Below, in pieces: positions 1 through 64,000 of a stretch of DNA of 64,000 nt. The notes below the pieces were generated by a model. It made no database searches, was not told the DNA's origin, and worked only from the letters and a program-made list of their open reading frames with translations. The DNA is from Hyalangium gracile. Its GTDB lineage: Bacteria; Myxococcota; Myxococcia; Myxococcales; Myxococcaceae. Numbering within the stretch: the first letter of the stretch is position 1; each line of letters starts with the position of its first letter. The stretch is taken from positions 186,001 to 250,000 of the forward strand of contig NZ_JAHXBG010000014.1 of NCBI RefSeq assembly GCF_020103725.1, written 5' to 3'. Both the position numbers and the translations under genes were made by a program.

Positions 1-868
1 CGTAGCCGCCCGTCGTGTGCAGCACGCCCTTCGGCTTCCCCGTCGAGCCCGACGTGTACAGGATGAACAGCGGGTGCTCGCTCTCCACCCACTCCGGCTC
101 GCACGTCTCGCTCTGCCTGGCGACCAGCTCCTCCCACGACACGTCCTTCGGCCCCAGCGGCCCCGAGTCCCCCGCCCGCTTCAGCACCACCACCTTCTCC
201 ACCGTGCGCATGTTCGGCAGCGCCGCGTCCACGTTCTTCTTCAGCGGCACCACCGCGCCCTTGCGCCAACCCCCGTCCGCCGTGAGGAGCACCTTCGCCC
301 CCGCGTCGTTCATGCGCTCCTGCAGCGCCTCCGCCGAGAAGCCTCCGAACACCACCGAGTGCACCGCGCCAATCCGCGCGCAGGCCAGCATCGCCACCGC
401 CGCCTCGGGCACCATGGGCAGGTAGATGCCCACCCGATCCCCCTTGCGCACCCCCAGCGACTTCAGCCCGTTCGCCAGCCGGTTCACCGCCACGGCCAGC
501 TCGCCGTACGTCACCTGGCGGCGATCCCCCGGCTCCCCCTCGAAGAGGATGGCCGGCTTGTCCTTCAGCTTCGGCAGGTGCCGATCCAGGCAGTTGTAGG
601 TCAGGTTGGTGCGACCCTCGACGAACCACCGAGCGTGCGGCGGCTTCCAGTCCAGCACCGTCTGGAACGGCTCCTTCCAGTACAGCTCCTCGCGCCCCCG
701 AGCCCCCCAGTACGCCTCCGGATCCTTCGCGGCTTCGTCCCACAGCCGCCGGTAGTCCTCCATGCTCCGGATGTGCGCGCGCTGCGAGAACGCCGCGGGT
801 GGTGGGAAGACTCGGTTCTCCGTGAGGACCGATTGAATCTCTTGCGACGGACGCTGCGGCTCAGCCAT
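1..868 (-). CDS. acs: Acetyl-CoA synthetase, N-terminal part (cut by window edge)
   Basis: Converts acetate, ATP and CoA to acetyl-CoA, AMP and PPi in the cytoplasm. The first 289 codons are visible; the rest lies beyond base 1. The start is the ATG at 866-868 ([10 protein letters not shown]). The N-terminal acetyl-CoA synthetase domain is clear (DYRRLW around residue 39, [12 protein letters not shown] around 53-64, TYNCLDRHL around 90), and the AMP-binding P-loop [12 protein letters not shown] is reached near the window edge. Full-length family members are about 650 residues, so more than half is missing. It reads away from the lipoprotein gene upstream, with about 65 bases between them. The family is certain; that acetate is the substrate is inferred from the Acs-type N-terminal domain. 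Confidence 0.93.
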
Positions 869-933
869 GGGCAACCCTCCCCAGCAGGACAAGCAAGATG
901 ATGCCTCCTGTCTAGGTCGCCCCGAGCCCGGGC

Positions 934-1428
934 TCAAGGCTGCTCTTCGCAGGTCTCTTCATTCTGAACGGCCTGGAAGTTCGCCCACAGCTCGCAGACG
1001 CACTGGTCCGGACGCCGCGCCTCGTAGCGCACCCGCACCACCCCATCGAACCGGGTGCGACACACCGTGGTCCCCTCCATGTGCACGCTCACCTGGTCCA
1101 GCAGGCAGATCTCCCGGTTGACCTTCACGGTGGCGTTGGCCACGCTGCCGTCCACCGAGAAGCTGTCGCCCGACTCCAGGAAGCGCCCTACCAGCTGCAT
1201 CTCCAGCAGCTCGAAGTCCATGCGCACCACCTGTCCGGTAATGAGCAGAGAGCCATCCCAGAGCGCGTGGGGATCATCATCAACGGACGGAAGCAGGTTG
1301 CAGTCGTCCCGGTAGATCTCGGTGGACTGCAGCGTGTAGTGGCCCTGGTTCTGGGGGAACTCGTTGCAGCTGACACAGAGCCCCACGGAGAGCAGCAGGG
1401 CGGGCAGGAGGAAGCGGCGCGTGGACAC
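934..1428 (-). CDS. Putative lipoprotein of unknown function
   Basis: Encodes about 164 residues from a GTG at 1426-1428 ([13 protein letters not shown]). An in-frame ATG nine codons upstream would put a poor leader before the signal peptide. The N-terminus is a signal sequence ending in a plausible lipobox, CVSC followed by Asn, so the protein is probably a lipid-anchored envelope protein. The mature part contains several Cys residues (CNLL, CLLD, CRTR, CVCELW, CEEQP) that could form disulfides in the periplasm or outside the cell. I do not recognise the family. It lies divergently from the Nudix gene, with about 70 bases between the two starts, so the promoters probably share this gap. Confidence 0.7.
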
Positions 1429-1499
1429 GGGGGGACCATAACCAACCCCGCGCATCCGTGCAGTGCCCTTGCTCGGCCCGGGGTAGACTGTCCGGCCCT

Positions 1500-1928
1500 A
1501 TGGCCGAGAAACAGTTCAAGAACCCCACCCCCACGGTGGACTGCATCATCGAGCTGCCCGGAGAGCGCATCGTCCTCATCCGCCGCGCCAACCCGCCCAT
1601 CGGCTGGGCCCTGCCCGGCGGCTTCGTGGACGAGGGAGAGCCCCTCCACGCCGCCGCCGTTCGCGAGGCCAGGGAGGAGACGGGCCTCACCGTGGAGCTC
1701 GTCGAGCAGTTCTTCACCTACTCGGACCCCAAGCGCGATCCGCGCAAGCACACCCTGTCCACCGTCTACATCGGCCGCGCCCAGGGCGAGCCCCAGGGCG
1801 CCGACGATGCCGCCGAGGCCCGCTCCTTCCCCCTCAACGCCCTGCCCCCGGACCTCTGCTTCGACCACGGCACCATCCTCTCCGACTACCTGACCTACAA
1901 GCGCACCGGTCAGCGCCGGAAGCTCTGA
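1500..1928 (+). CDS. Nudix hydrolase
   Basis: A 142-residue single-domain Nudix protein, which hydrolyses a nucleoside diphosphate linked to another group. The full Nudix box is present: G41, E47, REAREETGL at 55-63, matching GX5EX7REUXEEXGU, with the metal-binding glutamates intact. The start ATG at 1500 gives [17 protein letters not shown], the expected first strand; the upstream in-frame extension overlaps the divergent gene region and lacks family character. The arrangement ([12 protein letters not shown]) resembles ADP-ribose or general housecleaning Nudix enzymes, but the substrate cannot be read from sequence. It probably starts an operon with the site-2 protease gene 12 bases downstream. 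Confidence 0.92.
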
Positions 1929-1940
1929 AGCACCGCGCGG

Positions 1941-3311
1941 ATGTACGTCCTCCTGGCCCTCCTCGCCCTCGGCCTGCTGCTGGCCGTCCACGAGCTGGGG
2001 CACCTCCTGGCCGCGCGGCTGCTCGGCGTGAGCGTGCCCCGCTTCTCGCTGGGCTTCGGGCCGCCGCTGCTGTCCTTCCACCTGCTCGGCACGGAGTATG
2101 TCGTCGCCGCCATCCCCCTGGGTGCTTCGGCCACCCTCCATGGGATGAACCCCCACGCCCCGGGGTTGGATCCCGCCGATCCCCGCAGCTACTCGGCCCA
2201 GCGCCCCTGGAAGCGCGTCGTCATCACCCTCGCCGGCTCGCTGGCCAACTACCTGTTCGCCCTGGGCGTCCTCTTCGCGCTGTACACCTCCGGCACCCAC
2301 GTGGTGGTGCCACTCACGGTGGGCACGGTGACGCCGGGCTCGGAGGCGGCCCTCGCGCAGCTGCTCCCGGGGGACCGCATCCTCAGCGTGGACGGCCAGC
2401 CGGTGAAGAGCTGGTCGGACTTCGTGGAGAGCATCGGCCAGAGCCCCGGGCGCGAGCGCTCGCTCGTCGTCTCCCGCCATGGGGAGCCTCGCGTGGTGGC
2501 CGTGCGCCCCCGGCCCGATGAGCGCGGGGTGGGCCGCATCGGCGTGAGCCAGCAGTACGTCTACCGCGAGCACTCCCCCGGCGAGGCCCTGGCCCAGTCC
2601 CTGGTGCACACCCAGCGCGTGGCCGCCGAGGCCCTCACCCTCGTCTGGAGCCGGGTGGTGGGCCCCAGCCCCACCGCCGAGCCTCCCAGCTCCGTGGCCG
2701 TCGTGCGGCAGTCCTCCGGCGCGGCCTCCACCGGCTGGGACTCCTTCCTGCGCGTGCTGGTGGCCATCTCGGTGGCGCTCTCGCTGCTGCACCTGGTGCC
2801 CGTGCCAGGCCTGGACGGCGGGCGACTGGTGTTCCTCGCCATCGAGCTGGCCCGGAGACGGCCCGTGTCCCCGCGCGTGGAGACGCTGGCGAACACGGTG
2901 GGCTTCCTGGCCATCGCCGCCGCCATCCTCATCATCTCCGTCGCCGAGGTCCGCCGCGCCCTCCCCTCCTCGGAGCCGCGCGCCGCTCCAGGCCCTGGAG
3001 CCCCGGCGGGGCCTGCCCTCCTGGATGGTGGGGAGGCGTCCAGCCAGCCCCCCCTCCCCGACGCGGGGGTACAGGCGCCGGATGCGGGGGCCCAGACGCC
3101 GGATGCGGGGGGAACCTCCAGAGCCGGCCTGGTGTCAGACGCAGGGCGACCCACCCCAGCCCCGGTTCCGGATGCCGGGGTGGCGAGCGATGCGGGGCCA
3201 GCTCCGGATGGGGGACTCCCTCCCCTGGATGCTGGAGCACCGACCGGGCCGGGGAGCGCCCCCGACGCGGGCGGCCCCCTACTCGATGCGGGCGCTGCTG
3301 ACGCGGGTTGA
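1941..3311 (+). CDS. Site-2 protease (M50 family) with DAG-repeat C-terminal tail
   Basis: Intramembrane zinc metalloprotease of 456 residues. HELGH at 17-21 lies in the first transmembrane helix; a second helix is near 92-116; a single PDZ domain spans about 122-195 (GSEAALAQLLPGDRILSVDGQPV); the third ligand motif LDGGR is at 291-295; a last helix is at 316-335. This is the RseP/SpoIVFB core for cutting membrane-bound substrates. Unusually, residues 345-456 form a low-complexity Pro/Ala/Asp tail with ten DAG triplets, often PDAG. The enzyme is distinct from the larger RseP encoded at 13072-14697. It sits between the Nudix gene and a membrane protein gene 22 bases downstream, probably in one transcript. 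Its substrate is unknown. Confidence 0.88.
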   Translation: MYVLLALLALGLLLAVHELGHLLAARLLGVSVPRFSLGFGPPLLSFHLLGTEYVVAAIPLGASATLHGMNPHAPGLDPADPRSYSAQRPWKRVVITLAGSLANYLFALGVLFALYTSGTHVVVPLTVGTVTPGSEAALAQLLPGDRILSVDGQPVKSWSDFVESIGQSPGRERSLVVSRHGEPRVVAVRPRPDERGVGRIGVSQQYVYREHSPGEALAQSLVHTQRVAAEALTLVWSRVVGPSPTAEPPSSVAVVRQSSGAASTGWDSFLRVLVAISVALSLLHLVPVPGLDGGRLVFLAIELARRRPVSPRVETLANTVGFLAIAAAILIISVAEVRRALPSSEPRAAPGPGAPAGPALLDGGEASSQPPLPDAGVQAPDAGAQTPDAGGTSRAGLVSDAGRPTPAPVPDAGVASDAGPAPDGGLPPLDAGAPTGPGSAPDAGGPLLDAGAADAG

Positions 3312-3333
3312 AGGCTCTATCCTCGGACGGTCC

Positions 3334-3990
3334 ATGAATCCCTCACCCAACGCCGGCCTCTTCTGCGAGCTCTACTGGGGCGAGTCCCTGGCCGAAGCCT
3401 GGAGCGTCGGCCCCGAGCACCTCCAGGTGCACGCAGCGCCCGATGAGAAGGCGCTGGTGCCGCTCTACGGCTTCACCCTGCCCGAAGAGCCCTTCCTCCT
3501 GGCCGAGCGCACCGAGCACGGCTATCGCGTCTTCGTCCCTCCCAACGTGAAGCTGGAGCGCAGCACCAAGCGAGATGCCTTCCACGGCGTCCCCGAGTCC
3601 GCGCTCTCGCGGCGCGACGGCCGCACCAGCGTGGAGCTGCCCGAGGGCACCACGCTGCGGCTCACCGAAGGCCAGCTCCATCTGCTCGTCCAGCACTCGG
3701 TGGCCAAGGACCGGGAGAAGCAGTCCCGGCTCAAGATGGTCGTCCTCGTCGCCGCGGCCATCGCCCTCTTCGTGAGCATGCCCCTGGCGTTCCTCGCCGG
3801 AGGCCCGGACCCCGAGACGATGCAGCAGAACAATGCCCGGGCGCTCGCCGCGGCGAGGGAGAAGACGGAGGCCCGGCGCAAGGCCCTGGGCATCGACACG
3901 CCCCTGAAGCCCATCTCCCCCAGCGAGCAGAAGCCCAGGACCGACGGCGGCACCCCGCTCCCCGTGCCCTCCCACCTCGGCGTCCAGTAG
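3334..3990 (+). CDS. Predicted single-pass membrane protein of unknown function
   Basis: Encodes 218 residues from the ATG at 3334. An in-frame opening upstream overlaps the previous gene's repeat tail and is discounted. Residues 1-130 form a soluble module rich in beta-strand patterns (LFCELYWGESLAEAW, VELPEGTTLRLTEGQLHLLV), residues 134-156 form one transmembrane helix, and residues 157-218 are a charged, Pro-rich tail beginning with an Ala/Arg-rich helix. No signal peptide precedes the soluble part, so the N-terminus is probably cytoplasmic and the tail periplasmic. The N-terminal module vaguely recalls the cytoplasmic heads of myxobacterial TonB-like or gliding proteins, but I cannot assign a family. 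It is probably cotranscribed with the site-2 protease gene. Confidence 0.75.
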   Translation: MNPSPNAGLFCELYWGESLAEAWSVGPEHLQVHAAPDEKALVPLYGFTLPEEPFLLAERTEHGYRVFVPPNVKLERSTKRDAFHGVPESALSRRDGRTSVELPEGTTLRLTEGQLHLLVQHSVAKDREKQSRLKMVVLVAAAIALFVSMPLAFLAGGPDPETMQQNNARALAAAREKTEARRKALGIDTPLKPISPSEQKPRTDGGTPLPVPSHLGVQ

Positions 3991-4012
3991 CCGCGGTCGG
4001 CGAGCGCTCCGG

Positions 4013-4675
4013 CTACGGGCCCAGGCCGACCCAGATCTCGCCGTCCTCGAAGAACTCCTTCTTCCAGATCGGCACGTCCTGCTTGAGCCGCTCGATGGCG
4101 TGCTCGCAGGCCAGGAACGCCTCCTTGCGGTGGGGCGCCGCGGCGGCGATCACCACCGCCAGCTCTCCCGGCATCAGCGTCCCCACCCGGTGCATGATGG
4201 CCAGGCGCGTGCCGCTCCAGCGCTCGGCCACCTCCGCGCCGATGGCCGCCAGCCGCTTCTCCGCCATGGGGGGATAGGCCTCGTACTCGAGCTTCAGCAC
4301 CCGCCGGCCCTCCGTCTGGTTGCGCACCGAGCCCGAGAACGTCACCAGCCCGCCGTACGCCTCGCCCGACACCGCCGCCACCACGTCCTCCAGCCGCAGC
4401 GGCCGGTCCACCACCGAGAACAGCCCCGAGCCGCCCGACACCGGAGGAATGAGCGCCAGCTCCGCCCCGGCCGGCACCTCGGCCTCCACGTCCACGAACT
4501 CCTGGTTCACCGCCACGCGCAGGTGCGGCAGCAGCGGCCCCAGCGCCGGGTGGCGCTCGGCCACCTGCCGCAGCACCTCACGCACCCGCACGCCCTCGGG
4601 CACCTCCAGCGTCTCGCGCTGGGCTCCCGCGCGCTCGCGCGCCGCGGCGAAGTAGAGAACGGAGATCGAGCCCAT
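4013..4675 (-). CDS. Fused molybdopterin synthase MoaD-MoaE
   Basis: Molybdopterin synthase inserts two sulfurs into precursor Z in molybdenum-cofactor synthesis. Residues 1-82 are a MoaD ubiquitin-like domain (ISVLYFAAARERAG, ending PPVSGG at 77-82). Residues 85-220 are MoaE (SGSVRNQTEGRRVLKLEYEAY around 114-134, HRVG 162-165, PHRKEAF 181-187, and IWKKEFF 203-209 with the active-site lysine). Normally MoaD ends at the Gly-Gly, which must be free to be thiocarboxylated; here it is followed directly by SGLFSVV and the MoaE domain. Related fusions, such as mycobacterial MoaX, are known and are processed. The gene follows the PKD lipoprotein gene on the same strand with only three bases between. 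Confidence 0.93.
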   Translation of the reverse strand: MGSISVLYFAAARERAGAQRETLEVPEGVRVREVLRQVAERHPALGPLLPHLRVAVNQEFVDVEAEVPAGAELALIPPVSGGSGLFSVVDRPLRLEDVVAAVSGEAYGGLVTFSGSVRNQTEGRRVLKLEYEAYPPMAEKRLAAIGAEVAERWSGTRLAIMHRVGTLMPGELAVVIAAAAPHRKEAFLACEHAIERLKQDVPIWKKEFFEDGEIWVGLGP

Positions 4676-4678
4676 GTC

Positions 4679-6469
4679 TCAGGGAGTCCGCAGCATGATC
4701 CGGCCTCGCAGCCGGGCCCCGCCCTCCTCGGGCGAGAAGTCCAGGAAGGCATGATCGAACGGGGGGAGCTGATCCAGGAAGGCCCCGCCGATGGCCTTCG
4801 CCGCGCTGAGCTGCGCCTGGGGAATCCCCGGCACCTGCTCGGGCGCATCCATCTCCGCGCGCAGCCGCCCCATGTCCACCATCAGCGACAGGTGGCTCGG
4901 CCCGAACGCGCTGGAGCCGAAGCGCTCCTGCAGGGAGGCGCCCACGTTGCCGCGAGGCCTGGCGTCCAGCGCCTCACCCGCCTGCAGCGACAGGCGGTCC
5001 CCCGCCACGGTGAGCACCAGCGGCTGCTCCATCACCCGCATCCGGAACCGGGTGGCGCCCTTCTCCTGGCTGCGCTCCACGTTCCAGGTGCCCTTCTCGA
5101 AGGCCTTGTTGAGCGCCGCCACCACCGGCGCGGAGTTCGTCAGGCCCGCCTCCAGCAGCACCGAGCCGCGCGGCTCGGGCCGCTTGTTGCCCAGGAAGTT
5201 CCGGTAGAAGGCCGGCGCGTCGAAGTACACCAGCAGCGTCACGTCCCCTCGCACCGCGCCGAGCAGCGCCTCCGCGTCGACGCCCTGCTGCCGCCAGCTC
5301 TCCAGCGCCTCCGTCCGCTGCGGCGAGCCGGGGGCACCCAAGAGCATGGAGGCCATCTCGCTGGGAGGAATGGACATCATCGCCACCGCCACGGGGCCCA
5401 GCGGGGCCTTGTCCAGCAGCGCCGGGAGCGGCCCCTGCTTGCCATCGAGCAGCGGCTTGGTCGCGGGCATGAAGCCGTCCAGCTCCACCCGGCCCTCCGT
5501 CGTGCGCAGCGAGGACATGAACCCGGGGAACACTCCGGCCCCCTGCTTCTCCGGGAAGCGGATGAAGGTATACAGGCTGCCCTCCGCCACCTTGCCGCGC
5601 AGCTGCGTCAGCAGCGGAGACTCGGACAGGCCCGGGCCGGTGAACCCCGCCACGGCCTTGCGCAGCACCTCCGCGTCCGGCGAGGAGGTCGCCGCCTTCA
5701 CAGTCTCGCCCTCCTGGGCCTCCTCCTTCTGCGGCATCGCCAGGTACAGGTAGCCCCGGTCCAGGAACGCCGTGACGGGCTCCACGCCCGCCATCTCGAT
5801 GCGCGCGCTCCCGTCCGGCCTGCGCTCCACCGGGTGGCCCTTGGACTCGAGCTCCCGCACCAGACTGTCCAGGGCCGCCTGGCCCTCCGTCACCCCCAGC
5901 AGCATCACCGCGCCCTGGAAGGCCGGCACCGAGAACAGGCCGAAGCCCTCCTCGGGGTCCACCGGGGTGGCCTCCCCCTTCAGGCTCCGCAGCGCCAGGG
6001 GCAGCAGCGGCATCTCCTCGATCTGCCTGCGCGCCATGTCCTGGCCCACGAAGCGCTCGAAGAAGTCCACCAGCGGCTCCACCGAGCCGCGCAGCCGGGG
6101 CATGTAGATGGCCACCGTGGCGTCCTCGGGGATGGCGCGCAGCAGCGGCCGGGGCACCACGGTGAGCTGCGCGCGGCCGACCTCCGTCGTGCCATCGAGC
6201 GCCCGCACCGCGTACGCGCCCGAGCGCGCGAAGGCGTGGGAGACGCGGGGGCCCTTCTGGGTGGGCGTGCCGTCCCCGAAATCCCAGGTGACGTCCGGCG
6301 CGCCCTCCTGGGCCGAGCCGAACTCCACCGGTACTCCAGCCTCCACCGTGCGGTCCGGCCCCAGCTCGGGCTTGACCGCGCGGTGGCAGCCAGCGGCCAG
6401 CAGGCCCCCGGCCACCACGGAGAGGACGAACAGCGGGACTTTCAGGGACAGGCTTGGGGAAGACCGCAT
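4679..6469 (-). CDS. PKD-domain lipoprotein, large unknown C-terminal part
   Basis: Encodes 596 residues with an N-terminal signal peptide and lipobox LAAGC (lipidated Cys28). Residues about 33-105 form a PKD-like beta-sandwich (PDRTVEAGVPVEF, VTWDFGDGTPTQKGPRVSHAFARSGAYAV). The remaining 490 residues alternate predicted strands and helices without motifs I can name; phrases such as VAIYMPRLRGSVEPLVDFFERF and GVEPVTAFLDRGYLYLAMP recall large periplasmic DUF3352-like proteins. An envelope structural or binding role is likely; no catalytic residues are evident. It lies between moaDE (3 bases downstream) and the outer-membrane barrel gene (stop 8 bases upstream), so the region reads as one minus-strand transcript. 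Confidence 0.8.
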   Translation of the reverse strand: MRSSPSLSLKVPLFVLSVVAGGLLAAGCHRAVKPELGPDRTVEAGVPVEFGSAQEGAPDVTWDFGDGTPTQKGPRVSHAFARSGAYAVRALDGTTEVGRAQLTVVPRPLLRAIPEDATVAIYMPRLRGSVEPLVDFFERFVGQDMARRQIEEMPLLPLALRSLKGEATPVDPEEGFGLFSVPAFQGAVMLLGVTEGQAALDSLVRELESKGHPVERRPDGSARIEMAGVEPVTAFLDRGYLYLAMPQKEEAQEGETVKAATSSPDAEVLRKAVAGFTGPGLSESPLLTQLRGKVAEGSLYTFIRFPEKQGAGVFPGFMSSLRTTEGRVELDGFMPATKPLLDGKQGPLPALLDKAPLGPVAVAMMSIPPSEMASMLLGAPGSPQRTEALESWRQQGVDAEALLGAVRGDVTLLVYFDAPAFYRNFLGNKRPEPRGSVLLEAGLTNSAPVVAALNKAFEKGTWNVERSQEKGATRFRMRVMEQPLVLTVAGDRLSLQAGEALDARPRGNVGASLQERFGSSAFGPSHLSLMVDMGRLRAEMDAPEQVPGIPQAQLSAAKAIGGAFLDQLPPFDHAFLDFSPEEGGARLRGRIMLRTP

Positions 6470-6477
6470 GGAGCGGT

Positions 6478-7203
6478 CTAGTAGTCCAAGGCCAGCCCGA
6501 ACATCCAGTGTCGGCTGGAGAGAACCAGCCCGGGACTGCCGAAGTTGTTCACTTCAGCGTAGGTCCACTCGGCGAAGAAGTAGCTGTGGTTGACGCCGAT
6601 GTCCGAGTCGAAGTCCCGGGCCAGGCGCGGCTCCAGCACGTCCAGCAGGAACGAGACGCCCGCCGTGAAGCCGTAGCCCCACCGGCCGCCCTTGCCCGAG
6701 CGGCCGCTCAGCTCCTGCGTCTCCCCGCCCTTCTCGATCCACCAGGGCATGTAGATGAGCCCCAGCTTGCCGTAGGGCACCAGCGGCACGCCCCAGCGGA
6801 AGGCCGCGTAGTCGAACTTGTAGAGGGCGTTGAGCTTGAGCGGCACCACCTTGAGCGCCGTCTTCTCCTCGGCCGGATCGCCGTCGTCGGTGAGGGTGTC
6901 GGCGTACTTCTCCGCGTAGCCCGCCGAGAAGCCCACGCCCGCCGTGCCGAAGCCCTGGTAGAAGTAGCGCTGCAGCTCCAGCTCGAAGAGCAGCAGCGAC
7001 GCGTCACCGAACGTGTCCTTGTAGGGCTCGCCGTCCAGGCCCTCCTCGGTGTCGATGCGCGGCTTGTAACCACCCAGCTTGAACTCCACCGCGCCCGTGC
7101 GGGGGGAACCCACGGGCGCGCGGGGCGCGTCGGAGACCTCCAGCGCCTGGCTCGGCAGCGCGCCCAGAAGCGCGATGACGCCGAGAGCCACTGCTCGACT
7201 CAT
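6478..7203 (-). CDS. Outer-membrane beta-barrel protein (MXAN_2562-like)
   Basis: Encodes 241 residues from the ATG at 7201-7203 (MSRAVALGVIALLGALPSQALE), a good signal peptide cut after an Ala. The mature part has alternating hydrophobic/aromatic strands (LLLFELELQRYFYQGF, FTAGVGFSAGYAEKYA, WGYGFTAGVSFLLDV) and ends in an aromatic-terminated strand, HWMFGLALDY, typical of the last barrel strand recognised by BamA. It resembles the family that NCBI names MXAN_2562 outer-membrane beta-barrel, from memory. Its start overlaps the stop of the upstream gene by 4 bases. That pair is therefore translationally coupled, and the products may interact at the cell surface. Function unknown. Confidence 0.85.
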   Translation of the reverse strand: MSRAVALGVIALLGALPSQALEVSDAPRAPVGSPRTGAVEFKLGGYKPRIDTEEGLDGEPYKDTFGDASLLLFELELQRYFYQGFGTAGVGFSAGYAEKYADTLTDDGDPAEEKTALKVVPLKLNALYKFDYAAFRWGVPLVPYGKLGLIYMPWWIEKGGETQELSGRSGKGGRWGYGFTAGVSFLLDVLEPRLARDFDSDIGVNHSYFFAEWTYAEVNNFGSPGLVLSSRHWMFGLALDY

Positions 7204-8078
7204 GACCGGTTTCTCCTTGAAGACAGCCAGAACCCCAGGGCGACCAGCACCCAACCACTCGCGAGACCTCCCGCCGCCGCGCCACACCCTCCCATCTCCT
7301 GCCCCTTGGCTTCCACATATCTGTCGAAGAAACCCAGGGTGTGGATCGGCGTGCCCTCCTGGGCCTCCGATGCCGCACTCTCGTTGTCCGCCGCATCCAC
7401 CGCCGTCGCGGTGAGGCGGTATGTCACACCGTTCTCCAGGTTCTCCACCTTGAACAGCGACTGATCCGAGGACTGGCGCAGATCCCGACCGCCGGAGCCG
7501 TCCGTCCGCTCGATGTGGAGCTTGAGCTCGCTGGTGTCATCCGGGACGGTGACGCGCACGGACAGGGCCCCGTCCAGCGGAGAGATCCGCTCGATGGAGG
7601 GAGCCTCCGGAGGCTGGGCATCGTACGTCACGTCCACGTCGTCCTTCTGGTAGTTCTTGGAGTTGGACGAGCAGTCGCCGCTCAGGCCACCCGCGATCGG
7701 GATGGAGGCGCACAGCTTGTACTCCACCTGCCGGCCCTCGGCGGGGCACTGCGTCTCTCCGCCCTTGAAGAGCGGGAGCTCCCCCACCTCGAAGGACACC
7801 GTGCCGGAGCGGTTGGTCAGCACCTGCTCCTTGGCCACGCTGTCCACCAGCGTCGTGCCACTGGGCGGCTCATCCGAGCAGGTCTCCGCGATCCAGAACT
7901 TCAGATCGTCACAGACGAGCGTGGTGATGCCGTGGGCCCAGTTGACCGTGCGAGTCAAATCGCAGGGCCCCTTGGGCACGCGCAGCTCGTCGTCGTTGTT
8001 GGGCAGGGACAGCTGCAACGCGGTCTGGCTCCAGGCCGTGGTTGCAGTCAGCGTGAGGGCTATCAGCAGGGAACGCAT
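7200..8078 (-). CDS. MYXO-CTERM-anchored surface protein (MXAN_2561-like)
   Basis: Encodes 292 residues from the ATG at 8076-8078 (MRSLLIALTLTATTAWS), a classical signal peptide. The upstream in-frame extension lacks one. The mature part contains paired cysteines (CDLTR, CDDLKFW, CSDEP, CPAEG, CASI, CSSN) and a fibronectin-III-like domain near the C-terminus (PPEAPSIERISPLDGALSVRV, NGVTYRLTATAVDAADNES). The C-terminus is a MYXO-CTERM-like sorting tail: GGCGAAAGG, a hydrophobic segment WVLVALGFWL, then RRNR. In myxobacteria such tails are processed and the protein is displayed on the outer surface. It is translationally coupled to the barrel gene downstream by a 4-base overlap. Confidence 0.85.
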   Translation of the reverse strand: MRSLLIALTLTATTAWSQTALQLSLPNNDDELRVPKGPCDLTRTVNWAHGITTLVCDDLKFWIAETCSDEPPSGTTLVDSVAKEQVLTNRSGTVSFEVGELPLFKGGETQCPAEGRQVEYKLCASIPIAGGLSGDCSSNSKNYQKDDVDVTYDAQPPEAPSIERISPLDGALSVRVTVPDDTSELKLHIERTDGSGGRDLRQSSDQSLFKVENLENGVTYRLTATAVDAADNESAASEAQEGTPIHTLGFFDRYVEAKGQEMGGCGAAAGGLASGWVLVALGFWLSSRRNRS

Positions 8079-8204
8079 GGACGGAGATGAACCTAGCAAG
8101 TGGGGGGCCAGCTGAAACGGGGGGTCGCGCCCTTCATTCCCAGAGGGAACGCCCCCGCCATTCCGCCAAATGGGCAAGCCCGGCCTGGGGCGTGTGCCAA
8201 ATTG

Positions 8205-9236
8205 TCAGGCGGGACGCTGGAGCAGCCGCAGCCCGGCCTCCACCAGGTTGAGCGCCCCGCCTCGGCCGGCGTTGTCCACCACGGCGAAGAGGGTGAGCCA
8301 CTCGGGTGCCTGGGGAAAGGTGCGCAACCTGCCGACGTGGACCGTTGGATCCCCCGCCACGAGCATGGGCATGGGGTAGACCTTCTCGCCGGGCGCATCC
8401 AGCACCTTGAGCGCGGGGGACGTCTTGAGCGCGGCGCGGGCCTGCTCCACGGGTGCGGGCACCTTGAGCTGCACGTGCAGGCTCAGCCCGTGGCCGTAGA
8501 AGGTGGGCACCTGCACGGCGGTGCCGGCGATGACGGGCGTCTCTCCCCGGGCGCCGAACAGCCGCGCCGCCTCGAGCGTCCAGCCCGCCTCCTCCTCCGT
8601 CCAAGGCGAGTTGGCCATGAAGGGGCCCACCTGCGGCACCAGGTTGAAGCCGACGCGCTGGGGGAAGGCATGGGCCTCGGGCTCTCGGCCGGAGAGCAGG
8701 CCGGCGGTCTGCTTCTCCAGCTCGTTCACCCCCGTCACGCCCGCCGAGGACACGCCCATCATCGCCGTCACCTGGACCCGGACGACGCCGCCAAATGCCT
8801 TCTGCAGCGGCGCGACGATGGAGACGAGGGCGCTGGACACCGCGGACGGCAGGCTGACGACGCGGCCCTTGAAGGTGGCGCCCAGCACCTCGGGGTTGAA
8901 GGTGGGCAGCACCAGGGGGACGTTGCCGTCCGCGCGGAAGGCGGAGCTGGCGTCCACCACCCAGGCGCCCGCGGCCTGGGCGATGGGCGCCAGCGTGCGG
9001 GACGCGCTCGCCGGGGTGGCCAGCAGCGCCAGGCCCACGCCTCGGAAAGCCTCAGGGGTGGCCTTCTCCACCTCCAGCGTGTCCTCGCCGTACTCCAGCT
9101 CGACGGCCTCGGAGCGCTCGGAGGCCAGGACGGTGAGCCGCTCGGAGGACACGCCCTGATCGAGCAGCGCGGAGAGCACCTCGCGACCCACCACTCCGGT
9201 GGCTCCCACCACGGCGATCCGTACGTTCTCGTTCAT
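8205..9236 (-). CDS. Aspartate-semialdehyde dehydrogenase homologue lacking the catalytic Cys (Usg-like)
   Basis: Encodes 343 residues with the Asd fold. The NADP-binding N-terminus is IAVVGATGVVGREVL at 7-21; the dimerisation/catalytic domain and a late GHGLSLHV follow. In active Asd the catalytic cysteine sits in NPNC, which aligns here with LPSA at 129-132, placing Ala132 at the cysteine position. The whole protein contains no cysteine at all, so the normal thioacyl chemistry on aspartyl phosphate is not possible. E. coli Usg is a known Asd-like paralogue of uncertain function and is the closest parallel I can name. A true Asd for lysine, threonine and methionine synthesis should exist elsewhere. 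It lies 42 bases downstream of the SRPBCC gene. Confidence 0.85.
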   Translation of the reverse strand: MNENVRIAVVGATGVVGREVLSALLDQGVSSERLTVLASERSEAVELEYGEDTLEVEKATPEAFRGVGLALLATPASASRTLAPIAQAAGAWVVDASSAFRADGNVPLVLPTFNPEVLGATFKGRVVSLPSAVSSALVSIVAPLQKAFGGVVRVQVTAMMGVSSAGVTGVNELEKQTAGLLSGREPEAHAFPQRVGFNLVPQVGPFMANSPWTEEEAGWTLEAARLFGARGETPVIAGTAVQVPTFYGHGLSLHVQLKVPAPVEQARAALKTSPALKVLDAPGEKVYPMPMLVAGDPTVHVGRLRTFPQAPEWLTLFAVVDNAGRGGALNLVEAGLRLLQRPA

Positions 9237-9278
9237 GGCGCGTCCCTTTACGCCAGCCCGGCCCCATCCTCAATCGGG

Positions 9279-10100
9279 CTAACAGGCCAGCCCACCCATG
9301 ATCATGGGGAAGCGCGAATTCATCCAGGCACGCCAGGCGGGCTCGGCGCGGGCAACGGCGGCGGGCGCCTGCTCACCGTACAGATAGAGCTGGACGACGA
9401 TCTGCACCTGCTCCCCCATGGGAAAGGCTCCCAGGGTGGCGACTCCAAGGGCTGGCGAGTCGATCCGGAGCACGAGCCCACGAATCTGCGGGTTCGTCTC
9501 GACGCTCTCGACGCTCCCGGCGAGGGGCGGTGCTTCGGGAAGCGCGCTCGTCCGCTGTCCCTGGGCGGCGTTCGCGAGCCCCAGCGGGCCCGTCAGCTTC
9601 TCCCATGCCTCGGCCAGGGCCTCCGGGCTGGTGCCCATCAACGACAGGATCGAGCAGGGCTGGCCACGGAAGTGCGCGAGGTACAGGCGCAGGATGCGGA
9701 AGAAGCCAGGCCAGCCGGCCTCGATGCTGTTGAGCTGATCGTCCCAGTCATCGGTGCTCGCGAAGAGGCTGTGGACGACCCGCACGACACAGGTGTCGCC
9801 GGAGCGGGCCTCGACGATCCACTCGGTGGCGATCGACGGAGCGTTGGGCCCCATAGCTTCGCCCTCGGCAACGAACCGGTGGGGTGCCTCCCAGACCGTC
9901 ACGGTGGCCTTGGCGTCCATGCCCGGGCCGAAGTGCGAGACGACGGCGCCGCCCACCCGCCCTTCGACTTCGCTCGGGACGAACCAGGCCGAGATGCCGG
10001 GCCCTGTGGCGATGGCCTCCCAGACCTGCTCGGGGGTACCTGGGACTTCGACTTCGACCTGCACCGAGCGGCGTCCAGAGGCTTCCTTCTTCACGGTCAT
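9279..10100 (-). CDS. SRPBCC (AHSA1-like) domain protein
   Basis: Encodes 273 residues starting at MTVKKEASGRRSVQVEVEVPG. The N-terminal 150 residues form an SRPBCC/AHSA1 domain: VEVPGTPEQVWEAIATGPGISAWFVPSEVEGRVGG, then VTVWEAPHRFVAEGE and a terminal amphipathic helix. These proteins have a deep hydrophobic pocket for lipids or small ligands. The C-terminal 120 residues look like a second, degenerate SRPBCC-type half. The start overlaps the stop of the ArsR-type regulator by 4 bases (ATGA). That ArsR-SRPBCC pairing is a recurrent operon in bacteria, often with the regulator controlling both genes. The ligand is unknown. Confidence 0.88.
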   Translation of the reverse strand: MTVKKEASGRRSVQVEVEVPGTPEQVWEAIATGPGISAWFVPSEVEGRVGGAVVSHFGPGMDAKATVTVWEAPHRFVAEGEAMGPNAPSIATEWIVEARSGDTCVVRVVHSLFASTDDWDDQLNSIEAGWPGFFRILRLYLAHFRGQPCSILSLMGTSPEALAEAWEKLTGPLGLANAAQGQRTSALPEAPPLAGSVESVETNPQIRGLVLRIDSPALGVATLGAFPMGEQVQIVVQLYLYGEQAPAAVARAEPAWRAWMNSRFPMIMGGLAC

Positions 10101-10699
10101 GATGGCTCCTGATTCGAGGGTTCGAGAGGCAACGGGTGCGCGACGATCACCAGGCGATGCGCCCGACCACCGGGAGCGGAGGCATCGTGGTAGCGCGCCA
10201 CGAGCCTGGTGACGGTGTCGGCGAGCTCCTGGCTGAAGGCGGCCCGCTCCGCCGGGGAGCGGAAGCGGATCTCGGTGTCCACCGACAGGGTCGGCAGGCG
10301 CTTGCCCAGCTCCACTGAGCGGCGAACCATGGTGCTGACCTCGCGCACGATGCGGGCGGCCAGGGCGATGAGGTAGCTGGCCGAGAGCCGATCCGCGGCC
10401 CGGCCCGGATCCGTGGCCACCGGCCCCATCGCGCTGGGCGACACGAGGTAGGAAGCGGCGGTCGCCACCAGCAGGCGCTCCGTCAGCCCTCCCCACTGGC
10501 GCGTCTCCGCCACCCGCACCAGCCCGTGCTCCTCGAGGGCTCGCAGGTGGTAGTTGACCTTCTGGCGCGCGAGGCCCAGACGCGTCGCGAGGGCGGCCGC
10601 GGACGCAGGCTGAGCCAGCTCCGCCAGCAGGCGGCTCCGGACGGGCTCGAGCGCCACCGTCGCAGCCGCCGGATCCTCGATGACTTCCACGTCCAGCAT
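10097..10699 (-). CDS. ArsR-family winged-helix transcriptional regulator
   Basis: Encodes 200 residues. Residues 1-75 form a winged helix-turn-helix (LEPVRSRLLAELAQPASAAALATRLGLARQKVNYHLRALEEHGLV) of the ArsR type. The rest is a mainly helical ligand/dimerisation region without a Cys metal site, so it is unlikely to sense metals. It overlaps the SRPBCC gene by 4 bases. The promoter region contains a perfect 8-bp inverted repeat overlapping a TTGACA -35 element, so negative autoregulation is likely. The spacing of the -10 element suggests a leaderless transcript beginning at or beside the ATG. Family assignment is strong; the target set and effector are unknown. Confidence 0.87.
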   Translation of the reverse strand: MLDVEVIEDPAAATVALEPVRSRLLAELAQPASAAALATRLGLARQKVNYHLRALEEHGLVRVAETRQWGGLTERLLVATAASYLVSPSAMGPVATDPGRAADRLSASYLIALAARIVREVSTMVRRSVELGKRLPTLSVDTEIRFRSPAERAAFSQELADTVTRLVARYHDASAPGGRAHRLVIVAHPLPLEPSNQEPS

Positions 10700-10705
10700 G
10701 GAGCC

Positions 10706-10734
10706 ATAGGAACATTGACAACTTTTTTTGTCAA
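10706..10734 (-). promoter_or_regulatory. Predicted promoter of the ArsR-SRPBCC operon (leaderless)
   Basis: Reading the minus strand, TTGACA (10734-10729) matches the -35 consensus exactly, followed by a 17-base spacer and TCCTAT (10711-10706), a 3-of-6 -10 match. The -10 ends only six bases before the ATG at 10699, so transcription would begin at about the start codon. This is inference from spacing; the -35 match is exact. Confidence 0.55.
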
Positions 10735-10735
10735 T
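10714..10735. promoter_or_regulatory. Palindromic operator, ATTGACAA-N6-TTGTCAAT
   Basis: A perfect inverted repeat with 8-base arms at 10714-10721 and 10728-10735, separated by six bases (CTTTTT on the plus strand). It covers the -35 box and spacer of the ArsR-type gene's promoter, as expected for an autoregulatory operator that blocks RNA polymerase. A further TGACAATG, which repeats part of an arm, occurs about 7 bases beyond on the plus strand. Confidence 0.65.
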
Positions 10736-10783
10736 ACGGGTGTGACAATGTGCGCAGACACACGGAACCAGCCTGACGTGGCC

Positions 10784-11755
10784 TCAGAAGAGGACGACCA
10801 TGGCGCCCTCGGGCACCCGGTCGAAGAGGCGGGAGATGTCCGGGTTGTGCATGACGACGCAGCCCCAGGAGAGCCGGCCGCCCGTCTCGTCGCGCGTCCA
10901 CTGCCCCGCCCAGCCGTGGAAGCCGATGCCGCTGCCCAGGCGCGTGGAGGCGTCCGTGGGCTTGCGCTCGGCCCAGGCGCGGGCGATCCGGTCACGCACC
11001 TCGGAGGTGATGAGCCCCTGCTCCAGGCCCCGGTCCGCGTCCCAGGCGTTGGGGTAGTTGAGGCGGATCCAGTGGCCTCCGAAGAACTCCGCGTAGGGCC
11101 CGGAGAAGGAGCCCCGGTGCTTCTGCACCACGAAGTACATGCCCAGGGGGGTGCGGTTGTCGCCGCGCTTCTGCTTGCGGCCCTCGGCCTGACCGAAGCC
11201 CACCTCCACGCGGTCCACCTCGCGCCCCAGCTCGTACAGGCGCATCTCGTGGCGCTCCTGGGAGACGAGCAGCAGCACCCGCTCGCTCGCCGGCAGCATC
11301 AGGCGCGCTCGAGCCTGGGTGAAGCGTCGGGCCTCGGCGTCGGAGAGCCGCTTCCCCGTGTTCAGCGTCACCGAGAGCTTCCCCTTCGCGCCCACCCGGC
11401 CCAGCCGCTGCCCTCGTTGGACGGGCTCGCCGGGACGCAGCGTCACGGCCTCCAGCCCCGCGTACTCCGAGCGGACCCGGAGCAGCTCGTGGTTCTCGTA
11501 ATAGAAGTGCTCCAGCGTGAGGGTGTGGCGCTCCGCGTCCACGGTCTCCACGCGCCCGTGCGCCAGCGCTCGCACCTCGCTCCCAGCCTGAGCTCCCTTG
11601 GAGCCCGGCAGCGGATCGAAGGCGTCCGCGGGAGGCGCGGGAGGATGGAGGTAGGCCTCGAAGACATCCGAAGCCACCGGCCCCGCGGCCATCGCGGAGA
11701 GAGGGAGCACTCCGACCAGCAGTACGCCGAGCCAGCGCGCGAGAGACAAGGACAT
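10784..11755 (-). CDS. L,D-transpeptidase (YkuD) with degenerate M23-like N-terminal domain
   Basis: Encodes 323 residues from the ATG at 11753-11755 (MSLSLARWLGVLLVGVLPLSAMA), a signal peptide. The C-terminal YkuD domain carries the catalytic block HGWAGQ...GGRLSWGCVVM with His280 and nucleophile Cys299, for 3-3 peptidoglycan cross-links or attachment of proteins to the wall. Residues about 55-135 look like a LytM/M23 fold (GRVETVDAERHTLTLEH, SEYAGLEAVTLRPGEPVQRGQRLGRVG) but lack the zinc-binding HxH, so this part may only bind wall. It follows tsaB on the same strand by about 75 bases. Acts in the periplasm. Confidence 0.9.
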   Translation of the reverse strand: MSLSLARWLGVLLVGVLPLSAMAAGPVASDVFEAYLHPPAPPADAFDPLPGSKGAQAGSEVRALAHGRVETVDAERHTLTLEHFYYENHELLRVRSEYAGLEAVTLRPGEPVQRGQRLGRVGAKGKLSVTLNTGKRLSDAEARRFTQARARLMLPASERVLLLVSQERHEMRLYELGREVDRVEVGFGQAEGRKQKRGDNRTPLGMYFVVQKHRGSFSGPYAEFFGGHWIRLNYPNAWDADRGLEQGLITSEVRDRIARAWAERKPTDASTRLGSGIGFHGWAGQWTRDETGGRLSWGCVVMHNPDISRLFDRVPEGAMVVLF

Positions 11756-11830
11756 GAGCGGCACGCGGAGTGGACACACAGGCCCGGCGAGTCGTTCCCG
11801 CTCAGCCCCACTGGAGGGTGAGCGTGGCCA

Positions 11831-12565
11831 TCAGTCCTCTTTCAAGCGAGCCGTAGGCGCCGGCCCCGGCAGCGGAGGGAACTTCGGGTTGCGCTCGGGC
11901 TCGGAGGCCCGGACGTAGTGCGGCTCCAGCGCGAACACGGCCTCCAGCGGCTGCGTCTCAGGGAAGCGGGCCAGCCGCGCCAGCTCCACCGCCGACGGGA
12001 ACACCGGCCCGGTCAGCAGTCGCCCCGGAGCGACTCCCGCCGCCTCCAGCGCGGCGCGGTAGTCCGTCAGCGCGGGCCCCAGCGCGAGCGCCTCGGGCTC
12101 GGCGGCCAGCCTCGCCGCCACCTCCTCCGGGGACATCGCCGTCTCGGGCTCCAGCGCCTCCACGGTCCGCCCGCGCCGCCGGTACGCGCCCAGGTACAGG
12201 TCATCCTTGCGCGCCACCGCGAGGCAGAACAGCGGCGGGCCTTCGGGCCCCTCCAGCGCCACCGCCGCCAGCGAGGAGGCGCCCACCACCTTCAGCCGCG
12301 CCGCGTAGGCCAGCGCCTTCACCGTGGCCAGGCCAATGCGCAGGCCAGTGAAGGATCCGGGCCCCAGCCCCACCACCAGCCCCTCCAGCTGCGCCAGCTT
12401 CACGCCATGCCGCGCGAGCAGCTCGCCCACCACTCCGGGCAGCACCTCGCTCTGCTTCCGCGGCGGCCCCACCACCACGTGCTCCAGGGAGCGCACGTCC
12501 TCCCCCACCCCTTCGACCAGGGCCAGCGACAGCGTCAGCGTGGAGGTGTCGAGCGCGAGGAACAC
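11831..12565 (-). CDS. tsaB: tRNA threonylcarbamoyladenosine synthesis protein TsaB
   Basis: TsaB is the inactive partner of TsaD in making t6A at position 37 of ANN-decoding tRNAs. The 244-residue protein has the ASKHA-fold N-terminus (LALDTSTLTLSLAL), the conserved GLGPGSFTGLRIGLATVKALA at about 67-87, and GASSLAAVA. The length fits the family (about 230). It sits directly after rlpA with 9 bases between, at the tail of the uppS-cdsA-rseP operon. No tsaC, tsaD or tsaE is in the window. Confidence 0.93.
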   Translation of the reverse strand: MFLALDTSTLTLSLALVEGVGEDVRSLEHVVVGPPRKQSEVLPGVVGELLARHGVKLAQLEGLVVGLGPGSFTGLRIGLATVKALAYAARLKVVGASSLAAVALEGPEGPPLFCLAVARKDDLYLGAYRRRGRTVEALEPETAMSPEEVAARLAAEPEALALGPALTDYRAALEAAGVAPGRLLTGPVFPSAVELARLARFPETQPLEAVFALEPHYVRASEPERNPKFPPLPGPAPTARLKED

Positions 12566-12574
12566 GGCACTCCT

Positions 12575-13075
12575 CTACCCCGGGAGCGCCTCGAGAGGGA
12601 CGGAAAAGGACGTCACCGGCTTCGCGTCCTGGCACCGGTACAGCCGCACCCGCGCCAGCCCCTTCGAGACCATGTCCAGCTTGCGCGCGGCGCCCAGCGA
12701 CACGTCGATGATGCGCTCGGCCTTGAAGGGGCCCCGATCGTTGATGCGCACCTCCACGGACTTGCCGTTCTCCATGTTCACCACCCGCACGCAGGCGCCG
12801 AAGCGCATCGTACGGTGGGCCGCCGTCATCGCGTTCTGGTCGAAGCGCTCGCCGCTCGCCGTCGGCCGGCCGTGCAGGCCCGGGCCGTAGTACGAGGCCA
12901 GGCCCTCGCCCAGATAGGCACGCGAGCCCTTCTCCGGCGTGTCGCCAGACTCCTCGGAGCCAGCCCTCCCCTCGGAGCTCTCGGGCCGATCGGGCCGGGC
13001 CGCGCGCGAGGCGCAGCCCGTCAGCAGCCCCATCCCCAGCACCACCACGAGCAGCCGCGTCAACGTTCCGCTCAC
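12575..13075 (-). CDS. rlpA: RlpA-family septal ring lytic transglycosylase lipoprotein
   Basis: A 166-residue lipoprotein with lipobox LLTGC (Cys21), a short Ser/Glu-rich linker, and a double-psi beta-barrel: GLASYYGPGLHGRPTASGERFDQNAMTAAHRTM, RINDRGPFKAERIIDVSLGAARKLDM. The catalytic-region Asp of RlpA-type barrels is present in INDRGPF. RlpA cleaves naked glycan strands at the septum in some bacteria; no SPOR domain follows here, so binding to denuded glycans by SPOR is absent and a minimal RlpA is indicated. The start overlaps the rseP stop by 4 bases, so translation is probably coupled. Confidence 0.88.
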   Translation of the reverse strand: MSGTLTRLLVVVLGMGLLTGCASRAARPDRPESSEGRAGSEESGDTPEKGSRAYLGEGLASYYGPGLHGRPTASGERFDQNAMTAAHRTMRFGACVRVVNMENGKSVEVRINDRGPFKAERIIDVSLGAARKLDMVSKGLARVRLYRCQDAKPVTSFSVPLEALPG

Positions 13076-14697
13076 CGGGTGATGTCGTTGAAGAACGCCA
13101 CCAGCATCAGCAGCACCAGCATCGCCAGGCCGATGACGTTGGCGACCTCCCGGACACGCACCGGGATGGGACGGCGCCGGATGCTCTCCCAGCCCGCGGC
13201 CACCAGGTGGAAGCCGTCCAGGATGGGGATGGGCAGCAGGTTCACCACGCCCAGGTTGATGGAGATGACCGCCATCAGGTTGAGGAAGTAGTCCCAGCCC
13301 AGCTCCGAGCTGCGCGCCGCCATCTGGTACATCATGATGGGCCCGCCCACGGAGCTCAGCGGCACGTCATTCGTCATCAGCCCGGCGATGGCCGCCACCG
13401 TGCTGGTGATGATCTTCGGCACCACCTTCGCGGCCTGCTTCAGCGCCTCGTTCCACTCCAGCGTCACCGTCACCCGCTCCGCCGGAGGCACCTCGCCCCG
13501 GGTGAGGTACCAGGGCCGGACTCCCAGCCCGATCGTCTCGGTGACGTTGCCCATCTCATCCGTCTGCTTGATGGGCGCCTGGGCGAGCTTCTCCTTGTGC
13601 TCGCCATCCTGGCTGCGCCACACCAGCTCGAAGGGCTCCTTGCCCCGCCCGCTCAGCTTCACCTCGAGCGTGTGGAAGGTGGTGAGCGGCTCGCCGTTGA
13701 ACGACACGAGGCGATCGCCGGACTTCAGCCCCGCCGCCGCGGCCGCCGTCCCCGGCAGCACCGTGGCCACGTAGAGATCCCTCGGCTCCACGCCCAGCGC
13801 CGCCAGGCCCTCCTTGCCCTGCTGCTCCTCCAGCTGGAGCTTCACCAGCTCCGGCACCTGCATCGTCACCGCGCCCGCCTGCACCGGCCGCAGGCGCTGC
13901 ACCGCCACCTCCAGCTTGCCGTCATGCCTGGCCAGCGCCTGGTACAGCGTGGCCTCGTCCGGCACCGGCGTGCCGTTGATGGACAGGATGCGGTCGAACG
14001 TCTTCAGCCCCGCCTGCTCCGCCACCGAGCCGGGCGGCACGCCCACGATCGGCACCGGCGAGTTCGCCTCCACCATCATCCGCCCCCGCTCCACCGTGTC
14101 GAACGGCGTGGAGTCCACGTACTTGAGCGGCGTCACGTTGGTGATGAACTGCTGGCCGTCGCGCTCGACGGTGAGCGGAACGGGGCGCTCGAAGCGGCCC
14201 ACGAACGCGTCCGCCATCTCCTCGAAGGTGCGGACCTTGTCCCCGTCCACCGCGACGATCCGGTCCCCCGGACGCAGCCCCGCCGCCGCCGCGGGCGTGC
14301 CCTGGGGCACGTAGCCCAGCCGCGTCGAGATGGCCTCGTGCGGCCCCCAGAAGACGAAGAAGTAGATCAGGACGGGGAACGCCAGATTGAACGCCGGACC
14401 GGCGAGCACGATCAACATGCGCTTCCACGGCGGCTGCGCCAGAAAGCCCCGATGCGCCTCGTGCGGATCCAATTCCTCGCCGGGCACATCCCCCGCCATC
14501 TTCACGAAGCCGCCCAGCGGAAGCAGCGCGATCTGGTACTCCGTCTCGCCCTTGGTGAAGCCCAGCAGCTTGGGCCCGAACCCGAAGGAGAACTTGAGCA
14601 CCTTCACCCCGCAGGCCTTCGCCACGAGGAAGTGCCCCAGCTCGTGCACCGTCACCAGCACCCCGAGCAGGAGCGCGAAGAACCCGATACTCGCCAT
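13072..14697 (-). CDS. rseP: RIP metalloprotease RseP, three-PDZ form
   Basis: Intramembrane site-2 protease of 541 residues, starting at MASIGFFALLLGVLVTVHELGH with the zinc motif HELGH at 18-22. FGFGPKLLGF and the ERMLIVLAGPAFN-like KRMLIVLAGPAFNLAFPVLIYFFVFW helix follow. Three PDZ-like domains are visible (GYVPQGTPAAAAGLRPGDRIVAVDGD; GVPPGSVAEQAGLKTFDRILSING; ATVLPGTAAAAAGLKSGDRLVSFNGE), against two in E. coli RseP (about 450 residues). The C-terminal LLPIPILDGFHL supplies the third zinc ligand. The role is anti-sigma-factor or membrane-protein cleavage in envelope stress. It lies between cdsA and rlpA, as in many proteobacterial envelope operons. Confidence 0.94.
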   Translation of the reverse strand: MASIGFFALLLGVLVTVHELGHFLVAKACGVKVLKFSFGFGPKLLGFTKGETEYQIALLPLGGFVKMAGDVPGEELDPHEAHRGFLAQPPWKRMLIVLAGPAFNLAFPVLIYFFVFWGPHEAISTRLGYVPQGTPAAAAGLRPGDRIVAVDGDKVRTFEEMADAFVGRFERPVPLTVERDGQQFITNVTPLKYVDSTPFDTVERGRMMVEANSPVPIVGVPPGSVAEQAGLKTFDRILSINGTPVPDEATLYQALARHDGKLEVAVQRLRPVQAGAVTMQVPELVKLQLEEQQGKEGLAALGVEPRDLYVATVLPGTAAAAAGLKSGDRLVSFNGEPLTTFHTLEVKLSGRGKEPFELVWRSQDGEHKEKLAQAPIKQTDEMGNVTETIGLGVRPWYLTRGEVPPAERVTVTLEWNEALKQAAKVVPKIITSTVAAIAGLMTNDVPLSSVGGPIMMYQMAARSSELGWDYFLNLMAVISINLGVVNLLPIPILDGFHLVAAGWESIRRRPIPVRVREVANVIGLAMLVLLMLVAFFNDITR

Positions 14698-14772
14698 GGC
14701 GGCAAGACTAATCGCGCTCTGGTCCAGGGACAACGCACATCCGTCCACACTGCTCGGCCGAGCACACAGCCG

Positions 14773-15600
14773 CTACGCCAGCCACCCGCGGACGAACTGC
14801 ACGTAGATGAACACCAGGGGCGCGTTGAACAGCAGCGCGTCGATGCGGTCCAGGATGCCGCCGTGCCCGGGGATCAGCTTGCCCGAGTCCTTCACCCCGT
14901 AGGCCCGCTTGAGCATGGACTCGCACAGGTCCCCGATGGGGCCGAAGATGCCGCCCACCACGCCCATCACCACGCAGTCGGCCACCGTGAAGTGGGGGAA
15001 GAAGCCCGCCTTGGCGATGAACATGCCGCCCACCGAGCCCACCATGCCCCCGAAGAACCCCTCCCACGTCTTGTTGGGGCTCACCTCCACATACAGCTTG
15101 TGGCGGCCCAGGAACCGACCGGCGAAGTAGGCGGTGGTGTCGTTGGCCCAGGTGATGACGAGCGCACAGATGACCCACGACAGGCCCTCGGCGCGCAGGC
15201 GGAGCGCGGACAGGGCCAGCAGCCCCACCGCGCCATAGAGGTAGCCCGTCACCAGATGGGACGAGCGGACGGGCGCCTCGGGCAGCGGGCCGCGGATGAG
15301 GTGGTAGGTCCACACGAAGAAGAACAGGCCCGCCGTCAGCCAGAAGGCCAGCTCTCCCACGTGCTCCGAGTTGCGCAGCGGCAGCAGGGGCACCACGCCC
15401 GACAGCACGATGCCCACCCACGCCGCCGGCGACAGCTGCTTGAGGGTGATGGAGTAGTACTCGCTGGTGCACGCCGCGGCCGCCACCGCGAACAGGGCCG
15501 CGCTCCAGGCGCCTCCCTTCGCGATGAGGAAGAGGACGACCGGCAGCAACACCACCGCCGACACAATCCGGAGGACGAGGTTCTTGTTCTTCTCGTTCAC
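14773..15600 (-). CDS. cdsA: Phosphatidate cytidylyltransferase
   Basis: Makes CDP-diacylglycerol from phosphatidate and CTP in the inner membrane, the branch point of phospholipid synthesis. The 275-residue protein has about eight hydrophobic helices and the CDP-OH signature near the C-terminus (ESMLKRAYGVKDSGKLIPGHGGILDRID) with conserved Asp residues, preceded by SPNKTWEGFFGG. The start overlaps the uppS stop by 4 bases. Confidence 0.95.
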   Translation of the reverse strand: MNEKNKNLVLRIVSAVVLLPVVLFLIAKGGAWSAALFAVAAAACTSEYYSITLKQLSPAAWVGIVLSGVVPLLPLRNSEHVGELAFWLTAGLFFFVWTYHLIRGPLPEAPVRSSHLVTGYLYGAVGLLALSALRLRAEGLSWVICALVITWANDTTAYFAGRFLGRHKLYVEVSPNKTWEGFFGGMVGSVGGMFIAKAGFFPHFTVADCVVMGVVGGIFGPIGDLCESMLKRAYGVKDSGKLIPGHGGILDRIDALLFNAPLVFIYVQFVRGWLA

Positions 15601-16385
15601 GCCTTGGCCCGCTGGGTTTCCTCACGCTGCAGCTGCGCGGACGTCAGTCCGAAGCGCCGCTCCCGCTGCTGGTAGTGCGCCAGGCAACGCAGGAAGGCCT
15701 CGGTGCGGAAGTCCGGCCACAGCACATCCGCGAAGTAGAGCTCCGCGTACGCCATCTGCCACAGCAGGAAGTTCGACACGCGGAACTCGCCGCTGGTGCG
15801 CACCACCAGATCCAGCGGCGGCAGCCCGTGCGTCCACAGGCGGGACTCCATCTCCTTCTCGCCGATCTGCGCCGGATCCAACTCGCCGCGCGCCACCGCC
15901 TGCGCCATCTCCCGGGTGGCGTGGAGGATCTCCTCGCGCCCGCCGTACGAGAGCGCCAGCGTCAGCACCATGCCCTGGTTGTGCGCCGAGTCCGTCCGCA
16001 GCCGCTCGAGCGGCTCGCGCACGTAGCGCGGCAGCTTGTCCACCTCGCCGATGGTGTTCAGGCGGATGCCGTTGGTGATGATCTCCGAGTACTCGCTCTC
16101 GAGGAACTCGCGCAGCAGGCTCATCAGCCCGGCCACCTCGTCCGCCGGGCGCGCCCAGTTCTGCGAGGAGAAGGCGTAGAGGGTCAGCGCGGAGACGCCC
16201 ACACGGCGGGCGGTGCGCGCCACCTCACGCACACTGGCGGAGCCCTCGCGGTGGCCTTCCAGGCGGGGCAGGCCGCGGATCTCCGCCCACCGGCCGTTGC
16301 CATCCATGATGATGCCCACGTGGCGGGGCACCGGACGGGCCTTGACCTGTTGTTCCAGCGCGTTGACGGCAGAGGGGCGTTCCAT
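15597..16385 (-). CDS. uppS: Isoprenyl transferase / undecaprenyl diphosphate synthase
   Basis: Cis-prenyltransferase that extends farnesyl diphosphate to the C55 carrier lipid for peptidoglycan and O-antigen. The protein is 262 residues from MERPSAVNALEQQ at 16385. Catalytic Asp28 lies in HVGIIMDGNGRWA; RLEGHREG, LTLYAFSSQNWARP and the C-terminal RTSGEFRVSNFLLWQMAYAEL with DVLWPDF are all present. It is the first gene of the uppS-cdsA-rseP-rlpA-tsaB group; cdsA overlaps by 4 bases. The promoter should lie in the 200-base gap towards the divergent kinase gene. Confidence 0.95.
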   Translation of the reverse strand: MERPSAVNALEQQVKARPVPRHVGIIMDGNGRWAEIRGLPRLEGHREGSASVREVARTARRVGVSALTLYAFSSQNWARPADEVAGLMSLLREFLESEYSEIITNGIRLNTIGEVDKLPRYVREPLERLRTDSAHNQGMVLTLALSYGGREEILHATREMAQAVARGELDPAQIGEKEMESRLWTHGLPPLDLVVRTSGEFRVSNFLLWQMAYAELYFADVLWPDFRTEAFLRCLAHYQQRERRFGLTSAQLQREETQRAKA

Positions 16386-16591
16386 GAAGCGTCGCACCTT
16401 AGAGGCACCGCCCGGCGTCGTCCACGGGAGTGTGGGCCAACGGTCGCCAGCGAACCCTGGCTGGTCGCCCGGTGAGGGTGGGCGGCGTACATCGGCGTGG
16501 TGGCCGATGGGACAGGGGGTCCACCCGGCATGGAATCGCCCCCGAGCTTGTTTGACCCTGGAGCGACCTGCTCCGTAGGATCGGGGAATTC

Positions 16592-17785
16592 ATGCCGCCC
16601 AAGTTGATTGGCCCCTATCGCGTCATCGAGACGCTCGGTAGCGGAGGTGTGGGGACCGTGTATCGGGCCCTGGACCGCCGTACCAATGATCCCGTGGCGC
16701 TCAAGCTGCTGTCGGCAGGCCCCGCCCTGGACACCCGGGCGGCGCGGCGGCTGGCGCGCGAGTACGAGACGCTGGCGGATCTGGCCCACCCCAACGTGGT
16801 GCGCGTGTTCGACGTGGGCGTCTTCCAGGGCTACCCCTATCTCGTCATGGAGCTCATCGAAGGGCTCACCCTGCGTAACTACCTGAATCTCCGAGGCGCG
16901 GACCTGCTCTCTCCCTCCGGCTCCATCTCCAGGCCCCGCTCGCGCTTCCTGCCGGAAGACGACTCCGACTCCTGGGGGGATGGGGATGAGGAGGAGGAGT
17001 CTGGCGCGGAGGAAGCGTCGGGCTCTTCGGAGGAGGAGTCGGACTCGGACGAGGAGGACGACGGCCCGCTGCCCTTCAACCTGTCCGCCTTCTCCGAGGA
17101 GGCGCCCAGCGAGGATGCGGGGTTCCGGGCCGGCCCCGAGTCCGTGCGTGCCCTGGCGGACGCGGCGGATGAGCCGGACACAGGTGACCCAGAAGACTTC
17201 GATGTGCCCTACGAGGTGCAGGATCCCAAGGTCCAGCTGGTCGAGCGCCGCATCCAGGAGGCCCGCACCGAGGACCTCAACCGCCCCGAGCGCATGGGTC
17301 GCTTGAAGGACGCGATGCTCCAGGTATGTGAGGCCTTGGCCTACATTCATGGCCACGGGCTGGTGCACCGGGACCTCAAGCCGTCCAACATCATGGTGGA
17401 TGAGGACCGGCAGGTGCGGCTGATGGACTTCGGGCTGGCGAAGTTCCTGGCGGACGATGCGGGGCTCACGGCGGACGGGCGCATGGTAGGGACGTTCCGG
17501 TACATGTCTCCGGAACAGATCCTCGGTGAGCCGCTGGATGCGCGCGCGGACCTCTACAGCCTGGGAGTCATCCTCTACGAGCTGATGACGGGCCGGGCGC
17601 CGTTCGACGCGAAGACGCCGAGCGCGCTGTGGCAGCAGGTGCTGGAGGTGGAGCCCGCTCCCATCCTCGGCATCAACCTGAAGGGCGATCCTCAGCTGGC
17701 GCGAGTGGCCCACAAGCTGCTGCGCAAGGAGCCGGATGACCGGTTCCAGACGGCCGAGGAAGTCTACGAGGCCCTGGCCGAGTGA
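16592..17785 (+). CDS. Ser/Thr protein kinase with a long acidic insert in the catalytic domain
   Basis: A Hanks-type kinase of 397 residues with no transmembrane segment, thus cytoplasmic. Glycine loop GSGGVGTV at 16-23, Lys38 in [12 protein letters not shown] at 259-266, DFG at 279-281, SPEQ at 306-309 and [19 protein letters not shown] are intact, so it should be active. Between the hinge ([16 protein letters not shown], to about 98) and helix E (about 235) lies a 125-residue insert; 122-200 is extremely acidic, with Ser-Asp/Glu runs that could be casein-kinase-like phosphorylation sites. The rluA-type gene follows with a 4-base overlap (GTGA), indicating cotranscription. Confidence 0.92.
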
Positions 17786-18738
17786 GCACGGACACGGTGC
17801 ATACGCTCACGGTGGACGCAGCGAAGGCGGGCCAGCGGGTGGACCTCTTCATCGGAGAGGCGCTGGGCCTGTCGCGCGCGAAGCTCAAGCGGCTCTTCGA
17901 GGAGGGCGCCGTCAAGGTGAACGGGCGCGCCGCGAAGAAGGGCCTGCTGGTGACGGCCGGCCAGCGCATCACCGTGGAGTACGAGGAGGAGACGCGCGAG
18001 GCCGTTCCGGACGCGGGCTTCCCCCTGGTGGTGCTGTACGAGGACGCCACGGTGGTGGCGGTGGACAAGCCGGCGGGGCGGCCCTCGCATCCCCTGCGGC
18101 CGGGAGAGACGGGGACGGTGGCCAACGCGCTGGTGGCCCGCTACCCCGAGTGCGCCACGGCCTCCGAGGACTCGCGCGAGGGCGGGCTGTGCCACCGGCT
18201 GGACATCGAGACGTCCGGGGTGCTGCTCGCGGCGCGCACGCGCGAGGCCTGGCACACGCTGCGCGCGGCCTTCGGCGGCCGGGGCGTGGACAAGCGCTAC
18301 CTGGCGCTGGTGACGGGGCCGCTGGCGGAGGAGGGAGAGATCGATCTGCCCCTGCGCCACCACCCGCGCCACCCGGACCGCGTGGAGCCGGCGCTGCCCG
18401 GCGCGGAGGGGGCTCGCGAGGCTCACTCGCTCTTCCGGGTGCTGGGGCGCTCGGGCGAGTACAGCCTGGTGGAGGTGAAGATCCTCACCGGCGTGCTGCA
18501 CCAGGTGCGCGCTCATATGGCCGGCGTGGGCTCCCCGCTGGTGGGAGACACGCTCTACGGCGGCAAGGAGCAGCCCGGGCTGTCACGCTTCTTCCTGCAC
18601 GCGCAGTCGCTGGGGTTCTCGCACCCGGTGACGGGCAAGGCCGTGCAGGTGGAGAGCCCCGTGCCGGCCGATCTCTCCGAGGTGCTCCAGAAGCTTGGCC
18701 TGTCGCTGGCTCCGGCGGCTACTCGCCCATCACCTTGA
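17782..18738 (+). CDS. RluA-family pseudouridine synthase
   Basis: Converts specific uridines in rRNA or tRNA to pseudouridine. The protein is 318 residues, starting at a GTG that overlaps the kinase stop. An N-terminal S4 RNA-binding domain ([31 protein letters not shown], 19-49) is followed by the catalytic domain with [13 protein letters not shown] and catalytic Asp141. Late motifs [23 protein letters not shown] fit RluC/RluD-type enzymes. The exact target cannot be read. The last 20 bases overlap the 3' end of the convergent yjbQ-type gene. Confidence 0.92.
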
Positions 18739-19132
18739 TGATGACGCGCTTGCGCCGCTGGCCGTCGAACTCGGCGTAGAACACCTGCTGCCAGGGGCCC
18801 AGATCCAGCTTCCCCGCCGTGACGGGGATGATGACCTGGTGGTGGATGAGCAGGGACTTGAGGTGCGCGTCCCCGTTGTCCTCGCCCGTGCGATGGTGGC
18901 GGTAGTCCGGCCCCTGGGGCGCCAGTTCCTGCAGCCACTCCCAGATGTCCTCGTGGAGCCCGGACTCGTCGTCATTGACGAACACGCCCGCGGTGATGTG
19001 CATGGCCGACACGAGCACCATGCCCTCCTGGATGCCACTCTTGCGTACCAGCCCGGCCACGCTGTCCGTGAGTCGGACGAGCTCGCGCCGCGACTTCGTC
19101 TCGAACCAGAGGTATTCGGTGAGGGTCTTCAT
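18719..19132 (-). CDS. YjbQ/UPF0047 family protein
   Basis: A 137-residue protein of the secondary thiamine-phosphate synthase YjbQ family. The conserved core is present: [15 protein letters not shown] (43-57), [20 protein letters not shown] (76-95) with the His/Asp cluster, and [29 protein letters not shown] at the end. Thiamine-phosphate synthase activity was reported for E. coli YjbQ, but the physiological role is uncertain. It is divergent from dinB, with only 33 bases between the start codons, so the two promoters must overlap. Confidence 0.92.
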
Positions 19133-19165
19133 TCCCGTGCCTCGTCAGGAAGGTTCGCTACAGTG

Positions 19166-20374
19166 ATGGACGTCATGCGCGCCATCATCCACGTCGACAT
19201 GGACGCCTTCTACGCGTCCGTGGAGCAGCGGGACAACCCGTCCCTGCGAGGCAAGCCGGTGATCGTCGGCGGGCATGCACAGCGCGGCGTGGTGGTCGCC
19301 GCCTCCTACGAGGTGCGCCCCTTCGGCGTGCGCAGCGCCATGCCCATGGCTCGCGCGGTGAAGATGGCGCCCCAGGCCATCGTCGTCCCGCCCCGGTTCT
19401 CGGCCTACGCGGACGCCAGCGAGCAGGTGTTCTCCATCTTCGAGCGCTACACCCCGCTCATCGAGCCGCTCTCGCTGGACGAGGCCTTCCTGGACGTCAC
19501 CGCCTCCGTGCGCCTGTTCGGCGAGCCCGCGGAGATCGCCCGCCGCATCCGCAAGGAGATCGCCCTCGAGCTGAACCTCCCGGCCTCGGCGGGGATCGCC
19601 CCGGTGAAGTTCGTGGCGAAGATTGCCTCGGACCTGGCCAAGCCCAACGGCCAGCGAGAGGTCCGCGCCGAGGAGGTGGTCCCCACCCTGGCGAAGCTGC
19701 CCGTGTCCCGCCTGTGGGGCGTGGGCCCCAAGACGGAGGAGGAGCTGACGCGCGCCGGGCTGAAGACCATCGGCGACGTGGCGGCGCGGGACGTGGGGTG
19801 GCTGGAGCAGCGGTTCGGCTCCCAGGGCCGTCACCTGTGGGAGCTGTCCCAGGGCATCGATCCGCGCGAGGTGGTGCCCGATCGCGCAGCCAAGAGCGTG
19901 GGCGCGGAGGACACCTTCGAGGAGGACCTGCGGGGCGTGGATCTGCTGCGCCCCCACGTGCACGCCCAGGCGCTGCGAGTCGCCCGGCGGCTGCGCAAGG
20001 CCGAGGCGAAGGGCCGCGTGGTGCAGCTCAAGGTGAAGTTCGCCGACTTCACCACCATCACCCGGCGCACCACCCTCTCCGCTCCGACGGATGATGGGCA
20101 GACGCTCTACCGGGCCGCGTTGGAGCTGCTGGAGCGCGCCCATGAGGGCAAGCCCATCCGGCTGACCGGTGTGTCCGTGCAGCTCGCCGAGCAGCAGGAG
20201 CCGCAGCAGCTCGGGCTCTTCGCCGCCCCCGCCCCTCCCCCACCGCGCAGCGCGAAGCTCAACGCCGCGCTGGACCGCATCGCCGAGCGCTTCGGCACCA
20301 AGGCCATCACCACCGCGGACATCGCCGAGACGGGCGGTGCCGCGGACGATGAGGATCCGTGGGGACGGCACTGA
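19166..20374 (+). CDS. dinB: DNA polymerase IV (Y family)
   Basis: Translesion polymerase of 402 residues. Catalytic palm motifs HVDMDAFYASVEQRD and SLDEAFLDVT hold the metal-binding acidic residues; SAGIAPVKFVAKIASDLAKPNGQ and RLWGVGPKTEEELTRAGLKTIGDVA (helix-hairpin-helix) follow, and a little-finger domain is at the end. QLGLF about 50 residues from the C-terminus is a beta-clamp-binding motif. The ATG at 19166 is preceded by AGGAAGG at a suitable distance; ATG 19175 (MRAIIHVDMD) is an alternative. The C-terminal 45 residues are an extension beyond the clamp motif. No LexA-type box was recognised in the 33-base divergent gap. Confidence 0.94.
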   Translation: MDVMRAIIHVDMDAFYASVEQRDNPSLRGKPVIVGGHAQRGVVVAASYEVRPFGVRSAMPMARAVKMAPQAIVVPPRFSAYADASEQVFSIFERYTPLIEPLSLDEAFLDVTASVRLFGEPAEIARRIRKEIALELNLPASAGIAPVKFVAKIASDLAKPNGQREVRAEEVVPTLAKLPVSRLWGVGPKTEEELTRAGLKTIGDVAARDVGWLEQRFGSQGRHLWELSQGIDPREVVPDRAAKSVGAEDTFEEDLRGVDLLRPHVHAQALRVARRLRKAEAKGRVVQLKVKFADFTTITRRTTLSAPTDDGQTLYRAALELLERAHEGKPIRLTGVSVQLAEQQEPQQLGLFAAPAPPPPRSAKLNAALDRIAERFGTKAITTADIAETGGAADDEDPWGRH

Positions 20375-20641
20375 GCGTCCTATGAGAGGTGGAGGACAGT
20401 CCGCCCTCTCTCTCGGCTGAACCCTCGTGCGCTTCCGAGATGCAGAGGGTCCGCCCGCCCGCCTGCCCCACGCTTCCCCCGAAGAGCCCCCGTACACAGT
20501 GTCGACAGCGCGCCGAGGGGGCAGCGGATCCAGGGGGAGCGCGATGCGGACAGGGCTTGGAGGCCGGGTTCATGGGCGACCTGCCTCGCTCCACCGGGAG
20601 AGTCACACGTTGCCGGCGGCCACTCTCCCTCTGGAGGACAC

Positions 20642-22924
20642 ATGAAACGACTCGTGGCGGTCATCCCGGCCGTGGCCCTGGCTGTAGGGCTCGTGGCTTC
20701 GCGCGCCAGTCTCGCGGCGGACACTCCTGGAGCCTGTCCCCAGGGCGTCCCCCTCACCTCCATCCCCGCCATCCAGGGCTCCGGCGCCGGCAGTCCGCTG
20801 GCCGGGCGCACCACCTCCACCGAGGGAGTCGTCGTCGGAGACTTCCAGGCCGCCGACCAGCAGAGCGGCTTCTTCATCCAGGCGGCCCAGGGAGACGGCA
20901 ACCCCGCCACCAGCGATGGGCTCTTCGTCTACGTGCCTCGGAGCAACGCCCTGTCGAGCATCGACGTGCTCCCGGGAGACCTGGTGCGCGTCAGCGGCAC
21001 CGTGAAGGAGTTCCGCTCCAGCACCGGCAGCGGCACCCTCACCGAGCTCGACGCCATCACCGCGCTCAGCATCTGCGCCCGGGGTGTCACGGTTCAGCCC
21101 GCGGCCCTGGCGCTGCCCGTGGCCACCGTGGCGGACCTCGAGGCCTACGAGGGCATGCTCGTCACCTCCTCGCAGGTGCTCACCGTCACGGAGACGTACG
21201 GTCTGGGCCGCTATGGCGAGCTCCTCCTCTCCAGCGGAGGACGCCTCTTCACGCCCACCAACGGCCAGGGCGGCTCGCCCGAGGAGTATGCCCGGCGGCG
21301 GCTCCTCCTCGATGACGGCAGCTCGCGGCAGAACCCCGCTCCCATCCCCTTCCTGTCCTCGCCCGGCCCGGAGGGCACCCGCCGCGTCGGCGACACCGTG
21401 CAGGGCCTGACTGGCGTGCTCACCTACGCCTTCAACGAGTACCGCCTCTTCCCCACCGTCACGCCGAACTTCGTCAGCACGAACCCGCGCACGGACAGGC
21501 CGGAGCAGATCGCGGGCGGACTCAAGGTCGCCAGCTTCAACGTCCTCAACTACTTCACGACGCTCAACTCGCGTGGCGCGAACTCGCCGGAGGAGTTCGC
21601 TCGGCAGAAGGCGAAGACCGTCGCGGCGCTGAAGGCCATCGACGCGGACATCGTCGGCCTCATCGAGGTGGAGAACAACGGCCCGACCGCCCTGCGGGAT
21701 CTGGTCGATGCGCTGAACGCCGCCTATGGCGAGCCCATGTACGCCGCGGTGCCCGACCCCGCCACGGGTGTCGGCAGCGACGCCATCAAGGTCGCCCTCA
21801 TCTACAAGCCCCGGTCGGTCAGCCTGGCCGGCGCCTCCCTCAGCTCCGCGGATCCCGTCTTCGATCGCCCCCCTGTCGCCCAGACCTTCCGCACGAACAG
21901 CGCCGGGTCGGACCTCACCGTCGTCATCAACCACTTCAAGTCCAAGGGCTCCTGCCCGCCCAGCGGGGACGTGGATCAAGGCCAGGGCTGCTGGAACCTC
22001 AAGCGCATCGCGCAGGCCAACGCGCTCCTCCAGCTCATCGGCGAGCTGCAGGCGCAGTCGAACGACCCGGATGTGCTCGTCATCGGCGACCTGAACGCCT
22101 ACAGCGAGGAGGATCCGGTGCAGACGCTGGTGGCTGGCGGGCTGGAGCACCTGAGCCTGCGGATGCCCGCCCCCCAGCGCTACAGCTACGTCTTCGAAGG
22201 CCAGTCGGGAGAGCTCGACCACGCCCTGGCCACCTCCAGCCTGGCCGCCCAGGTGCGAGGCATCACCGTGTGGCACATCAACGCGGATGAGCCCCCGGTG
22301 CTCGACTACAATACCGAGTTCAAGACCGACGACCGCTACACGCCCACGCCGTTCCGCTCGAGCGATCACGATCCCCTCATCATCGGGCTCGAGCTGAACG
22401 CCGTGTGCGAGGTCGACCCGGGCGCGCCCACGCTGGAGCTGCTGGGCGACAGCCCCATGACGCTGGAGTGCGGCGTGGACACCTGGCTGGACCCGGGCGC
22501 CAGGGCCTGGGATGCCTGCGGCCCCCTTGAGGTCCACACGTACAACTCGGGCAACGACGCGTCCGGGCCGGGTCCTAACACGCGCGCCGAAGGCACCTAC
22601 TCCGTGCAGTACATCGCGTGGACATCGATGGGGCAGGCGGTGGGCGCGATCCGCTCGGTGCGCGTGGCGGACCGCACGCCTCCGCTGCTGAAGCTCAGGG
22701 GCGACACGGAGATGACGCACACGTGCGGCACCGGCTGGGTGGACCCTGGCGTGGAGGCCGTGGACGCGTGCTACGGGAACGTGGCCCCCACGGTGAGGAC
22801 GACGGGGTACGTGAACGGGTGGGTGCCCGGCGTGTACACCGTACGCTACGACGTCCAGGACAGCGCGGGGAACTCCGCCCCCCCGCTGACTCGCACGGTG
22901 AGGGTCTCCAACTGTCCCTGGTGA
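20642..22924 (+). CDS. ExeM/NucH-family extracellular endonuclease
   Basis: A secreted nuclease of 760 residues with a signal peptide (to about ASLAAD). Residues about 30-270 form the OB-fold/lamin-tail-like region of the ExeM/NucH family. About 295-590 is an endonuclease/exonuclease/phosphatase domain: GLKVASFNVLNYF, DADIVGLIEVENNG, VVINHFKSKGS, VLVIGDLNAYSEEDPV and RSSDHDPLIIGL contain the expected Asn, Glu, Asp and His catalytic residues. Two Cys-paired Ig-like repeats follow (CEVDPGAPTLELLGDSPMTLEC; LLKLRGDTEMTHTC), each with WVDPG-type turns as in DUF5011 domains. A role in degrading extracellular DNA from prey or matrix is inferred. Convergent with the M36 protease gene, 19 bases away. 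Confidence 0.92.
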   Translation: MKRLVAVIPAVALAVGLVASRASLAADTPGACPQGVPLTSIPAIQGSGAGSPLAGRTTSTEGVVVGDFQAADQQSGFFIQAAQGDGNPATSDGLFVYVPRSNALSSIDVLPGDLVRVSGTVKEFRSSTGSGTLTELDAITALSICARGVTVQPAALALPVATVADLEAYEGMLVTSSQVLTVTETYGLGRYGELLLSSGGRLFTPTNGQGGSPEEYARRRLLLDDGSSRQNPAPIPFLSSPGPEGTRRVGDTVQGLTGVLTYAFNEYRLFPTVTPNFVSTNPRTDRPEQIAGGLKVASFNVLNYFTTLNSRGANSPEEFARQKAKTVAALKAIDADIVGLIEVENNGPTALRDLVDALNAAYGEPMYAAVPDPATGVGSDAIKVALIYKPRSVSLAGASLSSADPVFDRPPVAQTFRTNSAGSDLTVVINHFKSKGSCPPSGDVDQGQGCWNLKRIAQANALLQLIGELQAQSNDPDVLVIGDLNAYSEEDPVQTLVAGGLEHLSLRMPAPQRYSYVFEGQSGELDHALATSSLAAQVRGITVWHINADEPPVLDYNTEFKTDDRYTPTPFRSSDHDPLIIGLELNAVCEVDPGAPTLELLGDSPMTLECGVDTWLDPGARAWDACGPLEVHTYNSGNDASGPGPNTRAEGTYSVQYIAWTSMGQAVGAIRSVRVADRTPPLLKLRGDTEMTHTCGTGWVDPGVEAVDACYGNVAPTVRTTGYVNGWVPGVYTVRYDVQDSAGNSAPPLTRTVRVSNCPW

Positions 22925-22943
22925 GGGCTGGAGGGCTGAGCCT

Positions 22944-25900
22944 TCAGCGCGGTGACGGGCGACGGCGGCCCAGCAGGGCCAGGCCCAGCATCAGCAGCGG
23001 CACCACCGAAGCGCTCGAGCTCCCCGCGCCGCAGCCGCAGCCGCCCTCCGCCTCCACGTCTCCGCCGCCCGTGCCACCGTCTGGCGCGGGCTCCTGCCGC
23101 GCGAGCACCGTGATGGACACGGTGTCCTCGCCGCTATCCCCGCTCGGATCCGTCACCCGCAGCAGGAACGTGAGCACCGTCGTCGTGCTCACGTCCGGAG
23201 CCGTGAAGGTGGTGGAGAACGCACGGGGATCGCTCAGCGTCACGGCCGGGCCCGCGGTCTGGGTCCACTCGGGGCTGAGCACATCGCCGTCGAGATCCAT
23301 CCCGAGGCCTTCCAGGGTCACCGTGGTGCCCTCGACGACATTGCGATCGGGCCCCGCGTCCGCCATCGGCGCCCGATTCACGGGGTACACGGAGACAGTC
23401 ACGGTGTCCGTGCTCGAGTCCACCCCATCGCTTACCGTGAGCTGGAAGGTGAGCACCGTGAGCACGGTCACTTCGGGTGCGGTGAAGGCAGCCTGAGCCG
23501 TGGTTGCATCCCTCGGCGTCACGGAGGGCCCCGTTGTCTGCGTCCAGGCGTACGTCAGCGTGGTGCCGGCGTCCGGATCGGCGGAGCCCCGTCCATCCAG
23601 CGTCACCTCCGTCCGCTCCGCCACCGTCTGATCCTGGCCCGCGTTGGCCACGGGTGCGCGGTTCACCTCCTGCACGGTGACGTTCACGGTGTCCGTGCTG
23701 GAGTTCCTCCCGTCGCCCACCGTGAGCTGGAAGGTGAGCACGGTGGCCGCGGTCACCTCCGGCGCGGTGAACCCAGGCTGCGCCGAGGTGGCGCCAACCA
23801 GCGTCACCGAGGGGCCCGCCGTCTGCTCCCACGCGTAGGTCAGCGTGGTGTTCGGGTCTGGATCCGAGGAGCCTCGTCCATCCAGCGTCACCTGCGTCCG
23901 CTCCCCCACCGTCTGGTCCGGCCCCGCGTTGGCCACGGGTGGGGTGTTCTCGCAAGCGGCGGGCTGCTCGACCACCGTGGCGAAGGGCGTGTTGGTGATG
24001 CCCGTGAAGCTCACGTTATCGATGTCCCAGCCCTCATCGCCGATGCTGTTGTCCGAGCCGATCCGGAAGCGCACGCGAACCGTCCTTCCCTGGTAGGCCG
24101 TCCCGAGGCTGACGGTCTCCAGCGTCCAGTCGGGGTAGTTCTCGCTGACGTCGCTGTAGGCATCCCGGCCCGAGAGCGGGTTGCTCACCGAGGGAGAGAT
24201 CGTCCCCACGTAACCCGGCGAGGCGAAGGCTCCGATGTCCGTCCACGTCTGCCCGTCATCCGTGCTGAGTTCGATGACGCCCCCGTCGTAGAAGTCGAAG
24301 GCGTCCGAGTCGAAGCTGAAGCGGTGGAGGAACGTGAAGCCGAAGTCCCCCGTGGGCGCCACCACGAGCGGCGGAGAGGTGAAGTAGATGTCCGCCTTCG
24401 CGGGCGCGTCCGGCCCGTGGAAGTAGCTGGCGAGCGGCGTCTCGGAGACGCGGCGCCAGGGCCCGAGGTTCCCCAGGGTGGTGTCTCGCGAGGCGGTCCA
24501 CACCACCTGCTTGCTCTCCACGTCGTCCGTCGTGGAGCTCTGGGGCGTCTCGTCCGTGTGGATGCGCTCCTCGAAGCTCGCCGTCTGATCTCCGGGGATG
24601 GCCAGCTCCGCGTCGCGGTAGGTGACGTTGAAGCGGATGGTCCGAAGCGTCGAGGTGCTGCTCACGGAGACGGGAAGCTCGGCGGTGCCCACCCCGAGAG
24701 GCTCGATGGCGGGGAACGTGAGCAGGCCACCGTTGCCGATGACCACGCCGGGATCGTTCGAGCTGATGTGAGCGGTCGTGGCCGTCAGCGTGTCCGCCCC
24801 CGTGTTCGACAGGCTCACTCGCAGCAGGCCCGTCTCGCCGTGGTCCACCACTCCGTCGCTGTCACAGGAGCCGGAGCCCTCGACCAGCTCCGCGCCCCCG
24901 AACGCCACGTCCTTGCCGGTGGCGAAGCTCTCCACCACCCCAGCGTGGGTCGAGGACTCGCGGTCCGGCGCCACCGCCCTCAGGCCCGCCCCTCGACGCG
25001 CGAAGGCGGAGGAGAAGAGCTTGAAGTCCACCGGATCGCCCGTGTACGCGGCCATGAGCAAAGCATCCCGGGCCTCCAGGAAGGTGGGCAGCGGCGGCGT
25101 GAGCTTGTAGGCGAGCACGAGGTAGCGCTTCATCCGCTCCTGGGCCTGCGCGAAGGTCAGCCGGGGCTGGGAGCGCAGCAGCGCCGCGTAGCACTCCCAG
25201 AGCATCGTCCCCCACACCTCGCCGGAGTTGTGGATCTGGGAGTTCGACGCCCCCGCGGGCCCCGGGTTGAAGGGGGCCTCCGCCGGGAGCGGCACGCCAT
25301 TCTGGATGTGCTTGAACGTGAGCGGGTTCCGGCTGAAGTCCGTCGAGTACGGATAGCGCCGCAGGCCGAAGTAGAACCCGTTGTTGCCCGCGCCGCTGGG
25401 AGCCGCGCCCCCGGCGACGTAGCCACCCACCGCGTAGGCGCCCTGGAAGCTGTCGTTGCCCGGGAGCTGCGCGTCCTCCGCGCGCACCATCATCAGCAGC
25501 GCGTGGAAGTCTCCCCAGCCCTCGCCCATGGCGCGGCCCTGGTTGTTGGACAGGCCAGCGCCGTTGGAGATGAGCCGGTTGCTGATGAAGTGGCCCCACT
25601 CGTGCGCGACCACCGTGTTGTCCACGGAGCTGTCCCGGAAGGGGGCGGCCTCGTGCAGCAGCGTCGCCTTCACTGGCGCGGAGGCGAGCTGGTTCTTGAG
25701 GAGGACTCCGTCTGCCTGGGTCACCGAGAGCGCGGGGATGGAGATGGAGGCGTCCGTCCCGGTCAGCGTGGGAGGAGGCCCCGCCGAATTGTGGGCGATG
25801 ATGACGCCGAGAGCCCCCGCGTTCTGCGCGTTCTTCGTCTTGATGACCATGTTGCAGCCGACGCGATCGATCAGGATGAGCTTGCCGGTCACGTTGTTGA

Positions 25901-27503
25901 TGAGGGCCTGACAGGCATCGGTGCGGGTGCCGTTGCCGTCATCGGCGAGGATGACGTCGGCGGTCAGGTTGAAGACCTGGGGACCGAAGGTCGCCGTGCC
26001 CGCGGCGTACTCGCCCGCGATGGCGGGCGGCTCCGTCACGGTGACGCCGTAGCGTGTGTTCGGCGTGTAGAGGAACACCTGCAGCCGCGGCCGGGCCCCG
26101 TCGGCGGGAGTCATCATGGTGGCGTTGTTCTGGCCGCTGCTGTCCTGCGCCTCGGCGCGCAGGCTGTCGTTGCCGAGCCCGCCTCGGCCGTAGTTGTCGG
26201 TCTGCGCGTTGCCCGTGGCCTCGGTGAAGCCCGCGTCGTAGTACCAGTCGTGCAGGAAGTTGTTCACGTAGAAGAGCTGCGTGACGGCCGCCATCCGCTG
26301 CTCCACGCTGGCTCCCGGCTGCAGCGAGACGTCATAGACACGGTCGAAGCTGTTGGGACTGGTGGTCGAGGCTCGGAAGTCCGTGCCGTCCAGCCCGTCC
26401 GCCCCGGAGATGTCCACGTAGGCGTCCACGTTGTTGCCTAGCGTCTCGGTGGCGCCGGAGGGCAGCCAGGGATCGTTCTGGCTGAAGGGCGCGTTCTGAA
26501 GGGTGACGAGGCCCGGCGAGACGAAGGGAGCCTGGTAGCCATCCGGCACGCCCGTGGGGTTCGGCGAACCCCCGAGCCCCTGCGGACCATCCTGGGGAAC
26601 GAACGCCCCCGCCGAATCGGCCCAGACGCGATACGAGAACGTGTCCGAGGCCGTGAGGTTGTGGCGGAAGAGCAGCCGCCCATCGTCCGCGGCGATGACG
26701 TAGGCATAGGCGTCCGAGTCCTGGCCGCTCCCCTCTCCCGTGTGTAGCTCCACGTAGAAAGCCGGCACCAGCCGATCCGGCAGCGGGAAGATGACGCGCT
26801 TGACGCGAGCCGGCGTCATCATCCCCTTCGAATACCGGGCGCGCTCACCGGACGCGAAGTCGAAGGAGGTATAGGGGCCCTGAGCCTTGCCCACCGGCTC
26901 GAGGCTCGTGGCCTCCAGCCGCTCGCCATTCAAGTCCGCGTAAGCCAGGGAAATGGCTTCGCGCTCCTGGAGGCGGAAGCGCAGCCTGCCCAGACGGGAC
27001 TCCGGGGTCACATGCGGGCTGAGATAGCCCGAGATGCCGATGAGCTCGTGCTGCTCGTTCAGCACCACCGTGAGCCTGTGGCGGAAGACCTCGATGCCCT
27101 CCAGGTCCTGGCCGAAGGTGACGAGGGCCGTGCCCTGCTCGGGGAGAGACTCCTCCACGCTGGCTCGTGTCGAGGCCGCCACCTGCGGCGCCAGCCCATA
27201 GAGCGGAGCGAGCCGGGACAGGTGCGCCCGTGCGGCCTGCTCGGGCCCCATCCGCTTCAGGCCGGACCGGATGCGGGGATCGACTCCGGCGGGGTTCCCC
27301 CACACGAGGGTGGGCACCCCGAGCCGGGGTTCGGTGTGCAGCACGTGCACTCCGAGGAGCCGTGAGGGGCGACGAAGCGCCTCGCGAGGTGTGGAGACGG
27401 TGCTCGATGCGAACGCATCCAGGGAAGGAAGCTCCCGCGCACCCGCAACGGTGCTCGAGAGCACCAGCACGAGGCTGGTGACCGACAGGTGCCATCGCTT
27501 CAC
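22944..27503 (-). CDS. M36 (fungalysin-type) metalloprotease with PA and PKD domains and MYXO-CTERM tail
   Basis: A secreted protease of about 1519 residues. The chosen start is the GTG at 27501-27503 (VKRWHLSVTSLVLVLSSTVAG), giving a direct signal peptide; upstream in-frame ATGs add a leader without that character. Order: FTP-like propeptide (about 40-250), M36 catalytic domain interrupted by a PA insert (GKLILIDRVGCNMVIKTKNAQNAGALGVII), zinc motif HEWGH at about 634-638 with the downstream GEGWGDF glutamate, a CARDB-like region, a jelly-roll region (FTFLHRFSFDSDAFDFYDGGVIELS), three PKD-like domains (APVANAGPDQTV, APVANAGQDQTV, APMADAGPDRNV), and C-terminal GGCGCGAG-helix-GRRR. Probably surface-sorted and then released. 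Predatory or nutritional proteolysis is inferred. Confidence 0.93.
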   Translation of the reverse strand: MKRWHLSVTSLVLVLSSTVAGARELPSLDAFASSTVSTPREALRRPSRLLGVHVLHTEPRLGVPTLVWGNPAGVDPRIRSGLKRMGPEQAARAHLSRLAPLYGLAPQVAASTRASVEESLPEQGTALVTFGQDLEGIEVFRHRLTVVLNEQHELIGISGYLSPHVTPESRLGRLRFRLQEREAISLAYADLNGERLEATSLEPVGKAQGPYTSFDFASGERARYSKGMMTPARVKRVIFPLPDRLVPAFYVELHTGEGSGQDSDAYAYVIAADDGRLLFRHNLTASDTFSYRVWADSAGAFVPQDGPQGLGGSPNPTGVPDGYQAPFVSPGLVTLQNAPFSQNDPWLPSGATETLGNNVDAYVDISGADGLDGTDFRASTTSPNSFDRVYDVSLQPGASVEQRMAAVTQLFYVNNFLHDWYYDAGFTEATGNAQTDNYGRGGLGNDSLRAEAQDSSGQNNATMMTPADGARPRLQVFLYTPNTRYGVTVTEPPAIAGEYAAGTATFGPQVFNLTADVILADDGNGTRTDACQALINNVTGKLILIDRVGCNMVIKTKNAQNAGALGVIIAHNSAGPPPTLTGTDASISIPALSVTQADGVLLKNQLASAPVKATLLHEAAPFRDSSVDNTVVAHEWGHFISNRLISNGAGLSNNQGRAMGEGWGDFHALLMMVRAEDAQLPGNDSFQGAYAVGGYVAGGAAPSGAGNNGFYFGLRRYPYSTDFSRNPLTFKHIQNGVPLPAEAPFNPGPAGASNSQIHNSGEVWGTMLWECYAALLRSQPRLTFAQAQERMKRYLVLAYKLTPPLPTFLEARDALLMAAYTGDPVDFKLFSSAFARRGAGLRAVAPDRESSTHAGVVESFATGKDVAFGGAELVEGSGSCDSDGVVDHGETGLLRVSLSNTGADTLTATTAHISSNDPGVVIGNGGLLTFPAIEPLGVGTAELPVSVSSTSTLRTIRFNVTYRDAELAIPGDQTASFEERIHTDETPQSSTTDDVESKQVVWTASRDTTLGNLGPWRRVSETPLASYFHGPDAPAKADIYFTSPPLVVAPTGDFGFTFLHRFSFDSDAFDFYDGGVIELSTDDGQTWTDIGAFASPGYVGTISPSVSNPLSGRDAYSDVSENYPDWTLETVSLGTAYQGRTVRVRFRIGSDNSIGDEGWDIDNVSFTGITNTPFATVVEQPAACENTPPVANAGPDQTVGERTQVTLDGRGSSDPDPNTTLTYAWEQTAGPSVTLVGATSAQPGFTAPEVTAATVLTFQLTVGDGRNSSTDTVNVTVQEVNRAPVANAGQDQTVAERTEVTLDGRGSADPDAGTTLTYAWTQTTGPSVTPRDATTAQAAFTAPEVTVLTVLTFQLTVSDGVDSSTDTVTVSVYPVNRAPMADAGPDRNVVEGTTVTLEGLGMDLDGDVLSPEWTQTAGPAVTLSDPRAFSTTFTAPDVSTTTVLTFLLRVTDPSGDSGEDTVSITVLARQEPAPDGGTGGGDVEAEGGCGCGAGSSSASVVPLLMLGLALLGRRRPSPR

Positions 27504-27644
27504 GACATGCCCCCAGTCTGTCGAGCGCGCCGGAGCGCGGCTCGGGTGCTGACTCGTCTCCATGTCCCCGACGAACACGGAGAGACCACGGGCATCAGTG
27601 TACGGAAAGAGCTCTCCCGAGGACACCCACGAGGGGCGCGTGGG

Positions 27645-28322
27645 CTACGGGCGGACCTCGTCGAAGCTCCGAGCCACGGGGTGGGTCCCCGGATCCACTC
27701 GGGGACCTTCGCCTCGGATGAGGCACCACGTCCGCATTCCCGCGGTGCGGGCCGCGTCCAGCTCCTCCCGCACGTCCGAGAGGAAGAGGACATCGTCCGC
27801 CGGCAGGCCCAGTTCCCGGATGATTGCGGCGTAGGCGGAGGACTCCTTCTTGCCGCCGACGCGGGTGTCGAAGTAGCCGCTGAACAGCGGCGTGAGGTCG
27901 CCAAAGGGCGTATGCCCGAAGATGAGCCGCTGGGCGTGCTCCGAGCCCGAGGAGTAGACGTAGAGCCGGAGCCCCTGTCCGTGCCACTCGCGCAGCCGGC
28001 GCGCGGCATCCTCGTAGACGTGTCCCTGGAAGGCACCCTCGCGGTAGCCCTGCTCCCAGATGAGCCCCTGCAGGCCCTTGAGCGGAGCGAGCTTCTGGTC
28101 CGTCTCGATCCACCTCAGCAGCGTGCCCACGAGCTGCTCGTCGTCCAGCGCTCCGCCCGCCAGCTTGCGCGCCTCATCGAGCAGCTGGCGCACCTCGGGC
28201 CTGTGGCCCTGGGCGCGCACGAACGCAGCCATGTGGCGCGCGGAGTAGGGAAACAGCACGTCCTTCACGAAGGACAGGCTCGAGGTGGTGCCCTCGATGT
28301 CCGTGACGATGGCTCGAACCAT
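27645..28322 (-). CDS. mtnC: Acireductone synthase (enolase-phosphatase E1)
   Basis: A HAD-superfamily enzyme of methionine salvage: enolises and dephosphorylates 2,3-diketo-5-methylthiopentyl-1-phosphate to acireductone. The protein is 225 residues from MVRAIVTDIEGTTSSLSFV; motif I carries Asp and Glu (DIEGTT), motif II YSSGS, Lys in GGKKESSAYA, and motif III FLSDVREELDAARTAG. Its pathway partners mtnD and mtnB lie upstream on the same strand, but a toxin-immunity pair is placed between mtnD and mtnC. Whether mtnC still depends on the mtnB promoter is unclear; the gap to the immunity gene is only 33 bases. Confidence 0.95.
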   Translation of the reverse strand: MVRAIVTDIEGTTSSLSFVKDVLFPYSARHMAAFVRAQGHRPEVRQLLDEARKLAGGALDDEQLVGTLLRWIETDQKLAPLKGLQGLIWEQGYREGAFQGHVYEDAARRLREWHGQGLRLYVYSSGSEHAQRLIFGHTPFGDLTPLFSGYFDTRVGGKKESSAYAAIIRELGLPADDVLFLSDVREELDAARTAGMRTWCLIRGEGPRVDPGTHPVARSFDEVRP

Positions 28323-28355
28323 GGCGCCCATCTTCGCTCGACTCGAGGCACGGCA

Positions 28356-29676
<1,321 letters not shown>

Positions 29677-29700
29677 GAGTGAGCTCTGACAGGTGCGTCT

Positions 29701-30243
29701 TCAGGCCGCCAGGGACGGGAAGCGCGTGGCGATGTCGTTGCCCGTGAAGTGCGCCACCCACCCCTCCGTGTTCGTGAAGAGCCGGATCGCGATGAAGCGC
29801 GGCTGCGGCCCCATGTCGAACCAGTGCGGCGTCCCGTCCGGCACTCCGATCAAGTCCCCCTTCTCGCACAGCACCGCGTACACCCGCCCCTGCTTGTGGA
29901 TGTTGAACAGCCCCTGCCCCTCCACGAAGAACCGCACCTCGTCCTCGCTGTGCGTGTGCTCGCTCAGGAACTTGTTGCGCAGCTCCACCTTCTGCGGGTG
30001 ATCCGGCACCATCTTGATCACGTCCACCGACCGGAACCCCTGCTCCTTCATCAGCCGATCCACCGAGTCCCGATAGGCCGCCAGGATCTCCTCCTGGCTC
30101 GCTCCCGGCTGAAGCGGCTGGTTCGCCTCCCACCGCTCGAAGCGAATCCCCACCGACCCCAGCTCTCGCTGGATGAAGGCGAAGTCCGTGTAGACCCGCG
30201 CGTTACCGGGCTCGTGGTCCGCGTAGACCTTCAGCTCGCTCAT
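29701..30243 (-). CDS. mtnD: Acireductone dioxygenase
   Basis: A cupin metalloenzyme of methionine salvage that oxidises acireductone to the 2-oxo acid of methionine plus formate (Fe form). The protein is 180 residues from MSELKVYADHEPG. Metal ligands H96, H98 and E102 (HTHSEDEVRFF) and H140 (GTPHWFDMG) are intact. The start overlaps the mtnB stop by 4 bases, so the two are coupled. Downstream, where mtnC would be expected, lies the toxin gene after only 24 bases. Confidence 0.95.
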   Translation of the reverse strand: MSELKVYADHEPGNARVYTDFAFIQRELGSVGIRFERWEANQPLQPGASQEEILAAYRDSVDRLMKEQGFRSVDVIKMVPDHPQKVELRNKFLSEHTHSEDEVRFFVEGQGLFNIHKQGRVYAVLCEKGDLIGVPDGTPHWFDMGPQPRFIAIRLFTNTEGWVAHFTGNDIATRFPSLAA

Positions 30244-30869
30244 CGTCCCAATCTCCTCATCTCCCATTCGCACGCAAACAGGAACTCGAGGGCCTCCACG
30301 TGCCGGCTCGCCTCCGCCACGCTCCGCCCCCAGGTGTACAGGCCATGGCCCGCGATCAGATAACCGGGCAGCCCCGCCCGCGCCGCCATGCACTCCTCCA
30401 CCCGCGCCGCCAGCCGCGCCACGTCCTGATCATTCTCGAACACAGGCACCGCCACCCGCGCCTCGTGCGTCTGGATCCCCGGCAGTGCCTTGAGCACCTC
30501 GTAGCCCTCCAGCACCACCTCGTCCCGATGCAGGCGCGACAGCAGCGTCGCGCTCATCGAGTGGGTGTGCAGCACCGCCCCCAGCCCCGCGTCCCTCCGG
30601 TAGAGCTGCAGGTGCAGCGGCAGCTCCGCCGACGGCCTCCTGCCCTCCGAGCGCACCCGCCCGTCCAGGTCCACCACCAGGAAGTCCTCGGCCCGCAGCT
30701 CGCCCTTGTGGCGGCCCGAGACCGTGATGAGCACGTGGCGCTCATCCAACCGCGCGGAGAAGTTCCCGGCGGTCGCTGGCACCCAGCCGCGCTCGAAGAA
30801 GAAGCGCCCGGCGCGAATCAGCTCCTCGGCCTTGCCGTCGAAAGAGTCCTCGGGGTGCACGAACACCAC
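30240..30869 (-). CDS. mtnB: Methylthioribulose-1-phosphate dehydratase
   Basis: A class II aldolase-fold zinc enzyme that dehydrates methylthioribulose-1-phosphate in methionine salvage. The protein is 209 residues starting at a GTG. Conserved WVPATAGNFSARL, the zinc motif VLHTHSMSATLL, and YLIAGHGLYTWG are all present, as in MtnB rather than fuculose aldolases. It is the first gene of the mtn operon; its start lies 54 bases after the pcnB stop on the same strand, so it could be read from the pcnB promoter or its own. Confidence 0.94.
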   Translation of the reverse strand: MVFVHPEDSFDGKAEELIRAGRFFFERGWVPATAGNFSARLDERHVLITVSGRHKGELRAEDFLVVDLDGRVRSEGRRPSAELPLHLQLYRRDAGLGAVLHTHSMSATLLSRLHRDEVVLEGYEVLKALPGIQTHEARVAVPVFENDQDVARLAARVEECMAARAGLPGYLIAGHGLYTWGRSVAEASRHVEALEFLFACEWEMRRLGR

Positions 30870-30923
30870 TATATGCGTGTTCCCGCCCCCCGAGCCTCTG
30901 TCTCCCGGAGCCCCGGAGGAGCC

Positions 30924-32651
30924 TCAGTCCTCTTCCGGCCCGTCCGAATCCGAGTCCGAGTCCGAGTCCGAGTCCGAGCCACTGTCCGCCTCGGCCCCGG
31001 CCTCGTCACTCGAGGCCGCGACTGGCTCCGCTCCCGGCGCGCCAGCGGCTCCCGGCGCTCCCGCGGAACGCCCACCCCGGCGGCGACGACGACGGCGCTT
31101 CTTGCGCCCCCCGTCTCCCTCCGTGGCCGCGCCCTCGGTGCGGACCGGCGGCAGCTCCCCGCTCTTCCACGCCTCCAGCGACTCGCGGAACTCCCCCGTG
31201 GCCTCCACGGAGATCTCGAACACCGTCATCGCCTCGTTGAAGAGCGGATGCCGGCGGAAGGACGCGCTGCGCCGACGCCGCTCGCCCGTGAGCGTGCGCT
31301 GCGCCAGCAGCAGCAGCCGGCACCGCTCGGCGATCCGCCGCGGCAGCCGCGCCGTCTGCACGAACCCCGCGAGCAGATCCTCGATGGACTGCGCCACCGA
31401 CGGCCGTGCGCCCGGCTCCACCGGCTCCGCGGGAGGCGGCGTCGCCCGGCTGATCGGCACCAGCAGCGTCGCCAGCAGGATGGCGTCATCCAGCGGCTCG
31501 CCCGACGCCACGCGCCGATCCAGCGCCTCGGCGAAGGAGTAGAACGTGCGCTCCGCCTCCTTGCCGCCCTGCCGCAGGTACGCATCCACCGGCGGCAGCA
31601 GGATCTTGAGCGCGTCCAGCGCGGAGAGCAGCTTGAGGCTCGGCGCCGCCACCCCACCGCGGATGAGCCGGAACGTCTCCTCCAGCAGGCGCGCGGGCGC
31701 GCAGCGCGGCAGGTCCTCCACCGCGCCCTCCATCGCCGCGTACGTGCGCGACTCGATGTCGAAGCCCAGCTTGCTCGCGAAGCGCACCGCCCGGAGGATG
31801 CGCACCGGATCCTCGCGCATCCGGATCTCCGGATCGCCGATGGTCCGGATGTACTGCTCGTCCAGATCCCTCCGGCCCCGGACGTAGTCGATCACCCGGC
31901 CCTCGGTGACGTCGTAGAACAGGCCGTTGATGGTGAAGTCCCGGCGACGCGCATCCTGCTCGGCCGTGCCGAACACGTTGTCGTGGGTGATGAGCAGATC
32001 CTCATCCCCGTTGCCGTTGCCGTTGCCGTTCTCGCCCGCCGCCTCCTCCTCGCCGGCGGGCTCCATCATCTCCAGCGGGTTGGCGCGGAAGGTGGAGACC
32101 TCGATGATCTTCCCACCCTTGAAGTACACGTGCGCCAGCCGGAACCGGCGGCCGATGAGCCGGCAGTTGCGGAAGGTGGCGCGCACCTCGCCCGGATGCG
32201 CGCTGGTGGCCACGTCGAAGTCCTTGGGCTTGCGCTTGAGCAGCAAGTCCCGCACGCACCCGCCCACCAGGTACGCCTGGTGCCCATGCGAGTGCAGCCT
32301 CAGGACGACCTTGAGGGCATCCGGATCCAGCTCCCGGGGATCGATCTCCGCGGGCTCTCCGGAGCGCGTCAGCGTCGGTGCGACCAGCTCGGGCTCGGGG
32401 GTGACGGGCTCCGCGGCGACCACCTCGGGGGGCGGCGGCTCCACGGTCTCTGCTCGGGGTTCGGGGGGTTCTGTCGGCAGCGGCAGATCCAGCGGATCCG
32501 CCTGCAGCTCCATCTCTGCGGTCATCGGTGTTGCCTCGCTCGCAGCCTCGGGGACCGGCCGAGCCTCGGACGAGGCAACCTCGCGCGCGTCATCGGGCGC
32601 AGGTTCTGGCGGTCCGCCCGCGGGCGGCGTTTCTGTGGAATCTCGCGTCAT
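30924..32651 (-). CDS. pcnB: Poly(A) polymerase PcnB with repeat-rich insert and tail
   Basis: Class II nucleotidyltransferase that adds 3' poly(A) tails to RNA and so promotes decay. The protein is 575 residues from MTRDSTETPP. Core motifs LVGGCVRDLLL (128-138), KDFDVAT (143-149, catalytic aspartates), the PAP-type LIGRRFRLAHV (165-175), RRDFTINGLFYD (236-247) and IGDPEIRMREDPVRILRAVRFA are present; LIGRRFRLAHV favours PAP over CCA enzyme. A Pro/Glu-rich N-terminal 105 residues, a palm insert (about 193-224) holding an Asn-Gly repeat, and a basic then Ser-Asp-repeat tail (about 520-575) are unusual. The tail runs KKRRRRRRR then SDSDSDSDSDSD. A further in-frame ATG lies at 32702 and would include the 5' hairpin. 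Confidence 0.93.
   Translation of the reverse strand: MTRDSTETPPAGGPPEPAPDDAREVASSEARPVPEAASEATPMTAEMELQADPLDLPLPTEPPEPRAETVEPPPPEVVAAEPVTPEPELVAPTLTRSGEPAEIDPRELDPDALKVVLRLHSHGHQAYLVGGCVRDLLLKRKPKDFDVATSAHPGEVRATFRNCRLIGRRFRLAHVYFKGGKIIEVSTFRANPLEMMEPAGEEEAAGENGNGNGNGDEDLLITHDNVFGTAEQDARRRDFTINGLFYDVTEGRVIDYVRGRRDLDEQYIRTIGDPEIRMREDPVRILRAVRFASKLGFDIESRTYAAMEGAVEDLPRCAPARLLEETFRLIRGGVAAPSLKLLSALDALKILLPPVDAYLRQGGKEAERTFYSFAEALDRRVASGEPLDDAILLATLLVPISRATPPPAEPVEPGARPSVAQSIEDLLAGFVQTARLPRRIAERCRLLLLAQRTLTGERRRRSASFRRHPLFNEAMTVFEISVEATGEFRESLEAWKSGELPPVRTEGAATEGDGGRKKRRRRRRRGGRSAGAPGAAGAPGAEPVAASSDEAGAEADSGSDSDSDSDSDSDGPEED
30942..30978. repeat. Hexanucleotide microsatellite (GAGTCC unit) in the pcnB 3' end
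   Basis: About five to six tandem copies of a 6-base unit (GAGTCC on the plus strand), imperfect at the edges. It encodes alternating Ser-Asp in the PcnB tail. Because the unit is 6 bases, slippage would change tail length without changing frame. Confidence 0.9.
32008..32030. repeat. Hexanucleotide microsatellite (CCGTTG unit) inside pcnB
   Basis: Nearly four tandem copies of CCGTTG on the plus strand, encoding an Asn-Gly repeat in an insert between two strands of the nucleotidyltransferase palm. Length change stays in frame. Confidence 0.9.
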
Positions 32652-32655
32652 CGCG

Positions 32656-32694
32656 TAGACGGCCCCAGCATTGGATTTCTGGGGCAGCCGTCTA
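32656..32694 (-). promoter_or_regulatory. Stem-loop immediately upstream of the pcnB start
   Basis: On the transcribed strand, TAGACGGC (32694-32687) and GCCGTCTA-type arm (32663-32656) pair, with an inner CCCA/TGGG helix and a 12-base loop; one side carries a 3-base bulge. The stem ends four bases before the ATG at 32651, covering any ribosome-binding site. It could be an RBS-masking structure if translation begins at 32651. The caveat is an in-frame ATG at 32702 that would make this coding. Confidence 0.45.
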
Positions 32695-32970
32695 TACCGC
32701 ATCCTCCCTACAGGGTGTAGCGCATGACGCCATTGTTGACCGGGGCGCCTGCTCGTCCGGGATGGGAGCGACCGCGGGAGCTTCTGGAGCCTGCCTACCA
32801 GGGAGGTCCCCGGAAATCTGGTCACCCCGGCGAGCGCGACAGCCTCCATGAGCACGCCTTGCTCCGGCGGTGCCCCTGCCCGCCTGCGGCCGCGCCACTC
32901 CGGCAGTCTTGAGAAGTGAGAAGAACGTCAGACTATTGACAACTCACCTCAAGCCCTCCTCAATTACCCC

Positions 32971-32991
32971 GGGTTATTGAATGAATAACCC
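32971..32991. promoter_or_regulatory. Perfect inverted repeat GGGTTATT-N5-AATAACCC
   Basis: Eight-base arms at 32971-32978 and 32984-32991 around GAATG. It lies just downstream of the predicted TTGACA promoter and 75 bases before the start of the large surface-protein gene. It may be an operator or a leader hairpin. There is no T-run, so it is not an intrinsic terminator. Confidence 0.5.
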
Positions 32992-33065
32992 CCCTCCAGG
33001 AAGCCCCCTCAGAGCGGGCGCTTCCGGATCCCCCCCCGCTGCCACGTAGAAAGCAGGAGCCGTTA

Positions 33066-36000
33066 ATGAAGAGTTGGGTGAAGTCGTCCGCCCTTGGGGC
33101 CCGGTACGGCATGAGGAGCTTTGCCGCGCTGGTCCTTGGGCCGATCCTGGCGCTCCAGGGTTGCACGAAGGAAGAGCCTCAGCCCCCCGCCACCACCACC
33201 ACGCAGGCGCGAGCGCTCAACACCGCCGCGGTGGTGAACTACCAGAAAGCCCAGGTGCCCATCGAGTGGCGCACCTTCACGGGCACCAGCCTGGCGCTCG
33301 GAGATGACTCCGTCGGCAGCTTCACCTCGCCCTTCCCCATCCCGTTCGCCGGCGCCACGAACCTGACCAGCGTGCGCGCCAGCATGAACGGCGCCATCAC
33401 CTTCGACAACGTCACCTCGCTGGCGTTCGACAACGCCGCCCTGCCGTACGCCACGCGCTCCACGCTGGTGGCGCCGTTCTGGGATGACCTGTACCCAGGC
33501 CCCAACACCGCCAGCAACGTGTTCTGGGGTGTGCTCGGCACCGCCCCCAACCGCGAGCTCGTGGTGGAGTGGCGCAACGTCCACCACCGCGACACCCGCA
33601 CCGCCACGCCCGCCAACACCCTGACCTTCCAGGTGGTCTTCTTCGAGGGCACCGAGGACGTCCTCTTCAACTACAAGGACGTGCTCGTCGGCTCGGCCAC
33701 CCAGGACAAGGGCCTGAGCGCCACCGTGGGCGTGCAAAACAGCAGCACCCAGGCCAACCAGCACAGCTTCAAGACGGCCTCACTGGCCGACGAGACGGCC
33801 TACCTGTGGCGCTGGTTCACCCCCAGCCAGGCGCCCGTGGTGGGCGCCGTCACCATCAACCCCACCAGCGTCAACGAGGGTGACACGCTGACGGTGGAGA
33901 CCAGCTTCACCGACGCGGACGCCGCGGACGCGCCGTGGGCCGTGCAGGTCGACACCGACTACGGCACCCGGTTCAGCACCGACTTCGCCGCCACCTCCCC
34001 GACGCAGGGCCCCGTCTCCGTCTCGGGCGTGGTCCGCACCAGCGGCAACACCACCGTGGGCGTCCGCGTCCTGGACAGCGGCAACATGGCCTCGAGCGTG
34101 AGCACCGTCCCGCTCACCGTGGCCGACGTCCCGCCCGCCGCGGCCCCCATCACCCTGTCCGCCGCCGTTCGCGAGCGCATCGCCGTCACGCTGGCCTCCT
34201 CCTTCACCGACCCGGGGCTCGACGCGCCGTGGAAGGCCGAGTGGGACTTCGACTACGACGGCACCACCTTCGCCCCGGATGCCGAGAGCACCGCCAACAC
34301 CCCGGGCCCGCTGAGCCAGGACCACACCTTCGCCAACGATGGCACCTTCACCGTGGCCCTGCGCATCACCGACAAGGACGGCGTCCAGGGCGCCCTCCAG
34401 ACCCTCGAGGTCACCGTCGCGGACCTGGCGCCCTCGGTCAGCGGCATCTTCGGCGGCACCGAGCTCAACGAAGGCAGCCCGATCGATCTGTCCGCCGTCT
34501 TCACCGACCCGGGCGATCACTCCAAGCCGTGGAAGATCCAGTGGGACCTGGACTACCGCGATGACACCTTCGACGTGGACGAGGAGACGGAGACCGAGAC
34601 GCCCGGCACCGTCTCGCTCAACCGCGAGGCCCGCGACTCTGGCGCCCTCACGTACGCGCTGCGCATCGTGGACGCCGACGGCAGCAGCTCGCCGGTGAAG
34701 GTCATCGCCATGCAGATCGCCGAGGCGAACCCCGTCCTGGACGAGCTGCACGCCACGCTGCTGTCGGGCGACGGCAAGGAGCCCTCCACGGTGACGTTCG
34801 ATCTGTCTGCCTTCAGCGGCGCCGACAAGGAGGGCGCCGACCCGATCCGCGGCTTCCTGTGGGACTTCGACGGGGACGGCGCGTTCGACTACTCGAGCAG
34901 CGCGCCCATCGCCCTGCACACCTACCGGGACAACAAGGCCGGCGGCGGCGCGTTCACCGCCCGCGTGCGCGTGTTCGACGAGGACACCTTCTCGGAGACG
35001 CAGGTCGACGTCGCCATCCAGAACGTGGCGCCCACCCTGACCATCCCCACCACGGCGAGCGCCCAGGAGGGCAGCGTGATGGCCCTGCGCGCCACCGCCA
35101 CGGACCCCGGTAACGACGTGCTCAGCCTCAGCGTCTCCGGCGCTCCGGCCGGGCTGACCCACACGGCCGATGGCCTGCTGCTGTGGACCCCGTCCTTCCA
35201 GCAGACCAGCCTGGCCGGCCGGCCGTACACCTTCACCGTCACCGTGACGGATGACGACGGCGGCTCCGCCAGCACCACCGTCACCGTCACCGCCCTCTCC
35301 AAGGACTCGGACCATGACGGCATGGCCGACACCTGGGAGCAGGCCAACGGCCTGGACGCGTCCGTCGACGACGCCAGCGGCGACGTGGACGGCGACGGCG
35401 TCAGCAACCTGGCCGAGTACCTCGACGAGAACGGCGGGCCGCGCCTGCCCTCGGCCGCGGTGGCCAGCACGCCGCTCACCGGCACCCAGGTGAGCGCGCC
35501 GCAGATCGTCCTCACCGCCCAGAACGTGGCGGACCGGGGCGACCTCACCGACGTGCAGTACCAGTTCCAGGTCTTCTCCGACGCCGCGCTCACCGCGCTG
35601 GTGCGCGACGTGACGGTCGACCAGTCCACCACCGGGACGACGACGTCCACCACCATCACCGACGGCAAGGAGAGCCCGACGCTGGCCGACCTGGACGACG
35701 ACCACCTCTATGTCTGGCGCGTGCGCGCCGTGGGCATGAAGGGTCCGGACGCGCTGCGCGGCCCGTGGAGCGCCGCCCAGCGCATCACGTTCAACCCGAG
35801 CAACGACGCGCCGGCGGCCCCCTTCCCCGCCCAGCCCCTGTCCGGCACCCAGGTCTCCACCAGCAAGCCGATGCTCGTGGCGGACAACGCCCTGGACGTG
35901 GATGACACGGAGCTCACCTACACGTTCGACCTGGCCGAGGATGCCGCCATGTCCGTGGCGCTCACCTCGTCGCCCGCCATCCCGGCTGGCGCCAAGGGCA

Positions 36001-36884
36001 GCACCGCGTGGGTGGTGACGTCCCCGCTCAAGCCCTTCGCCACCTACTACTGGCGCGTCACCGCGACGGACCCCCACGGGGCCCGGACCCAGAGCGAGGT
36101 GTCCTCGTTCACCGTCTACATCGGCCGCCCGAGCAACACCGAGCCGGCCATCCCCGCGCTCTCGGCGCCCTCCAACAACGGCACCGTGGGCAGCCTCACC
36201 CCGGAGCTCGTGGCGAGCGCCGCCACGGACGCCGACGGGGACGCGCTCAGCTACATCATCGAGGTGGACACCAGCCCCACCTTCACCAGCCCGAACCGCC
36301 AGGCCTCCCCCGTGGTTCAGGCCGGCCAGGACGGCAAGGTCCGCTGGCAGCCGGCGGCCCTGCTCGAGGACCAGCGCTACTACTGGCGCGCCCGCGCGCA
36401 GGATCCGTACAGCTCCAGCGACTGGACGGTGGGCTCGTTCGTGGTGAACGCGCAGAACAACGCGCCGAACGCCCCCGTGGCGCTCAACCCGTCCGACGCC
36501 ATCCTCTACAACCGCAGGCCGACGCTCCTCATCCAGAACAGCACCGACCCCGAGGGTGACGCCATCACGTACGCCTTCGAGGTGCGCAACGCGGATGGCC
36601 AGGTGGTGGCCTCGGGCAACGTGCCCGCGGGCGGCAACGGCCACACCTCCTTCAGCGTGACGCAGGAGCTGGACGAGGGCGCCGAGTACGTCTGGGTGGC
36701 GCGCGCCAAGGACGCGGCCAACGCGGTGAGCGCGGCCTCCGCCGAGGCTCGCTTCCAGGTGTACAAGGCCCCGGAGATGCCGAAGCCGGATGACGGGGGC
36801 TGCAGCACCGGCGCGGGCGCGCTGGGCGGCCTGCTGCCCCTCATCGCCATGGCGCTCGGCATGCTCCGCCGCCGTCGGAGCTGA
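33066..36884 (+). CDS. Large multidomain surface protein with lipobox-like N-terminus and MYXO-CTERM-like tail
   Basis: Encodes 1272 residues. The N-terminus (MRSFAALVLGPILALQGC) looks like a lipoprotein signal with Cys33. A nidogen-like domain follows (YATRSTLVAPFWDDLYP, VVEWRNVHHRDT, VVFFEGTEDVLFNYKDV). PKD/Ig-like repeats with Asp-rich WDFDYDGTTF and WDLDYRDDTF motifs follow, then a cadherin-like segment, an EF-hand-like calcium stretch (DSDHDGMADTWEQANGLD), and four fibronectin-like repeats with Y-Y-W-R-V/A-x-A motifs. The C-terminus is GGCSTGAGALGG, hydrophobic helix, RRRR. Likely a calcium-binding adhesin or matrix protein on the outer surface. A strong terminator follows. AGGAG lies 6 bases before the start. 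Confidence 0.86.
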   Translation: MKSWVKSSALGARYGMRSFAALVLGPILALQGCTKEEPQPPATTTTQARALNTAAVVNYQKAQVPIEWRTFTGTSLALGDDSVGSFTSPFPIPFAGATNLTSVRASMNGAITFDNVTSLAFDNAALPYATRSTLVAPFWDDLYPGPNTASNVFWGVLGTAPNRELVVEWRNVHHRDTRTATPANTLTFQVVFFEGTEDVLFNYKDVLVGSATQDKGLSATVGVQNSSTQANQHSFKTASLADETAYLWRWFTPSQAPVVGAVTINPTSVNEGDTLTVETSFTDADAADAPWAVQVDTDYGTRFSTDFAATSPTQGPVSVSGVVRTSGNTTVGVRVLDSGNMASSVSTVPLTVADVPPAAAPITLSAAVRERIAVTLASSFTDPGLDAPWKAEWDFDYDGTTFAPDAESTANTPGPLSQDHTFANDGTFTVALRITDKDGVQGALQTLEVTVADLAPSVSGIFGGTELNEGSPIDLSAVFTDPGDHSKPWKIQWDLDYRDDTFDVDEETETETPGTVSLNREARDSGALTYALRIVDADGSSSPVKVIAMQIAEANPVLDELHATLLSGDGKEPSTVTFDLSAFSGADKEGADPIRGFLWDFDGDGAFDYSSSAPIALHTYRDNKAGGGAFTARVRVFDEDTFSETQVDVAIQNVAPTLTIPTTASAQEGSVMALRATATDPGNDVLSLSVSGAPAGLTHTADGLLLWTPSFQQTSLAGRPYTFTVTVTDDDGGSASTTVTVTALSKDSDHDGMADTWEQANGLDASVDDASGDVDGDGVSNLAEYLDENGGPRLPSAAVASTPLTGTQVSAPQIVLTAQNVADRGDLTDVQYQFQVFSDAALTALVRDVTVDQSTTGTTTSTTITDGKESPTLADLDDDHLYVWRVRAVGMKGPDALRGPWSAAQRITFNPSNDAPAAPFPAQPLSGTQVSTSKPMLVADNALDVDDTELTYTFDLAEDAAMSVALTSSPAIPAGAKGSTAWVVTSPLKPFATYYWRVTATDPHGARTQSEVSSFTVYIGRPSNTEPAIPALSAPSNNGTVGSLTPELVASAATDADGDALSYIIEVDTSPTFTSPNRQASPVVQAGQDGKVRWQPAALLEDQRYYWRARAQDPYSSSDWTVGSFVVNAQNNAPNAPVALNPSDAILYNRRPTLLIQNSTDPEGDAITYAFEVRNADGQVVASGNVPAGGNGHTSFSVTQELDEGAEYVWVARAKDAANAVSAASAEARFQVYKAPEMPKPDDGGCSTGAGALGGLLPLIAMALGMLRRRRS

Positions 36885-36910
36885 GCCCACCCGGCACTGA
36901 GCTTCCCCGA

Positions 36911-36953
36911 GGAGGCGTCGCACCGAGGACAGGTGCGGCGCCTCCTTTCTTTT
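36911..36953 (+). terminator. Rho-independent terminator after the large surface-protein gene
   Basis: Arms 36911-36924 and 36932-36945 (GGAGGCGTCGCACC / GGTGCGGCGCCTCC) form a 14-pair stem with one G-U pair and a 7-base loop, followed by TTTCTTTT. It lies 26 bases after the stop codon. Confidence 0.9.
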
Positions 36954-36960
36954 CAGGGCC

Positions 36961-38502
36961 TCAGGAGCGCGCGCCCGTGCCGCTGGGAGGCGCGGGCAGC
37001 TCCGCGGAGAGCGTGGGCAGGGTGAGGTGGAAGGTGGTGCCCTGGCCAGGCTTGCTGTCCACGGTGATGCTGCCGCCCAGCGACTCGATGATGTTGAGGC
37101 ACACCGCCAGCCCCAGCCCCGTGCCCTGCCCCACCGGCTTGGTGGTGAAGAACGGATCGAAGATGCGCTCCAGGTTCTCCGGGGGAATGCCGCACCCGGT
37201 GTCGCTCACGTCCACGGTGACGCGATCCGGCGCGCTCAGCCGCGCGGTGACGCGGATCTCGTTGCGCTCCATGTCGCCCGGCGCGATGGCCTGCGCGCCG
37301 TTGACGATCAGGTTGAGCAGCACCTGCCCCAGCCGCGTCGCGTTGGCCCGCACCAGCGGCATGCCCGAGCACTCCTCCACCAGCCGCGCCCGGCCCTGGA
37401 GCTCGTGGGAGGCCATCTTCGCCACGTCTCGCAGCACCTCCGCCACGTCCACCGGGCCCGTGCTCTCGTCGTCCGCCCGCGCCAGCGTCTTGAGATCCTG
37501 CGCGATGAAGTGCACCCGCTCGGCGCCCTCGCGCGCCTCCTCCAGCGCCTCGAGCATCTCGCGCCGCTCCTCCTGGGTGAACTCGCGCGCGGTGAGGCTC
37601 AGCTCTCCGTGGACGTACGCCAGGTTGCTGATCACGTACACCAGCGGGTTGTTGATCTCGTGTCCCACGCTGGCCACCGTCCGCCCCAGCGACACCAGCC
37701 GGTCCGAGTGGATGAGCCGCGACTGCGAGGCCTTCAGCTCCCGGGCCATCTGGTTGAAGCCCTGCGCCAGGGTGGTGAGCTCGTCCCGGCCCTTCTCCGG
37801 CAGCGTGCACTGCAGATCCCCATGGCCAATCCGCCGCGCGGCCTCGAGCAGCTCCCGGAGCCGGCGGTTCATCGGCACCAGGATGGTGAGCGCCAGGGCG
37901 ATCAGCACGCTCAGCGCCGCCAGCGGCGAGAGGATCGCCACGAGCCGGCTGGTGCGCAGCCCCCGCGCCGAGCAGCGCTCCAGCTCCGTCAGCTCCGCCT
38001 GCTCCATCTCCAGCGCCGCCTCCAGGATGGGCTCCACGTTCCGCCCGAACTCCTGGATGCTCACCCGCGGAGGGGCCCCGTCCGAGCCGATGCCCGAGGG
38101 CAGCCGCCGCACGCGCTCCTCGGCGCGCTCGGCCCACTGCCGCAGCTCGTGGGAGAGCCGCTCGATGTGCCGCTGCTCCTGCTCCGTGGACCGGCCGGGC
38201 CAGCCCGCCTTCTCCTCCGTGAGCGCCTGGAGCCGCGCGAGCTGCGACTCCATCCGCCGCCGGTACCCGTTGAGCACCGCCTCGGACAGCGCGCCCGAGC
38301 CGTGCACCCGCTGGAGCTCCGACAGGAAGACCAGGGCGTCCCCGCGCAGCTGGCTGTAGAGGTAGCGCTGCTCCTGGCTCTCGAGCCCCGAGTCCCGCAG
38401 CTGCTCCAGCTGGGTGGCCCCCAGGTGAAGCACCCCGCCCAGGCCCCCCACCAGGCCCACTGCCACCACCAGCAGCAGGAGCACCTTGCCCCGGATTGTC
38501 AT
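36961..38502 (-). CDS. Membrane sensor histidine kinase
   Basis: Encodes 513 residues: transmembrane helix 5-27, a helical periplasmic sensor of about 158 residues, transmembrane helix 186-209, HAMP domain (210-262), HisKA dimerisation domain with His281 in SVGHEINNPLVYV, and a HATPase_c domain with N box (VLLNLIVNGAQAI), G1 (DTGCGIP), F (FDPFFTTKPVG) and G2 (GTGLGLAV). The sensor resembles four-helix-bundle type periplasmic domains rather than PAS. No response regulator is adjacent, so it is an orphan, which is common in myxobacteria. Ligand unknown. About 240 bases of AT-richer DNA upstream probably hold its promoter. Confidence 0.93.
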   Translation of the reverse strand: MTIRGKVLLLLVVAVGLVGGLGGVLHLGATQLEQLRDSGLESQEQRYLYSQLRGDALVFLSELQRVHGSGALSEAVLNGYRRRMESQLARLQALTEEKAGWPGRSTEQEQRHIERLSHELRQWAERAEERVRRLPSGIGSDGAPPRVSIQEFGRNVEPILEAALEMEQAELTELERCSARGLRTSRLVAILSPLAALSVLIALALTILVPMNRRLRELLEAARRIGHGDLQCTLPEKGRDELTTLAQGFNQMARELKASQSRLIHSDRLVSLGRTVASVGHEINNPLVYVISNLAYVHGELSLTAREFTQEERREMLEALEEAREGAERVHFIAQDLKTLARADDESTGPVDVAEVLRDVAKMASHELQGRARLVEECSGMPLVRANATRLGQVLLNLIVNGAQAIAPGDMERNEIRVTARLSAPDRVTVDVSDTGCGIPPENLERIFDPFFTTKPVGQGTGLGLAVCLNIIESLGGSITVDSKPGQGTTFHLTLPTLSAELPAPPSGTGARS

Positions 38503-38743
38503 CGCCGAAGGTGCTCCTTCATCCGGGGGACAGGCTTGAGGAGTCCAGGGCCCCGCCCCCCCTGTCTCCGGCTTGCTCGCACCTCCGCATCTTCTTGCGA
38601 AATGAGAGAAACAGGCAATAACAGAAATAAAAGTTCAACCTGAGTGTATCCTTCAGCACTTTCCGTGTGACACGCCCCCCGTGGGCGCACGAAGAGAGCA
38701 CCCGCGCGGGCGAGCGGACGGCGGCGAGGCACGGCCCCGGGCG

Positions 38744-39778
38744 CTACTTCTTCCGGTCCTTGTGGGTCCGCGGCAGCGCGTGGGAGATGAGGGACACGTA
38801 GTCCACCGCCTGCGCGCGCGGGGGCGCCGGCGGGGTGCCGAGCGCGGCCAGCCGCTTGGTGAAGGCGGCGATGATGTCCGGCACCGGGCGGATGGCCTGG
38901 ATCAGCCCGTTGGGCCCCTCCAGGGCCTGCGAGAGCGCCAGCGCCGCGTGCTGCAGCGGCAGGCCCCGGCGGATCAGATCCTGGAACGAGTTGGAGAGCG
39001 TGATGATGTTGTGCCCGGCCGTCTGCACCATCTCCACGGCGATCTTGATGACCTGGGGGGCGGTGAGGTGGCCGTCCGCGAGCAGCACCAGCGCGGCCTG
39101 GAAGTAGTTGAAGATGGGCACCACGCGCGGGCCGTAGGGCGCGAAGTGCGCGGGGGGCGTCAGCCGATCCAGGTGGATGAAGATGCGCCGCACCGGATCC
39201 GCGATGGGGATGCGCTTCCAGGCGCTGCGCACGCGCTCGGCGTCATCCGGGTAGACGCCGCCGGCCTCCAGCACCTGGGTGAGCACGCGCTCGTCCACGC
39301 GCCCGGCGATGAGGTCCGCGTAGAGCGAGTAGATGAACGCGTCCGCCTCCGCGTCGTCGCCGAAGAGCACCTCCTCGGCCTCGACGGGCGCGCCCACGCG
39401 GCTCTCGAGGATGGCGGGCAGCTTGTAGCCCACCTGCCCCCGCAGCGCCCGGAAGCGCCCGCGCAGCAGGTTGCCCACGTTGTCCTTGAGCACGAACTCG
39501 TCCCACTTCACCCCGTCCAGCTTGAGCTTCTCCTCCAGCACCGCCCGCATCTGCTTGGGGCTGCCGGAGACGATGCACAGCCGCGAGTCCCCGTTCTCCG
39601 ACAGCTCCTTGATGAGCGCGGAGGCGCCCGGCACCGCCACCTTCTCGTGGGCCTTCTGGAACGCGGTGCGCACCAGATCCCGGAAGGAGTCGAAGTCCGT
39701 CCGCAGATACGTCTTGTCCAGATCCCACCGGTAGATGCGACGCGGCGGCCGGGGATCGATCCGGTCCGGCAGGCTCAC
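38744..39778 (-). CDS. APP1-like HAD-fold phosphatase domain protein
   Basis: Encodes 344 residues, soluble. RRIYRWDLDKTYLRTDFDSF near residue 14 supplies the DxDxT catalytic motif of phosphatases; CIVSGSPKQMRAVLEEKL gives motif II; KLPAILESRVGAPVEAEEVLFGDDAEADAFIYSLYADLIAG resembles the acidic motif IV region of the APP1/DUF2183 phosphatidate-phosphatase-like catalytic domain. The C-terminal 150 residues are helical and unknown. Its start overlaps the plsX stop by 4 bases, linking it with phospholipid precursor synthesis, which is consistent with lipid phosphate hydrolysis, though that is inference. Confidence 0.8.
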   Translation of the reverse strand: MSLPDRIDPRPPRRIYRWDLDKTYLRTDFDSFRDLVRTAFQKAHEKVAVPGASALIKELSENGDSRLCIVSGSPKQMRAVLEEKLKLDGVKWDEFVLKDNVGNLLRGRFRALRGQVGYKLPAILESRVGAPVEAEEVLFGDDAEADAFIYSLYADLIAGRVDERVLTQVLEAGGVYPDDAERVRSAWKRIPIADPVRRIFIHLDRLTPPAHFAPYGPRVVPIFNYFQAALVLLADGHLTAPQVIKIAVEMVQTAGHNIITLSNSFQDLIRRGLPLQHAALALSQALEGPNGLIQAIRPVPDIIAAFTKRLAALGTPPAPPRAQAVDYVSLISHALPRTHKDRKK

Positions 39779-40827
39779 TTCGGCAGACCCTCCTGGATGG
39801 AGGTGCCCAGTTGGTGGGCCACGGCCTTGGCCGCCACCTTCCCCGCGTTGGTGATGGCGCGGGCCTTGGAGCGGCCGTGCGCCTTGATGAAGATCCGATC
39901 GAAGCCGAGGATGGGCGCGCCCCCGTACTGCTCCCAGTCGGTGATGTCCTTGATGCGCTGGATCCCGCTGGAGAGCATGGCCAGGCCGGCGCGCCAGCGC
40001 AGCTTCTCCTTGTAGGCGTAGCGGGCCAGCTCCACCACCGTCTCGTGGACGCCCTCAAGCATCTTCAGGCACACGTTGCCCACGAAGCCGTCGGTGACGA
40101 TGACGTCCACCGTGCCCTTGGGGATGTCCACGCCCTCCACGTTGCCGATGAAGTTGATGCCCTGCAACGAGGACAGCTTCGCGTGCGCCTCCACCACGCG
40201 CGGCGGGCCCTTCTGGGGCTCCACGCCGTTGGAGAGCAGCGCCACCTTGGGGCGCTCGTTGCGCGAGACGATGCGCGCGTACGCCGAGCCCATGACGGCG
40301 AACGTCACCAGGTCCTCCGCGGTGGCCTCCACCGTGGCGCCCACGTCGAGGATGAGCGAGAACGGATCCTCCTTCTCGCCGCGCGTGCCACGCGTGGGGT
40401 ACACCGCCGCCAGCGCGGCCCGGCGCACGCCGGGGATCAGCTTGAAGTGCCGAGCGCACGCCAGCACCCCCGCCCCCGTGTTGCCCGCGGAGACCAGGGC
40501 CTGGGCCTCGCCCTCGGCCACCAGCTGCGCCGCCACGGAGACGGAGGCGTGCTTCTTGCGCGCCAGCGCCTCGCCCGGCTTCTCGTCCATGCCCACGAAC
40601 TCGGCCGCGTGCTGGACGGAGATGCGCTCGGCGCGGTGCTTGGTGTCCGCCAGGGCCGCGTCGATCACCTCGCGGTCCCCCACCAGCAGCGCGTGGATGT
40701 GAGGTGCTTCCAGGGAGAGCTGCGCGGCGCCCCGCACCACCTCCTCGGGGCCGTGGTCGCTGCCCATCACATCGAAGGCGATCGTGACGTCCTTGAGCTC
40801 CTGCGAGGTCCCCGCCATATCCCCCAT
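39775..40827 (-). CDS. plsX: Phosphate acyltransferase PlsX
   Basis: Transfers acyl groups from acyl-ACP to phosphate, giving acyl-phosphate for glycerolipid synthesis. About 350 residues: TIAFDVMGSDHGPEEVVRGA, ALVSAGNTGAGVL, LLSNGVEPQKGPPRVVEAH, FIGNVEGVDIPKGTVDVIVTDGFVGNVCLKMLEG and YGGAPILGF are all family hallmarks. Two ATGs (40827 and 40818) are possible; the latter gives MAGTSQELKDV and has GGGGGA very close upstream. Usual neighbours rpmF and fabH are absent; instead it is coupled to the APP1-like gene. The MFS gene ends at 40829, abutting it. Confidence 0.94.
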   Translation of the reverse strand: MGDMAGTSQELKDVTIAFDVMGSDHGPEEVVRGAAQLSLEAPHIHALLVGDREVIDAALADTKHRAERISVQHAAEFVGMDEKPGEALARKKHASVSVAAQLVAEGEAQALVSAGNTGAGVLACARHFKLIPGVRRAALAAVYPTRGTRGEKEDPFSLILDVGATVEATAEDLVTFAVMGSAYARIVSRNERPKVALLSNGVEPQKGPPRVVEAHAKLSSLQGINFIGNVEGVDIPKGTVDVIVTDGFVGNVCLKMLEGVHETVVELARYAYKEKLRWRAGLAMLSSGIQRIKDITDWEQYGGAPILGFDRIFIKAHGRSKARAITNAGKVAAKAVAHQLGTSIQEGLPK

Positions 40828-40828
40828 C

Positions 40829-42136
40829 TTACGAGCTTTGGCCGACACTCGCGCCCGGCATTCGCATGCGGACCGCAAGTCCCAGGGCCAGGAGGGCCCC
40901 CACGGCCATCATCGCCGCCGCCGTCCCGTAGGGCACCCCCGGGCCAAAGCCCGTGAAGAGCCACCCGCCCAGCGCCGGGCCGAGGATGCGCCCCAGCGAG
41001 CCGAAGGCCTGATAGCTACCCAACACAGCGCCCTGCCGCTCGGGCGGGGCCTGCAGGGAGACCAGGGAGGACATGGCCGGGTTGGTGAAGGCCGAGCCCA
41101 CCGCGAGCAGCCCCATCACCGGGAAGAGCCACCCGTACCCGGGCGCCACCGGCAGCAGGGCCAGCCCCAGCCCCGTCACCGCGAAGCCCACCACCACCAG
41201 CCACCCCTCGCGCACCGGGCGGTAGCCCTGCTCGGAGCTGCGCTCGCGCGGCAGCAGCCGGTGGATCAGCCCTCCCTGGAGCGCGGCGGACACCACCCCC
41301 ACCAGCGCGAAGAGGCCCCCGGTGCGCAGGCTGGCCTGGGACAGCATCTCCGGCGAGGCGGAGGCGGACAGGAAGAAGAGCCCGCCCTCCAGCGCCACCG
41401 GCCCCGAGGAGAGGAAGCGCGAGAGCAGGTACACCGAGAAGGTGCCCTCCATCTGAGAGAAGGCCGTGGTGAACACCAGCCCCAGCACCAGGCACACCCC
41501 CACCACCGGCAGCCGCAGCGCGAAGGCCGCCCCCTTCATGGAGCGGGTGGAGGCCGCGGAGGGGCTGCCCGGCGTGCGGGACTCCTTCAGGAAGAGGAAG
41601 GTGAACAGCAGGTTGAGCCCCGCCAGCCCCGCGGCGAACAGGCCGATGGCCCGGTTGCCGCCCCAGGCCCCCAGGAAGCCGCCCAGGGCCGGCCCCAGCA
41701 CGAAGCCCAGGCCGAACGCCGCGCCGATGAGCCCCATGCCCCGCGCGCGCTCCTCGGGCCTGGTGACGTCCGCCACGTAGGCCTGCGCGGTGGAGATGTT
41801 GCCCCCGCTGGCCCCGTCGATGACGCGCGACAGGAAGAGCAGCGGCAGCGAGTGCGCGAAGGCGAACAGCACGTAGCCCGCCATGGAGCCCGCCAGGCTC
41901 AACAGCAGCACCGGCCGCCGGCCATACCGGTCCGACAGCCGGCCCAGCAGCGGGGCGAACAACAGCTGCATCAGCGAGTACACGGAGAGCAGCAGCCCCG
42001 CCGAGAACGGCGAGGCCCCGAACTTCACCCCGTACACGCCGAGCTGCGGGATGAGGATCCCGAACCCGATCAGGTCCAGCGCGACGATGCCGAAGACGAC
42101 GCGCAGCGAGGCGCGTCGTGCCGCTCCCTCCTCCAT
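40829..42136 (-). CDS. MFS transporter (drug/metabolite efflux type)
   Basis: An inner-membrane proton-coupled transporter of 435 residues with twelve predicted helices. Motif A is GRLSDRYGRRPVLL between helices 2 and 3, and motif C-like GLGFVLGPALGGFLG is in helix 5, typical of TetA/DHA1 antiporters. SRVIDGASGGNISTAQAYVADVT fits the Tet-type loop. A cytoplasmic loop of about 20 residues separates the two halves. Substrate unknown. It starts 11 bases after the GltC-like gene stop and ends beside plsX, so it may be read from the gliding operon. Confidence 0.91.
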   Translation of the reverse strand: MEEGAARRASLRVVFGIVALDLIGFGILIPQLGVYGVKFGASPFSAGLLLSVYSLMQLLFAPLLGRLSDRYGRRPVLLLSLAGSMAGYVLFAFAHSLPLLFLSRVIDGASGGNISTAQAYVADVTRPEERARGMGLIGAAFGLGFVLGPALGGFLGAWGGNRAIGLFAAGLAGLNLLFTFLFLKESRTPGSPSAASTRSMKGAAFALRLPVVGVCLVLGLVFTTAFSQMEGTFSVYLLSRFLSSGPVALEGGLFFLSASASPEMLSQASLRTGGLFALVGVVSAALQGGLIHRLLPRERSSEQGYRPVREGWLVVVGFAVTGLGLALLPVAPGYGWLFPVMGLLAVGSAFTNPAMSSLVSLQAPPERQGAVLGSYQAFGSLGRILGPALGGWLFTGFGPGVPYGTAAAMMAVGALLALGLAVRMRMPGASVGQSS

Positions 42137-42147
42137 AACCCCCGCGC

Positions 42148-44187
42148 TTACAGCGATGACGACTCGCCGCTGGCCTGGACGTCGCGGTTGGCCGAGTCAC
42201 GCTCGATGCAGCCCTTGGTGAGCGTGTACTGGTAGGTGCCCAGCTCGTCTCGCCAGTACTCACCCTCGTACGGCCAGTAGAGCTGATCGTCCGCCACGGC
42301 CACGGTGTACTTGTACTTCTTGACGATCGCCGTGCGGCCACCCGCCTTGAGCTGCTCCTCGAGGAACTCCTTCTCCTTCGTCGTCGTCTCGAACTTGATG
42401 CGCAGGCCGTTGGCCAAGAGCTGCTTCAGGGCGATGAGCTCCGTCTCCAGCTTGCCCTTGGACATGATGCCCGCCTTCTCGATCAGGCCGGTGCGCTGCT
42501 CCTTCAGCCCCTCGAGCAGCGCCTTGGACAGCTCCGAGTACTTGAAGGTGTCGCCCTTCTCCGAGAAGGCATCCAGCTCGCTCTCCAGCTCGAGGATGGA
42601 GTCGTTGGTCTTCTTCAGATCCTGATCCGTGAGGGCCAGCCGGAGGATGCGCTCGAGGATGACGTCCGTGCCGTTCCTGTCCTCCTTGTTCTTCTTCTGC
42701 ACGTCGGCCAGCACGCTGTAGTACTCGCCAGCCTCCATGTTCTTCTTCACCAGCGCCTCCAGCTCGTTGTGCACGGGCAGGTAGGTGCGCTCGAAGTCCT
42801 GGAGGATGAGCGAGGACTCGCGGTAGCGGCAGTTCTCGTAATAGATGACCGCCTTGAGGATGAGCGCCTCCGGGAAGTACTCCTCCCGGAAGAAGGGCGA
42901 GGACAGGGTGATGAGGTTGCCCAGCGCCTGCTCGTACTGGCCCACGCGGTAGTTGGCCCAGCTGGACTCGAAGAGCGACTCCAGCCACTGGTTGGTGCCG
43001 CGCTCGATCTTGTTGAAGTAGAAGATGGCGTAGCGGTTCTGCTGCATGCCGTAGTGCGTGCGCGCCAGCTGCATGAAGGCCAGCTCTCGCAGGGACTGAT
43101 CCAGGCTGGCCTGCTCCGCCGTCTTTCCGCCCACCGGACGCGTCAGGCGAATCACTTCCTTCATGGTCTCGATGGAGGCCACCATGTTGTTGTCGCCGCG
43201 CCGGCCGTCCGCCGTCCTCACCTTGCTGCCGTTGCGGAAGTGCGCCAGGCCCTCGAGGAACTTCACGCGCGGGTAGAAGGCATCCGTGCGCGGAATCAGC
43301 GTGGCCAGCCGCTTCACCTCCTCGAAGCTCTTGTCCGCCTGGTCCGCCTGCCCCACCTGATCCAGCGCCTTGCCGCGCACGAAGTGGTAGCGCGCCAGCA
43401 GGTAGTGGAACTCGCTGCGGAACTTCTCGGGGAACTCGTAGTTCGCGTAGCGGGCGATCTCGTCCAGGATGACCGTCTCGTTCTTCGTCTTGCGGCTGAT
43501 GAAGAACAGCCACTCCAGGCTCGTCTTGAAGAACTTCGTCTGCGGGCCCACCGCGAGGATCTTCGAGAACTCACCCAGCGACGAGTGGTACAGCCCCATG
43601 CGGTACAGGGCCTTGGCCACCACGTAGCGGGCCTCCACGTGGAGGCCGGCCATCTGCGGATCCTTGAGGATCTCGTAGCCGGCCATGGCGGCCTGCTCGT
43701 ACTCGTCGTTCTTGAAGAGCGACACGGCCACGTCCAGCTTCTGGCGATCGGCCGTCTTGCCGGACACGTCCACCGCGTCGAACGTCATCGTCGGCGCGGT
43801 GCCCTTGGGCCCGGCCCCGGTGAGATCCAGCCCCAGGCCGCCGGAGTCCTGCGCCGCGGGCGCCGCGACGGGATCAGGCGCGGCGGCGGGCGACGGCGTG
43901 GGCGCCTCGGAGCCGGTGCCGCTCGCCGCGGGCACGGTGGGCGCCGTCTCGGACGGCGTCGGCAGCGTCAGGGGAGAAGCCTCGGGCGCGGGCGTGGGAG
44001 CAGCCTCCTCCTCCGCGCCCTTCTTGCCGCGCTGCTTCTTCTTCTTGGAGGAGGTGGCCTTGCCACGCTTCTTCTTCTTCGAGGAGGAGGAATCCAAGCC
44101 CTCGAAGCTCTGGGCTGGAGCCGGCATGGCCCAGCAGAGCGCGAGCCCGAGGAGCGCGAAGCGGAGGAGTCGGAGGGAGCGGTTCAT
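42148..44187 (-). CDS. gltC: Adventurous gliding motility TPR protein, GltC-like
   Basis: A periplasmic protein of 679 residues with a signal peptide (to PAPAQS), a Lys-rich segment (SSKKKKRGKATSSKKKKQRGKK, about 35-57), a Pro/Ala linker, and a short GLGLDLTG motif (about 122-129) also present in the neighbouring GltA-like barrel. The rest is TPR-like helical repeats (YEQAAMAGYEILKDPQMAG, YRMGLYHSSLGEFSKIL, FESSWANYRVGQYEQALGNL) ending in a coiled region. In Myxococcus xanthus GltC is a periplasmic member of the gliding focal-adhesion complex encoded with gltA, gltB and cglC/gltK; the order here matches. The start overlaps the gltB-like stop by 4 bases. Confidence 0.84.
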   Translation of the reverse strand: MNRSLRLLRFALLGLALCWAMPAPAQSFEGLDSSSSKKKKRGKATSSKKKKQRGKKGAEEEAAPTPAPEASPLTLPTPSETAPTVPAASGTGSEAPTPSPAAAPDPVAAPAAQDSGGLGLDLTGAGPKGTAPTMTFDAVDVSGKTADRQKLDVAVSLFKNDEYEQAAMAGYEILKDPQMAGLHVEARYVVAKALYRMGLYHSSLGEFSKILAVGPQTKFFKTSLEWLFFISRKTKNETVILDEIARYANYEFPEKFRSEFHYLLARYHFVRGKALDQVGQADQADKSFEEVKRLATLIPRTDAFYPRVKFLEGLAHFRNGSKVRTADGRRGDNNMVASIETMKEVIRLTRPVGGKTAEQASLDQSLRELAFMQLARTHYGMQQNRYAIFYFNKIERGTNQWLESLFESSWANYRVGQYEQALGNLITLSSPFFREEYFPEALILKAVIYYENCRYRESSLILQDFERTYLPVHNELEALVKKNMEAGEYYSVLADVQKKNKEDRNGTDVILERILRLALTDQDLKKTNDSILELESELDAFSEKGDTFKYSELSKALLEGLKEQRTGLIEKAGIMSKGKLETELIALKQLLANGLRIKFETTTKEKEFLEEQLKAGGRTAIVKKYKYTVAVADDQLYWPYEGEYWRDELGTYQYTLTKGCIERDSANRDVQASGESSSL

Positions 44188-45035
44188 GACTCGGGAAGGG
44201 CGGTAGGGAGGAAGAAGGAGAAGCCCAGCTCGAACAGCAGCTGGTTGCGCAGCGAATTGTCGGACTCGCCCTTCTCCACGTAGACGAGATCCCTCACCTC
44301 GGTGCGCAGCGTCATGTAGCGGTTGAGGAAGAAGCGGAAGCCGATGCCCACGTTGCCGCCGGCCGTCATCCGGGAGGTGCTCCGCACGTCCGCGCTGTCC
44401 GGCGGCCCCTTGTACTGGATGGCCGTGGCGCCCAGCACGCCGTACATGTCGAAGTGGGCGAAGCTCTCGGCCAGCAGGGAGATCTTCCCGTAGATGGGAG
44501 CCCACTGCACGTCCACCCCGGCCATCAGCGTGAGCTGCCCCGGAGCGCGGCCATCCAGCGCCTCGAAGGTGGGCGCGCTGCAGCCGCGGGTGACGCTGCC
44601 GTCGTCGCCGCCGGTGAAGTTGCAGATCTGCGCCGCCCCCGACACCGTGGGGATGGAGTAGCCGGCGCGCAGGCCCACGCCCAGCGTCTCCATGGGGAAG
44701 TAGGTGAAGGTGGCGCCCAGGATGTACTTGCGGAAGAAGGCGTCCCGCAGGGAGATGGTCGCCGAGGGGCTCAGCTCGAACCGACCCTTCTTGAGGAAGA
44801 GGTGGCCGGAGACGGGGCGGATGCGCTCGCGCAGGGGCCCCAGCGCGTCCTTGTCCACCTCGGACACGTCACCCGCCTCGGACTCGGAGGAGCCGGCAGG
44901 GGCGGCCGGAGCCGGATCCCCCGAGGGCCGGGGCGCCGCCGGAGCGGGCGCGGGCGCCGCCGGCCTGGCGTCCTGGGCCAGCGCCGAGGCAGGCAGCAGG
45001 CAGAGGGCCGTGAGCAGTCGAAGGGCGCGCATCAT
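44184..45035 (-). CDS. gltB: Gliding motility outer-membrane beta-barrel, GltB-like
   Basis: Encodes 283 residues from MMRALRLLTALCLLPASALAQD, a signal peptide. An Ala/Pro-rich linker (about 22-60) precedes a barrel with repeated aromatic/Gly strands (LFLKKGRFELSPSATISLRDAFFRKYILGATFTYFPM, VGLRAGYSI, GGNVGIGFRFFLNRYMTLRTEVRDLVYVEKG) and a terminal LLFELGFSFFLP strand. It is paralogous to the protein encoded upstream (both share KxGRFELxPxxxxSxxDxxxxKxxLGAxxxY). GltA and GltB are outer-membrane paralogues in the M. xanthus gliding complex; which of the two is which here is inferred from order. Confidence 0.82.
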   Translation of the reverse strand: MMRALRLLTALCLLPASALAQDARPAAPAPAPAAPRPSGDPAPAAPAGSSESEAGDVSEVDKDALGPLRERIRPVSGHLFLKKGRFELSPSATISLRDAFFRKYILGATFTYFPMETLGVGLRAGYSIPTVSGAAQICNFTGGDDGSVTRGCSAPTFEALDGRAPGQLTLMAGVDVQWAPIYGKISLLAESFAHFDMYGVLGATAIQYKGPPDSADVRSTSRMTAGGNVGIGFRFFLNRYMTLRTEVRDLVYVEKGESDNSLRNQLLFELGFSFFLPTALPES

Positions 45036-45865
45036 TCTCCCTCCTTGCCCGTGGAGCGCAGGGGGAAGAACAGCGAGATACCAGCATTGATCGTCATGAG
45101 ATTCTGGATGGCACCCTTGCTGGTGCCCAGCGGCTGGTCGACGTACGAGGTGTTGATGAGCGCGACGTTGACTGCCAGGAAGTCCTTGGCCACGAAGCGC
45201 ATTCCCACGCCCAGGTCCGCGCCGATGTTGACGCTGCGGCCCTCCAGGGCGGACGTCTGCGTCCTCACCACGCCGGCCCCGCCCAGCAGGTAGCCGTCGA
45301 AGTGGAGGATGGAGTTGAGGAAGGCCACCTTGCCGTAGAGCGGCGCCCACTCCACGTCCGCCATGGCCGACCACTGCGGCACCGAGTGGTAGATCTTGCT
45401 CTGGAAGGCGCGCTTGGCGGTGCGCACGTCCTCCGAGGGCAGCACCTGCATCGCGGAGGCGCGCGCCGACAGCGCCAGCGTGTCCGCGAAGTAGTACGCC
45501 CCGCGCAGCGAGGCGCCGAGCTTCGAGTAGTACGGATCATTGATGGAGAAGCTCACCAGCGGGGTGAGCTCGAAGCGTCCCGCCTTGCGGTACACCTTGC
45601 GCTGGACGCTCTTGACGCGGTCCTCCTGGGTGATGTCCGTGGGCAGTGCGTCCAGCGGCTCCGGTGGAGGAGCCGCGGGCGCGCTGACCGAGGGCGTGGG
45701 TGAGGGCTCGACGGCTGGGGTCTCGGTGGTGTCTTCGGTCTTCTGTTCCTCGGCCTTGCTGGCGTCGTCGCCCGTGAGATCGAGCCCCATGCCCTGATCG
45801 GACTGGGAGAACGCCAGCGCGGGCCAGAGGCACAGCGCGAGCAGAGTTGCCTGGAGGCGATTCAC
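45032..45865 (-). CDS. gltA: Gliding motility outer-membrane beta-barrel, GltA-like
   Basis: Encodes 277 residues with signal peptide (to LAFSQS). The mature N-terminus carries GMGLDLTGDD, matching the GLGLDLTG motif of the GltC-like protein, then a Thr/Pro linker and an outer-membrane barrel (RKAGRFELTPLVSFSINDPYYSKLGASLRGAYYFAD, VNIGADLGVGMRFVAKDFLAVNVALINTSYV, terminal TINAGISLFFPLRS). First gene of the gltA-gltB-gltC operon and divergent from the CglC/GltK-like lipoprotein gene, the same arrangement as in M. xanthus. It overlaps gltB by 4 bases. Confidence 0.83.
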   Translation of the reverse strand: MNRLQATLLALCLWPALAFSQSDQGMGLDLTGDDASKAEEQKTEDTTETPAVEPSPTPSVSAPAAPPPEPLDALPTDITQEDRVKSVQRKVYRKAGRFELTPLVSFSINDPYYSKLGASLRGAYYFADTLALSARASAMQVLPSEDVRTAKRAFQSKIYHSVPQWSAMADVEWAPLYGKVAFLNSILHFDGYLLGGAGVVRTQTSALEGRSVNIGADLGVGMRFVAKDFLAVNVALINTSYVDQPLGTSKGAIQNLMTINAGISLFFPLRSTGKEGE

Positions 45866-46045
45866 TTCCGGAGGCTCCGTGGTTGGAGGGGCGGTATTGC
45901 CGCCGCGAGATTTCGGAGTGTCAACGGCGTGGCCATCCTATCCGTCACGCCGCATCCCCTCAACCTATCCGAACTTGCCTGCCCTATGTCTATCCCTGCG
46001 CCATTCCTGAACAATTCCGCTCCGAGCACCTTCACCCGGAAGCGG

Positions 46046-46073
46046 TTGGCACACCGGACCGCTGTGCTACGGT
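46046..46073 (+). promoter_or_regulatory. Candidate housekeeping promoter for the CglC/GltK-like gene
   Basis: TTGGCA (46046-46051), a 16-base spacer and TACGGT (46068-46073), about 43 bases before the ATG at 46117, in the 251-base divergent gap with gltA. The match is moderate; a downstream purine-rich GGAAGAGG precedes the start. Confidence 0.35.
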
Positions 46074-46116
46074 GCCAGGGCCACCGCCGTCTCCTTGGAA
46101 GAGGTGCAAGTCGATC

Positions 46117-46614
46117 ATGTCTCCGCGTCTGGCCGTCATCCTGAGCGCCGCCCTGCTGGCCAGCGGGTGCGAAGTGACCACCGAGCTTGGCAAGCCGTGC
46201 GTGCTGGTGAAGAAGCCCACCGCGGAGGAGGAGGCGCAGGGCATCCGCTCCAAGCCGGTGCTCGAGAGCGAGATCGCCCCCAAGCAGGACTTCATCTCCT
46301 TTGGGGCCACGGACTGCGAGGATCTCATCTGCGTCCGGGACGCGGACTACCCCCGGAACTCGAACCCCAACGAAGTCGCCATGGGCTACTGCAGCCAGGA
46401 GTGCGTGGAGGGCGAGGACGGGGACTGTGAGGTGACGGACTCTTCGGTGGACGAGGCGCTCAGCTCCCGCATCGTCTGCCGCTCGCTGCTGCTGGACCAG
46501 ACGTCCCTGGAGGACCTCAAGCGGGCGGACCCGGTCACCTACCGGCGGACGTTTGGAGAGACGAACTCTCCGTATTTCTGCGCGGGCAACCTGTCCTCAC
46601 TGCCGCCCCAGTGA
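46117..46614 (+). CDS. cglC: Adventurous gliding motility lipoprotein, CglC/GltK-like
   Basis: A lipoprotein of 165 residues: MSPRLAVILSAALLASGC gives lipidated Cys18. The mature part has conserved Cys residues (CVLV, DCEDLICVRD, YCSQECVEGEDGDCEV, VCRSLL, YFCAGN), likely disulfide-bonded. Cgl lipoproteins are stimulatable gliding factors transferable between cells by outer-membrane exchange; CglC (GltK) is encoded next to gltA-gltB-gltC in M. xanthus. The divergent position beside those genes and the Cys pattern support the assignment. I rely on context and memory of the family, not on an alignment. Confidence 0.8.
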   Translation: MSPRLAVILSAALLASGCEVTTELGKPCVLVKKPTAEEEAQGIRSKPVLESEIAPKQDFISFGATDCEDLICVRDADYPRNSNPNEVAMGYCSQECVEGEDGDCEVTDSSVDEALSSRIVCRSLLLDQTSLEDLKRADPVTYRRTFGETNSPYFCAGNLSSLPPQ

Positions 46615-46619
46615 CACAC

Positions 46620-46654
46620 TGGCGCGCGGCCCTATAGATCTTTTTCGCGCGCCA
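46620..46654 (+). terminator. GC-rich hairpin after cglC-like gene (possible terminator)
   Basis: Perfect 9-base arms TGGCGCGCG (46620-46628) and CGCGCGCCA (46646-46654) with a 17-base loop that ends in TTTTT. It lies 6 bases after the stop codon. The T-run is in the loop rather than after the stem, so termination efficiency is doubtful. Confidence 0.4.
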
Positions 46655-46694
46655 TTCGTCTGATGCAGGGCCTGCTGCTTCAAGGAGCCCTGCC

Positions 46695-48131
46695 ATGAAC
46701 AAGACCTCGACTTTCCTGGCCCTGGCCGGCGTGCTCGCGCTGGTGGCCCTGGTGCTGGGGATGCCGCGCGTGGTGTCCCCTCCCCCGCCGCCCCAGCCGC
46801 ACATCGCCACCCCGGTCATCCCCACTCCCCCGCCTCCGCCTGCACCGCCGGCCAGCACCTCGCAGGGCTCGCTGACGATGACGAGCCGGCTGAGCCACCC
46901 CTACATCATCCCGGGCAGCTCGGATGTGTTCGTCACGGTGGACGTGACGGGCGCGCAGGTGCCGGGGGCCAGGCGCAGCCCGGTGAACCTGGCGCTGGTG
47001 ATTGACCGGTCCGGCTCCATGAATGGCTACAAGCTGGCGCAGGCCAAGCAGGCCGCGCGGCAGCTGGTGGGCATGCTGTCCGAGGAGGACCGGCTGGCCA
47101 TCGTCCACTACGGCTCGGACGTGAAGAGCCTGCCGGGCATGCAGGCCACGTACTCCAACCGGGGGCGGATGCTGCAGTACATCGACGGCATCTGGGACGA
47201 GGGCGGCACCAACATCAGCGCGGGCCTGACGACGGGCCAGCACCAGGTGAACGCGGCGCGGGGCCAGTACCAGGTCAACCGCATCATCCTCATCAGCGAC
47301 GGGCAGCCCACCGAGGGCGTGACGGATGAGGAGAGCCTGAAGCGGGTGGTGAAGAACATCCGCGCCGAGGGCGTGACGGTGAGCTCCATCGGCGTGGGCA
47401 CGGACTTCAACGAGGATCTGATGCAGGCGTTCGCCGAGCACGGCGCGGGCGCGTACGGCTTCCTGGAGGACGCGGGCAAGCTGGCCAGCCTCTTCCAGAA
47501 GGATCTGCAGCAGGCCAGCACGCAGGTGGCGCGCAACGTGGAGCTGTCCTTCGAGCTGCCCGCCGGGGTGACGCTGGGCGAGGTGCTGGGCTACCGGGCG
47601 CACCAGGCCGGCAGCACGGTGCGCGTGGCGCTGCCGGACTTCTCGGCGGGCCAGACGGAGCGGGTGGTGGCGCGGGTGACGGTGGTGGGCGCGGCGGTGG
47701 GCCAGGCGGTGAACGTGACGGCGCTGAAGCTGGCGTACACGGATCTGCTGAAGAACGGGACGGTGGAGAGCGGGGCCGCGCTGTCGGCGATGGTGACGGA
47801 CCGCCGCGAGGAGGTGGTGGCCCGGCAGGACAAGGAGGCCACGGTGTACGCGGTGCGGGCGCGCAGCGCGGCCAACCTCCAGAAGGCGGCCGAGGCGCTG
47901 AAGGTGGGCCGTCGCGAGGAGGCCCAGCAGCTCATCCAGCAGAACCAGGCCATGTTCGACGAGGCGGCCTCGGTGGCGGGCGCTCCGGCGGTGGCCGCGG
48001 ACAAGGCCGAGCAGCAGGCGGCCTACGAGGAGTACGAGTCGGCGCGGGGCGACGAGGCGGTGAACGCGGCGGTGAAGCGCTCCAAGGCCAAGGCGCTCAA
48101 GGACTTCGGCCGGCTGGGCTCGACGTACTGA
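46695..48131 (+). CDS. VWA-domain exported protein
   Basis: Encodes 478 residues. An N-terminal hydrophobic segment ([18 protein letters not shown]) acts as a signal anchor, followed by a Pro-rich stretch. The von Willebrand A domain starts around 96 ([19 protein letters not shown]) with the MIDAS DxSxS, the threonine in EGGTNISAG, and [10 protein letters not shown]-terminal to it is a beta-rich domain (about 270-385) and an Ala/Glu-rich helical tail. VWA proteins of this kind bind protein partners through a metal. It may be in the gliding neighbourhood but no direct link is visible. A strong terminator follows. Confidence 0.87.
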
Positions 48132-48161
48132 GGGAAGGCAGGGCTCCCACGGCAGGCCTCC

Positions 48162-48203
48162 CACCGAGGGCTCCACTGGCGACAGTGGGGCCCTTGGTGT
48201 TTT
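48162..48203 (+). terminator. Rho-independent terminator after the VWA gene
   Basis: Seventeen-base arms (48162-48178 and 48183-48199) with two G-U pairs and a GCGA tetraloop, followed by TTTT. It lies 31 bases after the VWA stop and separates it from purE. Confidence 0.9.
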
Positions 48204-48303
48204 CACGGCTGGCGGTTCTCGGTTGACCGATGGAATCCCCCCGCCCTATCTCCGCGTTTCCCCTGCCTCCCGGCGGGAGGTCGCACAGGAGGCGACAGAC
48301 GGC

Positions 48304-48801
48304 ATGGCGAGCGCGGACACCCCCTGGGTCGGGGTCATCATGGGCGGCAAGAGCGACCTCGAGTACCTGCGCCCGGCGATCGACATCCTCACCGAGCTGG
48401 GCATCCCCCACGAGGTGCGCGTGGTGTCGGCGCACCGGACGCCGGACTGGATGATGGAGTACGCCTCCACGGCGGAGGGACGGGGGCTGTCGGTCATCAT
48501 CGCGGCGGCGGGTGGGGCCGCCCACCTGCCGGGCATGGTGGCGAGCAAGACGCTGCTGCCCGTGCTGGGGGTGCCCATGCCCACCACGGTGCTCAACGGC
48601 CTGGATGCCTTGATGTCCATCGTGCAGATGCCCAAGGGCGTGCCGGTGGGGACGCAGGCCATCGGCAAGCCGGGAGCGGCGAACGCGGCGCTGCATGCCG
48701 CCTCCATCCTGGCCCTCAAGTATCCGGAGCTTCGGGCGCGGCTGGCCTCGTGGCGCCAGGCGCGCACCGAGGAAGTGCTCCGGGAGCGGGAGCTGTCATG
48801 A
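48304..48801 (+). CDS. purE: N5-carboxyaminoimidazole ribonucleotide mutase
   Basis: Class I PurE of de novo purine synthesis; moves the carboxylate from N5 to C4 of the imidazole. The protein is 165 residues from [46 protein letters not shown] (active-site SAHRTP), [14 protein letters not shown] and [15 protein letters not shown]-like motifs are present. Its stop overlaps the purK start by 4 bases. Confidence 0.95.
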
Positions 48802-49934
48802 AGATGGTCCTTCCTGGAGGGACGATTGGCATCCTGGGCGGCGGTCAGCTCGGGCGGATGATGGCGCTGTCGGCGCGCACACTGGGCTTCCAGGTGCAGG
48901 CGCTGGATCCGGATCCGGCGTGCCCGGCACGCTGGGTGGTGGACCAGTGCTACACGGCGGACTTCAGCGACGCGAGGGCGGCGGCCCAGCTGGCGCGGGC
49001 GTGCGACGTGGTGACGCTGGAGATCGAGAAGATCCCCCTGCCCTCGCTGCGCGCGGCGGCGGAGCAGGCGCCGCTGAGGCCCTCGGCCGCCATCCTCGAG
49101 ATGATCCAGCACCGCGGGCGGCAGAAGGCCTGGCTGACGAAGAAAGGCTTCCCGGTGGGCCCGTGGCGCGAGCTGAACAGCGCGGCGGAGCTGAGCACGG
49201 CCATCGATGAGCTGGGCGGGCGGTGCTTCGTGAAGTCCTGCGAGGGCGGCTACGACGGGCGCGGGCAGGTGCTGGTGAAGGCCGGCACGGAGGCGCCCCA
49301 GGCGTGGAGCGATCTGGGCGAGCGAGCGGTGGTGGCGGAGGCGTCGCTGGATCTGCAGGCCGAGCTGTCGGTGCTGGTGGCGCGCAGCCCGAGGGGCGAG
49401 ACGGTGGTGTACCCGCCGGCCTACAACCACCACGAGGAGCGCATCCTGGCGTGGTCGCTGCTGCCCGGTCCGCTGCCGCTGCACGTGGCGGTGGAGGCGA
49501 CGAACATCGCCCGGGACATGGCGAACGCGCTGGAGGTGGAGGGGCTGCTGGTGGTGGAGATGTTCCTGCTGAAGGACGGGCGGCTGCTGGTGAACGAGCT
49601 GGCGCCGCGCCCGCACAACAGCTTCCACGCCACGGAGGTGGCGTGCCTCACCAGCCAGTTCGAGCAGGCGGTGCGCGCGGTGTGCAACCTGCCGCTGGGC
49701 TCGGTGGAGGTGGTGCGCCCGGCGGCCATCGTGAACCTGCTGGGGGACCTGTGGCTGCGCGAGGGCGGGCCGCGCTTCGAGCAGGTGCTGGCGATGCCGG
49801 GCGTGCGGCTGCACCTGTATGGGAAGCGGGACGCGCGCAAGGGCCGGAAGATGGGGCACCTGTCGGCGGTGGGCACCACGCCCGAGGACGCGCTGGCGCG
49901 GGTGAAGGCGGCCTCGCAGGCCCTGGGGATGTGA
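48798..49934 (+). CDS. purK: N5-carboxyaminoimidazole ribonucleotide synthase
   Basis: An ATP-grasp enzyme that carboxylates AIR to N5-CAIR using bicarbonate, the step before PurE. The protein is 378 residues. [33 protein letters not shown] at the start, the ATP-binding [17 protein letters not shown], and [30 protein letters not shown] are diagnostic. Coupled to purE by a 4-base overlap; the deacylase gene follows by 4 bases, so the three form one operon. Confidence 0.95.
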
Positions 49935-49938
49935 GGCC

Positions 49939-50415
49939 ATGAAGACGAACGCCGCCCGCCAGCTGGACACGCTCGGCATCCAGTACGAGCTGCGCGAGTA
50001 CGAGGTGGATCCGGAGGACCTGTCGGCGGAGACGGTGGCCGCGAAGGTGGGGCTGCCGGCGGAGCAGGTGTTCAAGACGCTGGTGGCGCGCGGGGACAGG
50101 TCGGGCGTGCTGATGGCGGTGGTGCCGGGCGACGCGGAGCTGGACTTGAAGGCACTGGCCCGGCTGAGCGGGGACCGGAAGGTGGACACGGTGCCGCTCA
50201 AGGAGTTGCAGCCGCTGACGGGCTTCATCCGGGGCGGCGTGACGGCGATTGGCGGCAAGAAGGAGTACCCCGTCTTCGTGGACGAGACGGTGGAGCTGTT
50301 CGACGTCATCTCCGTGTCCGCGGGCGTGAGGGGAACGCAGATCCTCATCGCCCCGGCGGACTACCTGAAGGTGGTCAAGGGCAAGGTGGGCCCGATCTCG
50401 CGCCCCAAGGTCTGA
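49939..50415 (+). CDS. ybaK: Cys-tRNA(Pro)/Cys-tRNA(Cys) deacylase YbaK/EbsC
   Basis: An editing enzyme that removes Cys mischarged on tRNA-Pro in trans to ProRS. The protein is 158 residues: [68 protein letters not shown], and [26 protein letters not shown] match the YbaK-type family, with the catalytic Lys in FKTLV. It follows purK in the same transcript. Confidence 0.92.
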
Positions 50416-50516
50416 GTGGAGCGTTGCGAACCTCGTGCCGTCTCCAAACGGCGTCAACGCAAACTGCCGAGCGCCACCCAACGGGACAGGCGCGTCACGC
50501 CCATCTTGCAACTCAG

Positions 50517-50816
50517 CTACAGCTTCTCGTCGGGCAATACTCCACGATCCATCAACTCGAGAAGGAGACGCATCCGCTCCGTCTGCATCGTGGCGTATTG
50601 GAGGTCTTTCAGCCGGGTGTCTGCATCGATCAGGTAGTGCCACACGGTTTCGGACAAGTGCGGCAACGTCGTGCCCGACAGCGCAAGCCTGTCTTGGACA
50701 ACCCGCGCCGCCTGGTTCCACTCGTTGAGATCATGCAGGTCGGCCACTCGCATCTGCATCAGGCAACGCAGGTCCTGAGCGAGAAGTTCGACAGTGTAGG
50801 GAGTCAACGTGCTCAT
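50517..50816 (-). CDS. Small hypothetical protein, possibly truncated
   Basis: A 99-residue helical protein starting MSTLTPYTVELLAQDLRCLMQ at 50816. It contains no recognisable domain. The same frame stays open upstream to about 51059 and reads protein-like text just before the ATG (TLFYLSKVEGVFSSSSRPIGVRVVEPI). An adjacent frame, from about 51050 to 50883, reads another protein-like run (IELVEPAYTPLDLDNPAH) that ends at a stop. The gene may therefore be the 3' part of a longer, frameshifted gene. Base composition is lower in GC than its neighbours, suggesting recent acquisition. Confidence 0.6.
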   Translation of the reverse strand: MSTLTPYTVELLAQDLRCLMQMRVADLHDLNEWNQAARVVQDRLALSGTTLPHLSETVWHYLIDADTRLKDLQYATMQTERMRLLLELMDRGVLPDEKL

Positions 50817-51055
50817 GATCGGTTCCACCACTCGCACGCCGATCGGTCGTGAGGAAGAAGAGAAAACGCCCTCGACCTTGCTCAAGTAGAAGAGCGTCCG
50901 CCGATCTCCGGGAAACGTTTGTAGGTCCGCAGGAGCACATTCAGGTGGGCAGGGTTGTCGAGGTCGAGGGGCGTATAAGCGGGCTCCACAAGTTCGATGG
51001 AGCATGGCCATGTCCTTCCAATCAAGTGCGGGTGCCAAAGGTCCGAGACTCCGCT
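50817..51055 (-). pseudogene. Possible frameshifted 5' remnant of the small hypothetical gene
   Basis: Between the kinase stop and the 99-residue reading frame, two overlapping minus-strand frames each carry plausible protein text: first SDLWHPHLIGRTWPCSIELVEPAY and LNVLLRTYKRFPEIGGR (ending at TGA near 50883), then, shifted by one base, LFYLSKVEGVFSSSS and RPIGVRVVEPI leading into MSTLTPY. A single-base indel near 50893 would join them. No start codon for the first segment is evident. Confidence 0.4.
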
Positions 51056-52468
51056 TCAAGGAGTGTTCGTGGAATCAGAGGTCGAGGGACGCTCCGGGGA
51101 CAGGGCCGGCACATAGCACCGTCCCTTGAACATCTTGGCGTTGCCATTGGAGCCGAGCGCCTCGCACTCCTCGAGGTTCAACGGCACCCAGCAGGCCCCG
51201 TTGAGGGCGACCTGGCGCTTGTGAGGGCAGCGCCCCTTCGCATCAGGCCGCACCTGCCCGGGTTGCGGATCAGGGGGAGGCTCCTCCGCAAGAGGCGCGG
51301 GCGCGGAAGGCTCCAGCGACTGCGCCATTGAAGCGCTCGCCGCAGCCTCTCCAAGCCCCGCCGTGCCTGCGTCCAGCGAGCTTTCCTCCTCGGTCCTCAC
51401 CAGCGCCAATGAGCCCTTCTCCTCGAACCGCGCGGCCACCGTCCACCCGCTCCACACCACCAGCGTCAGGCCCGCCGCCATCGCGAGCCACGACCACCTC
51501 GGCCCCATGGCCCATGGCGGGCGCGAGGCCTGCTCCAGCACCTCGGCGCACTCCGCCGCCGTGCCGCGCTGCTCGGGACTCACCGAGAGCAGGCGCACGA
51601 GGCAGGCACGCACGGAAGGCTCCACCCCTCGAAGTGAGGCGGGCGTTCGCACCCTGCGCACCCGCCAGGTGCCCTGCTCATCCTGCGTCGGCTCCACCCA
51701 CTCCGGGTACTCCCCCGTCAGCAGCCGGCACCCCACCATTCCCAGCGCGTACAAGTCATCCGCGGGCGTGTGGACGTAGGGAGCCGAGCGATGGTGCCGA
51801 CGGTTGAGCTCGAACTCGCCCGCCTCCGGCGAGCGATACAGTGGCGTGCCCAGGCAGACACCCGCGGGCGTCAGCCGCTCGGCCCCCGGGAAACAGCCCA
51901 GCCCGAAGTCCGTGAGCATGGCCCGGCCATCCGCGCGGCGCACCAGCACGTTCTCTCCCTTGAAGTCGCGGTGCAGCGCCCCCATCTCGTGCAGGGCCTG
52001 CAGCGCCCTCGCCAGCTGCGCCAGCACGCCGAAGCACTCCCGCGAGGACACGGCGGGGTTCCAGGCCCAGTGGTACAGCGGCACCCCCTCCACCCACTCC
52101 ATCGTGAGCCACGGATGCAGCGTCCCCTCCGGAGACTGCCACGTGCCGCTGTCCCTCAGCCGGGGAACGCTCGGATGGCTCATCCGCGAGAGCAGCTGTG
52201 CCTCGCGAAAGAAGCGAGCGTCTCCCGGGCGCAGCGCCACCTTGAGCGCCACGGGTGGCAAGTGCTGGGCGTGGACAGGCACTGCCCGGTAGACGGCGCC
52301 ATAGGCCCCTTGTCCCGCCCAGGCCACCACGCGCCAGGGGCCCACCTGCGTGCCAGCGGGCAGCGGGGCCGGGGCATCCGAGAGTGGAACCGCGTCAGCC
52401 AAGGGGCTCTCGAGGCAAAGGGGGCGCGGACGCGCCGCCACGAGCCTACGCCATGCGGCGCTCGGCAC
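51056..52468 (-). CDS. Membrane-bound Ser/Thr protein kinase
   Basis: Encodes 470 residues. The kinase domain is N-terminal (about 43-305): GQGAYGAVY loop, Lys76 in VALK, HRDFKGEN at 166-173 (the usual LKPEN is changed to FKGEN), DFG at 187-189, SPE at 213-215. A transmembrane helix (WSWLAMAAGLTLVVWSGWTV) follows at about 325-345, then an outward Pro/Ala linker and a compact Cys-containing domain (GRCPHKRQVALNGACWVPLNLEECEALG and MFKGRCYVP). This C-terminal domain recurs on myxobacterial receptor kinases and may sense a periplasmic ligand. It diverges from the small gene at 52651. Confidence 0.9.
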   Translation of the reverse strand: MPSAAWRRLVAARPRPLCLESPLADAVPLSDAPAPLPAGTQVGPWRVVAWAGQGAYGAVYRAVPVHAQHLPPVALKVALRPGDARFFREAQLLSRMSHPSVPRLRDSGTWQSPEGTLHPWLTMEWVEGVPLYHWAWNPAVSSRECFGVLAQLARALQALHEMGALHRDFKGENVLVRRADGRAMLTDFGLGCFPGAERLTPAGVCLGTPLYRSPEAGEFELNRRHHRSAPYVHTPADDLYALGMVGCRLLTGEYPEWVEPTQDEQGTWRVRRVRTPASLRGVEPSVRACLVRLLSVSPEQRGTAAECAEVLEQASRPPWAMGPRWSWLAMAAGLTLVVWSGWTVAARFEEKGSLALVRTEEESSLDAGTAGLGEAAASASMAQSLEPSAPAPLAEEPPPDPQPGQVRPDAKGRCPHKRQVALNGACWVPLNLEECEALGSNGNAKMFKGRCYVPALSPERPSTSDSTNTP

Positions 52469-52650
52469 CAGCGTCTCCTTTCGCCTCCCTCGGGGCTGTC
52501 AGTCGGAGAGTCTCTGTGAACGCCGTTACAGGATGCGCGTGAGGCACCTCACAGCCCACGCCCACCCAAGAAGGCATCCTCCTCGACATCGACGCTGCCC
52601 ATCCCGGTCAGCGCGACATCGTCGTGCTCCTTTCACGAGAGGACCCCCCC

Positions 52651-53115
52651 ATGAATCAGTCCGTGAGTCTCAATGCCGGTCTCCAGTCGCTGGGCGAGGC
52701 CACCGCCGCGCAGTTGAAGCTGACGCCCGAGCAGCAGGCGCTGCTCGCGAACCACGTCGACGCAGTGAGTGCGGCAACCCCGGCCGCCATGGCGCTCGGC
52801 AAGTCCATCGACATGCCCTTCAGCGTGTCCGTGGTGGGGGGAACTGGCACCCTCACTACCGCGAAGCAGACCACCGCGTGGGCCACCATCACGGGCTACG
52901 CCCAGATCACCGCCCCCTCGAATGGCTCCTGGAGCATCCAGGTGATCGACATCGCCCAGGGCGGCCGCACCGTCCTGAGCGCCAATGGGGTCACGCCCGG
53001 CCAGCAGGTCCCCTTCCAGTACAAGACCGGCTTCTCGTGCCAGCTGAAGATCTCCGTCCAGTGGAGCGAGGGGGGCGACACCACGCTCGAGGGGCAGATC
53101 CACGCCAGCTACTGA
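52651..53115 (+). CDS. Small beta-rich protein of unknown function
   Basis: Encodes 154 residues from the ATG at 52651; GAGAGGA about 8-14 bases upstream supports it. Residues 1-50 form an amphipathic helical region (LQSLGEATAAQLKLTPEQQALLANHVDAV). The rest is a likely beta-sandwich (PFSVSVVGGTGTLTTAKQTTAWATITGYAQI, GSWSIQVIDIAQGGRTVLS, FQYKTGFSCQLKISVQWS). No signal peptide or membrane helix. I do not recognise the family. The beta domain could be a lectin- or C2-like fold, but no ligand motif is evident. Confidence 0.7.
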   Translation: MNQSVSLNAGLQSLGEATAAQLKLTPEQQALLANHVDAVSAATPAAMALGKSIDMPFSVSVVGGTGTLTTAKQTTAWATITGYAQITAPSNGSWSIQVIDIAQGGRTVLSANGVTPGQQVPFQYKTGFSCQLKISVQWSEGGDTTLEGQIHASY

Positions 53116-53229
53116 GCGGCTCGGGGCTTGGAGAGCGGGAAGCGAACCTCGGAAATCGGTACCCGCTCTCCAGCGTCGTGCTGGGCCCACGACACGACGG
53201 CCCTCCTGCCGGGCGCGGTCTTTCCGAAG

Positions 53230-53251
53230 TGGTCTGCTTGTCATACCAGTT
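53230..53251 (+). repeat. 22-bp element, copy 1
   Basis: Identical over 22 bases to 57594-57615, same orientation. Starts TGGTCTGCTTG and ends CATACCAGTT. Seven-base arms flank an 11-base spacer; here the left arm is AAGTGGT, one base off a perfect match to ACCAGTT. Confidence 0.9.
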
Positions 53252-53393
53252 GGGGACCGGTCGCGCGCAGGGGGGGCCTCCATGGCCAGACCGGGGCCTG
53301 CGCACACTCGCCCCTCCAGGGCTCATGGGCTTCTTCGGAGCCAGGGGCGTCAAGGAAGGTTAGCCAGAGCATCAGCGAAGCTCGCATTGAGGA

Positions 53394-53429
53394 GGGTTGG
53401 AAGCCCTTCACCGTTGAAGAATCCAACCC
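53394..53429. repeat. Compound hairpin between convergent genes
   Basis: Outer arms GGGTTGGA (53394-53401) and TCCAACCC (53422-53429) are perfect; inside, CTTCA (53406-53410) and TGAAG (53415-53419) pair around CCGT. No T-run follows on either strand. It may act as a bidirectional RNA 3'-end structure for the convergent genes. Confidence 0.5.
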
Positions 53430-53506
53430 GTAGATCCGGGAGGCCGGGAGAGGCACCCTTGCAAATTCGAGGGGGAGGCGCTTGAACCGGCGGCACAAGA
53501 TGGCGC

Positions 53507-55963
53507 TCATTGATGGGAGCGCACCTGCTCCAGGTTCGCTCGCACGCGCTGAGTGAATGGATGGTCCTCACCAAGAACCCTCCTGGCAAGGATGAGCGCC
53601 TGCTGGCAGATCTCCTCCGCCTTTGCGTAGTCCCCCATCCCCATGAGCGCGCCGCCAACGTTGCTCAGGCCGATGACCACATCCGGGTGCTCTTCGCCGA
53701 GTGACTCCTTGGAGATCACCAGGCCTTGCTGGTAGCGCTCAAGCGCTTCCGCGTATTCTTCCTGGGCCATGAGGATGTGGCCGATGCCATTCAGGATCGG
53801 CACCATGCTGTGGTGGCGCTTGCCGAGCGCTTTTTCGACGATCCCCAGGGCCCGCTGGTACTTCTCCAACGCCTCCTCGTCTTTCCCCTGGGCTCTGAGC
53901 GCACTCCCCATGTTGTTCAAGACCGTAGCCACATGGGGGTGCTCCTTGCCGAGAGCCCTCTCGGAGACCACCAACGCTCTCTGGTAATGAGTCAACGCCT
54001 CCGCGTATTTCCCCTGGGCCTGAAGGACACCCCCCATGTTGTTCAACCGTCCAGCGACCTCAGGGTGGTCCTTGCCAAGTGCCTTCTCGGAGATCTCCAG
54101 TGACCGCCGGAGGTAGCTCAGCGCTTCCGGATGCTTCCCTTGGGCAAAGAACAGAGTGCCCATGTTGTTCAAAGGCACGGCCATATCAGGGTTGTCTTTA
54201 CCAAGTGCCTTCTCGGAGACGGCAATCGCCTGCTGGTAGTGCTCCAGTGCTGCCTGGTAGTCCTCCCTGGCCTCGAGCACACTCCCGAGGTTGTTGAGGA
54301 GGGCACTCTCCAGCGAGCTCCCCCTACCCCTCTCGAGTTCGAGCGCCTCCTTGCTGTAACGAAGCGATGGCTCCAGGGCTTGGGCGTGAAGATAAACCTC
54401 CCCCAATATGTACTTGATCTCGGCGGCACCGCGCTCTTTCGACACCACGTGCTCGGCTGACTTCTCGAAGAACCGAGCAGCCAGCCAGTACTCGCCCCTC
54501 TCGTAGAGATGAAGCCCCACCGCGAACTGAACCAGCAGAAAGGGCTCTGTCGAGCGCAGCGCGGGGAGATCCAGGTGCCCCAGGCTCCGCACCTCTATCT
54601 TGCTCTCACCACCTCGTCGGATGCTTCCATCGGCGTGATAAAGCGTGGCATGAGGACGGATGGTATAGCCGTTGTCGCTCGGGTTGAGGAATGCTTGTCC
54701 CCAGATCACGACATCCGCATCGAGCGCTCGCGCCACAGCCTCCGCCTGCGCGTGGCTCTCGATGAAGCAGTCGAGTCTCCCTATCTCCAGCGAGTCCTCG
54801 GGAACTTCCAGATCCACCTCCCGCGGATTCCTGAGAGCCTCTTCGTTGTAGGTCTTCAAGGCACGCATGACCTGGGTCGACACGACTTCCGAGAAGCTCT
54901 GATCGGCTGACGGGCTCCCTTCGAAGTGCGCCACCAGGAAATGTGTCGCATCCGGCCGCTTGAAGGGGCTTGGGCCAGGACTGCTCTTGCAAAGCGCGGC
55001 AGGGACGTTCTTCTCTCGAGCCCCGTTCGCCCAATAGAGCCCTGCTCCGCCCATGAGGAGCAGCGCTCCCACCGCCAGCATCGGCCACCTGCGAGAGCCC
55101 GAAGGACCTGAGCGTTCAGGCAGTTGCAGGCCGTGCTCGATGAAGTCCGCCAGCACCACGGCGGCCGTACGGGAGGCCAGCTCATGAAAACGGTCGTCCT
55201 TGAACTCATCGCCGAAGTCGGAGATGCCCCGGATCACGAGCCACGGCACCTCGCTCCTCTGGCACGCCTCCATCAGGCCCACCGCCTCCATCTCGCCCAC
55301 CTCGATCTTCCCGTGCAGCGCGCGGACTTCGAGCAGCCTGGCTGGATCCCGGAGGAGCTTCTCGCCGCTGGCGATCGTCGCCGTCTTCACCGTGATCCGG
55401 GTGGCGACGTGCTCCTGATAGAACGACTCCTTGTCTTGCCCTGCCTCGGGGAATCGCCCTCCGAGTGTCATGAAGCGCCGCTGGAGGCGCTCGGGCTCTG
55501 GCCGGTAGTGCGTGACATCCTGGTTCATCCGATGGGGGATGACCTGGCTCTCTGGCCGTGGCTCCTGACGGGAATTCCCATCCGGCGCACGTACGGCGGC
55601 CGCGGGTTCGTAGGCAACCACCCGCTCCGAGAGCACCACCTCACCAACCCTGACCTTGCCGCGCAGGCCCGCGGCGATGCCCATGAGCAGCACGGCCTGA
55701 GGCTGATACCGTAAGATGACATCCTGGACAGACGCGGCTGAGACAGCATTTCCCGCCCGCCCCAGACAGATGAGGACGACATCATATCTGCGGCCTGTCA
55801 GCGCCGAGCTCACCTCGCCGCGATAGGAGATGGTGCCCACCTCATCCTTGGAGCGTGTCTTCTCGGAGAGGTTCAGCGCTTCTCGCGCCGCGAACAGTTC
55901 CTGTGGGATGACGGTCAGGACCGCGATGTCAGCCCGACCCGGGGCAGGTACGCGAAGCGGCAT
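53507..55963 (-). CDS. Nucleoside phosphorylase/nucleosidase-transmembrane-TPR protein
   Basis: Encodes 818 residues from the ATG at 55961-55963. Residues 10-280 form a PNP/UDP-phosphorylase domain of the MTA/SAH-nucleosidase type: DIAVLTVIPQELFAA, VLLMGIAAGLRGKVRVGEVVLSE, TATIASGEKLL, EVGEMEAVGL (221-230, with the catalytic-type Glu) and RGISDFGDEF (245-254, with the catalytic-type Asp). One transmembrane helix (292-311) follows, then an outward TolB/FlgO-like region (HFLVAHFEG, ADVVIWGQAFL). From about 540 come six 42-residue kinesin-light-chain-type TPRs (ALGKDHPEVAGRLNNMG). The combination suggests a nucleotide-cleaving effector coupled to a protein sensor. Divergent from an FHA sigma-54 activator. 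Confidence 0.85.
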   Translation of the reverse strand: MPLRVPAPGRADIAVLTVIPQELFAAREALNLSEKTRSKDEVGTISYRGEVSSALTGRRYDVVLICLGRAGNAVSAASVQDVILRYQPQAVLLMGIAAGLRGKVRVGEVVLSERVVAYEPAAAVRAPDGNSRQEPRPESQVIPHRMNQDVTHYRPEPERLQRRFMTLGGRFPEAGQDKESFYQEHVATRITVKTATIASGEKLLRDPARLLEVRALHGKIEVGEMEAVGLMEACQRSEVPWLVIRGISDFGDEFKDDRFHELASRTAAVVLADFIEHGLQLPERSGPSGSRRWPMLAVGALLLMGGAGLYWANGAREKNVPAALCKSSPGPSPFKRPDATHFLVAHFEGSPSADQSFSEVVSTQVMRALKTYNEEALRNPREVDLEVPEDSLEIGRLDCFIESHAQAEAVARALDADVVIWGQAFLNPSDNGYTIRPHATLYHADGSIRRGGESKIEVRSLGHLDLPALRSTEPFLLVQFAVGLHLYERGEYWLAARFFEKSAEHVVSKERGAAEIKYILGEVYLHAQALEPSLRYSKEALELERGRGSSLESALLNNLGSVLEAREDYQAALEHYQQAIAVSEKALGKDNPDMAVPLNNMGTLFFAQGKHPEALSYLRRSLEISEKALGKDHPEVAGRLNNMGGVLQAQGKYAEALTHYQRALVVSERALGKEHPHVATVLNNMGSALRAQGKDEEALEKYQRALGIVEKALGKRHHSMVPILNGIGHILMAQEEYAEALERYQQGLVISKESLGEEHPDVVIGLSNVGGALMGMGDYAKAEEICQQALILARRVLGEDHPFTQRVRANLEQVRSHQ
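53720..54330 (-). repeat. 126-bp coding tandem repeats (TPR units)
   Basis: About five to six tandem 126-base units inside the nucleosidase-TPR gene, each coding one 42-residue TPR with the shared phrase ALGK-x-HP...LNNMG...Q-x-QGK-x-x-EAL. High similarity between units makes unit gain or loss by recombination possible. Confidence 0.85.
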
Positions 55964-56080
55964 GAGCCGCACTCTACCCGTCCCCCAGGTCATGGGCGAC
56001 GAGGTCACCCTCCAAGCGCTTGCCTCCCAGCGACCGGTGAGAGGGGTACTCGGGCCCTGTCAATTGGTAGAGTCCGCGCC

Positions 56081-57433
56081 ATGGGAGAGGGCTTCCGCCT
56101 CATTACCTTCGTGTCCGGGGAGACCCGCAGCTATCCGTTGCCGTCCCAGGGCCGCATCACCCTGGGGCGCGGCGAGGGGTGCGATGTCCGCATCGAGGAT
56201 CCCTCCGTCTCACGGCGGCACGCCACGCTCCACCTGGGCCCTCCGTTCATACTCGAGGACCATGGCAGCGTGAATGGCACCCGGCTCCGCATGGCACAGG
56301 AGCAGGCGGGGGGGACCGGGAAGATCGAGGAGCGCCGGCTCCAGCCGGGCACGCCCGTCGCCGTGGAGCCCCATACCCTCATGGAGATCGGCTCGGTGGT
56401 CGTCGTCCTCTGGCCGGCCTCCGAGCCCTTGTCCCAAAGCGCGCCGGCCGCCGCGCAGCCGGGCGCCGTCGTGAGCGATCCCCACATGCAGCGGCTGTAT
56501 GAGCTGGCGGCCCTGGTCGCCCAGAGCCAGCTCAGCGTCCTGCTGCGCGGGGAGACGGGCGTGGGCAAGGAGGTGCTCGCGGAGACGATCCACCAGCGCT
56601 CCCCCCGCGCCAGTGGCCCCTTCGTGCGCATCAACTGCGCGGCCTTCTCCGAGTCGCTGCTGGAGAGCGAGCTGTTCGGCCACGAGAAGGGGGCCTTCAC
56701 CAGCGCCGCCCGCGCCAAGCCCGGGCTCATCGAACTGGCCCACGGCGGGACGCTCTTCCTGGACGAGGTGGGGGAGATGCCCCCATCCGTGCAGGTGAAG
56801 CTGCTGCGCGTGCTGGAGGATCGGAAGATCCTCCGGGTGGGAGGCACCGACTCCCACGGCGTGGACGTGCGCTTCGTCGCCGCCACCCACCAGGATCTCG
56901 AGGCCTGCGTGGCGCGCGGCTCGTTCCGGCAGGATCTCTACTTCCGCATCAACGGGTTCACGCTGACCATCCCCCCGCTGCGCGAGCGCGTGGGAGAGAT
57001 CGCCGCCGTGAGCCGCGTCTTCATCGCGCGCTTCGCGAGCGAGCAGGGGCGCCCTCCCCCCGCGCTCACGCCTGAAGCCCAGGCTCTGCTCGAGCGACAC
57101 CCCTGGCCCGGCAACCTCCGAGAATTGCGCAACGTCATGGGGCGCGCCGTGGTGCTGTGCCGAGGAAGCGCCATCCAGCCCGAGCACCTCGTGTTCGACG
57201 TCCCCCAGAAGCCGGCGGAGCCTCCACCCACGAAGGCCGCGCCGAGTCCTCCCGCCCCTACAGGCGGCAAGCTGGGAGAGGACATCGCGGCCCTGGAGCG
57301 GCAGCGCATCCTGGAGGCGCTGGAGCAGTGCGCCGGCAACCAGACCGAGGCCGCCAAGCGGCTCGGCATCTCCCGGCGCACGCTCGTCACGCGGCTGGGG
57401 ACCTACGGCATTCCCCGCCCGCGCCGTCGTTAA
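56081..57433 (+). CDS. FHA-domain sigma-54-dependent transcriptional activator
   Basis: An enhancer-binding protein of 450 residues. FHA domain 1-110 (ITLGRGEGCDVRIEDPSVSRRHATL, HGSVNGT) binds phosphothreonine, so a Ser/Thr kinase should control it. AAA+ domain about 132-365: Walker A GETGVGKE (157-164), sigma-54 contact loop GAFTSA at 204-209 in place of GAFTGA, Walker B GGTLFLDEV (222-230), and the R-finger region. The C-terminal Fis-type helix-turn-helix (EDIAALERQRILEALEQCAGNQTEAAKRLGISRRTL) binds DNA. It is divergent from the nucleosidase-TPR gene (117 bases between starts) and lies 433 bases before the diheme gene with a sigma-54-like promoter. Confidence 0.94.
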   Translation: MGEGFRLITFVSGETRSYPLPSQGRITLGRGEGCDVRIEDPSVSRRHATLHLGPPFILEDHGSVNGTRLRMAQEQAGGTGKIEERRLQPGTPVAVEPHTLMEIGSVVVVLWPASEPLSQSAPAAAQPGAVVSDPHMQRLYELAALVAQSQLSVLLRGETGVGKEVLAETIHQRSPRASGPFVRINCAAFSESLLESELFGHEKGAFTSAARAKPGLIELAHGGTLFLDEVGEMPPSVQVKLLRVLEDRKILRVGGTDSHGVDVRFVAATHQDLEACVARGSFRQDLYFRINGFTLTIPPLRERVGEIAAVSRVFIARFASEQGRPPPALTPEAQALLERHPWPGNLRELRNVMGRAVVLCRGSAIQPEHLVFDVPQKPAEPPPTKAAPSPPAPTGGKLGEDIAALERQRILEALEQCAGNQTEAAKRLGISRRTLVTRLGTYGIPRPRRR

Positions 57434-57593
57434 CCTGTTTCAAGGGAGGCCGATCAGACACGAGCGCGTGGGTAGGAAAAAGGCATCACTCCGCCTTCCC
57501 CCCAATGCTGCTGCTGCTGGAGACGAACGCAGCCCCTCCCTGTCCCCACCACCTGCCGGGGAGGTGCCCGTGTCGGGCGAGAAAGCCAGCAAC

Positions 57594-57615
57594 TGGTCTG
57601 CTTGTCATACCAGTT
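57594..57615 (+). repeat. 22-bp element, copy 2
   Basis: Exact match of 22 bases to 53230-53251. Including the three bases before it, this copy forms a perfect palindrome AACTGGT-N11-ACCAGTT (57591-57597 and 57609-57615). The size and symmetry fit a dimeric regulator site or a small mobile-element end. Confidence 0.9.
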
Positions 57616-57709
57616 CGCAACAAGTCCGGCCGACAGGCAGGGGCCAGGACCACGAGGAGGGGGGCGCCACCGCGTTTCCCACGTCGAGCCGGAATGCTCC
57701 CTCGGCCCC

Positions 57710-57758
57710 TTGAGCAAGATTTGCGCAAGTTGCGCGGCGCGGGGCGGCCGTTGCTCAA
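57710..57758. promoter_or_regulatory. Candidate enhancer sites, TTGNGCAA octamers
   Basis: TTGAGCAA at 57710-57717 and TTGCGCAA at 57721-57728 are 11 bases apart (one helical turn); a partial TTGCGCGG is at 57730; TTGCTCAA, the inverted form of the first, is at 57751-57758. The cluster lies about 60-110 bases upstream of the sigma-54-like promoter, the usual place for activator binding. That the neighbouring activator binds here is inference. Confidence 0.45.
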
Positions 57759-57819
57759 CCGCGCGCGCAAGTGCGTGTCCTGCGTCGCGCAAATGCCTGG
57801 ACTTCCGGGCAGGCCCTCG

Positions 57820-57835
57820 TGGCGCGCGCCGTGCA
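57820..57835 (+). promoter_or_regulatory. Candidate sigma-54 promoter of the diheme gene
   Basis: TGGCGCGCGCCGTGCA matches the -24/-12 pattern TGGCACGN4TTGCW at ten of the twelve specified positions, including the essential GG and GC ten bases apart. It would start transcription near 57846, about 20 bases before the ATG at 57867. In GC-rich DNA such matches also arise by chance; the adjacent sigma-54 activator raises its likelihood. Confidence 0.5.
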
Positions 57836-57866
57836 CACCCCCCTGGCAGTCCGCTGACAGGGGGAA

Positions 57867-60614
57867 ATGTGGATGAGAACGCTTCTTCGGATCGCCGCCG
57901 CCTTGTGTTCGTTGATGCTCCTGGCCCTGCCCGAGCCCGCACGCGCCTCGAGCTCGTTCGTGAACTGGGAGAACCCGCATGTCCACCCGCTGGATATGAC
58001 GCCGGACGGCCAGCGGCTGCTGGCGGTGAACACCGCGGACAACCGCCTGCTGGTGTTCGAGCCCTCCGCTTGGGGGCGCCCGCCGCGACTGCTGGCCTCC
58101 ATCCCGGTGGGACTGGAGCCTGTCTCCGTGCGCGCTCGCACCAACACGGAGGCATGGGTCGTCAATCACATCTCCGACAGCGTGAGCATCGTGGACCTCA
58201 CCACGCACAACGTGGTGGCCACCATCCCCACGGATGACGAGCCGGCGGACGTCGTGTTCGCGGGCTCTCCGCGACAGGCCTTCATCACCTGCTCCCAGGC
58301 CAACACCGTGCTGGTGGTGAACCCGGCTCAGCCGCTGGCGCCTGCGCGCCGCGTGCCACTGCTGGGTGAGGATCCGCGCGCGCTGGCCGTGAGCTCGGAT
58401 GGGCGCAAGGTGTACGCCGCCATCTTCGAGTCCGGCAACCAGAGCACCGTGCTCGGCGGCGGAGGGACGCTGCCCGGCCTCTTCCCTCCCAACGCGGTGA
58501 GTGATCCGCTCGGGCCCTATGGCGGACTCAACCCGCCACCCAACGCGGGCTCCACCTTCTTCCCGCCGATCCGCCCCGAGCTGCCCCCGCCTCCGCCCCA
58601 GCCCCTCATCGTGAAGAAGAACGCCCAGGGCCAATGGATGGATGACAACGCCCATGACTGGACGGCGCTCGTCAGCGGCCCCAATGCCTCGGCCTCCGGG
58701 CGCCCGCAGGGGTGGAGGCTGCCGGATCGCGACCTGGCCATCATCGACGCGGCCACCCTGTCCGTCACCTATGCCACCGGGCTGATGAACCTGAACATGG
58801 CGCTGGCGGTGCACCCCAGCGGCGCCGTCACCGTGGTGGGGACGGACGCCACCAATGAGGTGCGCTTCGAGCCCGTCATCAATGGCCGCTTCCTGCGCGT
58901 GGAGCTGGCGTGGGTGGATCCGGTCCAGGCGCGACGCCTGGCCCTGTGGGATCTCAACCCCCACCTCACGTACACCACGCCCAACATCCCCCTACCCGAG
59001 CGCAGGAAGTCCCTGGGAGATCCACGTGGCCTGGCGTGGAACGCGACGGGCTCTCGGGGCTACGTGGCGGGCATGGGCTCCAACAACGTGGCGGTGGTCA
59101 GCGCCACGGGCCAGCGCGTGGCGACCATCAAGGTGGGCGAGGGCCCCACGGGGGTGGTGCTCGATGAGCGGCGCAGCCAGCTCTACGTCCTCAACCGCTT
59201 CGCCGCCAGCCTCTCCGTCGTGAGCCTCCAGGATCACCAGGAGAAGTCCCGGACGCCCTTCTTCGATCCCACGCCGAGCCCCATCAAGGTGGGCCGCAAG
59301 CACCTGTACGACACCCACAAGAGCTCGGGCCTGGGCCATGTCTCCTGCGGCTCGTGCCATGTGGACGGGCGCATGGACCGGCTGGCGTGGGATCTGGGCG
59401 ATCCGCGCGGGGAGATGACCTCCCTGGAGGCGCAGAACAAGGGCATGGGCCTGGACGCGCTCATCCCGGGCTTCGGGCCCGTGCACCCGATGAAGGGGCC
59501 CATGACGACGCAGACGCTCCAGGACATCATCGGCAAGGAGGCCCTGCACTGGCGCGGAGACAGGAACGGGCTGGAGGACTTCAACCCCGCCTTCGTGAGC
59601 CTCCAGGGCGCGGACGCCATGCTCACCCCGGCGCAGATGCAGCAGTTCGAGGACTTCCTCGCCACGCTCACCTTCCCGCCCAACCCGTTCCGCAACCTGG
59701 ACAACTCGCTGCCCACGAACCTGCCGCTGCCGGGCCACGTCACCACCGGCCGCTTCGCGCCCGCCGGCCAGCCCCTGCCCAACGGCAATGCCGTCAACGG
59801 TCTGACCATCTTCCGGCCCCCGCGCCTGCTGACGGGCAACGTGCTCGCCTGCTCCACCTGCCACACGCTGCCCACCGGCCTGGGCGCCAGCATGACGTGG
59901 AATGGCAGCCAGTACGTGCCCTTCCCCGTGGGCCCCAACGGCGAGAGCCACGCCGCCATCGTCTCCACGGACGCCAGCACCAACATCGCCTTCAAGGTTC
60001 CCCACCTGCGCAACCTCTACGACAAGGTGGGCATGGAGATGACGTTGCCGGCGAGCAATGCGGGCTTCGGCTTCAGCCACCACGGCGCGGTGGACTCGCT
60101 GGCCCGGTTCATCACCAACCCCGCCTTCTCGCCGGCCAATGATCAGGAGGTGGCCGATCTCGTGGCCTTCCTGCTGGCCTTCTCCGGCTCCGATCTGCCC
60201 CAGGGCTCCGCGAGCAACCTGCTCGAGCCGCCCGGCCCGCGGAGCAAGGACTCCCACGCGGCCGTGGGCCAGCAGGTGACGCTGGGCTCGGCCTGGGGCA
60301 GCGCGGCGCAGCAGGCCCGCGTGGACGCCTTCCTCGCCCTGGCCAACACCGGCAAGGTAGGCCTGGTGGTGAAGGGCCGGCAGGGCGGCGTGGCGCGGGG
60401 CTACACCTACGTGGGCAATGGCGAGTTCCAGTCCGATCGCGCCTCGCAGCGGGTGAGCGCGGCGACGCTGCGGATGCTGGCCAGCCCGGGCCATGAGCTG
60501 ACCTGGACCGTGGTGCCCAAGGGCACCGAGCAGCGCATCGGCGTGGACCGGGACGAGGATGGCCTGCTCGACCGGGATGAGGGGGACCAGGGTGGCTGCG
60601 AGGTGGACCTGTAG
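57867..60614 (+). CDS. Secreted beta-propeller protein with two c-type heme sites
   Basis: Encodes 915 residues with a signal peptide (to PARASSS). Residues about 30-460 form YncE-like beta-propeller repeats (HPLDMTPDGQRLLAVNTADNRLLVFE, VNHISDSVSIVDLTTHNVVATIPTDDEPADVVF, GYVAGMGSNNVAVVSATGQRVATIKVGEGPTGVV). C-terminal to it are two CxxCH heme-attachment sites, CGSCH (about 494-498) and CSTCH (about 662-666), in a cytochrome-peroxidase/di-heme-like region, and SHHGAVDSLARFI may supply a distal ligand. Calcium-type DRDEDGLLDRDEGD ends the protein. An electron-transfer or substrate-oxidation role in the periplasm or at the surface is likely. AGGGGGAA precedes the start; ATG 57873 is an alternative. 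Confidence 0.86.
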   Translation: MWMRTLLRIAAALCSLMLLALPEPARASSSFVNWENPHVHPLDMTPDGQRLLAVNTADNRLLVFEPSAWGRPPRLLASIPVGLEPVSVRARTNTEAWVVNHISDSVSIVDLTTHNVVATIPTDDEPADVVFAGSPRQAFITCSQANTVLVVNPAQPLAPARRVPLLGEDPRALAVSSDGRKVYAAIFESGNQSTVLGGGGTLPGLFPPNAVSDPLGPYGGLNPPPNAGSTFFPPIRPELPPPPPQPLIVKKNAQGQWMDDNAHDWTALVSGPNASASGRPQGWRLPDRDLAIIDAATLSVTYATGLMNLNMALAVHPSGAVTVVGTDATNEVRFEPVINGRFLRVELAWVDPVQARRLALWDLNPHLTYTTPNIPLPERRKSLGDPRGLAWNATGSRGYVAGMGSNNVAVVSATGQRVATIKVGEGPTGVVLDERRSQLYVLNRFAASLSVVSLQDHQEKSRTPFFDPTPSPIKVGRKHLYDTHKSSGLGHVSCGSCHVDGRMDRLAWDLGDPRGEMTSLEAQNKGMGLDALIPGFGPVHPMKGPMTTQTLQDIIGKEALHWRGDRNGLEDFNPAFVSLQGADAMLTPAQMQQFEDFLATLTFPPNPFRNLDNSLPTNLPLPGHVTTGRFAPAGQPLPNGNAVNGLTIFRPPRLLTGNVLACSTCHTLPTGLGASMTWNGSQYVPFPVGPNGESHAAIVSTDASTNIAFKVPHLRNLYDKVGMEMTLPASNAGFGFSHHGAVDSLARFITNPAFSPANDQEVADLVAFLLAFSGSDLPQGSASNLLEPPGPRSKDSHAAVGQQVTLGSAWGSAAQQARVDAFLALANTGKVGLVVKGRQGGVARGYTYVGNGEFQSDRASQRVSAATLRMLASPGHELTWTVVPKGTEQRIGVDRDEDGLLDRDEGDQGGCEVDL

Positions 60615-60650
60615 CGTCGGGGACTTGTGGGGGCGAGCCCACGCAGAGGG

Positions 60651-60693
60651 CTGGCTGGAACGCCGGAGGTGGGGGGGCCGGCGTTCCAGCCAG
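60651..60693 (+). terminator. Perfect 16-bp hairpin after the diheme gene
   Basis: Arms 60651-60666 and 60678-60693 (CTGGCTGGAACGCCGG and its complement) are perfect, with an 11-base G-rich loop. It lies 37 bases after the stop. No T-run follows, so it would be a strong RNA 3' structure rather than a textbook terminator. Confidence 0.55.
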
Positions 60694-60892
60694 AGGGGAC
60701 ATGACACCCACCGGCTTCGGACTCGGGCCCGGCTGCATGCCGGGAGAGCATGCGGGTGATGAGGGGTGCGAGCCCCACGGAGGCAGGCCCATTTCGGCGC
60801 CTTCCCGGGTTCCGCTAGACTGTGCGCCCGGCGCGTACCCGCCAGGTCAGGCGCACCCCCTCTCCGCTTCTCGGCTCCACCAGGCTCCTCCC

Positions 60893-63800
60893 GTGTCCCC
60901 GCTGCCACCCTCCGGAACCCTCCTGGCAGGCCGCTTCCTCCTTCAACAGCTCGCGGGCCGCGGGGGCATGGGCTCCATCTTCCGGGCGGTGGACACCACG
61001 AGCGACCGCCCCGTCGCCGTCAAGCTCATGCACGCGGCGGACTCCGAAGCCGCCCGGCGCTTCACGCGCGAGGCCCGGCTGCTGTCCGAGCTGCGCCACC
61101 CCGGTGTCGTCTCCTACGTGGCCCATGGCGTCACCGAGGAGGGTCAGCCCTTCCTCGTCATGGAGTGGCTGGAGGGGGAGGATCTCTCGCGGCGGCTGGC
61201 GCGCCGGCCGTTGAGCCTGTCGGAGACGCTGCTGCTGATGCGCCGCATCGCCGATGGGCTGGCCGCCGCCCACGCCCGCGGCATCGTCCACCGGGACTTG
61301 AAGCCCTCCAACCTCTTCCTCCGGGGCGGCAAGGTGGAGGAGGTGGTGCTGCTGGACTTCGGGCTGGCACGGCTGGCGGCCGCCTCACAGGTGGTGACGG
61401 CCAGCGCCACGGTGCTGGGCACCCCCGGCTACATGGCGCCGGAGCAGGCCTCCGCCCAGCAGGACATCACCCCCAGCGCGGACGTCTTCTCCCTGGGCTG
61501 CGTGCTGTACGAGTGTCTGACGGGTGAGGCGCCCTTCCGCGCACCACACATGGCCGCGGTGCTGGTGAAGATCCTCTTCTCCGAGCCGGCGCGGCTGCGG
61601 ATGATGCGGCCGGAGCTGCCCGCCTCGCTGCAGGTGCTGGTGGATCAGATGCTGGCCAAGGAGCCGGCGCGGCGGCTGGCGGATGCCAGACAGGTGCTGC
61701 GAGCGCTGGCGGAGCTGGAGCTCCCCTCCGAGGTGACTCCCCCCGGTCAGCACCGGACGCCCGTGCCGACCCACCTGTCCCACGCCGAGCAGCACCTGGT
61801 GAGCATGCTGCTGGCCACGCCGCATGGGATCTCCCCGGACGCGCCCACGCTGGGGGCGGATGACGCGAAGCAGGCTCGCCAGCGGCTGAGCCCGCTGCTG
61901 CGGATGCTGCAGACCAACGGGGCGCAGGCCCGGCTGCTGGCGGACGGCTCGCTGCTGGCCACCTTCCTGCTGGAGCGCGGCACCGCCACCGATCAGGCCG
62001 CCGTGGCCGCCCACAGCGCCCTGCTGGTCAAGGAGCAGTGGCCCGCCAGCCTCGTGGTGCTGGCCACCGGCCTGAGCCTGCGCGGCCAGGCGCTGCCGGC
62101 CGGTGAGGTGATGGACCGGGCGGGCGGCTTCCTGCGGAAGATGGAGCGGCGGCGGGACGCGGCGGACTACGTCATGCTGGATGACACCACGGCGGGGCTG
62201 CTGGGGCCCCGATTCCAGCTCGACAGGCCTCCCGCGCTCGACAGCTTCATCCTGCTGGGCGAGCACCTGAGCGCGGACGAGACGCGCCCCCTGCTGGGCC
62301 GCCCCACCCCCTGCGTGGGCCGCGAGCAGGAGCTGGCCCTGCTGGAGATGGCCTTCACCGCCTGCGTGGAGGACACCGCCGCCCGAGCCCTGCTGATCAC
62401 CGCGCCGCCCGGGGTGGGCAAGTCCCGCCTGCGCCACGAGTTCCTGCGCCGGCTGGAGCAGCGCGGCCACCCCATGCTCGTGCTGCTGGGGCGTGGAGAT
62501 CCGATGAACGCGGGCTCCGCCTACGGCCTGCTGGGCGAGGCGTTGCGGCGGCTGTGCGGCGTGCTGGACGGAGAGCCGCTGGAGCTGCGCCGAGAGAAGC
62601 TCGCCCGGCGCATCCGCCGCTACCTGCTGCCCGAGGCGATGAAGGACACCACCGAGTTCCTCGGGGAGCTGTGCGGGGTGGCCTTCCCCCTGGAGGACAG
62701 CCCGAAGCTGCGGGCGGCTCGCGAGGATCCGCGGCTGATGAACCTCCAGGTGCGGCGGGCCATGGCCACCTTCCTCCAGGCGGAGCTGTCCCAGGGGCCG
62801 GTGCTGCTGATGCTCGAGGATCTGCACTGGGGCGACGCCTCCACCGTGAGGCTGGTGGAGGAGGTGCTCCGGGACCTGGCGGAGCTGCCCTTCATGGTGC
62901 TGGCGCTGGCCCGCCCCGAGATCAAGGAGCAGTTCCCAGGGCTGTGGGCGCAGCACCTGCAAGAAGTCCCCCTGCGAGGCCTGAGCCAGAAGGCCTGCGC
63001 CCGGCTGGTGAGCGCCGTGCTGGGACCGCAGCTGCCGCCGGAGGTGGTGGCGCGCCTGGTGGAGCAGGCGGCCGGCAACGCGCTGTTCCTGGAGGAGCTC
63101 ATCCGCAGCCAGTCCGAGGGCCGGGGCGAGGAGACGCCGAGCACGGTGCTGGCCATGCTCCAGTTCCGCCTCCAGCGCCTGGAGCCGGGGCTGCGGCACG
63201 TGCTGCTGGCCGGCAGCGTCTTCGGCCGCTCCTTCTGGAGCAGCGGCGTCAAGGCGCTGCTGGCGGAGGAGCTGACGGCCGAGGAGCTGGAGCACAGCCT
63301 CAAGCGGCTGACGGATCTGGAGATGATCCAGCGCCAGGCGGGCAGCCGCTTCCCGGGAGAGCTCGAGTACCGTTTCCGCCACGCGCTGGTGAGGGACGCG
63401 GCCTATAGCCTGGTGCCCGGCCCGCTCAAGGCCGGGGGGCACCGTCAGGCGGCGGCGTGGCTCGAGCGGGCCGGCGAGTGGGATCCGTGGGTGCTGGCCG
63501 AGCACTATCAACTGGGCCAGGAGAAGGAGCGCGCCGTGCACTTCTTCACCCGCGCCGGAGAGCGGCTCTACGAGCGGCAGGACGTGACGGGCGCGCGGCG
63601 GTGCATGGACGCCGCCCTGGCCTGCGCGCCCACCGGACAGGCGCTGGCGGAGCTGCGCGTGCTGGAGGTGATGATCGCCTTCTGGGAGGAGGACTTCGAG
63701 CGCCTCTTCAGCGTGGGCGAGACGGTGCAGTCCCAGCTGGCGGTGGGCAGCGCCCCGTGGGCACGCGTCGCGGGAGGGATGATCCTCATGGCTCCCCAGT

Positions 63801-64000
63801 GCGGCCGGCAGGCGGACGTCGCCCCGCTGGGGACGCTCCTGCTGAGTGCGACTCCGGCTCCCGAGGCGGCCACCAGCTACATCGAGACGGCCTCCTTCCT
63901 GGCGCTCATCAACGGCTGGAACGGGCTGAAGCGTGAGGCCCTGGCGGTATTGGAGCGCGTCAACACCGTGGGAGCGGAGCTCCTGTCGCGGGACACCAGC
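60893..64000 (+). CDS. Ser/Thr protein kinase fused to an AAA-type ATPase (cut by window edge)
   Basis: The visible part is 1036 codons, starting at a GTG (VSPLPPSGTLLAGRFLLQQL) and open to the window end. Kinase domain 1-290: GRGGMGSI loop, Lys44, HRDLKPSN 133-140, DFG 155-157, APEQ 182-185. Then a region of about 200 residues resembling a degenerate cyclase-like or regulatory segment (PTHLSHAEQHLVSMLLAT), followed by an AAA/STAND ATPase with Walker A APPGVGKSR (about 502-510) and Walker B VLLMLEDLHWGD (about 637-648). After that comes a helical/TPR-like region (AEHYQLGQEKERAVHFFTRAGERL). Such kinase-STAND proteins are abundant in myxobacteria and act as large signalling switches. Output unknown. 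Confidence 0.9.
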   Translation, partial: MSPLPPSGTLLAGRFLLQQLAGRGGMGSIFRAVDTTSDRPVAVKLMHAADSEAARRFTREARLLSELRHPGVVSYVAHGVTEEGQPFLVMEWLEGEDLSRRLARRPLSLSETLLLMRRIADGLAAAHARGIVHRDLKPSNLFLRGGKVEEVVLLDFGLARLAAASQVVTASATVLGTPGYMAPEQASAQQDITPSADVFSLGCVLYECLTGEAPFRAPHMAAVLVKILFSEPARLRMMRPELPASLQVLVDQMLAKEPARRLADARQVLRALAELELPSEVTPPGQHRTPVPTHLSHAEQHLVSMLLATPHGISPDAPTLGADDAKQARQRLSPLLRMLQTNGAQARLLADGSLLATFLLERGTATDQAAVAAHSALLVKEQWPASLVVLATGLSLRGQALPAGEVMDRAGGFLRKMERRRDAADYVMLDDTTAGLLGPRFQLDRPPALDSFILLGEHLSADETRPLLGRPTPCVGREQELALLEMAFTACVEDTAARALLITAPPGVGKSRLRHEFLRRLEQRGHPMLVLLGRGDPMNAGSAYGLLGEALRRLCGVLDGEPLELRREKLARRIRRYLLPEAMKDTTEFLGELCGVAFPLEDSPKLRAAREDPRLMNLQVRRAMATFLQAELSQGPVLLMLEDLHWGDASTVRLVEEVLRDLAELPFMVLALARPEIKEQFPGLWAQHLQEVPLRGLSQKACARLVSAVLGPQLPPEVVARLVEQAAGNALFLEELIRSQSEGRGEETPSTVLAMLQFRLQRLEPGLRHVLLAGSVFGRSFWSSGVKALLAEELTAEELEHSLKRLTDLEMIQRQAGSRFPGELEYRFRHALVRDAAYSLVPGPLKAGGHRQAAAWLERAGEWDPWVLAEHYQLGQEKERAVHFFTRAGERLYERQDVTGARRCMDAALACAPTGQALAELRVLEVMIAFWEEDFERLFSVGETVQSQLAVGSAPWARVAGGMILMAPQCGRQADVAPLGTLLLSATPAPEAATSYIETASFLALINGWNGLKREALAVLERVNTVGAELLSRDTS

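Follow-up and report, generated by a model that had tools for sequence, protein, structure and literature searches.

Pseudoenzymes have in many cases arisen as duplicates of an active enzyme. In active aspartate-semialdehyde dehydrogenases (Asds) the SAGG loop presumably forms the nicotinamide side of the site, and we take the Lys at position 218 to have a role in phosphate binding. The bacterial type of Asd (asd_B; TIGR01296 and NF011456) is represented by V. cholerae Asd II (PDB 2qz9, 2r00). According to PMC9385607, Cys134/135 of V. cholerae Asd begins catalysis, His274 and Gln161 touch a bound inhibitor, Arg267 holds the carboxylate and Arg101 the phosphate, and Glu240 is among the active-site residues with a given role. 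These roles are carried over below by motif, not by direct alignment with that protein. The archaeal/fungal type (asd_EA, TIGR00978) is a distant homologue of the same superfamily. Usg, a Cys-less relative known from E. coli, is the subject of PMC6358828.

The gene described here, P0002, lies in a 64,000-nucleotide stretch of the Hyalangium gracile genome, hereafter the window (Table 1); genomes, loci and families of the comparison carry the prefixes G, L and f, with f1 as the core family. P0002 starts with ATG, and its 343 translated residues include no Cys. Pfam detects both Asd domains, PF01118 (Semialdhyde_dh) and PF02774 (Semialdhyde_dhC), and the two-domain semialdehyde dehydrogenase fold is present in an AlphaFold2 model (input of 44 Asd sequences from other bacteria; mean pLDDT 93.9, pTM 0.90) that matches Asd structures over its own full length. 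The top Foldseek match of the model is V. cholerae Asd II (2qz9_A, TM 0.91, 32% identity); VIA-align places an S. pneumoniae Asd with NADP first (2gz3_B, rmsd 1.6 over 334 residues, Z 45.4), with 2hjs, the USG-1 homologue of P. aeruginosa, behind it (Z 41.7). Among NCBIfam models, P0002 passes NF011456 with 243.3 bits against a cut-off of 223 and falls short of both TIGR01296 (218 bits, cut-off 324.2) and TIGR00978 (75.6, cut-off 301.2).

Table 1. Features of the window around the Cys-less Asd homologue.
Feature	Coordinates	Strand	Evidence
Cys-less Asd homologue P0002 (probable displaced native Asd, pseudo-Asd), 343 aa	8205..9236	-	Translation, Pfam, NCBIfam, active-site map
Codon 132 (Ala), catalytic-Cys column	8841..8843	-	Alignments; place counted from ORF start at 9236
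tsaB-like gene, ancestral neighbour of asd	11831..12565	-	PF00814
M50 (RseP-type) protease with PDZ domains, ancestral neighbour	13072..14748	-	PF02163, 235.7 bits
MXAN_2561 family MXYO-CTERM-anchored protein, next downstream	7200..8177	-	NF045522, 322.7 bits
MXAN_2562 family outer-membrane beta-barrel protein, ancestral downstream neighbour	6478..7287	-	NF040596, 275.5 bits
SRPBCC-type protein between tsaB and P0002	9279..10721	-	PF10604, PF08327 over part of the protein
M23 + YkuD (L,D-transpeptidase) protein, 331 aa, between tsaB and P0002	10784..11779	-	PF01551, PF03734

The catalytic (N)PNC motif of Asds is replaced by LPSA in P0002, with Ser for Asn131 and Ala for Cys132; together with the Pfam domains and the predicted fold, this bears out the original prediction of an Asd homologue whose catalytic Cys has become Ala. 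The alignment reveals the active-site changes C132A, Q160M, K218G and R242Q, and the retention of Arg101, Glu215 and His249. Cys132, Gln160, Lys218, Arg242 and His249 each occur in 80 of 80 Asds of other bacteria among the matches listed, as does Arg101; of the first five, P0002 has only His249. Since Ala132 stands in the catalytic-Cys column of the alignments with real Asds, the thioester intermediate cannot form, as had been proposed. The loss is genuine, for Cys at 132 is absent from all 33 core rows (the window's own included) and from 75 of the 113 genomes read across the phylum, so that a sequencing error at the active site is excluded. The complete lack of Cys, also claimed in the original prediction, was confirmed by translation but is unremarkable: 8 of the 31 window genes, as predicted by a crude GC3 rule, are equally free of Cys, and the chance of finding none at this length is about 0.12. 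It was dropped as a key feature, as complete absence of Cys is limited to 8 of the 33 core rows and 18 carry one at position 128, away from the catalytic position.

The dinucleotide motif GxxGxxG is present as GATGVVG, and its glycines are retained in the core rows. The SAGG loop of active enzymes reads ATPA in P0002, so dinucleotide binding is likely for the adenosine half only; Gly164, Arg324 and Lys325 are also changed in the Cys-less protein. Binding of NADP(H) is, as far as motifs can tell, partly supported. Among 117 Cys-containing relatives, 68 positions are conserved at 95% or more; the core family keeps 42 of them, the dinucleotide motif included, has a different residue at 90% or more in 12, and is variable at 14. 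Met160, Gln242, Trp212 and Trp219 are themselves fixed in the core family, 33 positions fixed in its members occur at less than 5% in Cys-containing relatives, and His249 is retained in 50 of the 75 Cys-less proteins, all of which would suit a different Rossmann-fold enzyme or binding protein that handles another small molecule through His249 and the rebuilt pocket, with no thioester step. We regard such a new function as unlikely, because the pocket drifts over the 75 Cys-less proteins, with 12 different letters at position 160 and 10 at 249, which ill suits one common new activity. Persisting Asd activity by another chemistry could draw on the predicted fold, on Arg101 and His249 and on the NF011456 score; it is very improbable, given the joint loss of Cys, Gln, Lys and Arg and the finding of another Asd in 74 of the 75 Cys-less genomes. 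Separately, Gln has replaced Arg242 repeatedly, in E. coli Usg, in an extra copy in G044 and in the core f1 family, and Arg242 is retained in 95% of the Cys-less f5 proteins; the recurrence hints that dead Asds converge on a common ligand or partner.

Four PF01118 genes are present in the genome: L001 and L004, both of which pass the argC model, the Cys-less P0002, and L003 (G000:C11:331019-332080). L003 is the second, Cys-containing asd that the original prediction had suggested looking for; it carries an IPNCTTT motif and scores 351.4 against the TIGR00978 cut-off of 301.2, and is probably the working Asd of this genome. A tree of 32 asd_EA proteins, all from within the phylum, splits them into two types parted by a branch of 3.29; every one of the 32 has the catalytic Cys and Gln. 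Type 1 has an IPNCTTT-like motif (16 rows from f1, f4, f6, f8, f9, f12 and f17) and type 2 the motif KPNCS[IL]Q (16 rows from f5, f27 and two of f1). At L004, the second gene passing the argC model overlaps the end of a 353-aa gene by 4 bases (889-1959 and 1956-3017, minus strand), so that the two may be translationally coupled.

Matches to P0002 occur in 185 of 195 genomes of the phylum, and 123 of the 195 hold asd_EA over the cut-off. The native-type gene was read in 113 of the 185 matching genomes, the 72 left out being mostly close relatives of the window's genome, and Cys at 132 is present in 38 of the 113. The distribution of the two Asds is complementary, in counts that follow the tree and do not represent independent events: 72 of the 75 Cys-less genomes have asd_EA (71 over the cut-off and G093 with a partial match), and 36 of the 38 Cys-keeping genomes are without it, G075 and G076 having both genes. 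Rows L057 and L089 among the 75 are partial, and the asd_EA of G102 is cut by a contig end. Wherever asd_EA was read in the Cys-less genomes, its Cys motif is present (43 of 43 genes). By family, the rows read keep Cys in f2, f3, f7 and f10, lack it in f1, f4, f6, f8 and f9, and keep it in 2 of 22 in f5.

The other three Cys-less genomes differ from one another. In G014 a gamma-type Asd is encoded at L177 941-2065 (minus strand; G014:C12; TIGR01745 591.6 against 402.9), no asd_EA was found, and the Cys-less gene is still kept. G044 has a second, Cys-containing copy (TIGR01296 360.4 against 324.2), and no other Asd was found in G083, which is 79% complete. The G044 pair (L098, L183) belongs to another class, where a Cys-containing asd is accompanied by an extra Cys-less copy with CPDG and with Gln at 242; in the tree this copy is an independent dead Asd. 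No asd_EA was found in G158, a Cys-less genome outside the 113 that is 85% complete, and G112, which gave no asd_EA match, was left out of the counts. Six genomes of other classes (G048, G053-G056, G188) have asd_EA with a weak (E 1e-6 to 1e-12) or no native-type match, and there the old gene seems to be gone. Within six families, 122 of 127 genomes have a strong match to P0002 (E < 1e-20), most of them not read for Cys beyond the 113 genomes; G015, G035, G157, G077 and G082 gave no strong match. The dead copy is usually retained whichever substitute works, be it one of the two distant asd_EA types or one gamma-type enzyme.

The window proteins were used as queries against 41 loci, and the Cys-less and Cys-containing genes were found to share a chromosomal locus. 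All 16 f1 loci have a tsaB gene near the Cys-less gene, and L058, L059, L070, L071 and L074 have one near a Cys-containing asd. The M50 protease gene has the same order with asd in f1, f5, f6 and f7 loci, and MXAN_2562 lies downstream of Cys-less and Cys-containing genes alike. A Cys-containing asd has the full block M50 / tsaB / asd / MXAN_2562 around it in L070 and L071 (f7), and L058 and L059 (f5) show the same order around a Cys-containing asd. L073 (f7) lacks only the tsaB match, L072 (f7) has the downstream genes only, and L074 (f10) has a weak tsaB match and MXAN_2562 beside a Cys-containing asd. All 10 f5 loci have MXAN_2562 near the native-type gene, and 8 have tsaB there; the 10 include the loci of the Cys-keeping G075 and G076. 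This conserved block indicates that the Cys-less gene occupies the locus at which f7, f10 and some of f5 have a working asd. For f2 and f3, a block member was found in just one of five loci, two of which lie on short contigs. The MXAN_2561 family gene is confined to f1 among the 41 loci (13 of 16), and the SRPBCC-type and M23 + YkuD genes have no match in any of them.

In the f5 genomes G026, G074, G075, G076, G080 and G081, the native gene is directly preceded by asd_EA on its own strand, the frames overlapping by 1 base in G026 and abutting in G080. Of the 21 f5 genomes that carry both genes, at least 6 show such adjacency, a lower bound because several genomes are in many contigs; it may merely mark the place where asd_EA landed. 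At L059 (1719-4517, minus strand; G076), the native-type asd frame continues to 931 aa into a region matching MXAN_2562, possibly a fusion or an assembly fault. Elsewhere in the window, a 220-aa protein at 4013-4675 (minus strand) has ThiS-family and MoaE domains and is perhaps a fused molybdopterin synthase. Two M50 (RseP-type) proteases are encoded within 15 kb, one at 1941-3311 (plus strand) and the other the tsaB-side gene of Table 1, which has three PDZ stretches.

Descent was examined in a quick tree of 100 of 195 rows, with L059 trimmed to 345 aa since its frame runs on; the rows left out are the fragment L089, L128-L131 of f7, 28 of 49 f1 rows and 62 of 80 outside Asds. The 45 Cys-less rows form one clade with G075 and G076 (47 rows, SH-aLRT 100), nested in an Asd clade of their own class (60 rows, SH-aLRT 97), and the two Cys-keeping proteins stand at the base of the Cys-less clade. 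Cys state changes three times on the tree: in Usg, in the extra G044 copy and in the Cys-less clade. Neither alternative topology is rejected by the AU test, whether the 45 Cys-less rows are held with E. coli Usg (p 0.308) or the 15 Cys-containing rows of the class are held together apart from the Cys-less rows (p 0.078). The case for descent accordingly rests on locus and distribution together rather than on the tree alone, which by itself leaves a link to Usg standing.

Relatives in f5 carry intermediate states. The native gene of G075 and G076, with asd_EA directly upstream, keeps Cys, Gln, Arg and His and has lost Lys218; with both genes side by side, these genomes were apparently caught midway. 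Some other f5 proteins have lost Cys and retain Gln. Judged from sequence, this looks like a graded loss of residues once a second Asd was present. Living relatives may even preserve a whole series of stages, from the native Asd alone, through both genes side by side, loss of Cys with Gln kept, and a rebuilt pocket, to disappearance of the native gene, although we put this forward only tentatively.

The Cys-less gene is under purifying selection. None of the 33 core genes has an internal stop, and 140 of the 343 positions do not vary; dN/dS between pairs ranges from 0.05 to 0.59 with a median of 0.34 (526 of 528 pairs used). Over 22 of these genomes, the median is 0.34 for the Cys-less gene and 0.18 for asd_EA (199 of 231 pairs); these are simple Nei-Gojobori counts, rough in GC-rich DNA, and both lie well under 1. 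A ratio about twice that of asd_EA points to weaker constraint on the Cys-less gene, and, along with the five genomes of 127 without a strong match and the six asd_EA genomes in which the native type is weak or absent, it could be read as the decay of a pseudogene without function. That reading is quite improbable, as every pair used stays below 0.6, all core frames are intact and the gene gives a strong match in nearly all genomes of the six families. A dead copy that stays in its old place and is protected by selection probably has another role.

Taken together, these results make it very probable that P0002 is a displaced native Asd that no longer has Asd activity. P0002 would be the lineage's native bacterial-type Asd gene, which has not left its ancestral position next to tsaB and the gene for the M50 protease, and the catalytic duty would have passed to the distantly related asd_EA, of two far-apart types, and in one genome to a gamma-type Asd. 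We infer that the substitutes arrived after the native gene and that, with a substitute in place, the native protein could lose Cys, Gln and Lys and, in the core family, also the carboxylate-binding Arg. The displaced protein would have retained its fold, its dinucleotide-binding motif and a reshaped pocket. Less certain is that it survives as a pseudoenzyme which forms a dimer, binds a dinucleotide and tunes or scaffolds a partner protein. We favour, by a little over even odds, the full reading in which the native Asd was displaced and kept as a likely dinucleotide-binding pseudoenzyme, with regulation or scaffolding as its most likely task; the regulatory part taken alone falls somewhat short of an even chance. 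P0002 may have an NADP-sensing or regulatory role, as originally suggested. The first candidate partner would be the acting Asd or another step of the aspartate pathway; the pathway deserves attention first, since the Cys-less gene may be co-transcribed with asd_EA in some relatives. That other Asd types repeatedly took the place of an essential metabolic enzyme, its dead body becoming a conserved regulator that works with the Asd in charge, is conceivable but rather doubtful.

In this case the original gene, in its original place, appears to encode the dead protein, with the probable working enzyme, of another type, encoded elsewhere. Because the change may be readable in stages across living relatives, why a displaced enzyme is kept can be asked directly. 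P0002 passes NF011456 and is therefore likely to be annotated as Asd, by which metabolic models of these bacteria would be misled. The titles and abstract openings listed from an open literature collection contain no description of the Cys-less protein or of the displacement.

Compared with bacterial-type Asd, P0002 has the whole fold, the GATGxVG motif, Arg101 and His249 in common, and differs in the catalytic Cys, Gln, Lys and carboxylate-binding Arg, all four of which are replaced; the bacterial-type, Cys-containing asd of some related families has the same chromosomal neighbours. The asd_EA enzymes retain the PNC motif and Gln, both of which P0002 lacks. E. coli Usg resembles P0002 in what has been lost: the Asd fold is without the catalytic Cys (Ser132), Gln160 is replaced (by Ile), and Gln242 and His249 are present, so that alignment with Usg confirmed the same kind of residue losses. 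Usg and P0002 likewise both pass NF011456 and fail TIGR01296, and the USG-1 homologue 2hjs is among the structural matches. Orthology of P0002 with gammaproteobacterial Usg, as an ancient Cys-less paralogue beside Asd, would account for this shared pattern and for the non-significant AU test on joining the two, and by analogy P0002 may work like Usg. Yet E. coli Usg passes the Usg models NF005957 (683.5) and NF004224 (289.3), whereas P0002 stays below both cut-offs (161.1 against 273 and 179.4 against 284). The genomic contexts differ as well, pdxB-usg-truA in E. coli having no counterpart in a Pfam scan of the 18 ORFs neighbouring P0002, where no TruA domain was found, and P0002 sits at the native asd locus. 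In the best tree, which has one Usg row, E. coli Usg (branch 1.04) joins a Vibrio Asd (support 92), and P0002 falls inside the Asd clade of its own phylum. Orthology with Usg is for these reasons improbable, and the original prediction of a Usg-like paralogue finds partial support at most: the Usg label is not supported for P0002, which was likely displaced as an enzyme and has stayed at its locus as a pseudoenzyme.
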